In this document: piece after piece, positions 1 through 64,000 of the stretch
Layout: the number at the start of each line of letters is the position of its first letter
Position numbering within the stretch: position 1 is the stretch's first letter
Assembly: GCA_001804805.1 (NCBI GenBank)
Contig: MHBH01000061.1
Coordinates: 62,001-126,000 of the forward strand
Direction of reading: 5' to 3'
Length of the DNA stretch: 64,000 nucleotides
Source: Lentisphaerae bacterium GWF2_49_21
GTDB taxonomy: Bacteria; Verrucomicrobiota; Lentisphaeria; Victivallales; GWF2-50-93
Notes under the pieces: model-generated
Seen by the model: the letters and a program-made list of their open reading frames with translations, nothing else
Databases searched by the model: none
Told to the model about the DNA's origin: nothing
Made by a program: the position numbers and the translations under genes

Positions 1-1
1 C

Positions 2-76
2 CTGTCAAAGTTGTTCGGACAGGAATGGACTGATTATAAGGCAAAAGTTTCAAGATGGATTAATTTACATTTTTAA
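2..76 (+). CDS. C-terminal fragment, isoprenylcysteine methyltransferase-like (partial)
   Basis: An open frame enters from the left edge and ends at a TAA at 74-76, leaving 24 codons. The peptide contains FGQEWTDYKAKVSRWI, which resembles the C-terminal signature of the ICMT/PEMT-type membrane methyltransferases (FG-x-E-x-x-x-Y followed by a short basic stretch and R-W-I/P). Only the tail is present, so the call rests on this one motif. The gene would lie on the same strand as the zinc-ribbon gene that follows 62 bases later. Confidence 0.45.
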   Translation: MSKLFGQEWTDYKAKVSRWINLHF

Positions 77-138
77 ATCCGAAGCACGAATATCGGGTTA
101 AGCACAAACTGCTCCGGATATCCTTTAGTAGGTAAATT

Positions 139-522
139 ATGGATCAGAATTTAGAAAAAGATAATTTCGTGACATGCGGCAGATGCAACGCCCGGAACAG
201 CTTCGGGAACTATGAATGCATAAGCTGCAGGGAGGTATTGGAATACGGCGACACGGACGAACCCTACATCGATGCGGAATCCACACCGAAAAGCGAGCCA
301 GCCCTCAGGATAAACTGGTATAGGAAGAGCCTTTTCTACATTCCGCCTTTCATACTCCTGCTCATAATGCTCACGTTCTATCTCTACTATGCCGCGGATC
401 TGCTTCTCATATTGACAATAATATTATTCTTCCCCTGGGCGACCTACTGCACAGTCGACATATACACCGACTCGAAACGCATGGAGGAAACACGGAAGTT
501 GGACGTACCGAAGAGGGAGTGA
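139..522 (+). CDS. Zinc-ribbon membrane protein, unknown function
   Basis: A 127-residue protein. The N-terminus carries a treble-clef or zinc-ribbon-like pair, CGRC near residue 13 and CISC near residue 27. After a polar linker come two hydrophobic segments (about residues 65-83 and 87-105) separated by very few residues, then a short basic tail, so it is probably a two-pass membrane protein with a cytosolic zinc ribbon. A weak AGG lies six bases before the ATG. Zinc ribbons at the N-terminus recur in this window on kinases, but there is no kinase domain here. It converges on the ACP gene with a 9-base gap. I do not recognise a named family. Confidence 0.7.
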   Translation: MDQNLEKDNFVTCGRCNARNSFGNYECISCREVLEYGDTDEPYIDAESTPKSEPALRINWYRKSLFYIPPFILLLIMLTFYLYYAADLLLILTIILFFPWATYCTVDIYTDSKRMEETRKLDVPKRE

Positions 523-531
523 TGCTCAGCG

Positions 532-774
532 TCATCCATCCTTGACCTTCTCCTTGAGATACTGGATGACCAGCCCATAGGTCTTCATCTTGTCGACCTC
601 CTCATCCGGGATATCGAATCCGAATTCCTCCTCCAGGGCCATTACAATTTCGACAATGCTCAGGGAATCCGCCCCGAGATCCTCGATAAATCTGGATTCC
701 GGCCTTATTTGTTCTTCTGGAATACAAAGATTGGCAATGATCACCTTTTTCACTTTTTCCTCTATTGAAGCCAT
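532..774 (-). CDS. acpP: Acyl carrier protein
   Basis: An 80-residue acidic four-helix carrier of normal ACP length. The phosphopantetheine attachment motif is DLGADSLS with Ser37, preceded by the usual helix I and followed by IVEIVMALEEEFG (helix II) and IPDEE. It would carry growing acyl chains in the cytosol once modified by a 4'-phosphopantetheinyl transferase. A strong ribosome site (AAAGGAGG, six bases from ATG) fixes the start. It is the last gene of a minus-strand set after the ACP-like protein and a GntR-LacI regulator. No fatty-acid synthesis genes are adjacent, so it may be the housekeeping ACP or a specialised one; the sequence does not decide. Confidence 0.9.
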   Translation of the reverse strand: MASIEEKVKKVIIANLCIPEEQIRPESRFIEDLGADSLSIVEIVMALEEEFGFDIPDEEVDKMKTYGLVIQYLKEKVKDG

Positions 775-861
775 TTTATTCCTCCTTTGTTTTTAAGAAC
801 ACCTTTAGAAAATTGCATAGACAGGATAACAGGATTTACAGGATGGTAACAACGAAAAGAT

Positions 862-1212
862 TCATCCATATCCCAAGTCATCAACATATTTAGTTTCTCT
901 TGTAACTTCAGGACCGCTTGTGCAACCTGTGACTTCCTTGCTTGTCTTGACAAGTATCTTCCACACATCGTCTTCAAAATCCTTGCATTTATCCACATAT
1001 CCGGGATTCTGCTCCCGTATCAGCCTTATGAGCAGATTATACATGTCGCCAACCGTCCTTACAGATCCGGAATCGGCGTCAGATATGCTGACCTTGAATT
1101 CTTTCTCCAGCGTAATCACAAGCTCCACCGCTTCAAGTCCCATTTTAGAACCTTTCACTTTGAATTCCCGCGATTCAAATCGTATTCCCAAGTTCGAGCT
1201 GTGTTTCGACAT
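862..1212 (-). CDS. ACP-like protein lacking the carrier serine
   Basis: A 116-residue protein. Residues about 21-60 match ACP helices II-IV (KMGLEAVELVITLEKEF, then SDADSGSVRTVGD), but the position of the phosphopantetheine Ser is Gly25. The C-terminal part (about residues 75-116) resembles what should come first in an ACP, helix I and its loop, ending TKYVDDLGYG just where DSL would follow. The helix order therefore looks permuted. The ATG at 1212 is chosen over one seven codons upstream because GGAG lies eight bases before it. It overlaps the end of the regulator gene by 38 bases and precedes acpP by 87 bases, so the three are probably cotranscribed. I believe similar serine-less proteins occur in Planctomycetes, but that is recollection. 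Confidence 0.65.
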   Translation of the reverse strand: MSKHSSNLGIRFESREFKVKGSKMGLEAVELVITLEKEFKVSISDADSGSVRTVGDMYNLLIRLIREQNPGYVDKCKDFEDDVWKILVKTSKEVTGCTSGPEVTRETKYVDDLGYG

Positions 1213-2275
1213 TATGGGTTCTCCGCGGATCATGAAGATTCCCGTTTATCCGATCAAGAAGGATTTCCACGGCCTTTGCCGCAAGCTTCAACGGATCCAT
1301 CCGGACAGTCGTCAAAGCCCTTCCATTGACAACAGCTCCGGCAAAACCTCCAAACCCCATGACACCCACGTCACTGCCGATCACATATCCGCGGCGTTCG
1401 AGACGTTCACAGAGGAAAATGGCAAGCGCATCATCACCTGCAAAGACCATGACCTTCCTGTCCTTGTTGGATTTCATGATCTCAAAGATCTTCTGAAGGA
1501 GCTCTCCGGCATTTGATTCCATCCATCCTTCCACGACATTTATCTTATCCTTGGGCACCTTTCTGGAAAGCAACACCTTATTCAGCTCCTGGAAACGGAG
1601 GCGGTCGTTCTGGAAGCGATCTATCCTGCAGACCAGGAAATTCCCGTATCCCGCTTTCAAAGCCAGTTCGACCTGCATTTTCACAGCCTGTCCATGATCG
1701 GATGTCACTGAATCAATCTTCAAATCAGTGTTCCTGTCGAGGATCACCATCGGCCTGGACGTTTCAGCAAAACGTTCCAGAGCTGAATCTGGAATCCTCT
1801 GCTCGACAATTATACCATCCACAAAACCCTGGAGTCCGCCAATCGCGCATGCAATTTCAGCGCAGGCGTCGCTGCTTGGATGATGCGCAGACAATGATGT
1901 CACACATGGGGGGACGACCAGCTGGAAACCATTCTTCAGGATTTCATGCGACAGGCTGGCGTTGAGCGCATCCAGAAAATTGTTCTCGGCCTGTCCAGGG
2001 ATTATAGGACGCATTATGCATGCGATCCTGCCATGGAGCTTCTGCCTTCTGTCGACATTCAATGTCACAAACGTCCCCTGCGAACGCACCCGGTCCAGCA
2101 TCCCTTCCTTTTCAAGCCGGTCCAGCGAGGATCTAAGGGTGCTCATGCTTACGTCAAGATTCTTCGCCAGTTCCCTCTCGGGCGGGAGACGGTGTCCGTT
2201 GGGATATTCCCCGTTGTCAATCTTGCCCTTCAAAAGCCCGTATACTTTGTTTTTCTTAAGCTGGTCCTTGTTCAT
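1175..2275 (-). CDS. GntR-LacI chimeric transcription regulator
   Basis: 366 residues. The N-terminal 70 or so form a GntR-type winged helix (YGLLKGKIDNGEYPNGHRL, PPERELAKNLDVSMSTLR, RVRSQGTFV). The rest is a periplasmic-binding-protein/LacI-type sensor domain with GRIACIMRPI at its start, DGIIVEQRIP, and a C-terminal GVMGFGG-type turn and LTTVRMDP, typical of LacI/GalR effector domains. This architecture (GntR head, LacI body) is common in Lentisphaerae and Verrucomicrobia and usually senses sugars. The ATG at 2275 is preferred to one four codons upstream because GGAG lies six bases before it. Its gene runs into two ACP-type genes, an unusual partnership. The target regulon is unknown. Confidence 0.85.
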   Translation of the reverse strand: MNKDQLKKNKVYGLLKGKIDNGEYPNGHRLPPERELAKNLDVSMSTLRSSLDRLEKEGMLDRVRSQGTFVTLNVDRRQKLHGRIACIMRPIIPGQAENNFLDALNASLSHEILKNGFQLVVPPCVTSLSAHHPSSDACAEIACAIGGLQGFVDGIIVEQRIPDSALERFAETSRPMVILDRNTDLKIDSVTSDHGQAVKMQVELALKAGYGNFLVCRIDRFQNDRLRFQELNKVLLSRKVPKDKINVVEGWMESNAGELLQKIFEIMKSNKDRKVMVFAGDDALAIFLCERLERRGYVIGSDVGVMGFGGFAGAVVNGRALTTVRMDPLKLAAKAVEILLDRINGNLHDPRRTHNVETQLELGNTI

Positions 2276-2289
2276 GCCGTTCTCCATTG

Positions 2290-2341
2290 ATTATATTAGT
2301 TATGATATCATTAAGCATATCATTAGTATCATTAAGGTCAA
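2290..2341 (-). promoter_or_regulatory. Candidate promoter and operator repeats of the GntR-LacI gene
   Basis: Read on the minus strand, TTGACC (2336-2341) and TATGCT (2314-2319) are separated by 16 bases. Three direct copies of TAATGATA lie across and downstream of these boxes, the last forming the perfect palindrome ATGATATCAT (2302-2311). A second -10-like TATAAT sits at 2290-2295. Repeats of this type over a regulator's own promoter suggest autoregulation, which is inference. Confidence 0.4.
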
Positions 2342-2637
2342 GCCGCTGATCTGATATTTTCCGTTTTTTTAGTAATGCGTCAGTCTTTGCCGGAACATAA
2401 CCAAATGGCAATAGCAGTTGCCTTAATAAATGCGCACGCTGAAGCTGTGAACTCCAACTTTTGAAATAATCAGCTTGTAGGAGTTCACAACTTCAGTTGT
2501 GTCTTATCTTTGTGCCATCCTCTACTGACCCGAGATGCAAGCCAGACGCATTACAGCCCATCCCCGCTTGTCCGGAATTATTTTTTATTCCGCTTGATTT
2601 TAACTCAGGGATAGTTAAAGTATGGTTCTTTTTTAAT
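2342..2637. repeat. Gene-free gap with inverted repeat and a stray terminal-repeat copy
   Basis: No gene is seen. Bases 2374-2389 (AATGCGTCAGTCTTTG) match the ends of the inverted-repeat element at 20195-20381. Bases 2438-2458 (GCTGAAGCTGTGAACTCCAAC) and 2478-2507 (starting GTAGGAGTTCACAAC) form an inverted pair related to the repeats near 45.5 and 50.3 kb. The tRNA promoter lies at the right end. Confidence 0.6.
2594..2621 (+). promoter_or_regulatory. Candidate promoter of tRNA-Gly
   Basis: TTGATT (2594-2599) and TAAAGT (2616-2621) are 16 bases apart and would start a transcript near 2628, ten bases before the tRNA. Both boxes match consensus at four positions, so this is only plausible. 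Confidence 0.35.
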
Positions 2638-2712
2638 GCGAGCGTAGCTCAGCGGTAGAGCGTCACGTTGCCAACGTGAATGTCGTGGGTTCAATTCCCA
2701 TCGCTCGCTCCA
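2638..2712 (+). tRNA. tRNA-Gly (anticodon GCC)
   Basis: A complete cloverleaf. The acceptor stem GCGAGCG pairs with CGCTCGC (2702-2708), the D arm contains GCTCAGCGGTAGAGC, the anticodon stem TCACG/CGTGA encloses the loop TTGCCAA with anticodon GCC, and the T arm is GTGGG-TTCAATT-CCCAT. The discriminator is T and CCA is encoded (2710-2712). It decodes GGC and GGU. Confidence 0.97.
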
Positions 2713-3021
2713 ATTTTTACTCATTCCCTCAAAAATCAATCCCGCACTTTCAAGCAGTCATCTGCGATGACCTGTCGCCATTTGCTTTTCATTATGGGAA
2801 TACGGATAACGGGCATTATGAGGCCATGGTCTTGACGTTGGAATCCTGAATGGTCTATTTTAAACTGCATAGGATGACAGTCTTGAGGCTAAATCCTAGG
2901 AGGGGCTTACAAATTTTTAATTCCGACCCCCTGCTTAGGGGAATCACATAATTAAGAAGTTAGGAATATAAATAGCCATATATTTATCTTGCCTTAATGT
3001 TAATAGAATGTATATTCTCAG
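2713..3021. other. Gap between tRNA and brnT, no gene seen
   Basis: The stretch holds no supported gene. A promoter-like pair, TTGCCT (2989-2994) and TATATT (3011-3016) with a 16-base spacer, ends six bases before the brnT ATG. No ribosome site is visible, so brnT may be read from a very short or leaderless transcript. A short hairpin CCCCCTGCTTAGGGG precedes it. Confidence 0.4.
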
Positions 3022-3312
3022 ATGAAACCAATTCAATTTGACTGGGATGATGGAAAAGATGCTTTGAACCGTGAAAAGCACGGTGTAAGCTTTTATCTTG
3101 CACAAAGGGCCTTTGCAGATCCAATGCGTGTGATTGCGGAGGACATAAAGCACAGCTCGGACGAGAATCGTTTTTACTGTATAGGGAAAGTTGACGACGG
3201 AATAATCACCGTCAGATTCACCTTCAGGAACAATATAATCAGAATATTCGGAGCCGGATATTGGAGAAAGGGGAAAAGGACATATGAAGAAAAAAATAAA
3301 CTACAAAAATGA
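3022..3312 (+). CDS. brnT: BrnT-family toxin (DUF497)
   Basis: 96 residues, the usual size. The family pattern is clear: FDWDDGKDALNREKHGVSF, then FADP, a central E-N-R-F-Y-C-I-G strand, VRFTFRNNIIRIFGAGY and a C-terminal acidic YEEKN. BrnT is a RelE-fold ribonuclease that stops growth by cutting RNA and is neutralised by BrnA, with which it also represses the operon. The toxin comes first and overlaps the antitoxin by 29 bases, the standard order. The core residues appear intact, so the module looks functional. Confidence 0.9.
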   Translation: MKPIQFDWDDGKDALNREKHGVSFYLAQRAFADPMRVIAEDIKHSSDENRFYCIGKVDDGIITVRFTFRNNIIRIFGAGYWRKGKRTYEEKNKLQK

Positions 3313-3526
3313 ACCGATGGGAAAAATCCGCATCGTAAAGGATTTCCTGCCAAACCCGGAACAGCTTGCATTCAAGGAGGAAAAGATCAAGACAACTATT
3401 TCCTTGAGCAGGACTAGCCTGGATTTTTTCAAGCATGAGGCGGACCATTATCACACATCCTACCAGAAAATGATAAGGAATCTTCTTGACTCCTATGTCT
3501 TGCAGCATATGGGGAAATCTCTCTAA
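3284..3526 (+). CDS. brnA: BrnA-like antitoxin
   Basis: 80 residues, overlapping the brnT 3' end. The C-terminal half (KIKTTISLSRTSLDFFK followed by YQKMIRNLLDSYV) is a ribbon-helix-helix segment like that of BrnA/CopG antitoxins, and the N-terminal part is the flexible toxin-binding region. AAGGA lies just before the ATG. A second ATG eleven codons in is a possible alternative start. The protein should bind BrnT and the shared promoter. Confidence 0.8.
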   Translation: MKKKINYKNEPMGKIRIVKDFLPNPEQLAFKEEKIKTTISLSRTSLDFFKHEADHYHTSYQKMIRNLLDSYVLQHMGKSL

Positions 3527-3540
3527 CCATTCTTGCGCTC

Positions 3541-3564
3541 CCAACCGCGCCTCCGCGCGGTTGG
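3541..3564. terminator. GC-rich hairpin after brnA
   Basis: CCAACCGCG pairs with CGCGGTTGG across a six-base loop, fifteen bases after the brnA stop. No run of T follows, so it is either a weak terminator or a REP-like palindrome. Confidence 0.35.
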
Positions 3565-3707
3565 AGACAAGATAGCGTTGGGCACAGGATCATGATATTT
3601 AGGAAAATCTATGAGATTTTTTCGATATGATGTACTAAACCCGCCCTCCATCCGCTTTTACTAGTGTAAACGAGCATACTATTCCTATTAAAAGCAAAGG
3701 AAAACCT

Positions 3708-4535
3708 ATGAGATTTGCCCTATGGTCCGCGGCGGCTCTGACTGCCTTTTGTCTTTTCCTCCTGATCTCTCCAGTAACCGCCCAGGATAAAGCACCTGCG
3801 TCCTTAGGGACGCCTCCGCCTGCAAGCACGGCAGATCAGCCGAAGGACGCCCGTGCAGCCATGCTTGAAGGGGCCGGAAAACAGAAAACCACCGAGAACG
3901 AACTTGTAGCCCGTTTCAAGGAAGGTGGAAACGTGATGTGGGTACTCCTGTTCATATCAATCATGTTCATTACCTACTCAATTGAACGACTCATTAACCT
4001 GCGCCTGAAAAAGATCGCCCCCGAGGATCTTGCTGAAAAGGCCGATGAACTCTGGAAGCAGGGCAAGTTCCAGGAAATACAGGACCTCTGTGAAAAATCC
4101 GATTCAGTGCTCGCAAGGATCATAAAGCAGATCGTCAAACGCCGCGGCGAAGGCTCTGAAAGGCTTCACACGATAGCCGGCGATGTAGGAGCCAGGGAAA
4201 TGCGCCTGCAGCTGCAGAAGGCATATCCCCTTGCGGTAGCCGCCACCCTCGGGCCCCTTCTCGGTCTTCTCGGAACGGTTTCAGGAATGATCGATGCATT
4301 CAACACGGTGGCCCTCGCCGGCTCCCTCGGAAATCCAGCGCTTCTCGCGGACAGCATATCCAAGGCGATGGTGGCGACCGGAGCAGGACTTATCGTAGCA
4401 ATCCCCGCGCTTGCAGCCTATCATTATTTCAAGGGGCGCACTTTGATATATTCCGTGCAGCTCGAGGAGATTGTCACAGACCTCCTCTGCGACTGGTTCC
4501 CCCACGTGGATGATAAAAAAGAGGTGAAGCCATGA
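3708..4535 (+). CDS. MotA/TolQ/ExbB-type proton channel protein
   Basis: 275 residues. A signal-peptide-like N-terminus ends TAQDKAP, followed by a low-complexity linker, a first membrane segment at about residues 75-95 and the MotA/ExbB domain. The last two membrane segments contain LGPLLGLLGTVSGMIDAF and ATGAGLIVAIPALAAYHYF, which include the Thr and small residues lining the ion path in TolQ and ExbB. It should assemble with the next gene product into a proton-driven motor of the inner membrane. The start has AAAGGA six bases upstream. The extra cleaved N-terminus is seen in many Planctomycetes and Lentisphaerae homologues. Its stop overlaps the start of the ExbD-like gene (ATGA). Confidence 0.9.
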   Translation: MRFALWSAAALTAFCLFLLISPVTAQDKAPASLGTPPPASTADQPKDARAAMLEGAGKQKTTENELVARFKEGGNVMWVLLFISIMFITYSIERLINLRLKKIAPEDLAEKADELWKQGKFQEIQDLCEKSDSVLARIIKQIVKRRGEGSERLHTIAGDVGAREMRLQLQKAYPLAVAATLGPLLGLLGTVSGMIDAFNTVALAGSLGNPALLADSISKAMVATGAGLIVAIPALAAYHYFKGRTLIYSVQLEEIVTDLLCDWFPHVDDKKEVKP

Positions 4536-4954
4536 GGATTGATCTCGGAGATGATGATCATATAGAGATCATGCTCGTGCCGCTGATCGATTGCCTCTGC
4601 TTCCTCGTTTTTTTCTTTCTCGCCGCCTCCACCCTGAAAAAAGTCGAGAAGGAGCTTCCAATCCAGCTGCCCAAATCGTCCGCCGCCGTTTCCGTAAGCG
4701 GCTCTGTCAAGGCGTTCGCGATAGCCATCGACAGGGAGGGGCGCGTCTATCTTGGAAGCCAGCCGGTGTCGGCCGATCTCCTGCACCAGCGCATCCGTGA
4801 AGTGTCGCGCTTGAATCCGTCCCAGAAAATCCGCCTTGACGTGGATGCTTCCACGCGGGGCCAGGACATAATACGTATTTTGGATCTCTGTCAATTCGAG
4901 GGCCTTAAAAATGTCAGTTTCCACATCGCAGACGCCAAGTCGTTTTCGAAGTAG
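4532..4954 (+). CDS. ExbD/TolR-type motor protein
   Basis: 140 residues with one N-terminal membrane segment, MLVPLIDCLCFLVFFFL, that includes the conserved proton-carrying Asp of ExbD and TolR (P-L-I-D). The periplasmic part (FAIAIDREGRVYLGSQPV, IRLDVDASTRGQDIIRILDLC) follows the ExbD fold. Start and stop both overlap neighbours (ATGA at the start, 44 bases at the end), so the three-gene set is translationally coupled. It converts proton flow into movement of the partner protein encoded next. Confidence 0.92.
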   Translation: MRIDLGDDDHIEIMLVPLIDCLCFLVFFFLAASTLKKVEKELPIQLPKSSAAVSVSGSVKAFAIAIDREGRVYLGSQPVSADLLHQRIREVSRLNPSQKIRLDVDASTRGQDIIRILDLCQFEGLKNVSFHIADAKSFSK

Positions 4955-7496
4955 CAGGCGCCGTACATCGCCGTTATGGTGGCTGATATCGCTGCTGCTG
5001 CATCTTGCCGCATTTGCGGCCCTGGTCACATTGACACCGCTCAAGAATGTCATCATCCCTCCGCCGCCGACCCTTGAAGAGGCGGAACAGAACCGCATTG
5101 AGCGGATGGAAGGCGAAAAGGTCGAGACCGCCGCCGAACAGATTCGCGAAATCCGCACTGAGGATGTGCGTCTCAATGTCGAAGATCTCAAGAGCATCCG
5201 TGATGAGATGGCTGCAATAGAAAAGATCAAGCAGGAGGAATTCGAGAAGGCCACTGGAAAGAAAATGGAGCCTCCTCCGCCGATGGATGAAAAGGCCCTT
5301 GCAAAACTCAAGACTGAAGCCGATGCAAAACACAAGGAGCTGGAAAAGCTCGATGAAAAGGCCAGCAAGGCTGAAGAAGAGGCTGCCCGCCTTACAAAGG
5401 AAGCCGAAAAAAAGATGGAGGAGTCGAAGGACGCCGTAAGCCGCGAGAAACAGCTTGTCGATGAGATAAAAAAACTCCGCAAGGAGGCGCAGGAGAAACG
5501 CAAGGAGGCAAATATCTGGGAAGGGAAGAGGCAGGTCGCCGAAAGGGAGGCCCAGCAGAATGAAAATGACAAGAACCAGAAGCAGAACCAGGCGAACCAG
5601 CTGAAGGATCAGGCACAAAGGGCGGCCGACGAAGCAAAACGTCTTGAAGACGAGGCCAGCAAACAGCAGGAAGTGGTGAACAACCTCCGTTCAAAGGAAA
5701 AGACTGCACGTGATGAAGGCGCTGAGAAGATGAAGGATCCCGCGACCAAGCAGCAGGCCGAACAGAAGGCTCAGGAGGCAAAACAGCTCAATGACCAGGC
5801 CGTTCAGTCGGAGAACAGGGTGAAGCAGACGGCAGAACAGGCGAAAAATAGCCGCAAGAAGGAGACCGAGGCCAAGACCGGATTTGAGAAACTGCAGAAG
5901 GAGGCGGCTGAAAAGGAGAAGACCGCTGGCGAAAAACGCGAATCCCAGAAAGTCGCCGGGACCAGGAAGGCTGATGCCGAAAAGGAAGCTGTTCGTCTGG
6001 ACACTGAGGCCAACAAGCTTGAACAGGAGCTCCAGGCGCTGCGCAACAGGAAGAATGAGCTTGACAGGCAGACGGGCGAAATTTCTCAGCTTGCTCAAAA
6101 TAAAAATACAGAAGCCGAAGAAGCGGCTGAAAGCGCCCGTGGCACCGAGATCCAGGCCAATAACATGGCTTCAAGAGTCAAACGCGAGGAAAAACTTCGT
6201 TCCGGATCCAAGGCCGGAGCCGAGGATCTTTCTTCAAAGGACATATCTGACCTATATGATTCCGCACGGAATATGGAAGATGAGATAACTGAATCCTATA
6301 GGAATATCCGCGCAGCCGAACTCGCCATGATCAGGAACATGCCCTACAAGGATGCAGTGAATATGACCGACGTTGCAAAGCCGCCACGTCCTAATCTGGA
6401 CAGGAAAGCATTGGATAAGAAAATAGAGAACGGCCAGGATTTCGTCAAATATGAAAAGGAACTTACAAAAGTTTCACAGGAGCTCAGCGACATGCTTGGA
6501 CTGGCGACCAACATGCGAGGCGCCGCGCAGGGGCTTACCGAGGACGGCAAGGATGGCATGAATATTTCCGGCGAACTGGCCAAGGAAATGGCCGGCGCTC
6601 TAGGAAAACTTGAAGGACAGGCTGGCGCGAGCAAAGAACGCGGCGATATCAAGGACATGTCAGGACTGATGGAAAACGCCTATGAGACCGCCAGCGCCCT
6701 GGGCAAGAAAGGCAGCGGAAGCCAACAGGGAGAAGGAGAAAGTCACGATTCCAATGGCAATGCCGCCGGCAAGGCTGGATCACAGTCGGGAGGACAATCC
6801 GGAGACGGATCTGCCGGGAAAGACGGAAAAGCAGGAGCTCCTCCTGGAAAACCAGGTGAACAGATTGCTGCCGATGTATCAAAAGGTGGAGATGCCAATG
6901 GACAATCCGGTTCGATAACGAAAGAGCCTTGGAAGCTCACACACAAGGAAGGCGGCGGCGGTTCTCCACGAATGTACAAGCAGGGCGACGACTATCAGCT
7001 TACACGTTCAATCACAAAGGATGGAGAGCCGACGGACTGGCTATTCCTTGACAGCTGGTATGTGATTGGGCCGTTTCCCAATCCAGAACGCAAGAACATA
7101 AACAAGCTGTTCCCTCCAGAAACCGTGGTTGATCTTGACGGATCATATGAAGGAATGAACGGCCAGATGGTGCGATGGGCCTTCATGCAGACCGGTTCTC
7201 CGCTGCTCAGCCCTCCCCGTCAGAAGGAATATGCGATCTACTATTTCTATACTGAGATGAATTCGGACGAGGCCCGCGACATCTGGCTTCTGATAGGCAG
7301 CGACGACCAGACGAAGCTATGGATAAACGGCCAGCTTGTCTGGAAGAGCGCCGACATCCTGAAGAGTTGGAACATAGATGAAGGCTACCGCAAGGTGCGG
7401 CTGTCAAAAGGTGTCAACAAGGTGCTTGTGCGTCTTGAGAACGGCTGGCATTCCTGCGGCGCCTCGCTGGGATTCTCAACCCGTCCATTGCAGTAA
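4911..7496 (+). CDS. TolA/TonB-like energy transducer with coiled coil and jelly-roll-like tip
   Basis: 861 residues. A basic N-terminus leads into a single membrane helix, LWWLISLLLHLAAFAALV, with Ser27 and His31 spaced as in the SxxxH motif by which TonB (S16, H20) and TolA (S18, H22) contact ExbBD/TolQR. Residues about 60-490 are highly charged and Ala/Glu/Lys rich, a long coiled coil like TolA domain II. Then come a Gly/Ser-rich linker (about 600-680) and a C-terminal beta-rich domain (about 705-861: SWYVIGPFPNP, LLIGSDDQTKLWINGQLVW, NKVLVRLENG) resembling the PA14-like or carbohydrate-binding jelly rolls common in Planctomycetes secreted proteins. There is no recognisable TonB or TolA C-terminal domain. 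GAGG precedes the ATG. It is inferred to reach across the periplasm and act on a polysaccharide or outer-membrane partner. Confidence 0.75.
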   Translation: MSVSTSQTPSRFRSSRRRTSPLWWLISLLLHLAAFAALVTLTPLKNVIIPPPPTLEEAEQNRIERMEGEKVETAAEQIREIRTEDVRLNVEDLKSIRDEMAAIEKIKQEEFEKATGKKMEPPPPMDEKALAKLKTEADAKHKELEKLDEKASKAEEEAARLTKEAEKKMEESKDAVSREKQLVDEIKKLRKEAQEKRKEANIWEGKRQVAEREAQQNENDKNQKQNQANQLKDQAQRAADEAKRLEDEASKQQEVVNNLRSKEKTARDEGAEKMKDPATKQQAEQKAQEAKQLNDQAVQSENRVKQTAEQAKNSRKKETEAKTGFEKLQKEAAEKEKTAGEKRESQKVAGTRKADAEKEAVRLDTEANKLEQELQALRNRKNELDRQTGEISQLAQNKNTEAEEAAESARGTEIQANNMASRVKREEKLRSGSKAGAEDLSSKDISDLYDSARNMEDEITESYRNIRAAELAMIRNMPYKDAVNMTDVAKPPRPNLDRKALDKKIENGQDFVKYEKELTKVSQELSDMLGLATNMRGAAQGLTEDGKDGMNISGELAKEMAGALGKLEGQAGASKERGDIKDMSGLMENAYETASALGKKGSGSQQGEGESHDSNGNAAGKAGSQSGGQSGDGSAGKDGKAGAPPGKPGEQIAADVSKGGDANGQSGSITKEPWKLTHKEGGGGSPRMYKQGDDYQLTRSITKDGEPTDWLFLDSWYVIGPFPNPERKNINKLFPPETVVDLDGSYEGMNGQMVRWAFMQTGSPLLSPPRQKEYAIYYFYTEMNSDEARDIWLLIGSDDQTKLWINGQLVWKSADILKSWNIDEGYRKVRLSKGVNKVLVRLENGWHSCGASLGFSTRPLQ

Positions 7497-7501
7497 ATCC
7501 T

Positions 7502-15736: not shown

Positions 15737-17935
15737 TCAGATCAGCCCCGCCCTCCTCCTCAGGATCCATTCAAAACCGAAAAACGCAAACGCCGCAACT
15801 AGGAGCCACCATTTGTTCCACGAGGACCGCCACACCGCCTTGTCATTTGAAACCTTCACGTCATCCTTCTCCATATCGGATACAATCTTCTTGAAGTCGT
15901 TCTCGGAAATGATCCTGCCTCCGGAACCTTCGGCTATTTTCTTCATGAACTCGGGGTCCGAACTGAGATTGTCGCTCTCGGAAGGCCGCTGTTTCACCGT
16001 CAGGATGTCCTTGCTGCTTTCCACCCCCTGCACTTCGATCCTGTAAGTTCCGGCCTCGCCCAGGGAGAATACGGATTCCCAGGTCCTGACGTTTTCCGAT
16101 CTGCCTGGTATCAGTTCAAGGAACTTTCTCCCATCTTTGATCACGTTCAGCACCGGCGCAGGAGATTTCTCGTCTCCGCTACGCGAACTTACCTTGACCC
16201 GAACCGATTCGTCAGGGAAGACGGATGATTCGCTGAGCTTTACGGAATAATTGATGCCTGGCAGGAATTCGGAGAACGACAAATTCCATTCGATCAGGCG
16301 CAGCCAGAATTCCCGGTACATGCTGGTCGATTCCCCGCCGGCGGGAGTGAAGTCCCATTTCCAGAAATTTTCTGCGTTTATCATGGTGATTATCCCGCGG
16401 CCGTACCTCTGGGAAACCACAAGAGGGAAAGCCCTGCCTTCGCCGTTCTTCTCAAAAATTCCCTCGGCAAGTGTCTGTGAAAATGATCTTATGCTGGTGC
16501 ATCTGCTGGAATTTTCCAGGAGGGGCATCTTCGCCCAAGCCGGATCTTCCGCTGCCGGCAGCATTTCACCGAACAATCCTGTATCAGTTCCCGCCTCCGC
16601 GGGTTTGAAATTGAACGGACTTGAAACCGTCTCGCCCCACTCCACCGGCTCCAACGCCTCAAGCGCCGGAAAAGATCCGCTGTAAGGCTTGCTGCGGGAA
16701 AAGATCACGCATGCGCCCCGCTCCTTCAGGAAATCCTTCAGGATCCTTATCCTGTCATCGGAAAGGAAATACTCCGCCCCCTTGCCGAATATCACCACGT
16801 CATATGCATTGAGTTCGTCGAAACTGTCGGGGAATATCGATTCGGATGACTCGGAAGCCTTCGAAGGATCGGTGTCAACCTTGAAAAACCTGTTCGAGGA
16901 CAGCCTGTATATCGAGGTCACGTCCATGTATGACTGCGTCCTGAGGAGCTGGACAAGGAACTTCGTGTCCCAGCAAGGCAGTCCTTCGATCGAAAGCACA
17001 TGAATCTTCTTGTCCAGCACGTTGACGCCCGCTCCGGACCTGTTGTTGTTCCTGTTGTTTTCACCTTCCAGCAGCGGTATTTCAAACCAGTATTCGTTAT
17101 ATCCCTTCGCGGAGGGGGTGATTTCAAATTTCACGGACTTGCGTTCACCGTCCTCGAGATCGATCTTCTGTTCACCGAGCTTTTTGCCTTCAGAATCGGA
17201 AATGGCGACGACAGCCGTTATTCTTCCAAAACCTTTGTTTGAGACATTAGCGGCCAGCTTCACCTTGTGCCCGAAAAACGCCATGTACTGCTTTCTTCCG
17301 GCGGCCACTGATATGTCCTTTTCCGGAACCTCCCCTCCGAGTACGAGAGGGAAAAACGAAACTTCCTGCGAACGCGCCCGCAATATGAAATCGGAAAATA
17401 CCGAAGGTGCGGTCTGCCTGCCGTCGGAAAAGACAAGCACTCCCTTGTTCTTCCTTCCGGAAAGGCGTGACATGTTGAGAATTGAAACTCCCGCACCGAT
17501 TATGTCGGTGCTGCCTCCCTCAGGATTGATCTGTCCCATTTTATCCGGCACATCCTCAATACCATTGGAGAAAGGGATTGTACGCAGCTCTTCCGGGCGT
17601 CCGGCCATTGATCTTATCTTGTCGGAAAGCCTCAGTGCTTCAGCCCATCTTGTCTTGCCGTTCACATCCGCCACGGACATGCTGGAACTGCGGTCGACCA
17701 GGACATGCCATTCGCTTTTCTTGTCATCGGAACTGCTGATCCATCTGCCGGGGTTGAATGCGATGATCGCAAGGACAGAGAGTCCTGCGAGCCTGAGGGA
17801 AAGCATGAGAAGTCTTCTGTTGAAACTGCATTTGGTGGATGTCTTCCAGGAAAGAAAAGACACCGCCGCGAAAATACCGGCAAATATGACCAAGAGATTT
17901 TCAACTGGGAGTACCGGATTCATCCACCCCGCCAT
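15737..17935 (-). CDS. VWA-domain membrane protein with amidotransferase-like domain (BatA/B-like)
   Basis: 732 residues. Two N-terminal membrane segments (about 8-26 and 40-62) precede a von Willebrand A domain with the MIDAS motif DRSSSMS (about residue 83), a later GGSTD and VLVFSDGRQ. The middle (about 290-480) holds a class I glutamine amidotransferase-like module (FILSIEG-type strand HVLSIEGLPCWD, DVVIFGKGAEYF, GRGIITMINAENFWKWDF), and a third helix (WWLLVAAFAFFGFEWIL) ends the chain with a basic tail. This is the standard architecture of the large VWA membrane proteins near DUF4159 and DUF4175 genes. It is the first gene of a four-gene minus-strand set. No MoxR ATPase or DUF58 gene, the usual partners, is present nearby. 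Confidence 0.85.
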   Translation of the reverse strand: MAGWMNPVLPVENLLVIFAGIFAAVSFLSWKTSTKCSFNRRLLMLSLRLAGLSVLAIIAFNPGRWISSSDDKKSEWHVLVDRSSSMSVADVNGKTRWAEALRLSDKIRSMAGRPEELRTIPFSNGIEDVPDKMGQINPEGGSTDIIGAGVSILNMSRLSGRKNKGVLVFSDGRQTAPSVFSDFILRARSQEVSFFPLVLGGEVPEKDISVAAGRKQYMAFFGHKVKLAANVSNKGFGRITAVVAISDSEGKKLGEQKIDLEDGERKSVKFEITPSAKGYNEYWFEIPLLEGENNRNNNRSGAGVNVLDKKIHVLSIEGLPCWDTKFLVQLLRTQSYMDVTSIYRLSSNRFFKVDTDPSKASESSESIFPDSFDELNAYDVVIFGKGAEYFLSDDRIRILKDFLKERGACVIFSRSKPYSGSFPALEALEPVEWGETVSSPFNFKPAEAGTDTGLFGEMLPAAEDPAWAKMPLLENSSRCTSIRSFSQTLAEGIFEKNGEGRAFPLVVSQRYGRGIITMINAENFWKWDFTPAGGESTSMYREFWLRLIEWNLSFSEFLPGINYSVKLSESSVFPDESVRVKVSSRSGDEKSPAPVLNVIKDGRKFLELIPGRSENVRTWESVFSLGEAGTYRIEVQGVESSKDILTVKQRPSESDNLSSDPEFMKKIAEGSGGRIISENDFKKIVSDMEKDDVKVSNDKAVWRSSWNKWWLLVAAFAFFGFEWILRRRAGLI

Positions 17936-17943
17936 AGTTTATT

Positions 17944-18520
17944 AGGGATAAGGGATTCCCTAGTATATTGTATTATGTTTTCCTTATAATACAAAAAGAA
18001 CGGCGGGTTTTTTGAATATGAAACCAGGGGGTTGCTTTTATACCGCCACCCTGCGGGGGCTTTGTTTATTTTAATTGCTTTTTCCCCAGGGCTTATGCCC
18101 GGGGCTACTATACGCATATTTGCATAAAAGAAATATCTCTGCAGGCTTGAGTCCCAGAGGGACGAAATGGAAATAGGCAGGGGCTTCAGCCCCTGTTTAT
18201 TGCCGTGGTTGTGTTCGCGTGCCATAGGTACGCGATGTTAATGTCTCGGTTCTATGGTTTTCATGGCGTGCCTACGGTACGCCTAAATACATATAATCCA
18301 TTCAACAGGGGCTGAAGCCCCTGCCTATTCTCATCCTGTCCCAGCCGGGACAGTCAGCACACATCAACTTATTGTATTCCAAAATGCGTATAGTAGATAG
18401 GCTTATGCCCTAGGCTACAGCATGTCGTCCGCTGGGCGGACTTCGAATTTGCAGCCCTCGCAGAGGGTGACATATTTTAGCCCCATGCGTGAGCGTGGGG
18501 AGTTTAGATAAGTTAAAATT
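17944..18520. repeat. Cluster of palindromic repeats, no gene
   Basis: A stretch of about 600 bases without a gene. It holds several GC-rich palindromes, each with a short loop: CCCCAGGGCTTATGCCCGGGG, CAGGGGCTTCAGCCCCTG (about 18178-18195) and its near-copy CAGGGGCTGAAGCCCCTG (about 18306-18323), CCCAGCCGGGACAG, CTTATGCCCTAGGC, GTCCGCTGGGCGGAC, and GCCCCATGCGTGAGCGTGGGG. The two GGGGCT copies share flanks (AGGCAGGGGC and GCCCCTGCCT) in opposite orientation. Spacing is irregular, so it is not a CRISPR. It resembles REP-type extragenic palindromes. Confidence 0.7.
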
Positions 18521-18553
18521 GGAAGAAGCCCCCGCATGGCGGCATATAATTCA

Positions 18554-18907
18554 TCACCAGTGCTTCCAGGCGACATAGCAGTTCGCGAAGAACGCCATGG
18601 AATTGAGGAGGATTATCAGCACGCAGAGGTATCTGGAGAAGCGGGGAACGATGGCTGTGAACGCCCAAAGGGCGAATATCTGGAGCAGCTTGCCCAGAAT
18701 CGGACCGGCAACTATCCCGAAATGGATGGAGAAGAACCTGACATAGAAGTTCACTTCCCTGTCGGGGCCGATGAACGACATGAAAGCTATTGTTGAGACC
18801 AGGTCTGCAAACGCAGTAAATATCACAGCGTAGAAATAAAACCTGAACTCCTTGAAAAGCAGGCGGGAATTCTTCCTGAAGTCGATCTTTTCATCAAGTA
18901 GGTTCAT
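18554..18907 (-). CDS. Small four-helix membrane protein (DUF5658-like)
   Basis: 117 residues. After a short polar N-terminus (MNLLDEKIDFRKNSR) there are about four hydrophobic segments. The first has ADLVSTIAF and the loop after it has GPDREVNFYVRFF, resembling the D-x-x-S-T and E-x-N pattern of DUF5658-type membrane proteins. Start at 18907 is chosen because an upstream start would overlap the kinase gene; no strong ribosome site is visible. It lies 28 bases after the pseudokinase gene on the same strand with a perfect hairpin between, so it is probably the kinase-like protein's membrane partner. Function unknown. Confidence 0.65.
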   Translation of the reverse strand: MNLLDEKIDFRKNSRLLFKEFRFYFYAVIFTAFADLVSTIAFMSFIGPDREVNFYVRFFSIHFGIVAGPILGKLLQIFALWAFTAIVPRFSRYLCVLIILLNSMAFFANCYVAWKHW

Positions 18908-18912
18908 GGATG

Positions 18913-18939
18913 GTAATTTCCAACCTCGTTGGAAATTAC
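18913..18939 (-). promoter_or_regulatory. Perfect hairpin between pseudokinase and membrane-protein genes
   Basis: GTAATTTCCAAC and GTTGGAAATTAC form a 12-bp perfect stem around a three-base loop. It covers the pseudokinase stop codon and ends five bases before the next ATG. With no T tract it is unlikely to be a terminator; it could shield the ribosome site of the downstream gene and make translation depend on the upstream ribosome. Confidence 0.6.
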
Positions 18940-20084
18940 AATTTGAAGAATTTCTTCTTCGGCTTGTTCTTGTCGAGGTCCCCGGCAAGATTCTTCATCA
19001 CGGGAATGGCCCTTGTCCTGGTGGAAACAGTCTCCTTGTTATCCCTGACCATCTCCTTCTGTGCGCTGGAGACGACTTTTTCCTTCTCCTCCTTCGCCTT
19101 GAAGAGATTGACAGTGGTGAGGATCTCCGTGAACTTCGGCCTCTGAACCGGATGGTATGAAAGCATGTCCATTACAAGGGAACTCAGCTCCTCGGGCACG
19201 TCCTCCCTGTAGTTGGAAGGTGCGGCAGGCGCAATATAATCAACCGTCTCAGGCGTCAGCATCGTAGGCTTTTCAGTGCTGAAGACCTGGGACTTGTCCG
19301 CTGGCTTCTTCTTCTTTATCCTTGAATAGACCGTTTCAACCTCGCTCTTGCCGGAGAACGGATATTTCCCGGTGAGCATGTAGTAGAAGAGCACTCCAAA
19401 ACTGAATATGTCGCCGCGCTTGTCCTCTACACGGCTTTCTGCCTTCTCAGGACTGATGAAATAAGGGGAGACAGAGGATGCGATCTCCTCCTTGTTCTGC
19501 AGATAGGTGTATGTGAACCTCGATATGAAATAATTCTTTGTCCTTACGTTTCCCCTTGCATCGATATGGATGTTGTCGGGGCAGATGTCGTGATGTATGA
19601 ATTCCTTGTGATGCGCGACCGCCAGGCCGAGGGCTGCCGCCTGCAGGACGTCGACAACCTTGTCTACGTCGAGAAGGCCCTGTGTCTCCGGCGAATAGTC
19701 GGAAAGCGCGTAACCGTCCATCTTGGGTTCGGTGACAAACAGATTTCCGTTTATTTCGCCGAAATTCAGGATCGGACAGATGTTAGGATGCTTGAGGGTG
19801 GAGAGCGCAAGTGCGTCCTCCTTGACGATATTCGCAAAGTTCTTGAATTCAGGATGGTCCTTCTCCAGTATGAAGATGTAGGAATTGAGGTTCTGGCCCT
19901 GGTCATACCCCTCATAAACCTTGAATATGCTCTTTTCACCAAGGACTTTCTCGAGCTTGAGGTAGTCCATTTCCTGGGGAATAGTAAGCGTTGTCCCGCA
20001 GTCGGAACATTCGCATAGCGTAAAAGGCTCTATGCCTGATGTATCCATTACCCCGCCGCAACCGCGGCAAACAAGCTGACCCAT
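18936..20084 (-). CDS. Zinc-ribbon protein kinase-like protein, probable pseudokinase
   Basis: 382 residues. An N-terminal zinc ribbon (C6-R-G-C9 and C26-S-D-C29) precedes a protein-kinase fold. The fold is recognisable from HPNICPILNFGEI, VVDVLQAAALGLAVAHHKE, the SPE after the activation loop, GDIFSFGVLFYYMLTGKYPF and a final R-P-K-F. The catalytic parts are degraded: the Gly-rich loop reads LGEKSIFK, the VAIK lysine is replaced (YIFIL), HRDxKPxN reads HHDICPDN, and DFG reads NYF. It probably does not transfer phosphate and may act as a scaffold. The C-terminus is Lys-rich. GGAGGGG before the ATG at 20084 fixes the start. Confidence 0.8.
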   Translation of the reverse strand: MGQLVCRGCGGVMDTSGIEPFTLCECSDCGTTLTIPQEMDYLKLEKVLGEKSIFKVYEGYDQGQNLNSYIFILEKDHPEFKNFANIVKEDALALSTLKHPNICPILNFGEINGNLFVTEPKMDGYALSDYSPETQGLLDVDKVVDVLQAAALGLAVAHHKEFIHHDICPDNIHIDARGNVRTKNYFISRFTYTYLQNKEEIASSVSPYFISPEKAESRVEDKRGDIFSFGVLFYYMLTGKYPFSGKSEVETVYSRIKKKKPADKSQVFSTEKPTMLTPETVDYIAPAAPSNYREDVPEELSSLVMDMLSYHPVQRPKFTEILTTVNLFKAKEEKEKVVSSAQKEMVRDNKETVSTRTRAIPVMKNLAGDLDKNKPKKKFFKL

Positions 20085-20194
20085 CTTCCCCTCCAAAATA
20101 AACTTCCGCGCGAATGAGTAGAAATATAGTATGTCAAGGAAATTTCTGCAAGCTTCATTTTCATAACTATTGTTTTAATATGTCCATCCCCCGG

Positions 20195-20381
20195 AATGCG
20201 CCAGTCTTTACAGGAGTAATCTTGTGATTGTTTAAGGTAGGGCGCGTTCAGAGTTTACCCCGGTTCCTAAAAGGACATCGGGGTAACGCGCCGCCTCAAG
20301 AACGGACACCTTCCCGATGCCTTTCAGGATCGGGATAAACTTTTAGGCGTCCCCACCTTTAGAAATAAAGACTGACCCATT
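20195..20381. mobile_element. Inverted-repeat element (MITE-like), 187 bp
   Basis: The ends are AATGCGCCAGTCTTTA (20195-20210) and the reverse complement of AATGGGTCAGTCTTTA (20366-20381), 14 of 16 identical. The arms stay alike inward: on the left an AAGGTAGGG stretch, then GTTTACCCCGGTTCC and AAAGGACATCGGGG; on the right, read in reverse, AAAGGTGGGG, GTTTATCCCGATCC and AAAGGCATCGGG. There is no internal gene. One more end-like copy lies at 2374-2389. The right end reads into the WaaP-like gene. Confidence 0.7.
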
Positions 20382-21213
20382 GCCCATCCCCCCTCTTCAA
20401 CATGGTTCGGCCTGCATGCCTGCCTATGGCGGACGCCTTCCTGAAGATTTTTTTTATCAGTGCTTTATCCCTGAAAAGCCTTGCACCGGCAATGCCGGTG
20501 TAAATCTTCCAGAAATACAGCTTGTCAGTCATTGAAACAGTCTTTCCGGCCGAATATAGAAGCTGGGCGAGATCCTTCACGCGCCACCTCTCAGAAAAGT
20601 CATTGCCAAATACAACTCTCTGAAGATCAATTAGATACGCCTTGTCCCCTTCCTTCTCCCGTACAAACATGTGTACCAGGTAGAAGTCCTGGTGGGCAAG
20701 ACGGGCTGAATGCATGCCTCCGGCAAGTTCGGCAATCCTCCTTATCAGCTTTCTGCGGCGGGATCTTTCCTTTCCTGCGAATTCCGCAAAAAGTTCCGAA
20801 GCCCTCCTGTAGTCGCTGATCCCCAGGGTCAGGATGCAGGAATTCCCGCCTTCAATGCCGCAGGCGACAGGCAGCATTGTCGGTAGATCATTCCTATGGA
20901 ATTCAATTATGGCATTCCATTCGTTCAAGGCTCCCGGATAACGGTTCGGCCTGAACGAAACAATGTTCTTCAGTTTCTCCTTGATGGATTCGGGCCTGAA
21001 ACGCTTGATATAGGTCTCGATCCGCCCCCTGCCGCCATCTGACTTAAGCATGACCTTTGCGGTCCCCCTTGTCTTGAGGACGTTCTTCACCGGTTCGCCG
21101 GAAATATTCCATAGCCTTTCAAAGGAATCGATGCCGTTGGAGGCAAGCAGCTCCGAAAACTCCTCGTTGACCAGGAGTTTCCCGCCGTCCTTCTGTATGA
21201 CCTTTATCCGCAT
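20359..21213 (-). CDS. WaaP/RfaP-like lipopolysaccharide core kinase
   Basis: 284 residues. The kinase core is visible: an N-terminal lobe with ETYIKRF, a helix with LAGGMHSARLAHQDFYLVHMF (H-x-D catalytic loop, with H instead of N after the spacer), YLIDLQRV in place of DFG, and RWRVKDLAQLLYS. This is the pattern of the Kdo/heptose kinase family (WaaP, KdkA), which phosphorylates the LPS inner core at the cytosolic face. The ATG at 21213 with GGTGG eight bases upstream is preferred to an upstream TTG. The final seven residues (QWVSLYF) and the stop codon come from the end of the adjacent inverted-repeat element, so the native C-terminus has probably been replaced. Confidence 0.8.
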   Translation of the reverse strand: MRIKVIQKDGGKLLVNEEFSELLASNGIDSFERLWNISGEPVKNVLKTRGTAKVMLKSDGGRGRIETYIKRFRPESIKEKLKNIVSFRPNRYPGALNEWNAIIEFHRNDLPTMLPVACGIEGGNSCILTLGISDYRRASELFAEFAGKERSRRRKLIRRIAELAGGMHSARLAHQDFYLVHMFVREKEGDKAYLIDLQRVVFGNDFSERWRVKDLAQLLYSAGKTVSMTDKLYFWKIYTGIAGARLFRDKALIKKIFRKASAIGRHAGRTMLKRGDGQWVSLYF

Positions 21214-21442
21214 TTTAAAATCCACCAGTTCTTGTTTAAAATTAAAATATCCCCTGCCTTGAGCAATTCCAAACAAAACCAGTTGGATTTATTCTGGGAA
21301 AAGCTTTGCATGGCAATACTGGAGAACAAGCCAGCAAGAGGATGTCATGTTGTCTACATTTTAGGCAAGACAAGATTTCACAACAGCAAAATAGTGACGT
21401 TACTTATTCACAGTCATTTACTTCCCCAGATTGGCACCATTA
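21214..21442. other. AT-rich gap, nothing recognised
   Basis: A 229-base stretch between the WaaP-like gene and two AT-rich membrane genes. I see no gene, tRNA or strong hairpin. Base composition is clearly more AT-rich than the left neighbour. Confidence 0.4.
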
Positions 21443-21784
21443 TTATTTTATTATTTTCGTGATAACAAAATAGGTTTTTATTATTAAAATCATGATTACA
21501 ACTAGGGAGAAAATAATGACATATACCGGTCCAATCCATCTAAGAATTAATTTTTCAAAGAAGGATAATGGTTTTTCAATTCCCATTTCTCTTCTTTCAT
21601 TCCATATTATTGTTTTTGCCATTGCCCAAAACACGATATATAATGCAAATGACCATAACGATGTGATGATGAGACCTAGTAATACATGTCCGTAGACTAT
21701 TATATCGTGGATGGATAGTCCTAAAAAGAATATTCCAGCAAAGGCAAAAACAATGGAAAGAGATGTATAAAAATATTTCTTCAT
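21443..21784 (-). CDS. Small membrane protein, unknown
   Basis: 113 residues with three hydrophobic segments (about 8-27, 32-55 and 88-105) and a basic middle loop (NERREMGIEKPLSFFEK). Its ATG overlaps the stop of the upstream gene (ATGA), so the two are cotranscribed and probably act together. Codons are AT-rich compared with the surrounding genes, a sign of transfer. No family recognised. Confidence 0.6.
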   Translation of the reverse strand: MKKYFYTSLSIVFAFAGIFFLGLSIHDIIVYGHVLLGLIITSLWSFALYIVFWAMAKTIIWNERREMGIEKPLSFFEKLILRWIGPVYVIIFSLVVIMILIIKTYFVITKIIK

Positions 21785-22101
21785 TCCTTTGCGCCCTTGA
21801 TGTCGGGCGGAGGAGGAGGCTGGTCAGATAATGCCCTGTCTTCTTCTGTCTTTTTATATAACCTCATTATGGAATGGGCTCCAAGCAGAAAACAAATTAA
21901 ACCTATAAGAATATTAATTACACCCCAAATTATGTGTAGCCATTGAACTGTTTCATGTGGAAAAGTAATCTCGCCAAGTATCCCATAAAGAACAAACACT
22001 GTTCCCGTGTTAAATGCTAAAATACTGCGTGCCCATTTCTTTTTATTAAATATGGCGGCAATTACAAACACCAAGAATAGCACTATGTATACGTAAAACA
22101 T
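21781..22101 (-). CDS. Small membrane protein, unknown
   Basis: 106 residues with three hydrophobic segments (about 2-17, 28-45 and 55-78) and a polar, Pro-rich tail (QPPPPPDIKGAKE). AAGGTG lies five bases before the ATG. First gene of an AT-rich pair. The helix, charged loop, helix pattern recalls small integral membrane proteins of immunity or stress loci, but nothing specific is recognised. Confidence 0.6.
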   Translation of the reverse strand: MFYVYIVLFLVFVIAAIFNKKKWARSILAFNTGTVFVLYGILGEITFPHETVQWLHIIWGVINILIGLICFLLGAHSIMRLYKKTEEDRALSDQPPPPPDIKGAKE

Positions 22102-22210
22102 TATTTCACCTTTTTAATTAAGGGAACCTCTAAAAATTAACTTTTGAGAGATCGACAGTCAAAAGTTCAGTTTTTAAAAATGATTCCATCTTTTCAAAAT
22201 CAAAATTAAG

Positions 22211-22284
22211 AGCGGTGCCATGCTGGACATCTCCCTGTAAGAGCGGTGCCATGTAAGAGCGGTGCCATGCTGGACATCTCCCTG
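22211..22284 (+). repeat. REP copies on the downstream side of the RAYT gene
   Basis: Two full copies of a 27-base unit beginning AGCGGTGCCATGCTGGACAT (22211-22237 and 22258-22284) with a truncated copy between (22242-22254). A 17-base part recurs in inverted orientation at 23079-23095 on the other side of the transposase. Confidence 0.85.
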
Positions 22285-22320
22285 AATTATAATTAGTTAT
22301 ATCCATACCATTGGCTTTTC

Positions 22321-23001
22321 TCATTTTGGCTTTCCATCGTTCCTGAATGACTGCCTGTCGGAAACAACCTTCAAGTTGGCCACGAATTTCCGATCTCCTA
22401 CGCTGCTGCGGCCTCCGCCAAAAAGTTCGCAGGCCTCGCTGTCCTTCTCTACGAGATAATCCCTGTAGAAAGTCCTCCTGTATTTTTCGTCGGGAGCAAA
22501 TGATTTCCAATATGGATGCAGTTCGATTTCAACCAGAGGATCTTCGGCTCCTGAGACATAGGCTGCGGCACTCGACCATTTATATTCTTCAGGCGCATCT
22601 ATGCCTTCAACATTCGATGCAAGAGGATTCCTTTCGATGTAACGCCCCAGCCTCATGAGATAATCCTGTTTTTGAACAGCTATGCTCCTGTATCTGCCCT
22701 GCCAAATCGGACCACGACCGCCTCCATGCCTCTTGTGCCAGTACTGGCTGTAGAGGGATGAAACCTTGCCAATATAGTACGACAGTTCATCTGTTTCCAT
22801 CACTTCCGCCGCGAGATGGAAATGGTTGCTCATCACGGCCCAGTGATATATGTTTATCCGGCATCCTTTCTTGATTCTTGAGAGAAGACCGACGAAATAG
22901 TTGCGGTCCTCTACAGTTTCAAATATCCAGCTGTTGTTCAATCCACGGTTCAGTACGTGATATACTCCGCGCCCCATCCTCCAACGTGGAACTCTTCCCA
23001 T
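22321..23001 (-). CDS. REP-associated tyrosine transposase (RAYT, Y1/IS200-like)
   Basis: 226 residues. The HUH nuclease motif is HFH in WAVMSNHFHLAAEV (about residue 60), preceded by the family start GRGVYHVLNRG. The later GRYIERNPLAS includes the Tyr used to attach DNA in this family, and WSSAAAYVSG follows. RAYTs are single-domain relatives of IS200/IS605 TnpA that are linked to REP palindromes rather than moving themselves. GGAG lies eight bases before the ATG. Copies of one repeat flank the gene in inverted orientation, which fits the family. Length is full and no frameshift is seen, so it may be active. Confidence 0.92.
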   Translation of the reverse strand: MGRVPRWRMGRGVYHVLNRGLNNSWIFETVEDRNYFVGLLSRIKKGCRINIYHWAVMSNHFHLAAEVMETDELSYYIGKVSSLYSQYWHKRHGGGRGPIWQGRYRSIAVQKQDYLMRLGRYIERNPLASNVEGIDAPEEYKWSSAAAYVSGAEDPLVEIELHPYWKSFAPDEKYRRTFYRDYLVEKDSEACELFGGGRSSVGDRKFVANLKVVSDRQSFRNDGKPK

Positions 23002-23078
23002 AAAACAATCTCCAAAGCAATATATTTCCTATTTAAGACACCAATAGTATAGTAGCAACTAATTAATTTGCAAGTAGT

Positions 23079-23095
23079 TGTCCAGCATGGCACCG
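23079..23095 (-). repeat. Inverted REP copy upstream of the RAYT gene
   Basis: TGTCCAGCATGGCACCG is the exact reverse complement of the core at 22213-22229. The extended copy continues with ACAGGGGAG, resembling the opposite end of the left unit. Confidence 0.85.
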
Positions 23096-23196
23096 ACAGG
23101 GGAGAAGAATAACACCTATAAGAATATCATTCGGTTTAATTTTTCACGAAGGGAAAAATTACTGGATTTAAGTCCAAAGAGGATTATATTTATGAT

Positions 23197-23643
23197 ATGA
23201 AAAAGAGAGCCATACTGACAGCTGCATCATGCCTCGGCCTGCTTTTAGCTGGTCTTGCGATCACGGTTCTTTCCGTCGACTACCACAACAGGATGGTCAA
23301 GGAGATGGAGCACGCCACGCCCTTCTATATCAAGAGGACTTCGTCCCAGTGGGACAAGCAGGGACGCATACTCGGAGAACTGAGGAACACTCCTGCAGCC
23401 TTTACTATCGACATCTGTGCTCCGGCAAATGCCGACAAAACACTTAATGACAAACCTCTCAAGACAATAACTCCCAATGTGAACCTGACAGTCTATGATA
23501 CCGGATGGATAGCGGCCGGAACCTACGATATCATATACAAATCACAGGGATACGTCGATCACCGCGTACCCAATGTCAAGATAAGCTCCTACTCCGACTG
23601 CGTTATAAACATATATTTCGGACAGATTGAATACCGCAGATAA
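23197..23643 (+). CDS. Secreted or membrane-anchored protein, unknown
   Basis: 148 residues. An N-terminal hydrophobic segment (AILTAASCLGLLLAGLAITVL) is an uncleaved anchor or signal peptide; the remainder is beta-rich and soluble (TPAAFTIDICAPAN, LTVYDTGWIAAGTYDIIYK, SDCVINIYFGQIEYRR), likely one periplasmic domain. The pattern GWIAAGTYDIIYKSQGYVDHRV recalls small PEGA-type or carboxypeptidase-like beta domains. No ribosome site is clear. It stands alone upstream of the V-ATPase promoter. No family recognised. Confidence 0.6.
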   Translation: MKKRAILTAASCLGLLLAGLAITVLSVDYHNRMVKEMEHATPFYIKRTSSQWDKQGRILGELRNTPAAFTIDICAPANADKTLNDKPLKTITPNVNLTVYDTGWIAAGTYDIIYKSQGYVDHRVPNVKISSYSDCVINIYFGQIEYRR

Positions 23644-23740
23644 AGAATCTCCTGGCACCTCTTCTACACCGGGAAGCATCTCACAGATGAATGCCCTCCA
23701 TGCATCGCCATCCCTTCTTCCCGCGGATAGGAGATTCTTT
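23642..23740. terminator. Long inverted repeat after the 148-residue gene
   Basis: AAAGAATCTCCT (23642-23653) begins within the stop codon and pairs perfectly with AGGAGATTCTTT (23729-23740). Inside, CCGGGAAG and CTTCCCGCGG can pair further. The right arm ends in TTTATT, so the structure may end transcription of the upstream gene before the ATPase promoter. A small RNA is an alternative. Confidence 0.45.
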
Positions 23741-23754
23741 ATTCAAAAATCCCA

Positions 23755-23782
23755 TTGACAGAATATCTTTTAAATGTAGATT
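23755..23782 (+). promoter_or_regulatory. Probable promoter of the V-ATPase operon
   Basis: A consensus TTGACA (23755-23760) and TAGATT (23777-23782) are separated by 16 bases. Transcription would begin near 23789, about 60 bases before the atpE start, which has its own AGGGA ribosome site. This is the best-matching promoter in the window. Confidence 0.6.
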
Positions 23783-23847
23783 TCTCCTTTTATGTATTCA
23801 TAGGAAAAACAAACTTTCTCTCAATACAATAACAAGGGAATGCTGCC

Positions 23848-24468
23848 ATGGCTGAAGAACTTCAGAGTCTGTTGGAAAAAATCAACGAGGAAGGCGTAAA
23901 AAAAGCCGAGGAGAACAGGAATAAGATCATCAGCGACGCCAAGTCGGAAGCTGAAAGGATAATCGCGGACGCGAATTCAAAGGCTGCGGAAATCACGAAG
24001 AAGGCCTCCGAAAATGCCGAAACTGTCAAATCCCGCGGTGAATCTGCCGTCCGCCAGGCGGCCAGGGACATCATGATCTCCCTGCAGACGGAATTCCTCA
24101 AGAGGCTCAAGAACGTCATCAAGGATTCCTCTGCCGAGGCGATGACCCCGGATCTCATGGGGAAGATCATCCTTGAAATGTCAAAGAACTACATCTTGAA
24201 AAATCCCTCTTCCGAGGCCAGCCTCGAACTGATACTTTCACAGAAGGACAGGGATGAGATGGAGAAGCTGTTCAAAACAAGCCTGGCAAACAGCTTCAGG
24301 AAAAGCCCGACGATAAAGATCGGACAGAACTTCGCGTCCGGAATCAAGATATCCTTCAAGGGATCCGATGTCTTCCTTGATTTCAGCGACGAGGCTATCT
24401 CGGAAATGATCTGCGCCTACGTGGGTCCGCGTCTTGCAGCTGTAATCAATCCGGACGGAAAAAAATGA
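23848..24468 (+). CDS. atpE: V-type ATPase subunit E
   Basis: 206 residues. The N-terminal half is a long charged helix (EGVKKAEENRNKIISDAKSEAERIIADAN) and the C-terminal half a mixed domain (IKISFKGSDVFLDFSDEAISEMI), the layout of the peripheral-stalk subunit E. In bacterial V/A-type ATPases, E forms the stator that links the A3B3 head to subunit I. It is the first gene of the operon, has AGGGA upstream and overlaps the next start by four bases. Confidence 0.88.
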   Translation: MAEELQSLLEKINEEGVKKAEENRNKIISDAKSEAERIIADANSKAAEITKKASENAETVKSRGESAVRQAARDIMISLQTEFLKRLKNVIKDSSAEAMTPDLMGKIILEMSKNYILKNPSSEASLELILSQKDRDEMEKLFKTSLANSFRKSPTIKIGQNFASGIKISFKGSDVFLDFSDEAISEMICAYVGPRLAAVINPDGKK

Positions 24469-25019
24469 TCCTGGCGTATTACTACCTTCTAAGTTCACTT
24501 CCGTTGCTCAGGAAAGGGGAGCAGCCTCCGATCACTTCGGAATATTTGCTCTCCTCGTGTTCCCAGATGCTCGGGCCGAAAACAGCTGATTGGCTCATGC
24601 AGGTGAAGCTTTTCCCGGAAAAGGAAAATCCCTTCGGCAAATCTTCGGCTGTCAACAAGTGGTACATATGGGAGAAGGAACTTAGGAACAGGCTCGCGAA
24701 ATTCAGGGCATTGAGGCTGGAACGGGAGTATGGCAACGGTGAAAACGGAAACAGCATTGCAGACATCGACCGCAGCATCGAGGAAATCCTTTCAACTTCA
24801 AATCCTCTGGAACGCGAGAAGCTGCTCGACGCACTCAGGTGGAGGGCCCTTGACGGTTTTGAATTCGGCCATGATTTTGATTTCGACCTCCTGTGCATCT
24901 ACAGGATAAAGCTCTTGCTCCTCGAAAAATGGATCGGTAGGGAACAGCGGAAAGGCCTTGAAAACCTTGACGCCATTGTAAATAAACTGGAAAGAGCTGG
25001 AACAACCGCTTCCAGTTAA
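24465..25019 (+). CDS. DUF2764 protein of the V-ATPase operon
   Basis: 184 residues, starting MILAYYYLLSSLPLL and including EKELRNRLAKFRALRLE and LRWRALDGFEFGHDFDFDLLCIYRIKLLLLEKW. DUF2764 proteins occupy this place, between E and A, in Chlamydia and other PVC and spirochaete ATPase operons. No subunit C gene is present here, so it may fill the role of C (joining the rotor to the central stalk). That role is inference. Its start overlaps the atpE stop, so it is translated together with E. Confidence 0.85.
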   Translation: MILAYYYLLSSLPLLRKGEQPPITSEYLLSSCSQMLGPKTADWLMQVKLFPEKENPFGKSSAVNKWYIWEKELRNRLAKFRALRLEREYGNGENGNSIADIDRSIEEILSTSNPLEREKLLDALRWRALDGFEFGHDFDFDLLCIYRIKLLLLEKWIGREQRKGLENLDAIVNKLERAGTTASS

Positions 25020-25042
25020 ATTCACTTAGGAGATTCTTAAAC

Positions 25043-26779
25043 ATGCCTGAAAAAAACATTGGTAAAATAGCCGGCATAAACGGAAATATGCTGACCGTCG
25101 GCTTTGAAACATCCGTCACGCAGAACGAAGTAGCATATGCGCTCCTCGGAGATCTGCGTCTCAAATCGGAGGTCATCCGCGTACGCGGACAGTTCGCAGA
25201 CCTGCAGGTCTACGAGGATACCCGTGGCCTGAAGGTCGGTGATTCCGTCGAATTCACTAACGAACTCCTCAGCATAGAACTAGGTCCGGGCCTCCTGGCG
25301 CAGGTCTATGACGGATTACAGAATCCTCTCAACAAACTTGCTGAAAAATCCGGTTTTTTCCTCAAGCGCGGCCTTTATATGGAGGCTCTCGACTACGAAA
25401 AACACTGGGCGTTCAAGCCTGCCGTTAAAAAAGGCGACAAGGTATGCGCCGGCGACAAGCTCGGAAGCGTGCCCGAAGGCATTTTCGAGCATTTGATCAT
25501 GCTCCCCTTCGGATTCAAGGGCATATGGGAGGTCACCGACATCTCTTATGAGGGCAACTACAAGATCTCTCAGACCATCGCAAAGGTAAAAAACGAACTC
25601 GGTGAGGAAAGGACCGTCTCCATGGTCCAGAAATGGCCGGTGAAAATCCCGATCACCGCCTACAAGGAGAAGCTGATTCCTGAAAAACCGCTTATAACCC
25701 AGCAGAGGATCATTGATACTTTCTTCCCTGTCTCACGCGGTGGAACATTCTGCACACCCGGACCGTTCGGAGCAGGAAAGACAGTCCTCCAGCACGCACT
25801 CAGCCGTTATGCCGAAGCCGACGTCGTCGTGGTGGCGGCCTGCGGCGAGCGCGCCGGCGAAGTAGTGGAGATCCTGCGTGAATTCCCGCATCTCGAGGAT
25901 CCGAAGACGGGACGTACGCTAATGGAGCGTTCCGTGATCATCTGCAATACGAGCTCGATGCCGGTCGCAGCGCGCGAAGCTTCAGTCTATACCGCCATAA
26001 CGATCACCGAATACTACAGGCAGATGGGGCTTGACTGCCTCCTGCTCGCAGATTCCACATCGCGCTGGGCGCAGGCCCTCCGCGAAATGTCCGGCCGCCT
26101 TGAGGAAATCCCCGGTGAAGAAGCCTTCCCGGCATACCTTGAATCCCTCATCGCAGGATTCTATGAAAGGGCCGGCCTTGTAAAACTCAACAACGGAAAG
26201 ACAGGTTCGGTAACGATCGGCGGAGCCGTCAGTCCCGCAGGCGGAAACTTCGAGGAGCCTGTGACGCAGGCCACGTTGAAAGTCGTAGGCGCCTTTCTCG
26301 GACTTTCACGCGACCGCGCGAACGCCCGCCGTTTCCCGGCCATACATCCTCTCGACAGCTGGAGCCATTATGCCAGTATCGTCAACGAGGAAATGATCGA
26401 AACAGCCCGTGAAATACTCAGGCGCGGAAACGAAGTCAACCAGATGATGAAGGTCATAGGCGAGGAAGGAACACATATCGACGATTTCCAGATCTATATG
26501 AAGAGCGAATTCCTCGACGCCGTCTATCTCCAGCAGAACACCTTCGACAAGGTGGATGGAGCGACAAACGAGGAAAGACAGAAATATGTGTTCGGCAAGA
26601 TCGTAAAATTCCTGAATACAAAGTTCCCGTTCAACAACAAGGACGAGGCCAGGCGCCTGTTCAACGAGATGAGGCAGCTCTTCATCGACTGGAACTACAC
26701 GGCCTGGAATTCAAACAGCTTCAAGGAAATTGAAAGCTCAATCGACAGCAAAGTGAAGGAGCGCAGCACCCATGCGTAA
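25043..26779 (+). CDS. atpA: V-type ATPase catalytic subunit A
   Basis: 578 residues, normal for subunit A. The Walker A motif GPFGAGKT is at residues 240-247, followed by [10 protein letters not shown], the catalytic Glu region, and [19 protein letters not shown]. The non-homologous insert typical of A subunits (residues about 90-200) is present. Three copies form the catalytic sites of the A3B3 head on the cytosolic side. The gene overlaps atpB by eight bases, and an AAGGAG for atpB lies within its end. All key residues appear intact. Confidence 0.97.
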
Positions 26780-28070
26780 GGTCTACCATAAGATAATACA
26801 GATCGCCGGAAACGTGATCACGGTCGAGGCGGAAAACATAATCAACGGCGAACTTGCCGAAGTGACAAGCTCGCGAGGAACCTCCCTGGCGCAGGTCATC
26901 AGGCTGCAGGGACAGAAAGTCTTCCTCCAGGTTTTCGCAGGAAGCCGCGGCGTATCGACAGGGGACGAAGTCCGTTTCCTCGGCAAACCAATGCAGGTCT
27001 CGTCTTCGGAAGATCTCCTCGGAAGGGTCTTCAACGGAGCAGGAAACCCCCGCGACAACCGTCCCTCGATCAAGGAGAACATGATCGAGATCGGCGGTCC
27101 TTCGGTCAATCCCGCGAAACGAATCATACCCCGCAGGATGATACGTACCGGAATTCCGATGATCGACATTTTCAACTCGCTGGTCGAATCCCAGAAGCTT
27201 CCTATCTTCTCGGTCGCGGGCGAACCCTACAACAAGCTCCTCGCAAGGATCGCGATGCAGGCCGAAGTCGACGTCATCATCCTCGGTGGAATGGGTCTCA
27301 AGCACGACGACTACCTCTTCTTCAGGAACACCCTCGACGAGCAGGGTTCCCTTTCGCGCTCGATCATGTTCGTGCATACCGCCGCCGACCCGGTCGTGGA
27401 ATGCCTCCTGGTCCCCGACATGGCCCTCGCAGTCGCCGAGAGCTACGCACTGAACAACAAGAGAGTGCTTGTTCTGCTGTCGGACATGACGAACTTCTCC
27501 GACGCATTGAAGGAAATCGCCATCACCATGGAGCAGATCCCCTCGAACCGAGGCTATCCCGGAGATCTCTACAGCCAGCTCGCTTCAAGATATGAGAAGG
27601 CTGTCGACTTCGAAGGCGCTGGTTCTATCACAATCCTTGCGGTGACGACAATGCCAGGCGACGATGTGACCCATCCCATCCCGGACAACACAGGATATAT
27701 CACCGAAGGACAGTTCTATCTCCGCAGGGGCAGAATCGAGCCTTTCGGTTCACTCAGCCGTCTCAAACAGCTTGTCAATGACAAGACCAGGAAGGACCAC
27801 CGCGTGATCATGGACACGATGATCCGCCTTTATGCCGACTACCGCGAGACGCGTGAGAAGCAGTCGATGGGATTCAAGATGAGTTCCTGGGACGACAAAC
27901 TCCTGAAATACGGACTGCTCTTCGAGAAGCGCATGATGGATTTGTCGGTGAACATCCCTCTCGAGGAAGGTCTTAATCTTGGATGGAAGACCCTGGCGGA
28001 ATGTTTCGACAAGACTGAGACCGGCGTGAAGACGGATATCATCAAGGAGTTCTGGCCGGAAAAGCAATAG
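26772..28070 (+). CDS. atpB: V-type ATPase regulatory subunit B
   Basis: 432 residues. It matches the non-catalytic B subunit: [31 protein letters not shown]-type segment (here [15 protein letters not shown]), [17 protein letters not shown] in the degenerate P-loop position, [39 protein letters not shown], and [23 protein letters not shown]. It alternates with A in the head. Overlap with atpA indicates coupled translation. The 64-base gap to atpD contains an octamer tandem repeat. Confidence 0.97.
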
Positions 28071-28074
28071 GGGG

Positions 28075-28106
28075 AAGTTCTAAAGTTCTAAAGTTCTAAA
28101 GTTCGG
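28075..28106. repeat. Octamer tandem repeat between atpB and atpD
   Basis: AAGTTCTA is repeated three times and followed by AAGTTCGG. It occupies the only sizeable gap between the early operon genes, where tight coupling is otherwise the rule. The atpD start that follows has no clear Shine-Dalgarno sequence. Confidence 0.8.
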
Positions 28107-28134
28107 AAGTTTGAAATCTGGAATTTAATAAGTT

Positions 28135-28743
28135 ATGGCGAAGATAAAACTTACAAAGAGCGAATTGAAGGCGCAGCGGGATTCCCTGAAGCAGTTCTCC
28201 CGCTATCTGCCCACTCTCCAGCTCAAGAAGATCCAGTTGCAGGTCGAGATGAGGAAATGCATGCAGAAGCTCGAGGAGAACGAGCAGAAGCAGGCCGGAG
28301 TCCATGAATGCATGGAGTCATGGATCATTCTTTTCAGCCCGGATAATACGGTCGAACATCTCAGCTCGTTCATAAAGGTCGAGGAAATACTCACGGACTC
28401 CCAGAACATAGCCGGTGTCGAAGTGCCCGTATTCAAGTCAGTGCGCTTCTCCGTCTCAGAATACGATCTCTTCAGCGAGGAGCTCTGGATTGACAGCGCC
28501 ATCGATTTCATCAAGAACCTCTTCTCTCTGAAGGCTGAGCATGCAGTGATCAGGAAGCAGCATGAGCTGATCGGCAATGAGCTCAGGATAACCACGCAGA
28601 GGGTGAACCTATTTGAAAAGGTCAAGATACCCGAATGCAAGGAGAACATCAGGGTCATCCAGATCTACATGGGCGACCAGCAGACCGCCGCCGTGGGCCG
28701 TTCAAAGATAGCGAAGAGGAAAATGCAGGAGACCGCCGCATGA
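28135..28743 (+). CDS. atpD: V-type ATPase subunit D
   Basis: 202 residues. Two long helices (LTKSELKAQRDSLKQFSRYLPTLQLKKIQLQVEM at the start and RVNLFEKVKIPECKENIRVIQIYMGDQQTAAVGRSKIAKRK at the end) would form the antiparallel coiled coil of the central shaft that turns inside the A3B3 head. The K-IP-x-x-x-x-x-I-R-x-I motif near the C-terminus is the family signature. Its stop overlaps the atpI start (ATGA), and AGGAG for atpI lies in its last codons. Confidence 0.93.
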   Translation: MAKIKLTKSELKAQRDSLKQFSRYLPTLQLKKIQLQVEMRKCMQKLEENEQKQAGVHECMESWIILFSPDNTVEHLSSFIKVEEILTDSQNIAGVEVPVFKSVRFSVSEYDLFSEELWIDSAIDFIKNLFSLKAEHAVIRKQHELIGNELRITTQRVNLFEKVKIPECKENIRVIQIYMGDQQTAAVGRSKIAKRKMQETAA

Positions 28744-30521
28744 TACTGCCGATGAAAAAAGTTTCGCTGATCTGCCTGTCGTCCGAGAAGGTCAATGCCC
28801 TCGAAGAACTCAGGAAACTCGGCGTCATGCATGTCGAACTCGATGCAAAGGTCGAATCCCATGACTTCTTCGAATCGGAAAAGATGCTTGCATCAGCAAA
28901 AATAGCCTTGGCAGTCGTATCCGAGAAAAAAGGAACTCCTTCCGAGATATTCTCCAAGATGAACGGCAAGGAGATCGTCAATAAGATAATAGAGGTTTCC
29001 GATACAAAGGCGCATCTCGAGAAAAAACTGGACGCCCTGGTCAAGGACAGGGAAAAACTCCTCCCGTGGGGCGAGTTTTCGACGAATCTCATCTCCGAAC
29101 TCAGGGAGAACGGCATCCATGTCTATCTCTGCGCAGGAAACAAGGACGTCATCAACAATCTCCCTAAGAACGTATCCTACAGGTTGATATCGCAGGACAA
29201 GGGCAAGATCTACTTCGCCGTCATATCCAGCACCGAACTTATGACCAAGGCGCTTCCGATAATGAACGTTCCCATGGACAAGACCCTGAGGGAATTTGAC
29301 GACGAGATCGCCGACTGCAAGTCCGCCATCGGACAGAACGTCAAGGATCTCGACTCTCTCAGCTGTGAAGCTGGAAGGATCGAGACCCAGCTCCTTGAAG
29401 CCACGGAGTCAATTGAGTTCATCTTGAACCGCAACGGCATGGCATCCGTCGGAGAGATCTCCTACATCAAGGGTTATGTCCCCACCCATCTTGTCGACGC
29501 TCTCAGGGCTGAAGCAAAGAGGAATGGCTGGGGTCTGCTCATCACGGATCCGCACCATGACGACAAGGTTCCGACTATGATAAAGATACCAAAGATATTC
29601 ATGATAGCCAAACCTATCTTCGACTTCATAGGGATAGCCCCGAGCTATCATGAGGTCGACATAAGCGTATGCTTCCTTTTCTTCTTCACGTTGTTCTTCG
29701 GCATGCTGATAGGTGATGCGGGATACGCCTTGCTCATGATGGCCGCCCTTGCCGTTGCGAAATTCAAGCTTAGGAACAATGAAAAGGCAAAGCTTCCAAT
29801 AAACCTTATGTTTGTTCTTGCGGCAAGCACATTCATATGGGGAACTCTTATAGGTTCCTTCTTCGGAATAGAAAGGCATTATCTTCCATTCTTCCTCCAG
29901 GGTTTCGACTGGATGAAGAGTGATGAGAACGTCAGATTCGTTTGTTTCTTCATAGCCGCCCTGCATCTTTCAATCGCACATGCCTGGCTCGCATGCATCG
30001 GCGCAAACAAGATCAGAATTGTAATAGGACAAATTGGCTGGATAATGTTCATCTGGGGCAATTTCTTCCTGGCATGCTCGCTCGTAGCCGGCAGGGACTT
30101 CCCGCAGCTGGCATACTATCTCTACATCATCGGTTTTGTAATGATGATGTTCGCCATCAATTTCAAGGATATCGGGGATGTCTGCGGATTTCCATTCGCG
30201 GTTGTCTCCAGCTTCACGGATCTGCTTTCATACATCCGTCTTTTCGCTGTCGGACTCGCCGCCATCTATGTCGCCGAGAACTTCAACAAGATAGGCGAGA
30301 ACTTTATAAAGGACGGATTCCTGGACATACCATACGCCGGACTGGTAATCGGTGTCGGGGCGATAATATTCGGCCATGTGCTTAACATGATGCTCGGCGG
30401 GCTTGCCGTCCTGGTGCACGGGATAAGGCTCAACACTCTTGAGTTCTCAGGACAGCTTGGGCTGCACTGGTCCGGATTCCTTTATAAACCGTTCAAGAAA
30501 ACAGATACAGAAACCAAATAA
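28740..30521 (+). CDS. atpI: V-type ATPase membrane subunit I (a)
   Basis: 593 residues. The N-terminal cytosolic half (to about residue 300) has MKKVSLICLSSEKVNALEELRKLGVMHVE and coiled-coil stretches; the C-terminal half has seven or eight membrane helices. SYIRLFAVGLAAIYVAENFN carries the Arg that faces the ion-binding Glu of the K ring, and a DAGYALLMM-type loop (GDAGYALLMMAAL) marks the first helices. It forms the ion half-channels and anchors the stator. The ATG at 28740 is chosen because it overlaps the atpD stop and has AGGAG eight bases upstream. Confidence 0.95.
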   Translation: MILPMKKVSLICLSSEKVNALEELRKLGVMHVELDAKVESHDFFESEKMLASAKIALAVVSEKKGTPSEIFSKMNGKEIVNKIIEVSDTKAHLEKKLDALVKDREKLLPWGEFSTNLISELRENGIHVYLCAGNKDVINNLPKNVSYRLISQDKGKIYFAVISSTELMTKALPIMNVPMDKTLREFDDEIADCKSAIGQNVKDLDSLSCEAGRIETQLLEATESIEFILNRNGMASVGEISYIKGYVPTHLVDALRAEAKRNGWGLLITDPHHDDKVPTMIKIPKIFMIAKPIFDFIGIAPSYHEVDISVCFLFFFTLFFGMLIGDAGYALLMMAALAVAKFKLRNNEKAKLPINLMFVLAASTFIWGTLIGSFFGIERHYLPFFLQGFDWMKSDENVRFVCFFIAALHLSIAHAWLACIGANKIRIVIGQIGWIMFIWGNFFLACSLVAGRDFPQLAYYLYIIGFVMMMFAINFKDIGDVCGFPFAVVSSFTDLLSYIRLFAVGLAAIYVAENFNKIGENFIKDGFLDIPYAGLVIGVGAIIFGHVLNMMLGGLAVLVHGIRLNTLEFSGQLGLHWSGFLYKPFKKTDTETK

Positions 30522-30544
30522 GAATATAATTTAAGGAGGATTTT

Positions 30545-31081
30545 ATGCAGGAAATGTCAGAAGTTGGAAAAATTGCAATGGGTCAGGCGGGAGCTTTTCT
30601 CGCGGTATTCATAACTACGATTGGTTCTACGCTCGGGACATCCGCCTCAGGCTCGGCCGCCGTTGGCGCGTGGAAGAAATGCTACACTCTGGACAAGCCG
30701 GCACCGTTCCAGCTGGCGGTCTTCTCAGGGGCGCCTCTTTCACAGATGATCTATGCGCTGATCATGATGATCCTCATCAACAACAAGATCCTCGCCCCGG
30801 GAATGTCCCAGGAATGGCATATCTGCCTGACGCTCGGGATACTAAGCGGAATCGGGCTGGGCTTCTCCTCGTTCTACATGGGACTTGTAGCTGCAAAGTG
30901 CTGTGACGCGTTCGGAGAGACGAACAAGGGATTCACGAACAACCTCATGATCCTCGGTATCATTGAGACCGTTTCACTGTTCGTCATGGTATTCGCGATC
31001 GTTCTGCTCAACACAGTGAAGATCGCCGCGCCTGCCATAGTGAAGGTTGCAGCACCTGTTGCAGAGGCGGTAGCAAAGTAA
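30545..31081 (+). CDS. atpK: V-type ATPase proteolipid K, first copy
   Basis: 178 residues in two helical hairpins plus an Ala/Val/Pro-rich tail (KIAAPAIVKVAAPVAEAVAK). The second hairpin has the ion-binding Glu141 (GIIETVSLF), and the first has Ser66-Gln67 and Tyr70 (PLSQMIY), matching Thr64, Gln65 and Tyr68 of the Enterococcus hirae Na+-ATPase ring protein NtpK. The position of its Gln110 is Met112 (SSFYMGL). A strong GGAGG precedes the ATG. A paralogue follows 63 bases later, and only the second retains that Gln. Confidence 0.93.
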   Translation: MQEMSEVGKIAMGQAGAFLAVFITTIGSTLGTSASGSAAVGAWKKCYTLDKPAPFQLAVFSGAPLSQMIYALIMMILINNKILAPGMSQEWHICLTLGILSGIGLGFSSFYMGLVAAKCCDAFGETNKGFTNNLMILGIIETVSLFVMVFAIVLLNTVKIAAPAIVKVAAPVAEAVAK

Positions 31082-31087
31082 TAGGAA

Positions 31088-31113
31088 AAGCACGAAATCC
31101 GGATTTCGTGCTT
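31088..31113. promoter_or_regulatory. Perfect palindrome between the two K genes
   Basis: AAGCACGAAATCC is followed directly by GGATTTCGTGCTT, a 26-base perfect palindrome seven bases after the first atpK stop. With no T run it is better viewed as an RNA-stability or attenuation hairpin than a full terminator. A related sequence (ATCCGAAGCACGAATAT) occurs near base 77, so it may also be a dispersed repeat. Confidence 0.6.
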
Positions 31114-31144
31114 CGGATTTAAAACATATCATAGGATTAATTTT

Positions 31145-31624
31145 ATGGATCAGGAAACGATGATCGCCCTTGGAAAAGGAGGCGCATATTGTTCCTTAGC
31201 CTTATCCGCAATAGGCTCTGGAATGGGGACAGGAATTGCAGGCCTATCGGCATTGGGCGCCTGGAAGAAATGCTATGCCCAAAACAGGCCGGCGCCTTTC
31301 CAGCTTGCAGCTTTCACCAGCGCCCCTCTTTCACAGACCATCTACGGCATGGTGCTTATGACCCTAATATCCAACAAGATACAGGAAGGAGCGGTCACCT
31401 ACTGGCCCATGTTCCTAATAATTGGAGTTACAGCAGGAGCCGCAATGGGGGTTTCTGCCTGGTTCCAGGGAATTGCCGCAGCTGGAGCCTGTGACTCCTT
31501 CGTTGAAACCAAAAAGGGATTTACTAATAATCTTATGATCCTTGGAATAGTTGAAACAATAGCGCTTTTTTCCATGGTCTTCGCCATCGTACAGTTAAAC
31601 TCAATCAAGATCACCCCGGTATAA
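31145..31624 (+). CDS. atpK: V-type ATPase proteolipid K, second copy
   Basis: 159 residues, four membrane helices, closely similar to the first copy but without its Ala/Pro tail. It carries the full set of residues that bind Na+ in NtpK: Ser63-Gln64 with Tyr67 in helix 2 (PLSQTIY), Gln108 in helix 3 (SAWFQG) and Glu137-Thr138 in helix 4 (GIVETIALF). This supports Na+ rather than H+ as coupling ion, by analogy. AGGA lies eight bases before the ATG. The two copies may build a mixed ring or be used under different conditions. Confidence 0.93.
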   Translation: MDQETMIALGKGGAYCSLALSAIGSGMGTGIAGLSALGAWKKCYAQNRPAPFQLAAFTSAPLSQTIYGMVLMTLISNKIQEGAVTYWPMFLIIGVTAGAAMGVSAWFQGIAAAGACDSFVETKKGFTNNLMILGIVETIALFSMVFAIVQLNSIKITPV

Positions 31625-31640
31625 ATCTAGGGAACTAATC

Positions 31641-31883
31641 ATGCCAATATACGAATACAGCTGCCCGAAATGCGGAGGAGAATTCGAAAGGCTCGTGAAA
31701 TCCTCGGCCGAAAAGGTGGAATGCCCGAAATGCTCGAACTCCAAGGTAGAGCGAAAACTTTCAGTCTTTTCCGCATCCGTCTCGTCCGGCTCTTCTAAAA
31801 ACGCATGCGGAATGGTCGAATCCTGCCCTTCCGCCGGGAAGTCCTGCTGCTCGGGAGGAACCTGCGGAATGCACAAACACTGA
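31641..31883 (+). CDS. FmdB-family zinc-ribbon protein
   Basis: 80 residues. It begins MPIYEYSCPKCGGEFE, the signature of FmdB-type putative regulators, with a second CPKC near residue 31, so one zinc ribbon. The tail is Cys-, Ser- and Gly-rich and ends GTCGMHKH. It starts 16 bases after atpK and may be read from the same transcript. FmdB-like proteins are widely distributed and their role is not established. Confidence 0.88.
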   Translation: MPIYEYSCPKCGGEFERLVKSSAEKVECPKCSNSKVERKLSVFSASVSSGSSKNACGMVESCPSAGKSCCSGGTCGMHKH

Positions 31884-32080
31884 ACTTCCAACATCCAACT
31901 TTGAACATCCAATGTTGAATTGAAATCAATGATTCGAAGTTGAATGTTCGATGTTGAGTGTTGAGATTTTTTATGTTCTCATAACAAAAGGGAACAGCTC
32001 TTGCGAGCTTGACTACAAACATATTCGAAATTCAATTCTTTAGAATTCGTTCGTAGTTAATGTCGCAAGACATGTTCTTC
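31884..32080. repeat. Two kinds of small repeats upstream of ksgA
   Basis: First a tandem run of the AACTTCCAACATCCAAC / AATGTTGAA type (about 31884-31965), similar to 57569-57672. Then a palindromic element with halves GAACAGCTCTTGCGAGCTTG (from 31992) and TTCGTAGTTAATGTCGCAAG (from 32050), the family also seen at 43190-43268 inside a gene and at 63419-63503. No gene is seen. Confidence 0.75.
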
Positions 32081-32091
32081 ATGTGCTATTT

Positions 32092-32904
32092 ATGAATAAA
32101 AAAGAACTTCTTCCGATCCTCGATGAGCTGGGAGTCACTCCGAGAAAGCATTTCGGGCAGAACTTCATGATCGACGAAAACCTCCTCGACTTCATCCTCA
32201 GGACCGCAAATCCTAAAAAGGACGATATTATCCTGGAGGTCGGTCCCGGACTCGGTTCCCTTACACGAAAACTTCTCGAAGCCGGTGCAAAAGTAACCGC
32301 CATTGAGATCGACAAGCGTCTCGCAGAGTATCTGGAGGAACATATATCAAATCCAAATTTCAAACTCGTCCGCGGTGATGCATGCAGGCTCAACTTGTCA
32401 CATTTTGTCCCCGGTGAATTCCGCATCGTGGCAAACCTCCCCTACTCCATAACAAGCCCTTTCATCGGCGCCATGATCGATCTTGAGACTCCTCCTTCTG
32501 AAATGCTCTTCATGCTCCAGAAGGAGACGGGTCTGCGGCTCGCATCCGGTCCCGGCACGAAAAATTATGGTTCGCTGTCAGTGCGGGTCCAGTCGGTCTA
32601 CCAGGTCGAATATCTCAGGGGCGTGGCCCGTCAGGTCTTTTATCCGCCGCCGGAAGTAGATTCTGCAATAGTGAAGTTCACGAGGAGGAAGGAGTTCCCT
32701 TCTCTTACAGAAAGGCAGCTTCTCTTCAATCTTGTCCGTACCGCCTTTTCACACCGCAGGAAGAAAATGTTCAAGCAGATCGCGGCAGTATTCGATCCTG
32801 AAAAGATCACTGCCGCCCTTAACTCCCTCGGAGTAACCAAAGACGCCCGCGCCGAAGAACTTACTGTAAAACAATTCGTCGCCCTTGCGAAAATGATTGC
32901 ATAA
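32092..32904 (+). CDS. ksgA: 16S rRNA dimethyladenosine transferase KsgA/RsmA
   Basis: 270 residues. KHFGQNFMIDENLLDFI, LEVGPGLGSLTRKLLEAGAKVTAIEID (SAM-binding motif I), and NLPYSITSPFIGAMI (the NLPY catalytic motif) are all intact, as is the C-terminal VRTAFSHRRKKMFK. KsgA dimethylates two adenines in the 3' hairpin of 16S rRNA. The ATG at 32092 follows a repeat element directly and has no clear ribosome site; a GTG three codons upstream would be an alternative. Confidence 0.95.
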   Translation: MNKKELLPILDELGVTPRKHFGQNFMIDENLLDFILRTANPKKDDIILEVGPGLGSLTRKLLEAGAKVTAIEIDKRLAEYLEEHISNPNFKLVRGDACRLNLSHFVPGEFRIVANLPYSITSPFIGAMIDLETPPSEMLFMLQKETGLRLASGPGTKNYGSLSVRVQSVYQVEYLRGVARQVFYPPPEVDSAIVKFTRRKEFPSLTERQLLFNLVRTAFSHRRKKMFKQIAAVFDPEKITAALNSLGVTKDARAEELTVKQFVALAKMIA

Positions 32905-32935
32905 GCACATAAAACGGTTGTTGCGGCTATTGACC

Positions 32936-33028
32936 TTGTTGGAGTTCATCACGTGACCACGTTGACACGTGGAACGTGACTCACGTGGCAGCTTTCTGTG
33001 TCCGCCGTAGCTTCTTTGCGAAGGAGGA
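32936..33028. repeat. Small repeats before the COG2509 flavoprotein
   Basis: Bases around 32938-32990 contain TTGGAGTTCATCACGTG and CACGTGGCAGCTTT, which recur near 34700-34725. Bases 33001-33028 (TCCGCCGTAGCTTC, GCGAAGGAGGA) form the same hairpin as 44347-44368. These repeats lie before the true start of the next gene. Confidence 0.65.
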
Positions 33029-33098
33029 AGCGTGTCTTGATTGGGTAAAAAGGAACGCGGATTATATTTTCGCGAAGCAAAAATATAGGAGCCGTTTT

Positions 33099-34664
33099 GT
33101 GGACCTCATAATCAGCAATTTGCAGATACCTGTCGAAAAAGACGGTGTTGATGAATATATAAAAGCCGCTTCTGAAAAGCTGGAAACCTGCGAATCCGCC
33201 CTAAGATTCGTTAAGATGCTGAACAAATCGCTTGATCTCAGAAACAAGGATCAGTTCTTCTACGATGTTTCTGTTGTTGTAAGCGTTCCTGACAGCTTTG
33301 ACAACAAGGAAAACTTTCCTCCATACACCGTAAGAAAAGAAACCGCCAGAAAACCCAAGAACATTAAGGAAAGGCCGATAATAATAGGATTCGGCCCTGC
33401 CGGGATCTTCGCCGCCCTTGAGCTTATTGAATACGGGCTCAAACCTCTGATATTTGAAAGAGGCAGGAAGATAGAAGACCGCGACATTGATGTCCAGAGA
33501 TTCATCAAGGAAAGAAAACTGGACATGGAATCAAACATCCAGTTCGGCGAAGGCGGTGCAGGTTCATACTCGGACGGAAAGCTCTTTTCCAGGACAAATA
33601 ACACAGAACATGCAAACAGGGTCCTGGATACTTTCATTAAATTCGGCGCACCTGAAGAAATTGGTTATGTCGGCAAGCCGCATCTGGGGACAGATGTATT
33701 GTGCAAAATAGTCCGCAACATGAGAAGCCATATCCTTGAAAGAGGCGGCGAGATCCATTACAGCTCAAAAATGACAGATATGCTCATATCGGACGGCAAA
33801 GTCTCAGGCGTAGTGATAAACGGAGAGAAGGAATATTGTTCTTCGCATATCTATCTGGCAATCGGGCATTCCGCGCGGGACACCTTTGAGATGATCCACA
33901 AGAAAGGCGTCTCCATCGAGCAAAAGCCTATTTCCGTCGGTGTAAGGATAGAACATCCCGCTGAAATCATCAATCTTATAAGACATGGCAGATATAAGGA
34001 CTTTCCCGGCATAGGTGCCGCCACTTATTCCTTCACCTTCACCAATCGCAAGACAGGCAGAGGAGTTTATACATTCTGCATGTGTCCCGGAGGCGAAGTG
34101 GTAAATGCTTCATCTGAAAATGGAATGATGGCCGTAAACGGCATGAGCTACTCGGGCAGGTCTTCGGCATTCTCAAATTCTGCGCTTGTCGTCACCTGCC
34201 ATACTGATGATTATAAGTCAGCAAGTCCTTTGGCCGGAATTGAATTCCAGAAGGACATTGAGCGAAAGGCATTCGCTGCGGCAGGCGGCAAATGGGAAGT
34301 CCCTGCACAGAACCTTGAGGATTTCCTATGCGGAAGGCCCTCCTCCCGTCTTAACGATAATTCTTACAGGATGGGGGCTGCATCCGTTGACATGAATGCC
34401 GTTTTTCCGGAATTTGTATGCGGATCTCTTTTGTTCGCATTCAACAAATGGAAGGAGGATTATCCATTGTTTGTTTCAGAACATGCGATACTGATGGCCG
34501 CTGAAACAAGGACTTCCTCGCCTATAAAAATCAAACGAAGTGCAAATTATGAATCCGTAAACGTGGAAAACCTGTATCCGATAGGCGAAGGCTCGGGCTA
34601 TACTGGCGGGATAACGAGTTCGGCCACCGATGCCATTAAGGCCGTGGAACGAAGCGTGGCTTAA
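33099..34664 (+). CDS. FAD-dependent oxidoreductase, COG2509 family
   Basis: 521 residues. The nucleotide-binding motif IIGFGPAGIFAALELIEYG follows an N-terminal ferredoxin-like or RNA-binding-like domain (about 1-90, ending KMLNKSLDLRNKDQFFYDVSVVV), the usual layout of COG2509. Later come NIQFGEGGAGSYSDGKLFSR, GVRIEHP, TFCMCPGGEVVNASSENGMMAVNGMSYSGR and EGSGYTGGITSSATDAIKA. The substrate is unknown. The start is a GTG at 33099 with AGGAG seven bases upstream; a longer frame exists but its first 41 codons are made by repeats. Flanked on both sides by repeat-rich gaps. Confidence 0.85.
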   Translation: MDLIISNLQIPVEKDGVDEYIKAASEKLETCESALRFVKMLNKSLDLRNKDQFFYDVSVVVSVPDSFDNKENFPPYTVRKETARKPKNIKERPIIIGFGPAGIFAALELIEYGLKPLIFERGRKIEDRDIDVQRFIKERKLDMESNIQFGEGGAGSYSDGKLFSRTNNTEHANRVLDTFIKFGAPEEIGYVGKPHLGTDVLCKIVRNMRSHILERGGEIHYSSKMTDMLISDGKVSGVVINGEKEYCSSHIYLAIGHSARDTFEMIHKKGVSIEQKPISVGVRIEHPAEIINLIRHGRYKDFPGIGAATYSFTFTNRKTGRGVYTFCMCPGGEVVNASSENGMMAVNGMSYSGRSSAFSNSALVVTCHTDDYKSASPLAGIEFQKDIERKAFAAAGGKWEVPAQNLEDFLCGRPSSRLNDNSYRMGAASVDMNAVFPEFVCGSLLFAFNKWKEDYPLFVSEHAILMAAETRTSSPIKIKRSANYESVNVENLYPIGEGSGYTGGITSSATDAIKAVERSVA

Positions 34665-35000
34665 TACAAAATAGCCATTTACGAGCTGATTGCTAAAGTA
34701 GGAGTTCATCACGTGGCAGCTTTAGATGTGCATGCCCTTGAAGATAAGACACAACTTACTCATAGTTCCACAATTGAATTGACGAAAAGGTAGGGCGCTC
34801 TCTCCGAGAGCGCCGCGGACGGCTCGGAGAGCCGTCCCTACCTGCCAATTTTCAATTGGCATAATGTCAATACTATTTCGAGACTATTAGTAAGTTATGA
34901 ACTCCAACAGATTCTTCCAAGTAACAACTTCTCCTGTATAACTCAAGCATAACCGGCATCAATCCTGTAATCCTGTCATATATTTCTTTTCAAGGCCCGG
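34665..35000. repeat. Repeat-rich gap, no gene
   Basis: No gene is seen in this 336-base stretch. It contains AGGAGTTCATCACGTGGCAGCTTT (34700-34725 region), a double palindrome between GTAGGG and CCCTAC (34790-34841: GGCGCTCTC-TCCGAGAGCGCC and GGACGGCTCGGAGAGCCGTCC), and CCAATTTTCAATTGG (34846-34860). A GAACTCCAAC copy lies near 34900. Confidence 0.65.
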
Positions 35001-35735
35001 CTATTCATCGGCAGGCATGTTCAGCAGTCCACCGCCAAGAAGACCGCCGCCTGCCTTTCCCAGTCCATTGTCCATCATGAACTGAAAGAGCTTGTCGGGG
35101 CTGTAGGTGATCCTGAATTTCCCGTCCTCGACCTTCATCTCCGATATTATTTCGAGGAGCGCCTCTCCATATTCCGTCTGCTCGGCGGCGGCGAGATCGT
35201 CAGAGATTCTGCCCTGGATCATGGATTCAGGCAGACTCAGGCTGCCTAGCGAAAAACCCTTGGGAATGACAAAGAGGTGCCTGTTCTGTATCCCCGGTAT
35301 GAAAGAAACGGAAATGTTCACGTATTCTCCGAAAGGAGTGCTGAAGCCTATCTTCTTCGAAAGCATTATCGTGAATATCCCATTCTTGAAAAATGCGTCC
35401 CTGAGCTCCTGCTCCCCCTGTCCAATTATGGCTTGCTCGGAGATTCCTGTGATGATAAGCGCATTTACTTCGTCCTCGGTAAGCTCAATCGTCTCATCTT
35501 TCCCCGTCTTGCAGCCAGTCGAATCCCCCGCCAGGGCCGAAGCCAGTTTATCGGTAAAGTTAAATTTCGCGGTGGCGCTTGCCTGGGCCTTCATATCCGG
35601 GAGCCTCATGGGGATGTCGAAAGGCTTGACATCTATCAATGATGCCGCAAACCACCAGAGGAATCCAATCAGCATCACCATGAGAACGAAAAACGCAATT
35701 CCAAGCCACATCAATATTTTAAAAAGTTTCTTCAT
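35001..35735 (-). CDS. Membrane-anchored periplasmic protein, unknown
   Basis: 244 residues. One N-terminal membrane helix (ILMWLGIAFFVLMVMLIGFLWWF) and a soluble beta-rich domain outside. The stretch IELTEDEVNALIITGI resembles the start of lipid-binding-like or YpmS-type (DUF2140) domains, where T-x-x-E-x-N-A is common; the rest (IMLSKKIGFSTPFGEYVNISVSFIP) is consistent with a curved beta-sheet domain. The C-terminus is Gly- and Leu-rich. Family assignment is tentative. It stands alone on the minus strand between repeat-filled gaps. Confidence 0.6.
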   Translation of the reverse strand: MKKLFKILMWLGIAFFVLMVMLIGFLWWFAASLIDVKPFDIPMRLPDMKAQASATAKFNFTDKLASALAGDSTGCKTGKDETIELTEDEVNALIITGISEQAIIGQGEQELRDAFFKNGIFTIMLSKKIGFSTPFGEYVNISVSFIPGIQNRHLFVIPKGFSLGSLSLPESMIQGRISDDLAAAEQTEYGEALLEIISEMKVEDGKFRITYSPDKLFQFMMDNGLGKAGGGLLGGGLLNMPADE

Positions 35736-35872
35736 GTGTGTTTGAAAACCTGCCCGTTGATAGTTATACGTTAATCTCTTGATTATTTATGCCAAGCAGA
35801 CGCTTGGCGTTCCCGGCCCGGGACCGCCGACCGTCTGGTCGGCCAAGTAAAATCAAAAATTGAAAATCAAAA

Positions 35873-36667
35873 ATGTTGATAATTGACTTCCATACCCATT
35901 ATTTCCCCGATAAGATAGCACATGATGCGATAATTTCCCTTGAACAGAAGGGCGGCATAAAGGCTTTCACGGCTGGAACGCGTTCCGCCCTGGAAAAAAG
36001 CATGTCCGAAGCCGGCATCACCCTTTCCGTCAATCTCCCTGTAGCGACATCCCCTGACCAAGTAGAAAGCATCAATGGAAAAGTTGCGAATCACAACAGG
36101 GCGCCAGTCCTGTCGCTGGGAGCAATCCATCCGCTAACTATGGATCCCGGAAGAACTATTTCGGATGTCAGGAACCTGGGACTGCGCGGAATCAAGATGC
36201 ATCCTGAATACCAGGAATTCTCCCCGGATGACCCATCCCTTGACCCTATATGGAAGGCCTGCATCACCTATTCCATCTTTGTGGTCTTCCATGCCGGCGC
36301 CGATCTCGCATTTAAACCTCCTTTCAGGTCCAGCCCTGCGAAATTCGCAAATCTCCACCGGAGATATCCGGAGCTCAGGATGGTTTTGGCGCATTTCGGT
36401 TCATGGATGCAGTGGGATGATGTCGAAAAGGAGCTGATAGGGCTCGATATTTTTCTCGACACTTCGTTCACATCCGGATACTTGGATGATGCGAAATTCG
36501 CAGAGCTCATAAGGAGGCATGGGGCCGATAAGGTACTTTTCGGCACTGACAGTCCGTGGCGCGACCAGAAAAAAGAAGTTGCCGCGATAAATTCACTCGC
36601 ACTTTACGAAGAGGAAAAAGAGCTCATCTTTCATGGAAATGCGGAAGGTCTCCTAGGCCTGGAATGA
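35873..36667 (+). CDS. Amidohydrolase-family metal-dependent hydrolase
   Basis: 264 residues, a TIM-barrel hydrolase of the Amidohydro_2 type. Metal-ligand motifs are DFHTHYFP (H-x-H at residues 7-9), VFHAGAD, LAHFGS and the late FGTDSPWRDQ with the conserved Asp. GIKMHPEYQEF marks the middle strand. Substrates in this family range from decarboxylation to lactone hydrolysis, so no reaction is assigned. The ATG is preceded by an AT-rich repeat (AAAATTGAAAATC type) without a clear ribosome site. Convergent with the kinase gene 30 bases downstream. Confidence 0.85.
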   Translation: MLIIDFHTHYFPDKIAHDAIISLEQKGGIKAFTAGTRSALEKSMSEAGITLSVNLPVATSPDQVESINGKVANHNRAPVLSLGAIHPLTMDPGRTISDVRNLGLRGIKMHPEYQEFSPDDPSLDPIWKACITYSIFVVFHAGADLAFKPPFRSSPAKFANLHRRYPELRMVLAHFGSWMQWDDVEKELIGLDIFLDTSFTSGYLDDAKFAELIRRHGADKVLFGTDSPWRDQKKEVAAINSLALYEEEKELIFHGNAEGLLGLE

Positions 36668-36697
36668 AGGAGCATGCGGGCGGAACAGCTGTCAATC

Positions 36698-39007
36698 CTA
36701 CTGGATTGGGGGAGCAGCAGGAAGAGGTGCCTGGGGCAGGACGTTTGCAGCAGGAGCTTTCCTGACGTCTTCTTCAGGAACGAAATCTTTTCCGAAGATC
36801 ATCTCGAAATCAACCTTGCAGTTTTCAAAGCCCGGCACACCCAGGAATTCCTTGTATAGAAGCTGCGCTTTTGCGATAGCCTTCTTCTTGTCGCCGGGGG
36901 CAAGGTATCTGATGTTGTCAAGCGTGTTCCTGTAGACGGCATTGCAGATGGCGTTGAGCTCGGGATCGTTCATCTGCATTTTTTTTGCCTCACCGGGCCT
37001 GCCGGCGAGCAGTGCGATGTCGGTTTTGAGGATGTTCTCATCCACGTCCTTGATCTCATTTTTGACTATCGTGCAGAGGCTGTTGTTTGAAAGCACGTTC
37101 CATCTCTTCAGCGAGAAGTTCCCGTTCTGGTCCTGTATGTCGACTTCCCCGTTGAAGATCTTGATGAGCTTTCCCTCATCAAGCTGCGTTCCGGAATATT
37201 TCGTACCGCTGTTTGTAAGCAGGGGGTATGCCTTGTCCATCATTTCAAGCCTTGCTATCTTCACTGCAAACCAGGGTTTGCAGCTTTCGGGCTTGGAAAG
37301 GGAGAGCCTGTTCATCATTTCAATGGCCTCTGAGAACCGCGCCTGCGATACCATTGAAAAAAGCTTGAGCCTGATCTCGTCCTTCCAATAATCCTCATGT
37401 GTCTGGGAGATCTTGTCGGAATATGCCTTCAGGTCCTCATAATCCTTCTTGAACTTGTTCCTCTCCCTCAGTATTGCGGCGTTGTCACCCATCTTGCTGA
37501 TGTAGCTTTCCTTGCTCTTGAGCTCCTCCGTCTTCTTGACAAGGGCCGTCCTGAGCTCATCCCTCTCCTGGGCGAGTTCGTCGAGTTTCCGCTGGACCTT
37601 GTCCTTCTCCTTCTGCGATCCCTGCGATGCGATCACAAAACGCCTGCTGTCCTTGATAAGCTTCATGTTGTCCACAGTGAGCCTGTGGCACTGGACTCTG
37701 AGGAGAAGCACTTTCTCAGCATCATTTTTCGGAGTTCCGAGATAGGAGGTGATCTCATCACACTTCTTTTCGAGGTCTTCCAGGGAATAAGTGCTGCTTG
37801 CCTTCATGACGGCATCAAAATCATCGACCAGCTTGGTCTTCACGCGCAGAGTGCTGGCCTTGCTGTAGCTCATACCGTAAAAGATGATTGCCAGAAGCAG
37901 TATGACCGGAATTGAATAGGCGAGGACTGAAACTATGGTCGCAGACTTCTTCTTTTGTTCCCCCTCCTCCAGCTTGAGCTGCTTCTTCTTTTCCTTGGTC
38001 TCAGTCTGAAGCGTGTAGTCAAGCCTCTTGATCGATACGGTATGTACGTCAGGCACAAGATCCTTGCTCGGAGCGGTGGTCTGCCTGACCTCCCATATCT
38101 GCCTGAGAAGCTCATCCATGCTCTGGAAACGGCTGTCCGGATGCTTCTCGATCATCTTCTTCACGAGCGCATTCACCTTTGCTGGAATGAATGGATCTAG
38201 CTTGTTGAGAGGCGTGGGCTTCTGGTAGAAATGCTGCTTCGCCATTGAATTGAGGGTGCTGGCGTCGAATGGCAGCTTGCCCGTGAGCATCTGGTAGAGG
38301 CTTATTCCAAGGCTGTATATGTCGCTCCTGGTGTCAAGCTTGTCGCCGATGAACTGCTCAGGACTCATATAGGAGGGGCTTCCTGAAATCTCCATGCCCT
38401 TGTACCAGTCGGCCTGATGCATCGCAAGACCCAGGTCGGTGAGCTTCGCAACACCTTCCTCGTCAAGCATTATGTTCTCCGGCTTGACATCGCGATGTAT
38501 GATCTTGGACTCCTCCCAGGCATAATGAAGGGCCTCTGCGACCTGCTGGATTATATGGAGGGCCTCGTCTATCGCTATCTTCTTCTCTTTTTTTATCTTG
38601 TGCTTGACGGTTTCGCCGCGGACATAGGTCATCGCCATATAGCATGTGCCGTCCACCTCCTCGCCGACGCTCAATGCCTGCACCAGGTTCGGATGGCTGA
38701 GCTTCGCTGCCGCCCTGGCTTCCGCCAGGAAGGAGACCATGCCCTTGGTATTTGTATACTTCTTGGAAAGCACCTTGAGCGCGACATTCCTGTCAAGTGA
38801 CATCTGCTGGGCAAAATAGACCGTTCCGATGGAGCCCTCGCCTATCTTCTCCTTGATCAGGAAGTCTCCGATGATCCTTCCGGGAGCAAACGGATCAGTC
38901 GGTATGAAAGTCTGATGCGCGCAGTTTGGACAAGTCATCTTCTCCCCGAGATGGGAGTCGGTGAGGTCCTTGAGCATGAAAGAACAGAATGGACATTGGA
39001 AACGCAT
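36698..39007 (-). CDS. Zinc-ribbon Ser/Thr protein kinase with membrane anchor and coiled coil
   Basis: 769 residues. An N-terminal zinc ribbon (C5-P-F-C8, C26-P-N-C29), then a PknB-type kinase: Gly loop IGEGSIGTVY, Lys78 (VALK), H171-R-D173 (HRDVKPEN), D191-L-G, SPSYMSPEQ and DIYSLGISLYQMLTGKLPF. All catalytic residues are intact. After a basic linker comes one membrane helix (about 370-390) and an extracytoplasmic coiled coil (about 460-540) with a further helical domain. This is a receptor-like kinase; the ligand-sensing part is not a named domain. A 17-bp hairpin lies upstream. Confidence 0.93.
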   Translation of the reverse strand: MRFQCPFCSFMLKDLTDSHLGEKMTCPNCAHQTFIPTDPFAPGRIIGDFLIKEKIGEGSIGTVYFAQQMSLDRNVALKVLSKKYTNTKGMVSFLAEARAAAKLSHPNLVQALSVGEEVDGTCYMAMTYVRGETVKHKIKKEKKIAIDEALHIIQQVAEALHYAWEESKIIHRDVKPENIMLDEEGVAKLTDLGLAMHQADWYKGMEISGSPSYMSPEQFIGDKLDTRSDIYSLGISLYQMLTGKLPFDASTLNSMAKQHFYQKPTPLNKLDPFIPAKVNALVKKMIEKHPDSRFQSMDELLRQIWEVRQTTAPSKDLVPDVHTVSIKRLDYTLQTETKEKKKQLKLEEGEQKKKSATIVSVLAYSIPVILLLAIIFYGMSYSKASTLRVKTKLVDDFDAVMKASSTYSLEDLEKKCDEITSYLGTPKNDAEKVLLLRVQCHRLTVDNMKLIKDSRRFVIASQGSQKEKDKVQRKLDELAQERDELRTALVKKTEELKSKESYISKMGDNAAILRERNKFKKDYEDLKAYSDKISQTHEDYWKDEIRLKLFSMVSQARFSEAIEMMNRLSLSKPESCKPWFAVKIARLEMMDKAYPLLTNSGTKYSGTQLDEGKLIKIFNGEVDIQDQNGNFSLKRWNVLSNNSLCTIVKNEIKDVDENILKTDIALLAGRPGEAKKMQMNDPELNAICNAVYRNTLDNIRYLAPGDKKKAIAKAQLLYKEFLGVPGFENCKVDFEMIFGKDFVPEEDVRKAPAANVLPQAPLPAAPPIQ

Positions 39008-39280
39008 GACTATTTAAAAACCCCCTGGTTGCAAATTTATTTCTCAAATCAATCGCAGTATCAAGCGTAAATATTCACTGAAGTATGTCCTTCAGCGAAT
39101 ATTTACATCTAATAAATCATAAAAAGAGTGATTTTGCATTTTATTTTTAGTACGGATTAAGTAAACGACATAGTTTACTGAATACGTACCATCGTTATGT
39201 CTGTCAAATTCTTATACCTGCTTTTCCCGACACCTGATCCTTCGACAAGCTCAGGACAAGCACTCGACACCTATATTCCC
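39008..39280. promoter_or_regulatory. AT-rich upstream region of the kinase gene with two inverted repeats
   Basis: A gap of about 270 bases without a gene. GTAAATATTCACTGAAG (39067-39083) pairs with CTTCAGCGAATATTTAC (39090-39106), with one mismatch. AGTAAAC (39160-39166) pairs with GTTTACT (39173-39179). Both are candidate operators for the minus-strand kinase gene. A CTTCGACAAGCTCAGGACA repeat lies near 39240-39258, near the yjbQ end. Confidence 0.5.
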
Positions 39281-39700
39281 CTACTCCCCTATAATCTTCA
39301 CAAGCACTCTTTTGGCCCTGCGGCCGTCGAACTCCCCGTAGAAGACCTGCTCCCACGGTCCGAAGTCAAGCCGCCCCTTGGTGATCGCTATGACTACTTC
39401 ACGCCCCATGATCTGGCGTTTCAGATGCGCATCTCCGTTGTCCTCCCCAGTCCTGTTGTGCATATAGGCGCTTACAGGCTCGTGCGGCGCCAGTTTCTCG
39501 AGCCATTTCTCATAATCCTGGTGCAATCCCGACTCATCGTCGTTTATGAACACCGACGCCGTTATGTGCATGGCATTGCACAGGAGAAGCCCCTCCTTCA
39601 CTCCGGATTCCTCAAGGGCTTCCTCAATCTCCCGGGTGATGTTTATGAATGCCCTTCTCACCGGAACATTGAAAACAAGTTCTTTCCTGTAGCTTTTCAT
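39281..39700 (-). CDS. yjbQ: YjbQ family protein (UPF0047)
   Basis: 139 residues, the normal size. Family hallmarks are [70 protein letters not shown]. YjbQ proteins bind a metal through conserved His residues and have weak thiamine-phosphate synthase activity in E. coli; the true role is unclear. Between two kinase genes on the same strand but separated by about 100 bases from the upstream one. Confidence 0.93.
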
Positions 39701-39805
39701 AAAAGTTGCTGCGCTTTAACATTGGACTAAAAAAAACAACGGGATTTTTGAGCCGCAGAAAATACTGTCCGAATCAAAAATAGCAAGTTTCAGGCCAAAA
39801 AATGT

Positions 39806-41272
39806 TTACCACCTTAGATTGGTGTTCTTCTTCTTGTCACTTTCCTTTTTGCCTGAATCCTGCGGTGCCTTCTTGTCGCCTGAAGAAGGCGTCTGCTCCT
39901 GTTTCTTCTTTGCTTCCTGGGCAAGAAATTCCTGAAGATCCTTTTCAGTGGGTTCATCGGGCGCACGATAACCCATCTGTTCCGTCGTCGGACTCCTGCT
40001 GCCCTTCTTTGATGAATAATATTTTTTGACCAGTATGATCGCAGTCACCGCGACAACGGCGAACATCATCATTATGAATATCACCAGAACTGCCACAAGC
40101 TTCAAGGAAGTCCTGGACTTAACCGGCTGTCCCGGTTCGAGGGGAGTCTCTACAGAAGATTTTCCCTTCAGCTCGCCCTGGACCGCCTTATCTCCATCAG
40201 GCCCGATCACTGTGTTCTGGGAAGGTGCAACGGCCATCATCGTGGGCTTGTCGATCTCCTCCGAACCGGATGCAATGAAAACCTGACCCCCTTCCGGCTT
40301 CGGAACAGCTGTCTTTGGGTACTGCCCCTTGAGCACAAGTTCCACATCTTCCTTCGCCTCATGCCAGCTCTGCGGCCTTTCCTCGCGTTTCTTCGCCATC
40401 ATGACCTCGAGAAGAGTACAGCACTGCTTTGAAAGCGCCGGATTCCTCTCGTTAGCAGGAGGAAGAGGATCCTTGAGATGCCTTGAGATGATCGCCATCG
40501 CCGTGCTCGCATCGAACGGCACTGTCCCAGTGACCATATGATAAAGTGTGGCGCCCAGCGAATAGATGTCGGCGCGGAAATCTATGTTCTTGTCCCCGAG
40601 CGCCTGCTCCGGGCTCATATAGAAAGGCGTCCCCACGAAGGTGCCGGTCATAGTCAGGCCGCTGTCCTCGTCAAGACTCTTTGAAATCCCAAGGTCAAGG
40701 AGCTTTGCAGACCCTTTCTTGTCAATGATTATGTTCGCGGGCTTGATGTCCCTGTGTACAATCTTGTATTCCCCCCAGGCATAATCCAGTGCCTCAATCA
40801 GGGATTTCGTGATAAGGAGGGCCTCACGTTCATTGATGATCTCGCCGGCATCTATCCTCTCCCTCAGGTTCTTGCCGTCGACATAGGAAATTGCAAGATA
40901 GTAGATTCCGTTCTCGACGCCCGAGTGGAATGCAGTCACAATGTTTGGATGGAAAAGTTTTCCGGAGTTCTTCGCCTCCTTCATGAACCTGTCGAGGAAC
41001 ATCTTGTTCGAGGTGAATTTCGGCGACAGGATCTTCAGAGCCACATGCCTGTCCATGGCGGCATGGTATGCAAGCCAGACCTCGCCCATCCCGCCGGTAC
41101 CGAGCTTGCTCTTGAGGAGGAAACCGCCCACTTCCATTCCCTCGTGGATGCCGGGTATCGGTATGACTACGCTGTTGCCGCAGTCCTTGCAGTTTATCAA
41201 GCTGCCGCAGAGGCTGCTGTCGGCCAGAAGCTTGGTATGGCATCCCGGACATTCAAATGTAATTGTCGACAT
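39806..41272 (-). CDS. Zinc-ribbon Ser/Thr protein kinase with membrane anchor
   Basis: 488 residues. Zinc ribbon (C8-P-G-C11, C28-K-D-C31), then a complete kinase domain: LGTGGMGEVWLAYH, Lys80 (VALK), H173-R-D175 (HRDIKPAN), D193-L-G, GTPFYMSPEQ and DIYSLGATLYHMVTGTVPF. A Pro- and Gly-rich linker is followed by a membrane helix (LVAVLVIFIMMMFAVVAVTAIILV, about 395-418) and a short charged tail with KKKQEQTPSSGDKK, so the outside part is small. Start is ATG 41272 with GGAG nine bases upstream. Related to the 769-residue kinase but lacking its coiled coil. Confidence 0.93.
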   Translation of the reverse strand: MSTITFECPGCHTKLLADSSLCGSLINCKDCGNSVVIPIPGIHEGMEVGGFLLKSKLGTGGMGEVWLAYHAAMDRHVALKILSPKFTSNKMFLDRFMKEAKNSGKLFHPNIVTAFHSGVENGIYYLAISYVDGKNLRERIDAGEIINEREALLITKSLIEALDYAWGEYKIVHRDIKPANIIIDKKGSAKLLDLGISKSLDEDSGLTMTGTFVGTPFYMSPEQALGDKNIDFRADIYSLGATLYHMVTGTVPFDASTAMAIISRHLKDPLPPANERNPALSKQCCTLLEVMMAKKREERPQSWHEAKEDVELVLKGQYPKTAVPKPEGGQVFIASGSEEIDKPTMMAVAPSQNTVIGPDGDKAVQGELKGKSSVETPLEPGQPVKSRTSLKLVAVLVIFIMMMFAVVAVTAIILVKKYYSSKKGSRSPTTEQMGYRAPDEPTEKDLQEFLAQEAKKKQEQTPSSGDKKAPQDSGKKESDKKKNTNLRW

Positions 41273-41560
41273 CCGATTCAACTCCGTTATTTTAGTCTGG
41301 TATTATATGCACAAAATACCCATTTATTGCCGTTTTGCAAGGCGCTTTAACAGCTAATGCCAAACCCCTTTCACCTCACCAACCACAGAACACACGGAAT
41401 ACACAGAAGTTCATAATCACAAAATCAATTGTTAAGTTTTTGCGGAGCAAAAAGTTGACAATTATGAATTTTTCGTGTGTTTCGCCTGCCCTGAGCTTGT
41501 CGAAGAGGGTTTTCGTGGTTTATATTCCTGTTTTATCTATCTGTGTAATCTGTGGGTAGT
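41273..41560. repeat. Gap with several small repeats upstream of the U32 gene
   Basis: No gene. Bases about 41383-41411 (CCACAGAACACACGGAATACAC) and 41533-41556 (CTATCTGTGTAATCTGTGGG) form an inverted pair. CCTGAGCTTGTCGAAG (about 41489-41505) is the reverse complement of the copy near 39240. These motifs contain no obvious promoter. Confidence 0.55.
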
Positions 41561-43825
41561 ATGATTTCTAATTTATCAAAACCTGAACTCCTTGCGCCGG
41601 CCGGAAACCTTGTTTCGGCCCTGACCGCCTTTGACGCGGGGGCCGACGCCGTCTACGGCGGCCTCAAGAAGTTCAACGCCCGTGAACGCACCGAGAATTT
41701 CAGTTCGGATGAGATGGCCAAGCTCATCACCTACGCCCATTCGAACGGCAAGAAAGTCTATGTCACCTTCAACACCCTCATCAAGGAATCCGAGATCATA
41801 TCGGCAGCTGAAATGCTTTCCGAACTCGTCGCCCTCAAACCGGATGCCGTGATAATCCAGGACATTGGAGTCCTTCACCTCATAAGAGAATATTTTCCGT
41901 CGCTCGTAGTCCATGCCTCCACGCAGATGGGAATCCATAACAGCGAAGGCGTCAAACTTGCCGCCAGCATGGGAATCAAACGCGTCATCCTCGAACGCCA
42001 GGTCACACTCGATGAAATAAGGCAGATCAAAGCGGTCTCACCGATAGAGATCGAACTCTTCATCCACGGTGCGCTCTGCTGCTCGCTCTCCGGCAAATGC
42101 CTCTTCTCCTCATTCCACGGAGGATTCAGCGGAAACCGCGGCAAATGCAAGCAACCGTGCCGATACAACTATTTCAGCGGACCGAACGAAGGCTACTATT
42201 TTTCAACTAGGGACCTCTGCTCCCTCGAACTCATCCCCGAAATGAAAAAGGTCGGTATTACTTCACTCAAAATAGAAGGCCGTCTCCGCAAACAGGATTA
42301 TGTGAAGAATGTCGTCTCCGCATACCGCCTTATGCTCGATGCCGTCCCGGAACGCGAAAATTCCACTCTTGAAGAAGCGATGGATCTGCTAGGACTTTCC
42401 TACGGACGCGAATTCTTCACCGGCTTCACCTCCGACAAGTCTTTTTCAGATCTTGTCCGTCCGGATTCCAGCGGCGTCTCCGGCTCGCTCTGCGGACGGG
42501 TTGCGAATGTCGCAGAAGGCGGGTTCTCCGTACTTCTGTCAAGAAAACTCCATCTCGGTGACAGGATCCGCATCCAGTCCAAATCCGGCAAGAAGGGGAC
42601 GGCGCTTACTATCACTGAAATGACAGTCTCAGGCAGGAACATCACCGAAGGCCGCAGTGGCGAGACATGTTTCATAACGACCAGGGACAGGGAAGTCCTG
42701 CCCGACGGTTTTGTCTACAAGATCGGAGAGAGCATCGACGAAATGACCGGCAGGATCTCGAGGCTTCCTCTTGCGATGAAGCGGAAGATAGATTTCAAGG
42801 TCGCAGTTTCAGCCAAGGGATTCAATATTGATGTCAAGGACGGCAGTTCCAACCTCAAATGGAACAAGGCAATTGAACTTGCCAAGGCTCAGAAGCATCC
42901 TCTGGGCGAGGAAAAGATCAAAAGCGAGTTTTCGGCGGCAAGCTCTGAAATCCTGGCCCCGGGAGAGATAAACGCTGAAGTCGATGGGGAATACTTCATT
43001 CCGCTCAGCGTATTGAAGGATGTCAGGCGCGAATTCTGGAAATGGGCCGAGGAGAATGTTTCCAAGGACAAGTCTGCGGAACTCGCAAAATCCCAGCTTG
43101 ATAAATTTTTCCTGTTTTACGGGGCTTTGAAGGGCTCCACTTCTCCCAGGGAAAAGACCACCGCAGAAAATATAAACCCGACGGCTCTGGCGAGCTTGCC
43201 TACGAACAATATCCCGGAAACTGAAATTCATTCGTTCGTAGTTAATCCCGCAAGGGATGTTCCCTTCTCTTCTTCCGATGAAATTATTCTCCCCCATTTC
43301 TGTCCAGAAGGGAAATTATCAGAACTCAGGAAGCAAATCATTGACGCTTATGGAAAGGGCGCACGCAGGTTCAGGCTGACTTCGATTTTCCAGCTAGGAC
43401 TTCTGAAGGAGTTCAAGGACTTGAAGCTATCGTCGTCATATCCCCTGCCCGTCTGCAATTCCCTTGCGGTCTGCGAACTTCGCAGACTTGGATTTTCAAA
43501 GGTGCAGGCGTGGCCGGAGCTTGAGGAGAGGGAGATCGAGGTGATGATTGCGAAATCCGCAGCTACAGTCGAGATATTCCGTTATGGAAGGCTACCGCTG
43601 ATGATGACCCGTGCCGAGATTCCTGCTACCGGAGAATTGCGGGATTCGCGCGGAAACAGGCTTAACCTGAAAAAAGATCCGGCCACCGGCATGACATGCC
43701 TCTATTCCGATTTTGTCATCTGCATTCCGGAGATCAAGGACGCCTCCGACTTCTTCGACTTCACGAACGCCAGCCCCGGCGAGAAGAACACTTCCTATTT
43801 CAACTTCAAAAGCGTCTGGGAATAA
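41561..43825 (+). CDS. U32 peptidase family protein, RlhA-like
   Basis: 754 residues. The U32 core is clear: PELLAPAGNLVSALTAFDAGADAVYGGLKKFNAR, then EIELFIHGALCCSLSGKCLFSS and NRGKCKQPCRY with the conserved Cys set, SLKIEGRLRKQDYVKNVVSAYR, followed by a beta-barrel and DUF3656-like region. RlhA of this family hydroxylates a 23S rRNA cytidine; the Cys set suggests an Fe-S or metal centre. That specific role is likely but not proved. At about codons 544-570 the frame runs through a complete copy of a dispersed palindromic repeat (SFVVNPARDVPF), which adds a loop before the C-terminal domain. Confidence 0.85.
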   Translation: MISNLSKPELLAPAGNLVSALTAFDAGADAVYGGLKKFNARERTENFSSDEMAKLITYAHSNGKKVYVTFNTLIKESEIISAAEMLSELVALKPDAVIIQDIGVLHLIREYFPSLVVHASTQMGIHNSEGVKLAASMGIKRVILERQVTLDEIRQIKAVSPIEIELFIHGALCCSLSGKCLFSSFHGGFSGNRGKCKQPCRYNYFSGPNEGYYFSTRDLCSLELIPEMKKVGITSLKIEGRLRKQDYVKNVVSAYRLMLDAVPERENSTLEEAMDLLGLSYGREFFTGFTSDKSFSDLVRPDSSGVSGSLCGRVANVAEGGFSVLLSRKLHLGDRIRIQSKSGKKGTALTITEMTVSGRNITEGRSGETCFITTRDREVLPDGFVYKIGESIDEMTGRISRLPLAMKRKIDFKVAVSAKGFNIDVKDGSSNLKWNKAIELAKAQKHPLGEEKIKSEFSAASSEILAPGEINAEVDGEYFIPLSVLKDVRREFWKWAEENVSKDKSAELAKSQLDKFFLFYGALKGSTSPREKTTAENINPTALASLPTNNIPETEIHSFVVNPARDVPFSSSDEIILPHFCPEGKLSELRKQIIDAYGKGARRFRLTSIFQLGLLKEFKDLKLSSSYPLPVCNSLAVCELRRLGFSKVQAWPELEEREIEVMIAKSAATVEIFRYGRLPLMMTRAEIPATGELRDSRGNRLNLKKDPATGMTCLYSDFVICIPEIKDASDFFDFTNASPGEKNTSYFNFKSVWE
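43187..43268. repeat. Palindromic repeat element inside the U32 coding frame
   Basis: Left half GGCGAGCTTGCCTACGAACA and right half TTCGTTCGTAGTTAATCCCG plus CAAGGGATGTTCCC, the same organisation as 31990-32080 and 63419-63503. It keeps frame and has no stop. Confidence 0.75.
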
Positions 43826-43858
43826 ATTTGCGGGGCGCAAAATTATATTTGGGAACCT

Positions 43859-44170
43859 TCAGGCAAATGCGTGGGAGATTTGAGGACAAAGCTTAATCTG
43901 TGTCTTCAGTTCTTCTTCTTCATCTAGCCTTGTGCAGTCAAGCTCGTAACCCTTCTGGAAGTTAAGCCACAGCTCCGGAGACGTTCCAAAATAAAGGCTC
44001 AGCCTCAATGCCGTATCTGCAGTAACAGCCCTTTTTTTCAGACATATCTCATTTATCCTCCTGGGGTCCACCTTGAGCTCCCTTGCGAGCTTGTTCTGGC
44101 TTATTCCCATCGGCTCGAGAAATTCCCTGAGAAGAAATTCCCCCGGATGTATAGGTTTTAATTTTTTCAT
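43859..44170 (-). CDS. higA: HigA-family antitoxin
   Basis: 103 residues. IHPGEFLLREFLEPMGISQNKLARELKVDPRRINEI is the HigA/VapI signature: the N-terminal motif and an HTH_3 domain. HigA binds and represses its operon and neutralises the ribosome-dependent RNase HigB. AAAGGTG precedes the ATG. The 19-codon higB remnant is 16 bases upstream on the same strand, so HigA now stands as an orphan. The protein itself looks intact. Confidence 0.93.
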   Translation of the reverse strand: MKKLKPIHPGEFLLREFLEPMGISQNKLARELKVDPRRINEICLKKRAVTADTALRLSLYFGTSPELWLNFQKGYELDCTRLDEEEELKTQIKLCPQISHAFA

Positions 44171-44186
44171 TTTAATTCACCTTTCC

Positions 44187-44246
44187 TTAATGATAATCGA
44201 CAATATAAATCTTTTTAGTCTCTTTATCACCAAAGCTTTTTATCAT
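44187..44246 (-). pseudogene. higB: higB toxin remnant with a large internal deletion
   Basis: A 19-codon frame upstream of higA reads MIKSFGDKETKKIY and then IVDYH and stop. The first part is the start of HigB toxins (MIKSF-D-K-E-T), and the last part is their end (typically VEIVDYH). The roughly 70 codons between, including the ribonuclease residues, are gone with the frame kept. It sits where higB belongs, just before higA, and cannot be a toxin. Confidence 0.8.
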
Positions 44247-44248
44247 GC

Positions 44249-44595
44249 ATGTACTCTATAGCGCCGCGCACCATAAGCCAAGCAGATTCACTTTAAGTTT
44301 ACGAGCGAAGCTGCACCAAAGGCGAGAAAGCTCCGTTGGCTTGTCACGCCGTAGCTTCAGCGAAGGCGGAAGTGCGCAGACAAAGTCTGCTCTCATCTTC
44401 AAGCGGTGACTCTGTCACCGCACTCCGGCGGATTGCTGCGCAATCGTAATGAAGGCTATTGGGATAGAAGAAATTCCGCTTGAACCCAGCTGCCTCAAAA
44501 TCTTCAATAAAAGAGTCAATCTAAATAGTAATGCTTGGCGACGCGATTATGTTTGACTGCTTTAATTACCAACATCACTTAATATTTCAGCAATC
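44249..44595. repeat. Structured repeat gap, no gene
   Basis: No gene is seen. Hairpins in a row include CGCCGTAGCTTCAGCGAAGGCG (44347-44368), GCGCAGACAAAGTCTGCTC, GCGGTGACTCTGTCACCGC and GGATTGCTGCGCAATC. The first is shared with 33001-33028. The sequence is a tandem array of small palindromes without regular spacing. Confidence 0.6.
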
Positions 44596-45384
44596 ATGAA
44601 GAAAACCAAACTGATGAAAATTGTCTCGGATCCGAAGATGATTTCGGGAATCCACAACTACTGCGACAAATGGTGCGAGAGATGCAGGTTCAAGACAAGA
44701 TGCGCGGTCGGGATAATGGATCTCGAAGACAAGAAACAGGATTCCAAGGAGCTTGACCTGAACAGCCCGGAATTCTGGGACAAGCTGCATGGCATATTCG
44801 CCGACACCTTCGAGATGATAGGTGAGATGGCCAGGAAGAACGGAGTCGATGTGGATGCCCCCATTCCGGAGGAATACTGGATTCAAAAGGAAAAAAGGGA
44901 TAAGAACGCCAGGGAGCATGTCTGCGCAAAGGCCAGCTGGAAATACATGGAGATGGTAAGGAAATGGATGGACGGTTCGTCAAAGGACTTTGAGAAAAAG
45001 GCCGATGAACTGATGAAGAACATCTCGATGGGCCTCCCCAATAAAAATCCTGAAAAAGACGCCTTGGAAATAAAGGACGCCGTTGATGTCATCATATGGA
45101 ACCACACGTTGATCCATGTCAAGCTCATGAGGGCGGTACAGCAGATCTTCGAAGATGAACCGGAAATTCTGGAAGATTTGCCAAAGGACTATGACGGCTC
45201 CGCGAAAATAGCGCTTATTTCAATCGACAATTCCATAAAGGTCTGGGAGACTCTCCTGAGCCATTTCCCGGAGAAGGAAGACGAGATATTGAAGATGCTT
45301 TCACTCCTGCAGAAACTGGGCAGGCGCACCGAACTGGAATTCCCCAACGCAAGATCCTTCAAGCGCCCTGGCTTTGATGAGTAA
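44596..45384 (+). CDS. Hypothetical protein with N-terminal Cys cluster
   Basis: 262 residues. A Cys cluster HNYCDKWCERCRFKTRCAV (C-x3-C-x2-C-x5-C) lies near residues 22-36, fit for zinc or an Fe-S cluster. The rest is acidic, largely helical and soluble (DVDAPIPEEYWIQKEK, WNHTLIHVKLMRAVQQIF, DYDGSAKIALISIDNSIKVWETLL). I recall similar proteins in Bacteroidetes with the same YCD-WCERC start, of unknown role. The ATG has no strong ribosome site. Stands alone between repeats. Confidence 0.7.
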   Translation: MKKTKLMKIVSDPKMISGIHNYCDKWCERCRFKTRCAVGIMDLEDKKQDSKELDLNSPEFWDKLHGIFADTFEMIGEMARKNGVDVDAPIPEEYWIQKEKRDKNAREHVCAKASWKYMEMVRKWMDGSSKDFEKKADELMKNISMGLPNKNPEKDALEIKDAVDVIIWNHTLIHVKLMRAVQQIFEDEPEILEDLPKDYDGSAKIALISIDNSIKVWETLLSHFPEKEDEILKMLSLLQKLGRRTELEFPNARSFKRPGFDE

Positions 45385-45454
45385 TGACCATTTTATTCAT
45401 TATCATTCGCTCCAATTGCAAAACCGTATAAAACGTTGCTATGGGAGCATGCCC

Positions 45455-45522
45455 GTTGGAGTACAAACTTTAGTTTGTCTTAATATTCAGAAAGTTATGC
45501 AAGCTAAAGCTTGTACTCCAAC
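45455..45522. repeat. Inverted repeat element, GTTGGAGTACAAACTTTAGT family
   Basis: Left half 45455-45481 (starts GTTGGAGTACAAACTTTAGT) and right half 45501-45522 (AAGCTAAAGC then TTGTACTCCAAC). The same two halves occur in the opposite order at 50316-50337 and 50355-50381. Confidence 0.85.
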
Positions 45523-45560
45523 TTAAGCAATTGGCATTAGAAAGCCAACAAGACGATCCG

Positions 45561-48089
45561 TTACTGCCGCTGCTCTTCGTCTGAGCCGAATACTATCTTG
45601 TCCACTATGCCCATTGGGATTGATATCTTTTCGAAGATTCCACCACCGCCTGAAACAAGCTGTTTTTCCACTGAATATTCAGAAAGATCGAATGTCGCAG
45701 TCTCCTCGTATCCGTTGAAGCACACAGTGACGCTGTTTTTCCCGGCAACAGTTTTCTTCTTTGCGGCCTTGTCAGAGAAATTCAATACGTAGATCCTTTC
45801 GGCCGGAATATCGAGCTGGCCTGCATCCTTGGCGTCGAACTTGACGTTCTTCCCGGAGATGTCCTGCACCTTCCCTGCAATCTTGTCCTCATTTTTCAGT
45901 GATATGACATCTTCATCTGAGACATCCAGAACAGAACCATCCTCCCTTGAAACGGTGAAGTTCTTGATCTGCGCGGAAGCCCCCTTGACCATCAGTAAGA
46001 TGTTCTTTGCTTTTTCGATGTGGGCAAACCATAAATTATTCCTTGTAGCAAGAATCGTCTCGCTGTTCAGATTCAGGCTGATGAACTTGTTTTCCTTGTC
46101 AAGGAGAAGCTTCACATGCGCCTCCTTGTACCTGTGCCTTGTTGCAGAACCGTACATCACGCCCTGTCCGACATTAAGGGGATCTTTCTCTCTTCCCGCG
46201 CACAGGTAGATGTCATAGTTGAGGAAGTCCTTCGATTTGGAAAAAACCATGAACTTCATCTGCTCAGTGAATATGATGTCGAACTCTATCCTGAGCTTTT
46301 CAGGCGAGTCCTGTATCTCGCATCTTGCCTGGGGCTTGTCACCTGCCGGCACGAGGATCCTGTCGTTCTTCATTTCTGCATTGGCTTCGACGATCCACTT
46401 TGCATAATCGCTGTTCCATTCGTTCGCCGAATCCGAGAAAAGAATCTTGTCCAGGGCCAGTCTCGAAATCCCCAGATTTTCCGCATACGAAGTTTTCAGG
46501 GACAGCTTCTGGTTGTCAAGCCCCTTTATCTCCCCCCTGACGATATTGCCGTTGACAAGCCTGATCTTCGCCTGGTCCTTCTCCTGCTTCAAGGCCTTAC
46601 CCCGGAAAATTGCCTCCTTTGCCGATGAAACAGGAAACTTTAGCGGCGGAATACCGGTTTCGAGCTTCCATGACAAAGATGTCCCCGGCACGACAGCAAC
46701 CAGATTCCCGTAGAGGACATCGCCGTTGTCGAAGTGCAGCCTGTTGGCTGTTTCCGAAGGCTCCTTTAATTCAAGGTCCGGACTGAATACAAGCTTCCCG
46801 ACCTGCTCCAACGGAATCGAAATATCTGCACCACAGGCCATCCTGCCAAGCACTTTTCCGTCCGCCACACGATCAAGCAGGATGGTAATATGCTCATCGG
46901 CGGCAAAGAAGATCCTGACAAGATTCACGGACTGACCCACTGCGGCGGCGCCTTTCCTGTTTCCAAGCTTCAATGCACCGACATTCTTCAAGGGCGTTTC
47001 GAGCATCTGCGAACGGGTCTGATAGGAAAGCTTCCCTTCCGCAACTCCAGTAATCCTGCATTCCGAAAACACTTTCTCGGAGATTATGACGTCGGATCTG
47101 CTGTATTTCTCCTCAGCGAACTTTTTACGGATTGCCTCGGTCCCGTCCCTGGATACCACCACCTCCTTTATCTTGATACTGAGCTCGGAGCTGTTCTTGA
47201 AATAGAATGGTTCGCTGGCGGTGCCGGTGGTTGTCGCAGCTTCCTTCTCGTCCCGCTTTTTGAAGAATTCCTCCTTCGGATCCGACAGGCTGAGCAGTTC
47301 CTCGCCGTTGAGCTTGATCTTGTAGATCATCCTGATCCTGTCCGCGGTGACGGAGAACTTCCTGTCGCCCGCCTCGTCAAGCGCCTTGCTGCTGATCTCG
47401 GAAATCTTCTCCTCCTGCTTGCTCTCATTCCTCCTGAAGAGCGAAAGCTTGTCCTTGTCGATCTTCATCACAAGATAATTGCCCCGTTTCCTGTCCTCAC
47501 CGATCTGCAGACACATCTCCCACACCAGGGAGGCTTCGCCGTCCACGGTGAAATCTATCCTGATCATTTCCGGAAGGATCACGAAGCATCCGGTCCTGGC
47601 ATTGTTCGACAATACCATCGAGTTCTTGTCCTTTACAACGGCTTTTCCAACCCTGCTCCACTTGCTGGAGGCATCAGGCCCCTTGTATGCCTCATCCCAG
47701 TATCTCGATGGAAATATCGCCTCGATAGATGCGGCGGGAATCTTTATAACGCCCGCATAAGGCGTCTTAAAGGAGAGCGTTTCGTTGTCAAGCGCCACCA
47801 CCTCGCCCTTCAGCTCATCGCCATTTGCAAGAAATACCGAACCGGTGTCGAGACCGGCGGAACTCAGCTTGTTGATCATTATCTCATTAACCATGCCGAC
47901 AGGGAAAACAGCCTGCGCCCCGGCTTCCTTGCCGTATTTCCATGTTATGCCATCCTTCATTCCGGCAGAAAGGATCTCCCCGTGCAGCACACTTCCGTCC
48001 TTTAAGCTGAGAATCCGGGGAAGTTCATTTCCAGAATACAGGTGAGTGGTAAAAAACACGGACAGGACTATGGCTGCGATCCTTTTCAT
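45561..48089 (-). CDS. Secreted protein with repeated beta domains
   Basis: 842 residues. The signal peptide is MKRIAAIVLSVFFTTHLYSG. The chain holds at least five copies of a beta-rich unit built around a strand-turn like L-x-N-G-D-x-L-x-G-x-(V/I): DGSVLHGEILSAG, LANGDELKGEVVALDNETLSF, FDNGDVLYGNLVAV, LVNGNIVRGEIKGLDNQKLSL, LKNEDKIAGKVQDISGKNVKF. Each is followed by a strand leading into a hydrophobic I-(P)-x-x-x-I/V-x-x-(I/L)-x-F. Between units are lectin/laminin-G-like segments (RIDFTVDGEASLVWEM, RIEFDIIFTEQMKFMVFS). GGAGG precedes the ATG at 48089. No enzyme motif is recognised; a surface or periplasmic scaffold is likely. Confidence 0.7.
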   Translation of the reverse strand: MKRIAAIVLSVFFTTHLYSGNELPRILSLKDGSVLHGEILSAGMKDGITWKYGKEAGAQAVFPVGMVNEIMINKLSSAGLDTGSVFLANGDELKGEVVALDNETLSFKTPYAGVIKIPAASIEAIFPSRYWDEAYKGPDASSKWSRVGKAVVKDKNSMVLSNNARTGCFVILPEMIRIDFTVDGEASLVWEMCLQIGEDRKRGNYLVMKIDKDKLSLFRRNESKQEEKISEISSKALDEAGDRKFSVTADRIRMIYKIKLNGEELLSLSDPKEEFFKKRDEKEAATTTGTASEPFYFKNSSELSIKIKEVVVSRDGTEAIRKKFAEEKYSRSDVIISEKVFSECRITGVAEGKLSYQTRSQMLETPLKNVGALKLGNRKGAAAVGQSVNLVRIFFAADEHITILLDRVADGKVLGRMACGADISIPLEQVGKLVFSPDLELKEPSETANRLHFDNGDVLYGNLVAVVPGTSLSWKLETGIPPLKFPVSSAKEAIFRGKALKQEKDQAKIRLVNGNIVRGEIKGLDNQKLSLKTSYAENLGISRLALDKILFSDSANEWNSDYAKWIVEANAEMKNDRILVPAGDKPQARCEIQDSPEKLRIEFDIIFTEQMKFMVFSKSKDFLNYDIYLCAGREKDPLNVGQGVMYGSATRHRYKEAHVKLLLDKENKFISLNLNSETILATRNNLWFAHIEKAKNILLMVKGASAQIKNFTVSREDGSVLDVSDEDVISLKNEDKIAGKVQDISGKNVKFDAKDAGQLDIPAERIYVLNFSDKAAKKKTVAGKNSVTVCFNGYEETATFDLSEYSVEKQLVSGGGGIFEKISIPMGIVDKIVFGSDEEQRQ

Positions 48090-48109
48090 TTTCCCTCCCC
48101 AGGCTCGTG

Positions 48110-48205
48110 GTTTCACAGTAAGTTCGCTGGTAGTTAACGCATTCTTGCGTGTTTCTTTGCCTTGATAACTCACAGCCAATAATGTCTTGACTACAAACTA
48201 AATCA
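48110..48205. repeat. Diverged copy of the GTAGTTAA palindromic repeat
   Basis: TTCGCTGGTAGTTAACGCATTCTTGCGTG and, further on, GTCTTGACTACAAAC correspond to the halves of the element at 31990-32080, in diverged form and reversed order. No gene. Confidence 0.5.
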
Positions 48206-48227
48206 AAATACATGACTCATTAATAAT

Positions 48228-49007
48228 TTAGAGGTTCCCTTTATTTACTGAATAATTGAGTTTAGGGAACTGCCCCTCGTCCTCGAACCTGACGGAAATG
48301 TATTTCACAGGATATTTCTTGACGAGATCCGCCGTTATCCAGCCGTTTGCGAAATCCGCAAGGCTGCGCCTGGCGTCCTCGCGGACAAAGTCGATATATT
48401 CTGGGGTCAGCGCTTTTTTCATCATGTCAGGATAAAACTGTTTTCTTAAAGCCTCTAGCTTTGCGTTTTCACCAAAGATAAGCTTGCCGCTTTCGATGCG
48501 CGTCTCCATGCGGCTGAGATCCACGGCAGGCTCCTCGACCTGCAGTTTCGGCGCAATTATCGTGAGCATGTCTCCCTCGCAGGTGATCTTCCATGTCCCT
48601 TTCATGTCTACAAAGTAGTTGTAGGTGACCGGCGCCCTGACCTCCATGATGGCGTTGCTCAGCGTCTTCCCGTTCATTACCTGTGGCACGGAGAAAGTAT
48701 ATTCTCTCCTTTCAGTCTCATTCCTTGTAATTTTGACCAGGAGCAGATGCTGGACTTTCTTCTGCTGTTCGGTGTAACCTATGAATGTCTGGGTGATGTC
48801 GATCTTCGGGCTCAACACCTTCCCCATGGTGTCGAATGGCTTTGAGAAGAGCTTGTAGAAGATGAGACCGAACACGAGAAGCTCGACAAATGCGAATATC
48901 GCAATAATCAGGACGATCTTCACGACATAGCTGCCTGTCGAAGACCTGGCGGTCCCGTCAGCATGCTGGTCGGTCTTCTGCTTGAAAGCATCCTTGTATT
49001 CGTTCAT
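48228..49007 (-). CDS. Membrane protein with DUF4230-like periplasmic domain
   Basis: 259 residues. A polar cytosolic start, one membrane helix (VVKIVLIIAIFAFVELLVFGLIFYKLF, about 28-52) and an outer domain with SVPQVMNGKTLSNAIMEVRAPVTYNYFVDMKGTWKITCEGDMLTIIAPKL-like beta strands and a helical end (about 180-250). The strands around VTYNYFVD and I-x-x-x-G-x-x-L-x-I-I-A-P resemble DUF4230. AAGG precedes the ATG. It starts nine bases after the uxaE stop on the same strand, so it is cotranscribed with that gene. Confidence 0.6.
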   Translation of the reverse strand: MNEYKDAFKQKTDQHADGTARSSTGSYVVKIVLIIAIFAFVELLVFGLIFYKLFSKPFDTMGKVLSPKIDITQTFIGYTEQQKKVQHLLLVKITRNETERREYTFSVPQVMNGKTLSNAIMEVRAPVTYNYFVDMKGTWKITCEGDMLTIIAPKLQVEEPAVDLSRMETRIESGKLIFGENAKLEALRKQFYPDMMKKALTPEYIDFVREDARRSLADFANGWITADLVKKYPVKYISVRFEDEGQFPKLNYSVNKGNL

Positions 49008-49016
49008 AAACACCTT

Positions 49017-50264
49017 TTATCCTATGAAAACTGGTTTGAGGTGGCGTTCGAAGACATTCTGATAGACATTTCTCCCTATGACGTCCTCGTACTTCTCGAG
49101 GGCGGCATAATATTTCGGACCGAGTTCGACAGCCACCTTGTATCCCACATGGATCAGCTGGCGGAAATTCGGATTGTAGCCTTTGCATTTCTGATCGTGG
49201 CGCAGAGTCTCTGCGAACTTCGCAGAATTCCACGTCTTGACCTCGTCGGCGGAAGGCAGCTTGTCCTTCTTGATGTCAATCACTGTAGCATACGGTCCAC
49301 ACAACTCGTCGAACCTGCCAAGGGCGTTGACGTAGATCTGCTTCGCGATGTCTAGTCCTTCCCCACCTGCTTCGGCAAGGCCGATACATTCCTCGAGCCA
49401 GGTTGTACCTGCAGTCTTGATGTGAAGACCGGCGTCAAATTTTATCAGGGCTTTTCTTATCGGACCGTAGATGGAGAACTTGTCGCTGCCGGAATGGACG
49501 CTGAGCTTGAGGTTTTTCGGAAGTCCGAATTCCTTTACGGCAAATGCGATCACCGCCAGATCCTGGTTGAACTCCTTCTCGAACTGTGCGACATTCCCGA
49601 CATAATCGACACCCTTGTTGAAGCGGCCTGTGAACTTGGGAGCTATCGTCTGTGCGGGGATCTTCTCGTCGGCGATTGCCGCAAGGATGAAGAACATCTC
49701 GACAGGCGTCTGAGGCATGTCGGTCTCGTCCATGGAGACTTCGGTCACAAAATTGTCCTTGCCTTTTACGGATTCAACCTTCCGGAAGATTTTCCCGGCC
49801 TCCTGGATGGCGAGAAGATATTTGCGGGCGATCTTTTCAAGGCTCTCCTTAGTTATATTGAAAACCTCTCCGGTTCCGGGAATGTCGAGCTTCCTGGCGT
49901 ATGCAGCATGCTTGTCGACAAAAGCCTTGATGCTTTTTTCATCTGCAGGCTTGCCGGTGAAATCCGCAACGTCCAAGGTAAAGAAATCGCTTGCGGAAAT
50001 GAAACCGTCGACGTTTTTCAGGCTGATATGGTCTGCGTCTACGAAATAAGGATTCTTCCAGCCGAGAGCCTTGACGGCTGCATCGGCCTCCTTGCGTACA
50101 TCTCCGGGTTGTGTGTGGATTATCTGATGTTCGCGGTTGGACTTGTTCCAGACCGGCGCAATTTCCACGCCCATCTCCTTCGCCTTCGCAAACGCCTTCA
50201 GCTGCGCCTTGCCCTCGTGCGCAAACCTATCACCAATCCCCATGCTGTATTTCGGAATAATCAT
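49017..50264 (-). CDS. uxaE: Tagaturonate epimerase
   Basis: 415 residues. Conserved stretches include MGIGDRFAHEGKAQLKAFAKA, VWNKSNREHQIIHTQPGDVRKEAD, YFVDADHISLKNVDGFI, SVHSGSDKFSIYGPIRKAL and HIKTAGTTWLEECIGLAE. UxaE converts tagaturonate to fructuronate in pectin-sugar breakdown, and homologues are frequent in Lentisphaerae and Thermotogae. His and Asp residues fit a metal-dependent epimerase. ATG 50264 with AAGGA five to six bases upstream is preferred; another ATG lies eight codons upstream. No other pectin-pathway gene is in the window. Confidence 0.85.
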   Translation of the reverse strand: MIIPKYSMGIGDRFAHEGKAQLKAFAKAKEMGVEIAPVWNKSNREHQIIHTQPGDVRKEADAAVKALGWKNPYFVDADHISLKNVDGFISASDFFTLDVADFTGKPADEKSIKAFVDKHAAYARKLDIPGTGEVFNITKESLEKIARKYLLAIQEAGKIFRKVESVKGKDNFVTEVSMDETDMPQTPVEMFFILAAIADEKIPAQTIAPKFTGRFNKGVDYVGNVAQFEKEFNQDLAVIAFAVKEFGLPKNLKLSVHSGSDKFSIYGPIRKALIKFDAGLHIKTAGTTWLEECIGLAEAGGEGLDIAKQIYVNALGRFDELCGPYATVIDIKKDKLPSADEVKTWNSAKFAETLRHDQKCKGYNPNFRQLIHVGYKVAVELGPKYYAALEKYEDVIGRNVYQNVFERHLKPVFIG

Positions 50265-50315
50265 TGATTTCCTTACCTGTCCTTTCATTTTAACCGTTTC
50301 TCAAGAGGAAGACTC

Positions 50316-50486
50316 AAGCTGAAGCTTGTACTCCAACGAATGAACCATGCTCTTGTTGGAGTACAAACTTTAGTTTGTCTTCTCTTAACTAACAGTATTC
50401 ACTTTGTTTGTAGTTAATGCCGTAAGGCATGTTCTCAAGCTGCATATTTCGAGTTTCAAGTTTCAAGCGTCAAGTTTCGAGTTACA
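50316..50486. repeat. Three repeat families between uxaE and kdsD
   Basis: Halves of the GTTGGAGTACAAACTTTAGT family (50316-50337 and 50355-50381), a right half of the GTAGTTAATGCC palindrome (50403-50435), and short TTTCGAG/TTTCAAG tandem units (50446-50486) follow one another in this gap. No gene. Confidence 0.75.
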
Positions 50487-50509
50487 TGTCTCGGGCAGGA
50501 ATGCCCGAG

Positions 50510-51484
50510 TTACATCAGCTTCAGCCCCGGCAGATCCTGGATGTCGACTATGCCTACGACCTTGCCTTTCGCATCGACCACGATGATGTCGTCAATTAAC
50601 TTCTTTTCGACGATCTTCAGGACTTCCACCGCGAGATCCGTGGATTTGACGGATGTCGGATTCTTCGTCATGACCTCCGATACCTTCCTGTGCAGGACCT
50701 TCAGATCGTTCTCGACATGCCTCCTCAGGTCGCCATCGGTGAAGATTCCGAGGAGCTTTCCGCCCTTGCCGGTGATAATCGCCGAACCGCATCTCGCCTT
50801 GGTCATCTTGAACAAAGTATCCTTTACTGTGGTGTCCGGGGAGAGCAGCACGAGACGCTCACCTGTACGCATGATGTCGCTGGCGCGGAGATTCACAGCC
50901 TTGCCGATGGCACCACCCGGATGAAGGCGCCCATAGTCTTCCTTACCGAATTTCCTGATGTGCATGAGCGTCATGGCAAGCGCATCACCAAGGGCGATAA
51001 GTGCCGTGGTCGTTGTGGTGGGAGCAAGATTATATGGACACGCCTCCTTGGAAACCGTCATTGCAATTACAATGTCGCTCCATTTGGCGAGCTTGGAATC
51101 CGGTTCGCCAGTAATTGAAGCTATCGGGATGTCCATGCGTTTCGCTGAAGGCAGTATTGAGAGCAGTTCCTCGGTCTCACCGCTGTAGCTCAGGGCGATC
51201 AGGATGTCATTCTTCTGGAGGATGCCGAGGTCGCCGTGCATGGCCTCGACCGGGTGCATGAATACGGCCGGGGCTCCTGTGCTTGCGAGGGTCGCAGCGA
51301 TCTTGTGTCCGACATGTCCGCTCTTGCCGACACCGCTCAGGACGATCTTTCCGCCATTGTCGAGGACTTTGACGCATGCTTTGACAAGATCGATGAACTC
51401 ACCGTCGAGACGGTCTCTTACGCTCTTGAGTCCTTCTATTTCTATATCCAGGACTTCCCGGGCTTTTTTGATTATTTTATCCAT
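50510..51484 (-). CDS. kdsD: Arabinose-5-phosphate isomerase KdsD/KpsF
   Basis: 324 residues. SIS domain first (VLSGVGKSGHVGHKIAATLASTGAPA, FMHPVEAMHGDLGIL, ALSYSGETEELL), then YNLAPTTTTTALIALGDALA and two CBS domains (RASDIMRTGE, TDGDLRRHVEN, VSEVMTKNP, VGIVDIQDL). KdsD makes D-arabinose 5-phosphate from ribulose 5-phosphate, the first step to Kdo for LPS. Length and motifs are complete. With the WaaP-like kinase it indicates an LPS-bearing outer membrane. Confidence 0.96.
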   Translation of the reverse strand: MDKIIKKAREVLDIEIEGLKSVRDRLDGEFIDLVKACVKVLDNGGKIVLSGVGKSGHVGHKIAATLASTGAPAVFMHPVEAMHGDLGILQKNDILIALSYSGETEELLSILPSAKRMDIPIASITGEPDSKLAKWSDIVIAMTVSKEACPYNLAPTTTTTALIALGDALAMTLMHIRKFGKEDYGRLHPGGAIGKAVNLRASDIMRTGERLVLLSPDTTVKDTLFKMTKARCGSAIITGKGGKLLGIFTDGDLRRHVENDLKVLHRKVSEVMTKNPTSVKSTDLAVEVLKIVEKKLIDDIIVVDAKGKVVGIVDIQDLPGLKLM

Positions 51485-51505
51485 TATTGTCCTTTACCAT
51501 CTACA

Positions 51506-51540
51506 AATTTCGAGTTTCAAGTTTCAAACTACAAATTTAG
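51506..51540. repeat. TTTCGAG/TTTCAAG tandem units
   Basis: ATTTCGAGTTTCAAGTTTCAAAC followed by a partial copy, the same family as 12842-12876 and 50446-50486, in the divergent gap between kdsD and the propeller gene. Confidence 0.7.
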
Positions 51541-51592
51541 CTTGCAAAACAGGTTTCTGCCAGTAAAATTTACCTTAGGAGAGGCTTACAAT

Positions 51593-54211
51593 ATGAGAAT
51601 TTCCATTTTATCTGCAGTTTTATGTCTTTTTATCCAGTTTTCCCTGTTTTCACAGGAAGTTCCCAATATTGAACTCAAGGACACCATGTGGCAGTTCATG
51701 CCGGACGATGTCATATCTGTTTTCCGTGGGAATGACGGCAGGCTCTGGCAGCAGATCCAGGACGATCCACCGGAAAAGGATATTGAGAAGCTGAAGCAGA
51801 ACATCCAGGAGGAGTTTTCTAAGAAGTCACCGCGTATCCGCTGGAGGATCGCCCTCTTCGAATCCGGCAAGCGTGTATGGTTCACTAACAAGGAAAACAA
51901 CATGCTCCTCGGTTATGACGGCGAAAAATGGATCGAGAAAAAAGCCGACGAAAAGCATTTCTTCTACGGGGTCACTTCCAACTGCTTCCGCAAGGGCAAA
52001 CCTTTCAATATATTCCTTGATGGACGTTCCTTCTTCATAGATTCACTCGGAATCCTGACCTTCGACGGCGAGAACTGGGATTACTGCAAGATGGCCGACA
52101 ACAATTTTGGAGGGACCACCTCGATGTATCCAATCCTCCTGCCTTGCCCCGACATGAAAGGTGTCTTCGCTGTCTTCAAATCCAAGACCAAAGGCGTACC
52201 GGGCAAGATAATCAATGCCCCGGCCCAAATTCAGCAGAGGGCGGCAATCACATCAGGCAAATTCTGGACAACCGAGATCAATATCATGGAATTCCGCGAT
52301 GGTAAATGGACAAATGTCGAACTTGCCGATGGATTGAATCCCGCCGACATCGAAATCGTCCTGCCGAGGGAAAAAGGAATGATCGTCGGCACGACAGGCG
52401 GTAAAATGATCTTCTTCCAGGATGAGGTTCTAGACAAGGAGAAGTTCAATGCGCTGCTGGCAAAGCTTTCAGACGAGAATTTCAATGTCCGCGAAAAGGC
52501 TACAACTGATCTTGCCGGACTGGGTATCACCTTCAGGAAATCTATAACTGAAGCCCGGAAGGAGGCAAAGGATCCGGAGGTCCGCGACCGATTGTCAAAA
52601 GCCCTCGAACTTATGAAGGATGTCCAGGCGACACAGGAGGACTTGCAGGTTTTCGGCGATTACATCCTGAAGGATCCGGCAATAGTGCATTACGATGTGT
52701 CTGCAAGGATCTTTCTTACCAGCGCCGATGTGCGGATGAAGGGCAAGGACGAAACACTCGGCCCCGGACTCATTATCCTCGATGCTGATGACAAGGCAAT
52801 TTTTTTGAAAGGAGAGAAATTCACCAAGGGATGGGACAAGAATTATCAGTCTGGAGGAGCCCTCCAGCCATTGCCGTCAATCTTCTGGCTTGAGACGAAA
52901 GATGCCATCAGGATGCTCGACATTGAAAAGAAGGATTTTATTTATGAGACCAAGGATCTGTCGTTCCACTGGCTCCACGCGGCCTCTGCTGACGGCATTT
53001 TCTTTTGTTCGAGAGGCATTCCTTTTTCTCCCCAGGCAAAGCCTGTAGCCGTGTTCAAGCCTTCTGCAAAGGATGAGAGGATAAGGATTCCCACCCAGGA
53101 AATCAAAGTTCACAGTGCCTTGTTCATTATAACTGCCGATGGCAGCATATGGCTCAAGAATCCTGAAGGCGGAGTCGTGATGTTCAACGGCAAGGAGTGG
53201 AAGAACTTTCCTGAAATAAAGGATATCCAGGTGACCAAGACAATAACTGGAAAAGATGGGGCGCTCATATCAGTTCCTTCCGTCTCAAACCAGACCGAGT
53301 TGAGCTTCATGTATGCAGACGGAAAGCTTCTTGTCGAGAAAAACATTGATCTTCTGATATCTAAAAACCGAAAGGTGATTGAAAAGTATTTCGATGTGAA
53401 AAACAAGGATTTCCTTTATGACGGCGCAGGTAATATCTGGTACCAGAAAGGCCAGAACGAACTGATGGTCTCCAGCGTCGCCCGGACCTTCAACCTCTAC
53501 GATAAGCTCCAGGAGGCATATTCAAAGGGACAGGTGCGTTCATTCATGGGCATAGGCAGAAACAAGGTGCTGATAGACTATTACAGCTGGGGGCATGGCG
53601 GGCCGGGCAACACCATCACTCTTGCCTGCCAGTTCAAAGACGGCGTACCGGAGCTCAAGGAGATACCAAGGATGTCACGATCCCGTTCAGATCCCGTGTA
53701 TGACAATGAAGGAAAATTGTGGTATCCACTTGATTCGGCACCCGACGAAAAACAGGTGGCAATCAGGATTGGCGAGGAGGAAAAAACAGAGGAGATAAAG
53801 GATTCAGGCCTGCCATACATCTGCGACAAGAGCGGAAACGTCTGGCTCGGTAACATAACCGGACAACCGAAGAACAAGTTCAACATCTGGAGGAAGGGAG
53901 AAATTAAGGCGTCGATTGAGATCCCTCATGCTAATGAATGGAGCACTTTCACCTCCAACAAGGAAGGTTCCGTCATTGCATTCACAGGTCCGCTCGTGAC
54001 ACATCTTGTCGCTGAGGATCCTGCGAATCCCGCAACATATAAGGTAAAAGCGGAGTACTGGCTTGATTTCAAGGGCACTACTGCGGGGTCTCCTGATGGA
54101 TTCCGGCTTGGTGACAAGTTCTATCTGGGCTTCTGCTCATGGATGGACAAGGAATATTTCCTCAACATCATCGAGTTTCCGCCGGCACAGAACCAGAACA
54201 AATTGAAATAA
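51593..54211 (+). CDS. Secreted propeller-like protein, first of tandem pair
   Basis: 872 residues. Signal peptide MRISILSAVLCLFIQFSLFS. Throughout are strands of the two-component-propeller kind (GNDGRLWQQ, TADGSIWLKNPEGG, GAGNIWYQKGQNEL, NEGKLWYPL, KSGNVWLGNITG), so one or two beta-propellers. At about residues 285-345 a helical HEAT-like unit intervenes (LSDENFNVREKATTDLAGLG, DPEVRDRLSKALELM), the type found in Planctomycetes secreted proteins. AGGAGAGG lies eight bases before the ATG; an open frame extends upstream but overlaps kdsD and lacks meaning. A close paralogue begins nine bases after its stop. Confidence 0.75.
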   Translation: MRISILSAVLCLFIQFSLFSQEVPNIELKDTMWQFMPDDVISVFRGNDGRLWQQIQDDPPEKDIEKLKQNIQEEFSKKSPRIRWRIALFESGKRVWFTNKENNMLLGYDGEKWIEKKADEKHFFYGVTSNCFRKGKPFNIFLDGRSFFIDSLGILTFDGENWDYCKMADNNFGGTTSMYPILLPCPDMKGVFAVFKSKTKGVPGKIINAPAQIQQRAAITSGKFWTTEINIMEFRDGKWTNVELADGLNPADIEIVLPREKGMIVGTTGGKMIFFQDEVLDKEKFNALLAKLSDENFNVREKATTDLAGLGITFRKSITEARKEAKDPEVRDRLSKALELMKDVQATQEDLQVFGDYILKDPAIVHYDVSARIFLTSADVRMKGKDETLGPGLIILDADDKAIFLKGEKFTKGWDKNYQSGGALQPLPSIFWLETKDAIRMLDIEKKDFIYETKDLSFHWLHAASADGIFFCSRGIPFSPQAKPVAVFKPSAKDERIRIPTQEIKVHSALFIITADGSIWLKNPEGGVVMFNGKEWKNFPEIKDIQVTKTITGKDGALISVPSVSNQTELSFMYADGKLLVEKNIDLLISKNRKVIEKYFDVKNKDFLYDGAGNIWYQKGQNELMVSSVARTFNLYDKLQEAYSKGQVRSFMGIGRNKVLIDYYSWGHGGPGNTITLACQFKDGVPELKEIPRMSRSRSDPVYDNEGKLWYPLDSAPDEKQVAIRIGEEEKTEEIKDSGLPYICDKSGNVWLGNITGQPKNKFNIWRKGEIKASIEIPHANEWSTFTSNKEGSVIAFTGPLVTHLVAEDPANPATYKVKAEYWLDFKGTTAGSPDGFRLGDKFYLGFCSWMDKEYFLNIIEFPPAQNQNKLK

Positions 54212-54220
54212 GAAGGGCAA

Positions 54221-56815
54221 ATGAAGGCATTAATCATATCGGTAATCCTATCTCTCCTATGTCAGCCCTGGCTACTATCCCAGGATTCTTCTGAATTTAA
54301 TCTCAAAGACACGATGTGGCAGTTTTTACCGGAAGATGTCATATCCGTAGTTGCCGGTAACGATGGCAGGCTCTGGCTCCAGGTTCTTGATGATTCTGAA
54401 GGGAAAGATATTGAGAAGATAAAGCAGAATATCAATGATGAATTCTTAAAAACATCTCCCTCTTTACGTGGATGCATGCCTATCCTTTTTGAATCGGGAA
54501 AAAGAATCTGGTTTACAAACTTAAAAAAAGACATCCTTCTAGGTTATGACGGGGAGATATGGATTGAAAGGAAAGCCGAGAAGGATCATTACTTCAACGG
54601 AGTGCTTCCCAGCCAGATCCGGAAGGGCAAGTCCTTCAACCTTTTCCTAAACGGAAGAGCCTTCTTCATTGATTCCCTCGGTATCCTGAGTTTCGACGGC
54701 GAGAAGTGGGATTACCGTCAGATGGGTCAATATAGCCATGCGAAAAGTAATTACTCTTATCCGATGCTTCTTCCAACATCTGACATGAAAGGAGTCATTG
54801 CATTCTTCAAATCCAGCATCCCTCCGGACACTGTCATCAGCAATCACCAGGGAAACATAATCCGTTCTCGACACACATGGGAAAAAGAATTCTTTCTCAT
54901 GGAATTCCGTGACGACAAATGGAAAAGTCTCGAGATTCCAACATGCTTAAATCAAGCTGAAATAGATTTCATAATGCCAAGGTCAAATGGGATGATCATA
55001 GGCATGAAAGGAAGAAATATCTTCTTCTTCCAGGATAAACCTCCCATGGAAAAATTCAACTCCCTGCTGTCAAAGCTTTCAGATGGCGACTTTAATGTAC
55101 GGGAGAAAGCCACATCGGAACTGGCCACGTTGGGGATAGTTTTCTGGAATAGCATTTCAGATGCACAGAAAGAGGCAAAGGATCCGGAAGTGAAAAACCG
55201 TCTTTCAAAAGTCCTTGAAATGCTGAAGGAGAAACAGGAAAACTCTCTGGAGCAGGAGATATCGTTTGCCATTGGAGATTACGTGCTGATAAATCCGACA
55301 ATGGTTTCCTATGATGCATTGGCTAGGATTTTCATCACAAGTCCCGATGTCAGGGGGAAAGCCGGAGATGAAATTCTTGGTCCAGGCCTCTTGATAATTG
55401 ATGCCGATGGCAAGACAGGCTTCCTGAAAGGCAAAAAATTCACTGAAGGCTGGGAAAAGACCTTCTCCGACAAGACCTATCTGGACAGAGGAATCCCCCA
55501 TCCGTTGCCATCAATCTTCTGGCTTGAATCTGATAACGCCATACGGATACTCGACATTGACAAGAGGGATTTCATATATGAGACAAACGAGCTCTCATTC
55601 AGCTGGTTACATTGTGCAACATCAGATGGCATGTTTATCTGTTCAAGAGGCGGTCCATTTTATTATCCGTCCATGATCAAACCTGTGGCGGTTTTCAAAC
55701 ACTCCGCCAAGGATGAAAGGAAGTTACTAGCCTCCCAACAGGTAAAAATCCTGGATAACTTATTTCTGTTCTTTACTAAAGATGGAATTTGGATTAAAAA
55801 TCCTGAGGGAGAAGTGTTGATGTTTGATGGCAAGAAATGGAAAGATTTTCCGGAACTCAAAGATGCTTCCTACGCAAATATCAAAATCGCGAAAGATGGA
55901 ACCTTTATATCAACAGGGAAGCCTTTTTGCTTCATGTATGCCGACGGCAAGATATCCACGACCAATTCACCAGATCAGCTGATATTTGAAAACCTCAAGA
56001 CAATAGAAAACCATTTTGATGAGAAAGCCAAGAATTTCACATGCGATGGATCCGGAAACATCTGGTTCTTTAAAAGTGAAAATGAGTTGATGATTTATAA
56101 TAATAGAAGCAATTACAATTTGCTTGAAAAGCATGCAGAGACATTCTCAAAATGCAGTGTCAATCATTTCAAAGGGATAGCAAAGAACAAGGTGCTAATT
56201 CATTATTCCTTGCAGGGACAAGGCTTCTTCACGCTTGTCTGCGAAAAGAAGAATGGAAAATATTTCTTTAATAAGATTCCCACTTCTTCAGTTCATGATT
56301 ATTTCAAACTCATCTATGATTTTGAGGGCAAGCTCTGGTATAATGCAGAAAGTCCATCCAGCACACAGCTGACATTCAGAATTGGTGAAGAAGAGAAGAT
56401 CCAAGAGATAATAGATTCCGGCATACCTTTCCTATGCGACAAGAGCGGAAATGTCTGGCTCGGGGACATAATCAGGCAGACGAAGAACAAGTTCAACATC
56501 TGGAGGAAGGGCGAAATAAAGGGTTCCGTTGAAATTCCACATGCAAACGAGGCAAGCACACTTATTTCCGACCGTGAAGGATCTGTCATTGCTATTACTG
56601 GTCCTCTTGTAACGCATCTGACCGCCGAAAATACAGAAAATCCTGCTGAATACAAGGTGAAGGCAGAATACTGGCTTGATGTAAAAGGCAAGCTGGGTAC
56701 GCCCCAAGGATTCAGACTCGGAGATAAGTTCTACATAGGAGTCTCCTCCTGGACATCAAACAATAAGGAATATTTCTTGAACATAATCGAGTTCCCGCCC
56801 TCTGAAGGGAAATAA
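54221..56815 (+). CDS. Secreted propeller-like protein, second of tandem pair
   Basis: 864 residues, colinear with the upstream protein along its whole length (signal peptide, FNLKDTMWQFLPEDVISV, HEAT-like FNVREKATSELATLG, repeated GNIWFF, GKLWYN, GNVWLGDI, end EYFLNIIEFPPSEGK). It arose by tandem duplication. Third positions are visibly more AT-rich than in the first copy, so the two have diverged in composition. AGAAGG precedes the ATG, nine bases after the previous stop, so they share a transcript. Ligand or role unknown. Confidence 0.75.
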   Translation: MKALIISVILSLLCQPWLLSQDSSEFNLKDTMWQFLPEDVISVVAGNDGRLWLQVLDDSEGKDIEKIKQNINDEFLKTSPSLRGCMPILFESGKRIWFTNLKKDILLGYDGEIWIERKAEKDHYFNGVLPSQIRKGKSFNLFLNGRAFFIDSLGILSFDGEKWDYRQMGQYSHAKSNYSYPMLLPTSDMKGVIAFFKSSIPPDTVISNHQGNIIRSRHTWEKEFFLMEFRDDKWKSLEIPTCLNQAEIDFIMPRSNGMIIGMKGRNIFFFQDKPPMEKFNSLLSKLSDGDFNVREKATSELATLGIVFWNSISDAQKEAKDPEVKNRLSKVLEMLKEKQENSLEQEISFAIGDYVLINPTMVSYDALARIFITSPDVRGKAGDEILGPGLLIIDADGKTGFLKGKKFTEGWEKTFSDKTYLDRGIPHPLPSIFWLESDNAIRILDIDKRDFIYETNELSFSWLHCATSDGMFICSRGGPFYYPSMIKPVAVFKHSAKDERKLLASQQVKILDNLFLFFTKDGIWIKNPEGEVLMFDGKKWKDFPELKDASYANIKIAKDGTFISTGKPFCFMYADGKISTTNSPDQLIFENLKTIENHFDEKAKNFTCDGSGNIWFFKSENELMIYNNRSNYNLLEKHAETFSKCSVNHFKGIAKNKVLIHYSLQGQGFFTLVCEKKNGKYFFNKIPTSSVHDYFKLIYDFEGKLWYNAESPSSTQLTFRIGEEEKIQEIIDSGIPFLCDKSGNVWLGDIIRQTKNKFNIWRKGEIKGSVEIPHANEASTLISDREGSVIAITGPLVTHLTAENTENPAEYKVKAEYWLDVKGKLGTPQGFRLGDKFYIGVSSWTSNNKEYFLNIIEFPPSEGK

Positions 56816-56925
56816 ATTTATGGAACAAAAATTTATTCCTATTGCCCATTTCCATCTTTGTGTTATGATATGAAAATTATTTAGAGAAGCCAGGATTCAA
56901 TTAATAATTTTATACGAGGTTTACC

Positions 56926-57561
56926 ATGTACGTTGGAAGAATTGTTGCAATCGGCATGACGCAGACGGGCAAATCCGCCGCCATGTACCGTGTATCTTCT
57001 CGTTCGTTCCCGAACCGCGAGGCTCGCCTGAAAGGCGAGGTTGTCTCGATCATGCCCCGCAAGGGATTTGAGGACGACCTTGGCAAGAATCCCTATATCG
57101 CCTACAACTGCATCAGGATCGCAGGAAATTTCGCCGTCGCCACAAACGGATCTCACACTGATCCCATCACTGAAAAGATCCTTTCCGGAATGCCGGCCCG
57201 TGACGCGCTGGCTCTCAGCATGCTTGCAATGGACTACGAGAAGGACAGCTACAACACTCCGAGGATCTCCGCGGTGGTGGAAAAAGGCTCGAAGCTCGGA
57301 TGGCTCGCGATCGTCAAGAAAGGTTCAATCCACGTCGTGGAATTCACGCTTGAACGCGGAAAGGCCTATTATGTGGCCACATATGAGCACACGGTTCCAT
57401 GTTCGCATTACGCGGACGCCAAGTTCAATGCCGACAGCGCCGAGACCGCATGCGAATATGTGGTCAGCAAGGGCGTGTTTGCACAGCTGGAAAATCCGGT
57501 GACGTCCGCAGCGGTAGTCGAATCGGACAAGGGATTCGATTTCGCAGTGAAGACCGTATAA
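56926..57561 (+). CDS. purO: Archaeal-type IMP cyclohydrolase PurO
   Basis: 211 residues. The protein begins MYVGRIVAIGMTQTGKSAAMYRVSSRSFPNREAR, the PurO signature (Y-R-V-S-S-R-S-F-P-N-R), and continues with NPYIAYNCIRI, ATNGSHTDPI and AVVEKGSKLGWLAIV. PurO closes FAICAR to IMP, the last step of purine synthesis, replacing the PurH domain used by most bacteria. GAGG lies six bases before the ATG. No other purine gene is near. Full length, all core motifs present. Confidence 0.9.
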   Translation: MYVGRIVAIGMTQTGKSAAMYRVSSRSFPNREARLKGEVVSIMPRKGFEDDLGKNPYIAYNCIRIAGNFAVATNGSHTDPITEKILSGMPARDALALSMLAMDYEKDSYNTPRISAVVEKGSKLGWLAIVKKGSIHVVEFTLERGKAYYVATYEHTVPCSHYADAKFNADSAETACEYVVSKGVFAQLENPVTSAAVVESDKGFDFAVKTV

Positions 57562-57568
57562 CAATCAA

Positions 57569-57672
57569 ATGAACTTCCAACATTCAACATCCAACATCGA
57601 ACTTCGAATTAGGAAAATAATTCAAATTTGGATGTTGAAAGTTCAATGTTCGATGTTCGATGTTCAGAGTTC
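57569..57672. repeat. AACTTCCAAC/GTTGAAAGTTC tandem and inverted repeats
   Basis: Runs of AACTTCCAACATTCAACATCC and, after a centre, GATGTTGAAAGTTCAATGTTCG make an imperfect inverted pair. The same family is at 31884-31965. It extends to the uvrD start, so an ATG at 57660 lies in the repeat. Confidence 0.75.
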
Positions 57673-57674
57673 CC

Positions 57675-59720
57675 ATGTCCGATATATCTAAAGATCTCCT
57701 GAAGCAGCTCAATCCCGAACAGGCGAAGGCCGTTGCGGTAATTGACGGCCCTGTCCTTGTCTTCGCCGGCGCCGGCACCGGCAAGACACGCGTCATCACC
57801 TACCGCATCGCAAACATGATCCGCCACGGGATCAAGCCGGAAAACATAGCCGGTATGACCTTCACCAACAAGGCCGCCGAAGAAATGCGCGAGCGTCTGG
57901 ACCGGCTTGTAAACATTGAGGACGCCAGAAAAGTTTTCCTTGGAACATTCCATTCGTTCTGTGCGAGAGTAATGAGGAAGGACATCAAGGTCCTCGGTTT
58001 CGGCACGAACTTCACGATCGCGGATGATTCGGACCAGGCGGGGGTGATAAAACAGGCTGTCATAGAGTCCGGTTTTGAAAAGACCGAGCTCAGCACCGAG
58101 ATATGCATTTCAATCATCAGCCGTGCAAAGGGAAAGATGATGTCTCCTCAGGATCTGAGCAGAGTGGCGGAAAACGAGATCGAAGTCAGGGTGGCGCAGG
58201 TCTTTGAACGCTACATGCAGATCCTGCAGAACCAGAACATGCTGGATTTCGACGACCTCCTCCTTTTCACCGTCCAGCTATGGCAGAAACATCCCGACAT
58301 ACTTGAAAAATACCAGGAAAGGTTCACCCATCTTCTTGTCGATGAATACCAGGACACCAATTTCCTGCAGTTCCAGCTCGTAAAGCTTCTCGCCGGAAAA
58401 AGCATGAACATCTGCGTGGTCGGCGACGACGACCAGAGCATCTACGGCTGGCGCGGCGCCGAAATGAAGAACATCCTCGATTTCCCCCGGCATTTCCCGA
58501 AATCAAAGGAGATCAAGCTTGAACAGAACTACCGCTGTACAAACAATATCCTGAAGGCGGCGAACAGCGTCATATCCAAGAACACAGAGCGCTATGCCAA
58601 GGAACTTTGGTCTAAATGCGGAGACGGCGACAAGCTCAAGGTGATAAGGGCGGAGACCGACGAGGACGAGGCGAGATACGTGGCCGACGCAATCTATGAT
58701 ATCATGGGCTCCAACCCCGGGACCCAGCACAGGGATTTCGCGGTCCTATACCGTTCGAACCACCAGTCGCGCCTTTTTGAGAATTCACTCAGGGATTCCA
58801 AGATACCCTACAGGCTGATCGGCGCAAAATCATTCTATGAACGGCGGGAGATCCGCGACTCCATTGCGTATCTGAAGCTTGCGGTGAATCCGAAGGACGA
58901 CCAGAGCTTCCTCAGGATACTCGGCGTACCTCCGCGCGGGATCGGCGACAAGGCAATCGAAAACCTGAAGAGGCTCCAGCACATAAGCTTTGTTCCGCTG
59001 GCGGATCTCATCGGAAATGAGGAATTCCTGAAGGATCTCTCCGGCAAGGCGGCTTCCGGAGCGAAACATATGTATTCAACGTTGAAGAAATGGCGTGCGA
59101 TGTTCGCAGAGCCGGGAAAGCTTTCGGAAAAGACACTCGACTACTACAAGGAACTGAACCTCATCGAAGGGATCCTCAAATTATATAAGGACAGGAATGA
59201 GGCCGAGAGGCGCCGTGACAACATCTACGAGCTCATCAACGCAATAGCCTCCTTTGAAAAAATCGCCGAGACCACCCCTACTCTGCAGGATTTCCTTGAA
59301 GCATACGCTCTCTATGACGACAACGACAAGGTCGAGGAGGACGAGGAGAAGCATAAGAATTCGGTGACATTGATGACGGTCCATGCGGCGAAAGGATTGG
59401 AATTTTCATACGTCTTTATCCCTGGTATGGAGCATAATGTATTCCCTCACGAAAGATCCATAAAGGAAGGAAGCAACGAGGAAGAGCGCAGGCTTTTCTA
59501 TGTGGCACTAACAAGGGCGAGGAAAAACGTGCATCTTGTGCATACTCACTCAAGGATGCGCTACGGCAAGTCAACTATACAAAGGCCATCTGAATTCATC
59601 TACGATATTCCTGAGGAAATCGCCGACCATGTCCAGGCCGCGACCGCCTTCAAGCCTCTGGACGCGGAAGAACTCAAAGAAGCCTGGGCCTCACTCTACA
59701 AGATCGCGGACAAGACGTAA
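57675..59720 (+). CDS. pcrA: UvrD/PcrA-type DNA helicase
   Basis: 681 residues, a superfamily 1A helicase. Motifs: Q-motif LNPEQAKAV, motif I FAGAGTGKTRV, Ia GMTFTNKAAEEM, II VDEYQDTNFLQ, III VVGDDDQSIYGWRGAE, IV EQNYRCTNNIL, V LMTVHAAKGLEF and VI YVALTRARKNVHLVH. It unwinds DNA 3' to 5' in repair and replication fork clearing. ATG 57675 (MSDISKD) is preferred since the ATG at 57660 lies inside a repeat. The chain stops a little after motif VI, shorter than E. coli UvrD but with all motifs. Confidence 0.95.
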   Translation: MSDISKDLLKQLNPEQAKAVAVIDGPVLVFAGAGTGKTRVITYRIANMIRHGIKPENIAGMTFTNKAAEEMRERLDRLVNIEDARKVFLGTFHSFCARVMRKDIKVLGFGTNFTIADDSDQAGVIKQAVIESGFEKTELSTEICISIISRAKGKMMSPQDLSRVAENEIEVRVAQVFERYMQILQNQNMLDFDDLLLFTVQLWQKHPDILEKYQERFTHLLVDEYQDTNFLQFQLVKLLAGKSMNICVVGDDDQSIYGWRGAEMKNILDFPRHFPKSKEIKLEQNYRCTNNILKAANSVISKNTERYAKELWSKCGDGDKLKVIRAETDEDEARYVADAIYDIMGSNPGTQHRDFAVLYRSNHQSRLFENSLRDSKIPYRLIGAKSFYERREIRDSIAYLKLAVNPKDDQSFLRILGVPPRGIGDKAIENLKRLQHISFVPLADLIGNEEFLKDLSGKAASGAKHMYSTLKKWRAMFAEPGKLSEKTLDYYKELNLIEGILKLYKDRNEAERRRDNIYELINAIASFEKIAETTPTLQDFLEAYALYDDNDKVEEDEEKHKNSVTLMTVHAAKGLEFSYVFIPGMEHNVFPHERSIKEGSNEEERRLFYVALTRARKNVHLVHTHSRMRYGKSTIQRPSEFIYDIPEEIADHVQAATAFKPLDAEELKEAWASLYKIADKT

Positions 59721-59789
59721 CGAAGTAACTCGGTCATTCCTGACCGAGGATTTTCTAATTCAGGTCTCGGGCTGGAAAGCCCGAGTTAC

Positions 59790-60812
59790 TCAATCCGCCG
59801 GAGGAACTCCGTTTTTTATCGTAAACACCGCCCTTGCGGCGGCCTTTCTAAGATCCTCCGGAAAGTTGCTGTTGTCGCTTATGCCCCTCAGATAATCAAT
59901 GGATTCCTTCCCCTTGATGCTTGAGATCGCATCAAGGATCTGGGATTTCCTTTCATCATTTTTTCCTGACTGAAGCATTTCAACAAGAGCTCTGGAGGAA
60001 TTTTCATTCCCCATGTTGGAAAGCGCGCGAAGGGCGTTTTTCCTGACCATCGGATCCTGATCGTTTGCGGCGGCGTTTGAAAGTGCCGGCAGGGAATCAG
60101 GATGCCTGATCAGGGAAAGTGCTCCAAGAAGGTTCTCCTTACCGGAATTCGCCCCTTTCTGAGCATGGCAGGCTTCAACAAGCTGTTTGACCGTATCTTC
60201 ATTTCCAGTCCTTGCAAGAGCCTGTTTCATTTCCGTGTTCATGAAAATATCCTTGGAAGTTTCAAGCCCCTTTATCAGAGCCGGCGAGGCCTCTGTCCTG
60301 TCTACTGCCTGCAAGGCCCTTATATAGAGATCCTTGTTGACCGGACTACTTTCAGAATTTATGCATTCCACGAGTATCCCGACCGACTCTGCGGTCCCGA
60401 GCTGGGCGAGCACCCTTGCCGCAGCAGCCTTGACACTCGCATTCGCATCGGAACTGAGAATCTCCTTCATGGCGATGACAGCGTCATTCCCACAGTCGCA
60501 AAGCTCCCTTACAATCCCTTCCATCTGCGGTATCATCGCCTGTCCGGCATTCAAGCGCCTGAGTTCATTGGCAAGCCGTTGTATCTTCAAATCCTTTTCA
60601 GAGGATTTCAATTTCTTCCTGTCGGGATCTGTACCCATGGGAACAGCTTTTGTGCTTTTCTTATCTGCTGCAGAGCCGGTTCCAGAGTCGCTTCCCGACG
60701 TCTGACTGCTGGCGGCGCCTTCCCCTGTCCGGGTCATTTTGAGAACGATCATAAGACATAGGATGACAATGACAGCGGCTATAACCGCAAAAAATATTTT
60801 CTTCATGTTCAT
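59790..60812 (-). CDS. Membrane-anchored HEAT-repeat protein
   Basis: 340 residues. An N-terminal membrane helix (KKIFFAVIAAVIVILCLMIVL), a Ser/Gly/Thr-rich linker (about 30-60), and a solenoid of about six HEAT repeats (VKAAAARVLAQLGTAESVGILVECI, PALSNAAANDQDPMVRKNALRALSNMGNENSSRALVEML, KSQILDAISSIKGKES). It should lie in the periplasm and bind proteins. AAGGAG is six bases before the ATG. It follows the pseudopilin cluster on the same strand by only 57 bases, so it may be expressed with it. Its HEAT part resembles that of the DsbD-like fusion. Confidence 0.8.
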   Translation of the reverse strand: MNMKKIFFAVIAAVIVILCLMIVLKMTRTGEGAASSQTSGSDSGTGSAADKKSTKAVPMGTDPDRKKLKSSEKDLKIQRLANELRRLNAGQAMIPQMEGIVRELCDCGNDAVIAMKEILSSDANASVKAAAARVLAQLGTAESVGILVECINSESSPVNKDLYIRALQAVDRTEASPALIKGLETSKDIFMNTEMKQALARTGNEDTVKQLVEACHAQKGANSGKENLLGALSLIRHPDSLPALSNAAANDQDPMVRKNALRALSNMGNENSSRALVEMLQSGKNDERKSQILDAISSIKGKESIDYLRGISDNSNFPEDLRKAAARAVFTIKNGVPPAD

Positions 60813-60869
60813 ATTTCTCTCCTTGGTTTTAAAGCCATACGAGGATTGTGAATTTGCAGAGCTTTTTCC

Positions 60870-61925
60870 CTAGTATAGAATCTGTTCATAATACCTTATC
60901 CCCTGGTTGATCCGGTCCTGGATCTGTACAGATGTGGCAAAAGCGCGTTTTGAACGGCCTGGTCCTGCGGACGCCTCTACTATTATTGTATAGAAACCTG
61001 ATTCGCTAAATGAAAAACTGTTCTTCAGCGACGACACGATCCCGGGATCAAGATTCTCGTTGAGGGGGATCCCTTTGTTGATCCACTTGTCCCTGGCCTC
61101 GATCACCTTGTCCACCTGCCCAGAGGAAAAAGAGCATTTGTTCATGATAATCTCCCTGCTCGCGGAAAAGAAGCTGTTGTTCTGCCGGATCCTCGGCATG
61201 TTCAGCGGAGGTATTATCCTGAAGGAGCTAAGCCTGCCATAGCTGTCGACGCTGAAGAATTGTTCAAATCCCGGGACAAGCATTATCTCCTCCCTATACT
61301 GAAATCTGCCATTCCTCGGAAGCGGATCAAGCCCCAGTTTCTGATAATCCGCCTTTTCCTTTCCTTTTATCCCCGCGAAGTCGTTTGCATCAACATAATC
61401 GGCAAGGCAGTCCTGGAATTCCACGAAGGCATTCCTCCTCTCCTCATCGTCACTGAACATCGTCCTGTAAGTGTCAAGCTGTCTTGCGGGCGTATCATCT
61501 GAAATATCAAAGCCTGAGGCCATGTCGAAAATCATCACATCTGTTTCAACTCCGTAATAATCCATCTTGTGGAGGATCCCGTCCGCCATGAACCGTTCCT
61601 GTGTCTCATCCGTGTAGTCGGCCTCTCCCAGGACCCTGTTTGTGAACCTCCGCCTGTCGGACATGACAAGCCACTGGACGCGTGAAGCGGCGCCCTCGGC
61701 AACATATGCTGCCCTTGAACGGTCATTGAAGGTGACAGCGGAATATCTGCATATCTGGGAGACCGTGACAGCCGACATCGTCAGTATGGAAATTATCACG
61801 AGCATTCCAAGGACGGCGATCAAGGCCACCCCATCCTCTCCCTGAAGGACATGTTTAATCTTTGCCGGGTTAAGTTTCCCGATCACCGGGTCTGCTTTGA
61901 ATTTCATTATATTGCGGCTATTCAA
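60870..61925 (-). CDS. gspK: Type II secretion minor pseudopilin GspK-like
   Basis: 351 residues. After a polar leader comes GVALIAVLGMLVIISILTMSAVTVSQI, the hydrophobic segment of GspK, here lacking the Glu at position 5 as GspK does. The large C-terminal domain with CLADYVDANDFAGIKG and the RxR-type loops is the saposin-like GspK region. It is the tip subunit of the pseudopilus. The start is probably TTG 61925 because GGAGGG lies six bases upstream; ATG 61907 is the alternative. It overlaps the gspJ stop, so translation is coupled. Confidence 0.75.
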   Translation of the reverse strand: MNSRNIMKFKADPVIGKLNPAKIKHVLQGEDGVALIAVLGMLVIISILTMSAVTVSQICRYSAVTFNDRSRAAYVAEGAASRVQWLVMSDRRRFTNRVLGEADYTDETQERFMADGILHKMDYYGVETDVMIFDMASGFDISDDTPARQLDTYRTMFSDDEERRNAFVEFQDCLADYVDANDFAGIKGKEKADYQKLGLDPLPRNGRFQYREEIMLVPGFEQFFSVDSYGRLSSFRIIPPLNMPRIRQNNSFFSASREIIMNKCSFSSGQVDKVIEARDKWINKGIPLNENLDPGIVSSLKNSFSFSESGFYTIIVEASAGPGRSKRAFATSVQIQDRINQGIRYYEQILY

Positions 61926-62556
61926 TTGACGCCCTCCTGTTTCCAAGGGTCTCCCTGATTCCCGATCCTGCCGTCCGCCTCAGCCAGACCTCGCTTGAGC
62001 CATCTTCCCATTCTATCCTTATCTGTATCGCTAGAGGTATGTTGACATTCTTGTCCTCGCCCCAGTCGTCCTTCCATACTATGTCCTGGTCCTTTTTATC
62101 AGCATACATGAATGAGATGTCCTTCACTCTTTCAGAAATGATCTCCTTCTCGCAATTATCCAGCTTGTCCACCCAGGGAAGGATTGGCGTCCTGCTATAA
62201 GCTGCAACAAGGCTGCCATTTTCAACATACAGGCAGATGAACCTTATCCCCCCTTCGGAAAAATCGTTTATCCGATGCAGGTAGGCAAGGATGACTTTCT
62301 TGCTGTCGCCCAGAAAGACAAATTTCTGAACGTGGTTCGGATCCTCCCAGCTGAAAGGCACGGCATTCCTGAAAGAGGAGTCTATGATGTTGTCAAGGAC
62401 AAGGCATCTATGCAGCCTGTCGTTCTGCTTTACAACCGAGGCCCAGGTCCTGTGAACAGAGTACATGCCCATGCTGGCGCCGAGCATCACCATTGAAAGT
62501 ATCGCCACGGCGACGATCATTTCAAGAAGAGTGAATCCTGACTCGTTTTTTATCAT
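61918..62556 (-). CDS. gspJ: Type II secretion minor pseudopilin GspJ-like
   Basis: 212 residues. The N-terminus MIKNESGFTLLEMIVAVAILSMVMLG is a classical prepilin signal with the Gly before the cleavage site. The remainder is beta-rich (FVFLGDSKKVILAYLHRIND, IQIRIEWEDGSSEVWLRR), fitting GspJ. The ATG overlaps the gspI stop (ATGA) and GGAG is four bases upstream. Part of the K-I-J tip complex of the secretion pseudopilus. Confidence 0.8.
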   Translation of the reverse strand: MIKNESGFTLLEMIVAVAILSMVMLGASMGMYSVHRTWASVVKQNDRLHRCLVLDNIIDSSFRNAVPFSWEDPNHVQKFVFLGDSKKVILAYLHRINDFSEGGIRFICLYVENGSLVAAYSRTPILPWVDKLDNCEKEIISERVKDISFMYADKKDQDIVWKDDWGEDKNVNIPLAIQIRIEWEDGSSEVWLRRTAGSGIRETLGNRRASIE

Positions 62557-62945
62557 AGGTCTCCATCCTGCAGGATTTTTTCAATTTTTATCGATTCAGT
62601 CTTCCTGTTGTTGTCATAGGAAATCTTGATTTCAAGAACTGCGAGCTTCCATTGTCCAAACTGGCTGTCAACGTCGGGTGGCAGGCCTTCCGGCTCGGAT
62701 ACGGAGCATGAGGTGGAAGCTCCCTGATATGGGAAGAACTTGGAATCAGGATGCGCTTTCGGACCGGCAAGCAGGTAATATTCGGAAGCCTGCGCCAGCA
62801 TGTGCTGGCTCTTCCACCTGTCAACAGCCTTCCGGGCTCTCATAGTGGCGCCTGCAGACATCTGGAGGGCTGCCGTCATGCCAAGCCCGAAGACGGCAAT
62901 CGCGACAATCACTTCGATAAGAGTGAACTTCCTCTTCCTGATCAT
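62553..62945 (-). CDS. gspI: Type II secretion minor pseudopilin GspI-like
   Basis: 130 residues. MIRKRKFTLIEVIVAIAVFGLGMTAALQM is a prepilin N-terminus, but the residue before FTLIE is Lys rather than Gly. The C-terminal domain is short (KLAVLEIKISYDNNRKTESIKI). Overlaps the gspH stop and the gspJ start, as in a tightly coupled pseudopilin operon. Confidence 0.78.
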   Translation of the reverse strand: MIRKRKFTLIEVIVAIAVFGLGMTAALQMSAGATMRARKAVDRWKSQHMLAQASEYYLLAGPKAHPDSKFFPYQGASTSCSVSEPEGLPPDVDSQFGQWKLAVLEIKISYDNNRKTESIKIEKILQDGDL

Positions 62946-63388
62946 TTATCCCTCTCTATTCCCGCCATACCGGTCAACTTTGAAATTTTAATTCTGATCC
63001 TATGCCCTTTGAGTGAAAGCTCCAGGGTGGGTCCGCTTCCAGTTCCATCAGGAAAGAATCTGTAGCTCGTTCCATCCTGTCCACCCTCGATTTGCACGCA
63101 TGGCGGCAGCTTATATGACATAGTGCCTGCCTCGACGGATGAAACTTCAGAAGCTCCACCAATCACGAATACACCCGAAGAAGGCTCAGTGCTCACAATT
63201 ACTATCTTGCCCTGAGAAGTCGCCATCAAAGAAGCCCTCGAAAAAAACAGCTGCAGCTCCCGGGCGGTGTTCTCAAGTGATACAAACGCTGGAACACGGT
63301 TTCGCTGTCCGACCACAATCCCCGTAACCAGGGCGATGATCAGGACAACCGCTACAAGTTCAATGAGGGTGTAGGAGTTTTTCCGCAT
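62942..63388 (-). CDS. gspH: Type II secretion minor pseudopilin GspH-like
   Basis: 148 residues. MRKNSYTLIELVAVVLIIALVTGIVVGQR is a prepilin N-terminus with Ser at -1 instead of Gly. The C-terminal part (VIGGASEVSSVEAGTMSYKLPPCVQI, GSGPTLELSLKGHRIRIKISKL) is the beta domain of GspH/FimT. It is the first gene of the tightly overlapping H-I-J-K set; gspG lies 140 bases upstream across a repeat. Confidence 0.78.
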   Translation of the reverse strand: MRKNSYTLIELVAVVLIIALVTGIVVGQRNRVPAFVSLENTARELQLFFSRASLMATSQGKIVIVSTEPSSGVFVIGGASEVSSVEAGTMSYKLPPCVQIEGGQDGTSYRFFPDGTGSGPTLELSLKGHRIRIKISKLTGMAGIERDK

Positions 63389-63418
63389 AAGTCACAATAT
63401 CCAAATAGAATAATCCAG

Positions 63419-63503
63419 GAACAGCCCTTTCGGGCTTAACTACGAACATAATTCCAATTAGTGCTGCAATTTGCTTGTAGTTAATGCCGTAAGGCATGTT
63501 CTT
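63419..63503. repeat. GTAGTTAATGCC palindromic repeat between gspG and gspH
   Basis: Left half GAACAGCCCTTTCGGGCTTA with ACTACGAACA, right half TTGTAGTTAATGCCGTAAGG with CATGTTCTT. Each half contains a small hairpin (GCCCTTTCGGGC and TGCCGTAAGGCA), and the two halves are partly inverted to each other. Same family as 31990-32080 and the copy in the U32 gene. Confidence 0.85.
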
Positions 63504-63528
63504 CTGCTTTTTCTTTTAATTACTGGCA

Positions 63529-63960
63529 TCATTCAGCCGGGGGACCTATATTTGAAATGTCGGCAGCCTCACCGGTACCGCCGGACTGGCCGTCGCTTCC
63601 ATAGCTTATGATTTCAAATTCCCCGCTGGAGCCCGGCACCTTGAAGGAATAACTGTTCCCCCAGGGATCCTTAGGCACCGCACTTTTCAGATATGGTCCG
63701 TCCCATTTATCATCTCCTGTCTTCCTTGTAAGCTCATCGAGGGAAGTCGGCACCCTGCCCAGATCCATATTGAAGTCCAATATAGCCTGCTCGATCATCA
63801 GAATCTGGGTTCTTGCAGTACTGATCTTCGCCTTTCTCACATGGCGGAAATAGAGGGGCGTCACTATGGTTGCAAGTAATCCAAGTATTAAAATGACCAC
63901 GGCCATTTCCATAAGCGTGAAATACCTGACCGTCCTTCTTTCTTTCCTGTATGATTCCAT
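63529..63960 (-). CDS. gspG: Type II secretion major pseudopilin GspG
   Basis: 143 residues. The N-terminus RYFTLMEMAVVILILGLLATIV has the Glu at position 5 of the mature chain but Tyr at -1. The C-terminal domain has the GspG hallmarks DLGRVPTSLDELT, DKWDGPYLKSAVPKDPWGNSYSFKVPG and FEIISYGSDGQSGG, including the calcium-binding loop. It polymerises into the pseudopilus that pushes substrates through the outer membrane. GGAGG lies four bases before the ATG at 63960, deciding against an ATG five codons upstream. Assembly ATPase and secretin genes are outside the window. Confidence 0.92.
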   Translation of the reverse strand: MESYRKERRTVRYFTLMEMAVVILILGLLATIVTPLYFRHVRKAKISTARTQILMIEQAILDFNMDLGRVPTSLDELTRKTGDDKWDGPYLKSAVPKDPWGNSYSFKVPGSSGEFEIISYGSDGQSGGTGEAADISNIGPPAE

Positions 63961-64000
63961 AAGACCTCCAATCATTTTCGATTTTTGATTTCCAATTTCC

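Follow-up and report, generated by a model that had tools for sequence, protein, structure and literature searches.

The window analyzed here, a 64,000-nucleotide stretch from Lentisphaerae bacterium GWF2_49_21, raises the question of whether an ExbBD-type motor can drive a transducer that ends in a jelly-roll-like domain. To our knowledge, the well-known tips of ExbBD-driven transducers are of two kinds only, i.e., TonB and TolA. The locus consists of three open reading frames on the + strand, found exactly where a preliminary description of this DNA had placed them, which encode an ExbB/TolQ-like motor subunit of 275 aa with an N-terminal signal-like extension (3708..4535; Pfam MotA_ExbB, 9.4e-23), an ExbD/TolR-like subunit of 140 aa (4532..4954; Pfam ExbD, 1.8e-23) and a putative TolA/TonB-like transducer of 861 aa with a jelly-roll tip (4911..7496), the last assigned from its ORF, homologous cassettes and an AF2 model. 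The genes overlap, as that description had said, by 4 bp (ExbB and ExbD, 4532-4535) and by 44 bp (ExbD and transducer, 4911-4954), and a Shine-Dalgarno-like GAGG lies 5' of the transducer start. The locus is flanked by genes for BrnT and a thioredoxin/HEAT protein, with no linked TolB/Pal. Lentisphaerae GWF2_50_93 (L045/L061), the nearest relative, showed identical gene order, again with overlapping genes. As compared to this relative, dN/dS was 0.12 for ExbB, 0.11 for ExbD and 0.08 for the transducer; purifying selection acts on each of these genes, most strongly on the tip (dN/dS 0.044).

The identity of the two motor subunits as ExbB and ExbD family members is unambiguous as judged by Pfam, and the window ExbB could also be aligned with solved TolQ. 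Alignment against solved ExbB (5sv0) placed T190 and T224 opposite E. coli ExbB Thr148 and Thr181, and alignment against solved ExbD (7ajq_F) placed D20 opposite Asp25; these three residues are essential in ExbB and ExbD (PMC12905483). Both families as well as the pore Thr/Thr pair and the Asp of an ExbBD/TolQR-type proton motor are therefore kept.

The third protein showed no significant Pfam or NCBIfam domain; specifically, searches of both collections gave no TolA family match and, up to E = 1, no TonB_C match. Its predicted membrane helix (residues 21-41; 4971..5033, + strand; AF2 and motif statistics) carries S27, H31 and L38, with T42 just past the helix end. In solved structures, TonB and TolA bind TM1 of ExbB/TolQ through an S-x3-H-x6-L-x3-S motif (SHLS; PMC12905483), and the window transducer has this TonB/TolA-type pattern with Thr in place of the final Ser. 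Ser27 and His31, which the preliminary description had reported as spaced like those of TonB and TolA, are indeed both within the helix, and the pattern extends beyond them to L38/T42. The further expectation that S27 and H31 contact the ExbD helix is probably wrong, as the equivalent residues in solved TonB/TolA complexes touch ExbB/TolQ TM1 (PMC12905483).

The membrane helix is followed by a charged helical region (residues 69-431; 5115..6203, + strand; AF2 and Foldseek), a conserved helical mid-domain (residues about 441-602; 6231..6716, +; family alignment and AF2), a Gly/Ser/Gln-rich linker (residues 603-692; 6717..6986, +; model pLDDT) and the tip, a predicted PA14/galactose-binding-like beta-sandwich (residues 693-861; 6987..7493, +; AF2, Foldseek and conservation). 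The full-length AF2 model (pLDDT 79) placed helices at 69-115, 127-273 and 277-431, matched mostly coiled coils in Foldseek and aligned with the Smc coiled-coil arm 5xg2 at a target TM of 0.75. As the second and third helices are of near-equal length, with a break of three residues between them, and as the model matches the Smc arm, they probably fold back on each other as an antiparallel hairpin some 22 nm in length. The very long charged coiled coil of the earlier account thus stands as a charged helical stretch, modelled as two helices of equal length; the idea of one continuous rod, some 55 nm in length, was given up in favor of the probable hairpin. The mid-domain has conserved residues A452, A468, A472, A482 and R493-P494 and shares 81% identity with that of the nearest relative (dN/dS 0.066). 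In the full-length AF2 model, the helical mid-domain spans residues 445-602 and the disorder of the linker residues 603-690, with pLDDT <50 over residues 602-683.

Modelled alone from a 71-row alignment, the tip gave an all-beta sandwich with a mean AF2 pLDDT of 94.7, and its nearest folds in the PDB (Foldseek) were the PA14-type adhesin Cea1A, CBM35, GH2 sugar-binding domains and beta-glucosidases. The C-terminal jelly-roll-like domain that had been read from the sequence is thus borne out by a confident model and by a structure search leading to PA14, CBM35 and GH2 sugar-binding folds. These matches were weak (E about 1e-4 to 1e-3, TM about 0.3-0.5), with MpPA14 at rank 50, and the resemblance to PA14/CBM domains in the model is one of fold class, with no close kinship. 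The tip sequence had no match up to E = 10 among solved structures. Pfam PA14 did not match the window protein and matched only one of 54 family members, at 0.0037; apart from this weak match, Pfam and NCBIfam searches of the 54 members gave coiled-coil or TonB/TolA noise. Invariant tip residues are W716, I719, G720, P721, P736, E737 and D798, while Y717, W811, W820, E824, R827, N844 and S852 occur in motor-linked tips and are absent from non-motor relatives. An Asp-Asp pair (D798-D799) is nearly invariant in the family. In PA14 lectins, such a pair (in cis) forms the calcium/sugar site (PMC8092209); as it is also common in non-motor relatives of the tip, it provides no specific evidence for sugar binding. 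Overall, the window tip resembles PA14, galactose-binding and CBM35 domains in its predicted beta-sandwich, and PA14 in its Asp-Asp pair, and differs from them in lacking a Pfam PA14 match, in having W811/W820/E824/R827/N844 and in being joined to a motor arm.

We scanned 84,980 species genomes with a query made from the tip only, and hence blind to ExbBD, and obtained 80 loci. ExbB and ExbD adjoin the tip gene in 70 of these, contig ends truncate another nine, and L090, an interior locus without ExbBD, is the sole true exception. Record titles place the loci in Lentisphaerota, Kiritimatiellota, Verrucomicrobiota, Planctomycetota, KSB1 and Pseudomonadota. The loci include some from named isolates of the genera Massilia, Pseudoduganella and Cerasicoccus, and many of the others come from metagenome-assembled genomes, for which the naming may be in error. 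The ExbB-ExbD-transducer triad, which was suggested for a survey of PVC genomes, thus recurs across PVC bacteria and beyond them (KSB1, Pseudomonadota). A plasmid search with the Pseudoduganella protein as query gave no match.

A second scan, with a tip profile against 388 genomes of the window's phylum, gave bimodal scores, i.e., 42 matches with >=143 bits (in 28 genomes) and the remainder with <=98.5 bits. ExbBD adjoins 26 of 28 newly retrieved high scorers as compared to none of 32 low scorers (P = 5e-15, Fisher's exact test; only indicative owing to relatedness). The two high scorers without adjoining ExbBD are L144, which is cut off, and L163, where ExbBD is absent from the vicinity of a tip protein that has a membrane helix. 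As some of the 28 high scorers lie on contigs already found in the first scan, the new information is in the contrast with low scorers. Score distribution, ExbBD linkage and motor-specific residues together indicate that the tip is a specialized, motor-tied subfamily inside a larger pool of jelly rolls from other proteins. Clustering of the gene neighbourhoods recovered the transducer, ExbB and ExbD as large clusters, and neither a glycan gene nor an outer-membrane partner recurs beside the cassette. A further cluster of 43 loci adds no partner gene, as it apparently consists of long opposite-strand ORFs of the same genes (judged from one example).

Among transducers of one-ExbD systems (a count in which some loci, e.g., L130, may have a second ExbD past the contig end), S-x3-H was found in 45 of 54 (83%), from several phyla, as compared to 7% expected from shuffling the same region; the full SHLS pattern, with Ser or Thr at its end, was found in 25 of the 54. 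The motif was present in only 5 of 25 transducers of two-ExbD systems (P = 9e-8, uncorrected for relatedness), with ORF starts throughout this survey assigned mechanically. In a tree of the tips, two-ExbD systems fall almost wholly within one supported group (100/97), and Pseudomonadota fall in a separate group (100/100). The loss of His accompanies the second ExbD. Since most of the two-ExbD clade lacks S-x3-H, the motif does not characterize the family as a whole, and some members must dock differently. Homologues without ExbBD neighbours and without the motif had been named beforehand as evidence against a motor-driven transducer; the neighbours proved near-universal, and the motif is kept in one-ExbD systems and mostly lost in those with two.

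Nine loci (L064, L065, L066, L155, L160, L161, L164, L165 and L166) carry a split cassette of four genes, encoding ExbB, ExbD, a coil protein and a tip protein. All nine coil proteins have S-x3-H in the membrane helix; the tip protein also contains the mid-domain where it could be fully read, and shows a signal-peptide-like N-terminus where its start is clear. Split forms are scattered among fused ones in the tip tree, with at least five label changes, counting the doubtful L099. This natural joining and separation argues that the coil and the mid-domain/tip halves are functionally tied and work together.

The association between motor and transducer is well supported. The proposal that the genes encode a complete, force-transducing machine of the ExbBD kind, with a tip other than that of TonB or TolA, is also well backed: gene linkage is kept across phyla, the SHLS helix is conserved, the tip is predicted to fold as a jelly roll, and split forms recur. 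We consider it probable that the three genes form a Ton/Tol-type machine driven by the proton motive force, in which the tip of the transducer engages a fixed envelope ligand that the motor pulls or remodels. By homology, and with the key residues conserved, the motor would consist of five ExbB subunits encircling a dimer of ExbD; the SHLS helix would dock on the outer side of ExbB, and the motor would move the transducer arm. The helical hairpin and the conserved helical domain may transmit the force through the periplasm to a flexible linker presenting the PA14-like tip, which would replace the receptor-binding domain of TonB/TolA and hold the ligand. This ligand, which the motor would pull or remodel, would most likely be a glycan, or a peptidoglycan or outer-membrane component that is glycosylated. 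A glycan is plausible as the ligand, being hinted at by the fold and by the PA14-lectin-type Asp-Asp pair, although, as a guess, glycan and protein are about equally likely. A bolder version, possible but less likely than not, is a widespread and so far undescribed class of trans-envelope machines whose ExbBD motor, powered by protons, would pull or move a lectin-like tip on a glycan belonging to the envelope of the same cell (peptidoglycan, LPS or capsule); if true, force would be put directly on polysaccharide and not on an outer-membrane protein.

There is a sizeable chance, somewhat short of even, that the tip of such a force transducer instead binds a protein, e.g., an outer-membrane lipoprotein, a porin or a TolB/Pal-like protein, with the jelly roll serving as a scaffold. 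The targets of both TonB and TolA are proteins, the motor-only residues W811, W820, E824, R827 and N844 would suit a protein interface equally well as a sugar site, and the aromatic cluster of the window tip is unlike the sugar site of MpPA14, which is polar and without large hydrophobic side chains (PMC8092209). On the other hand, the nearest folds bind sugar or occur in sugar enzymes, and no partner gene recurs beside the cassette, so that a dedicated protein partner would have to be encoded elsewhere. This reading shares its motor part with the favored one and differs in the ligand only.

It seems unlikely that the transducer acts passively, as a scaffold associated with the motor or as a tether to peptidoglycan, and transmits no force, since Ser and His of the SHLS motif are kept in 83% of one-ExbD systems across several phyla and the coil proteins of split systems retain S-x3-H, even if most two-ExbD members lack the docking His, L163 has no ExbBD and the tip of split systems is a separate secreted protein unanchored to the motor. 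Quite improbable, too, is the view that a Tol-Pal or Ton system has diverged, has had its C-terminal domain replaced and still does its ordinary job. The motor genes do match TolQ/ExbB and TolR/ExbD, and the layout is TolQRA-like, but the third protein has neither a TonB_C nor a TolA match, and the same genome carries ExbBD beside a true TonB_C protein at a separate locus (C4) and one OmpA/Pal-type protein on another contig (C25). With these present, the window cassette is an additional system.

As compared to known systems, the cassette shares with TolQRA an ExbB/TolQ and an ExbD/TolR subunit and a transducer that spans the membrane once, through an SHLS helix, and has a long, helical middle domain, and differs from it in having a beta-sandwich tip, no TolA C-terminal domain and no TolB/Pal alongside. 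With TonB-ExbBD it shares the motor residues and the SHLS helix, whereas its transducer has neither TonB_C nor a proline-rich linker. The closest precedent is provided by the force transducers with vWA tips of Williams-Jones et al. 2025 (PMC12204202), which, according to the main text of that paper, are encoded next to TolQ/TolR-like genes in PVC and other bacteria, carry an SHLS helix and are of unknown function. As described there, these resemble the window system in being transducers other than TonB/TolA, in their SHLS helix and in having a C-terminal domain of foreign type; the tip is a vWA fold in the former and a PA14-like beta-sandwich (all-beta, and hence not vWA) in the latter, and the window family further differs in its helical mid-domain and recurrent split forms. 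The main text of PMC12204202 mentions neither Lentisphaerae nor lectins, and its section on new transducers covers vWA tips only, with no jelly-roll tip found there. The openly accessible papers searched gave nothing relevant on jelly-roll or PA14 tips with ExbD.

An ExbBD-driven arm with a jelly-roll tip apparently represents a real and undescribed way to pass force across the envelope, judged real because the unit recurs in several bacterial phyla. The jelly-roll tip adds to those of TonB, TolA and vWA transducers (the last added in 2025, with no function assigned) and, by record titles, spans six phylum-level lineages with a conserved docking motif and natural split forms. Among cultured bacteria, Massilia and Pseudoduganella carry one ExbD and keep S-x3-H, and Cerasicoccus carries two ExbDs and no His; the target of the motor and the need for the His are therefore directly testable by genetics in these organisms.

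A single ExbBD motor is adjoined by two jelly-roll transducers in tandem in the fetched loci L086 (4012-9684), L089 (4072-9971), L117 (5068-7853) and L124 (992-3669; coordinates count within each locus), and the hosts of these tandem pairs are Kiritimatiellae and Massilia. High-scoring motor-type jelly-roll tips were also observed with ExbBD absent nearby, i.e., at L163 4455-6572, where the N-terminal membrane helix is retained, and at L090 5950-6510, where the tip is carried on a short ORF. Among two-ExbD systems (e.g., L093, L096, L098, L100-L102, L109, L110, L118 and L128), the docking His, i.e., the His of S-x3-H in the transducer membrane helix, is mostly gone, with Q, V, C or other residues at its position.

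The window's own genome contains a further ExbB-ExbD pair, followed by an 832-aa TPR protein (G000:C17; L042 3357-7009). Within the window, a BrnT toxin gene (3022-3312; Pfam 5.7e-21) is located directly upstream of the ExbB-ExbD-transducer cassette, and a small ORF (3284-3526) overlaps the BrnT gene and occupies the antitoxin position after it. Convergent with the cassette, a 1560-aa protein (7502-12184, minus strand) combines thioredoxin, HEAT repeats and glutaredoxin-like and possible DsbD-like membrane regions. A LacI-type periplasmic-binding-like domain fused to a GntR-type DNA-binding domain is encoded at 1175-2287 (minus strand).
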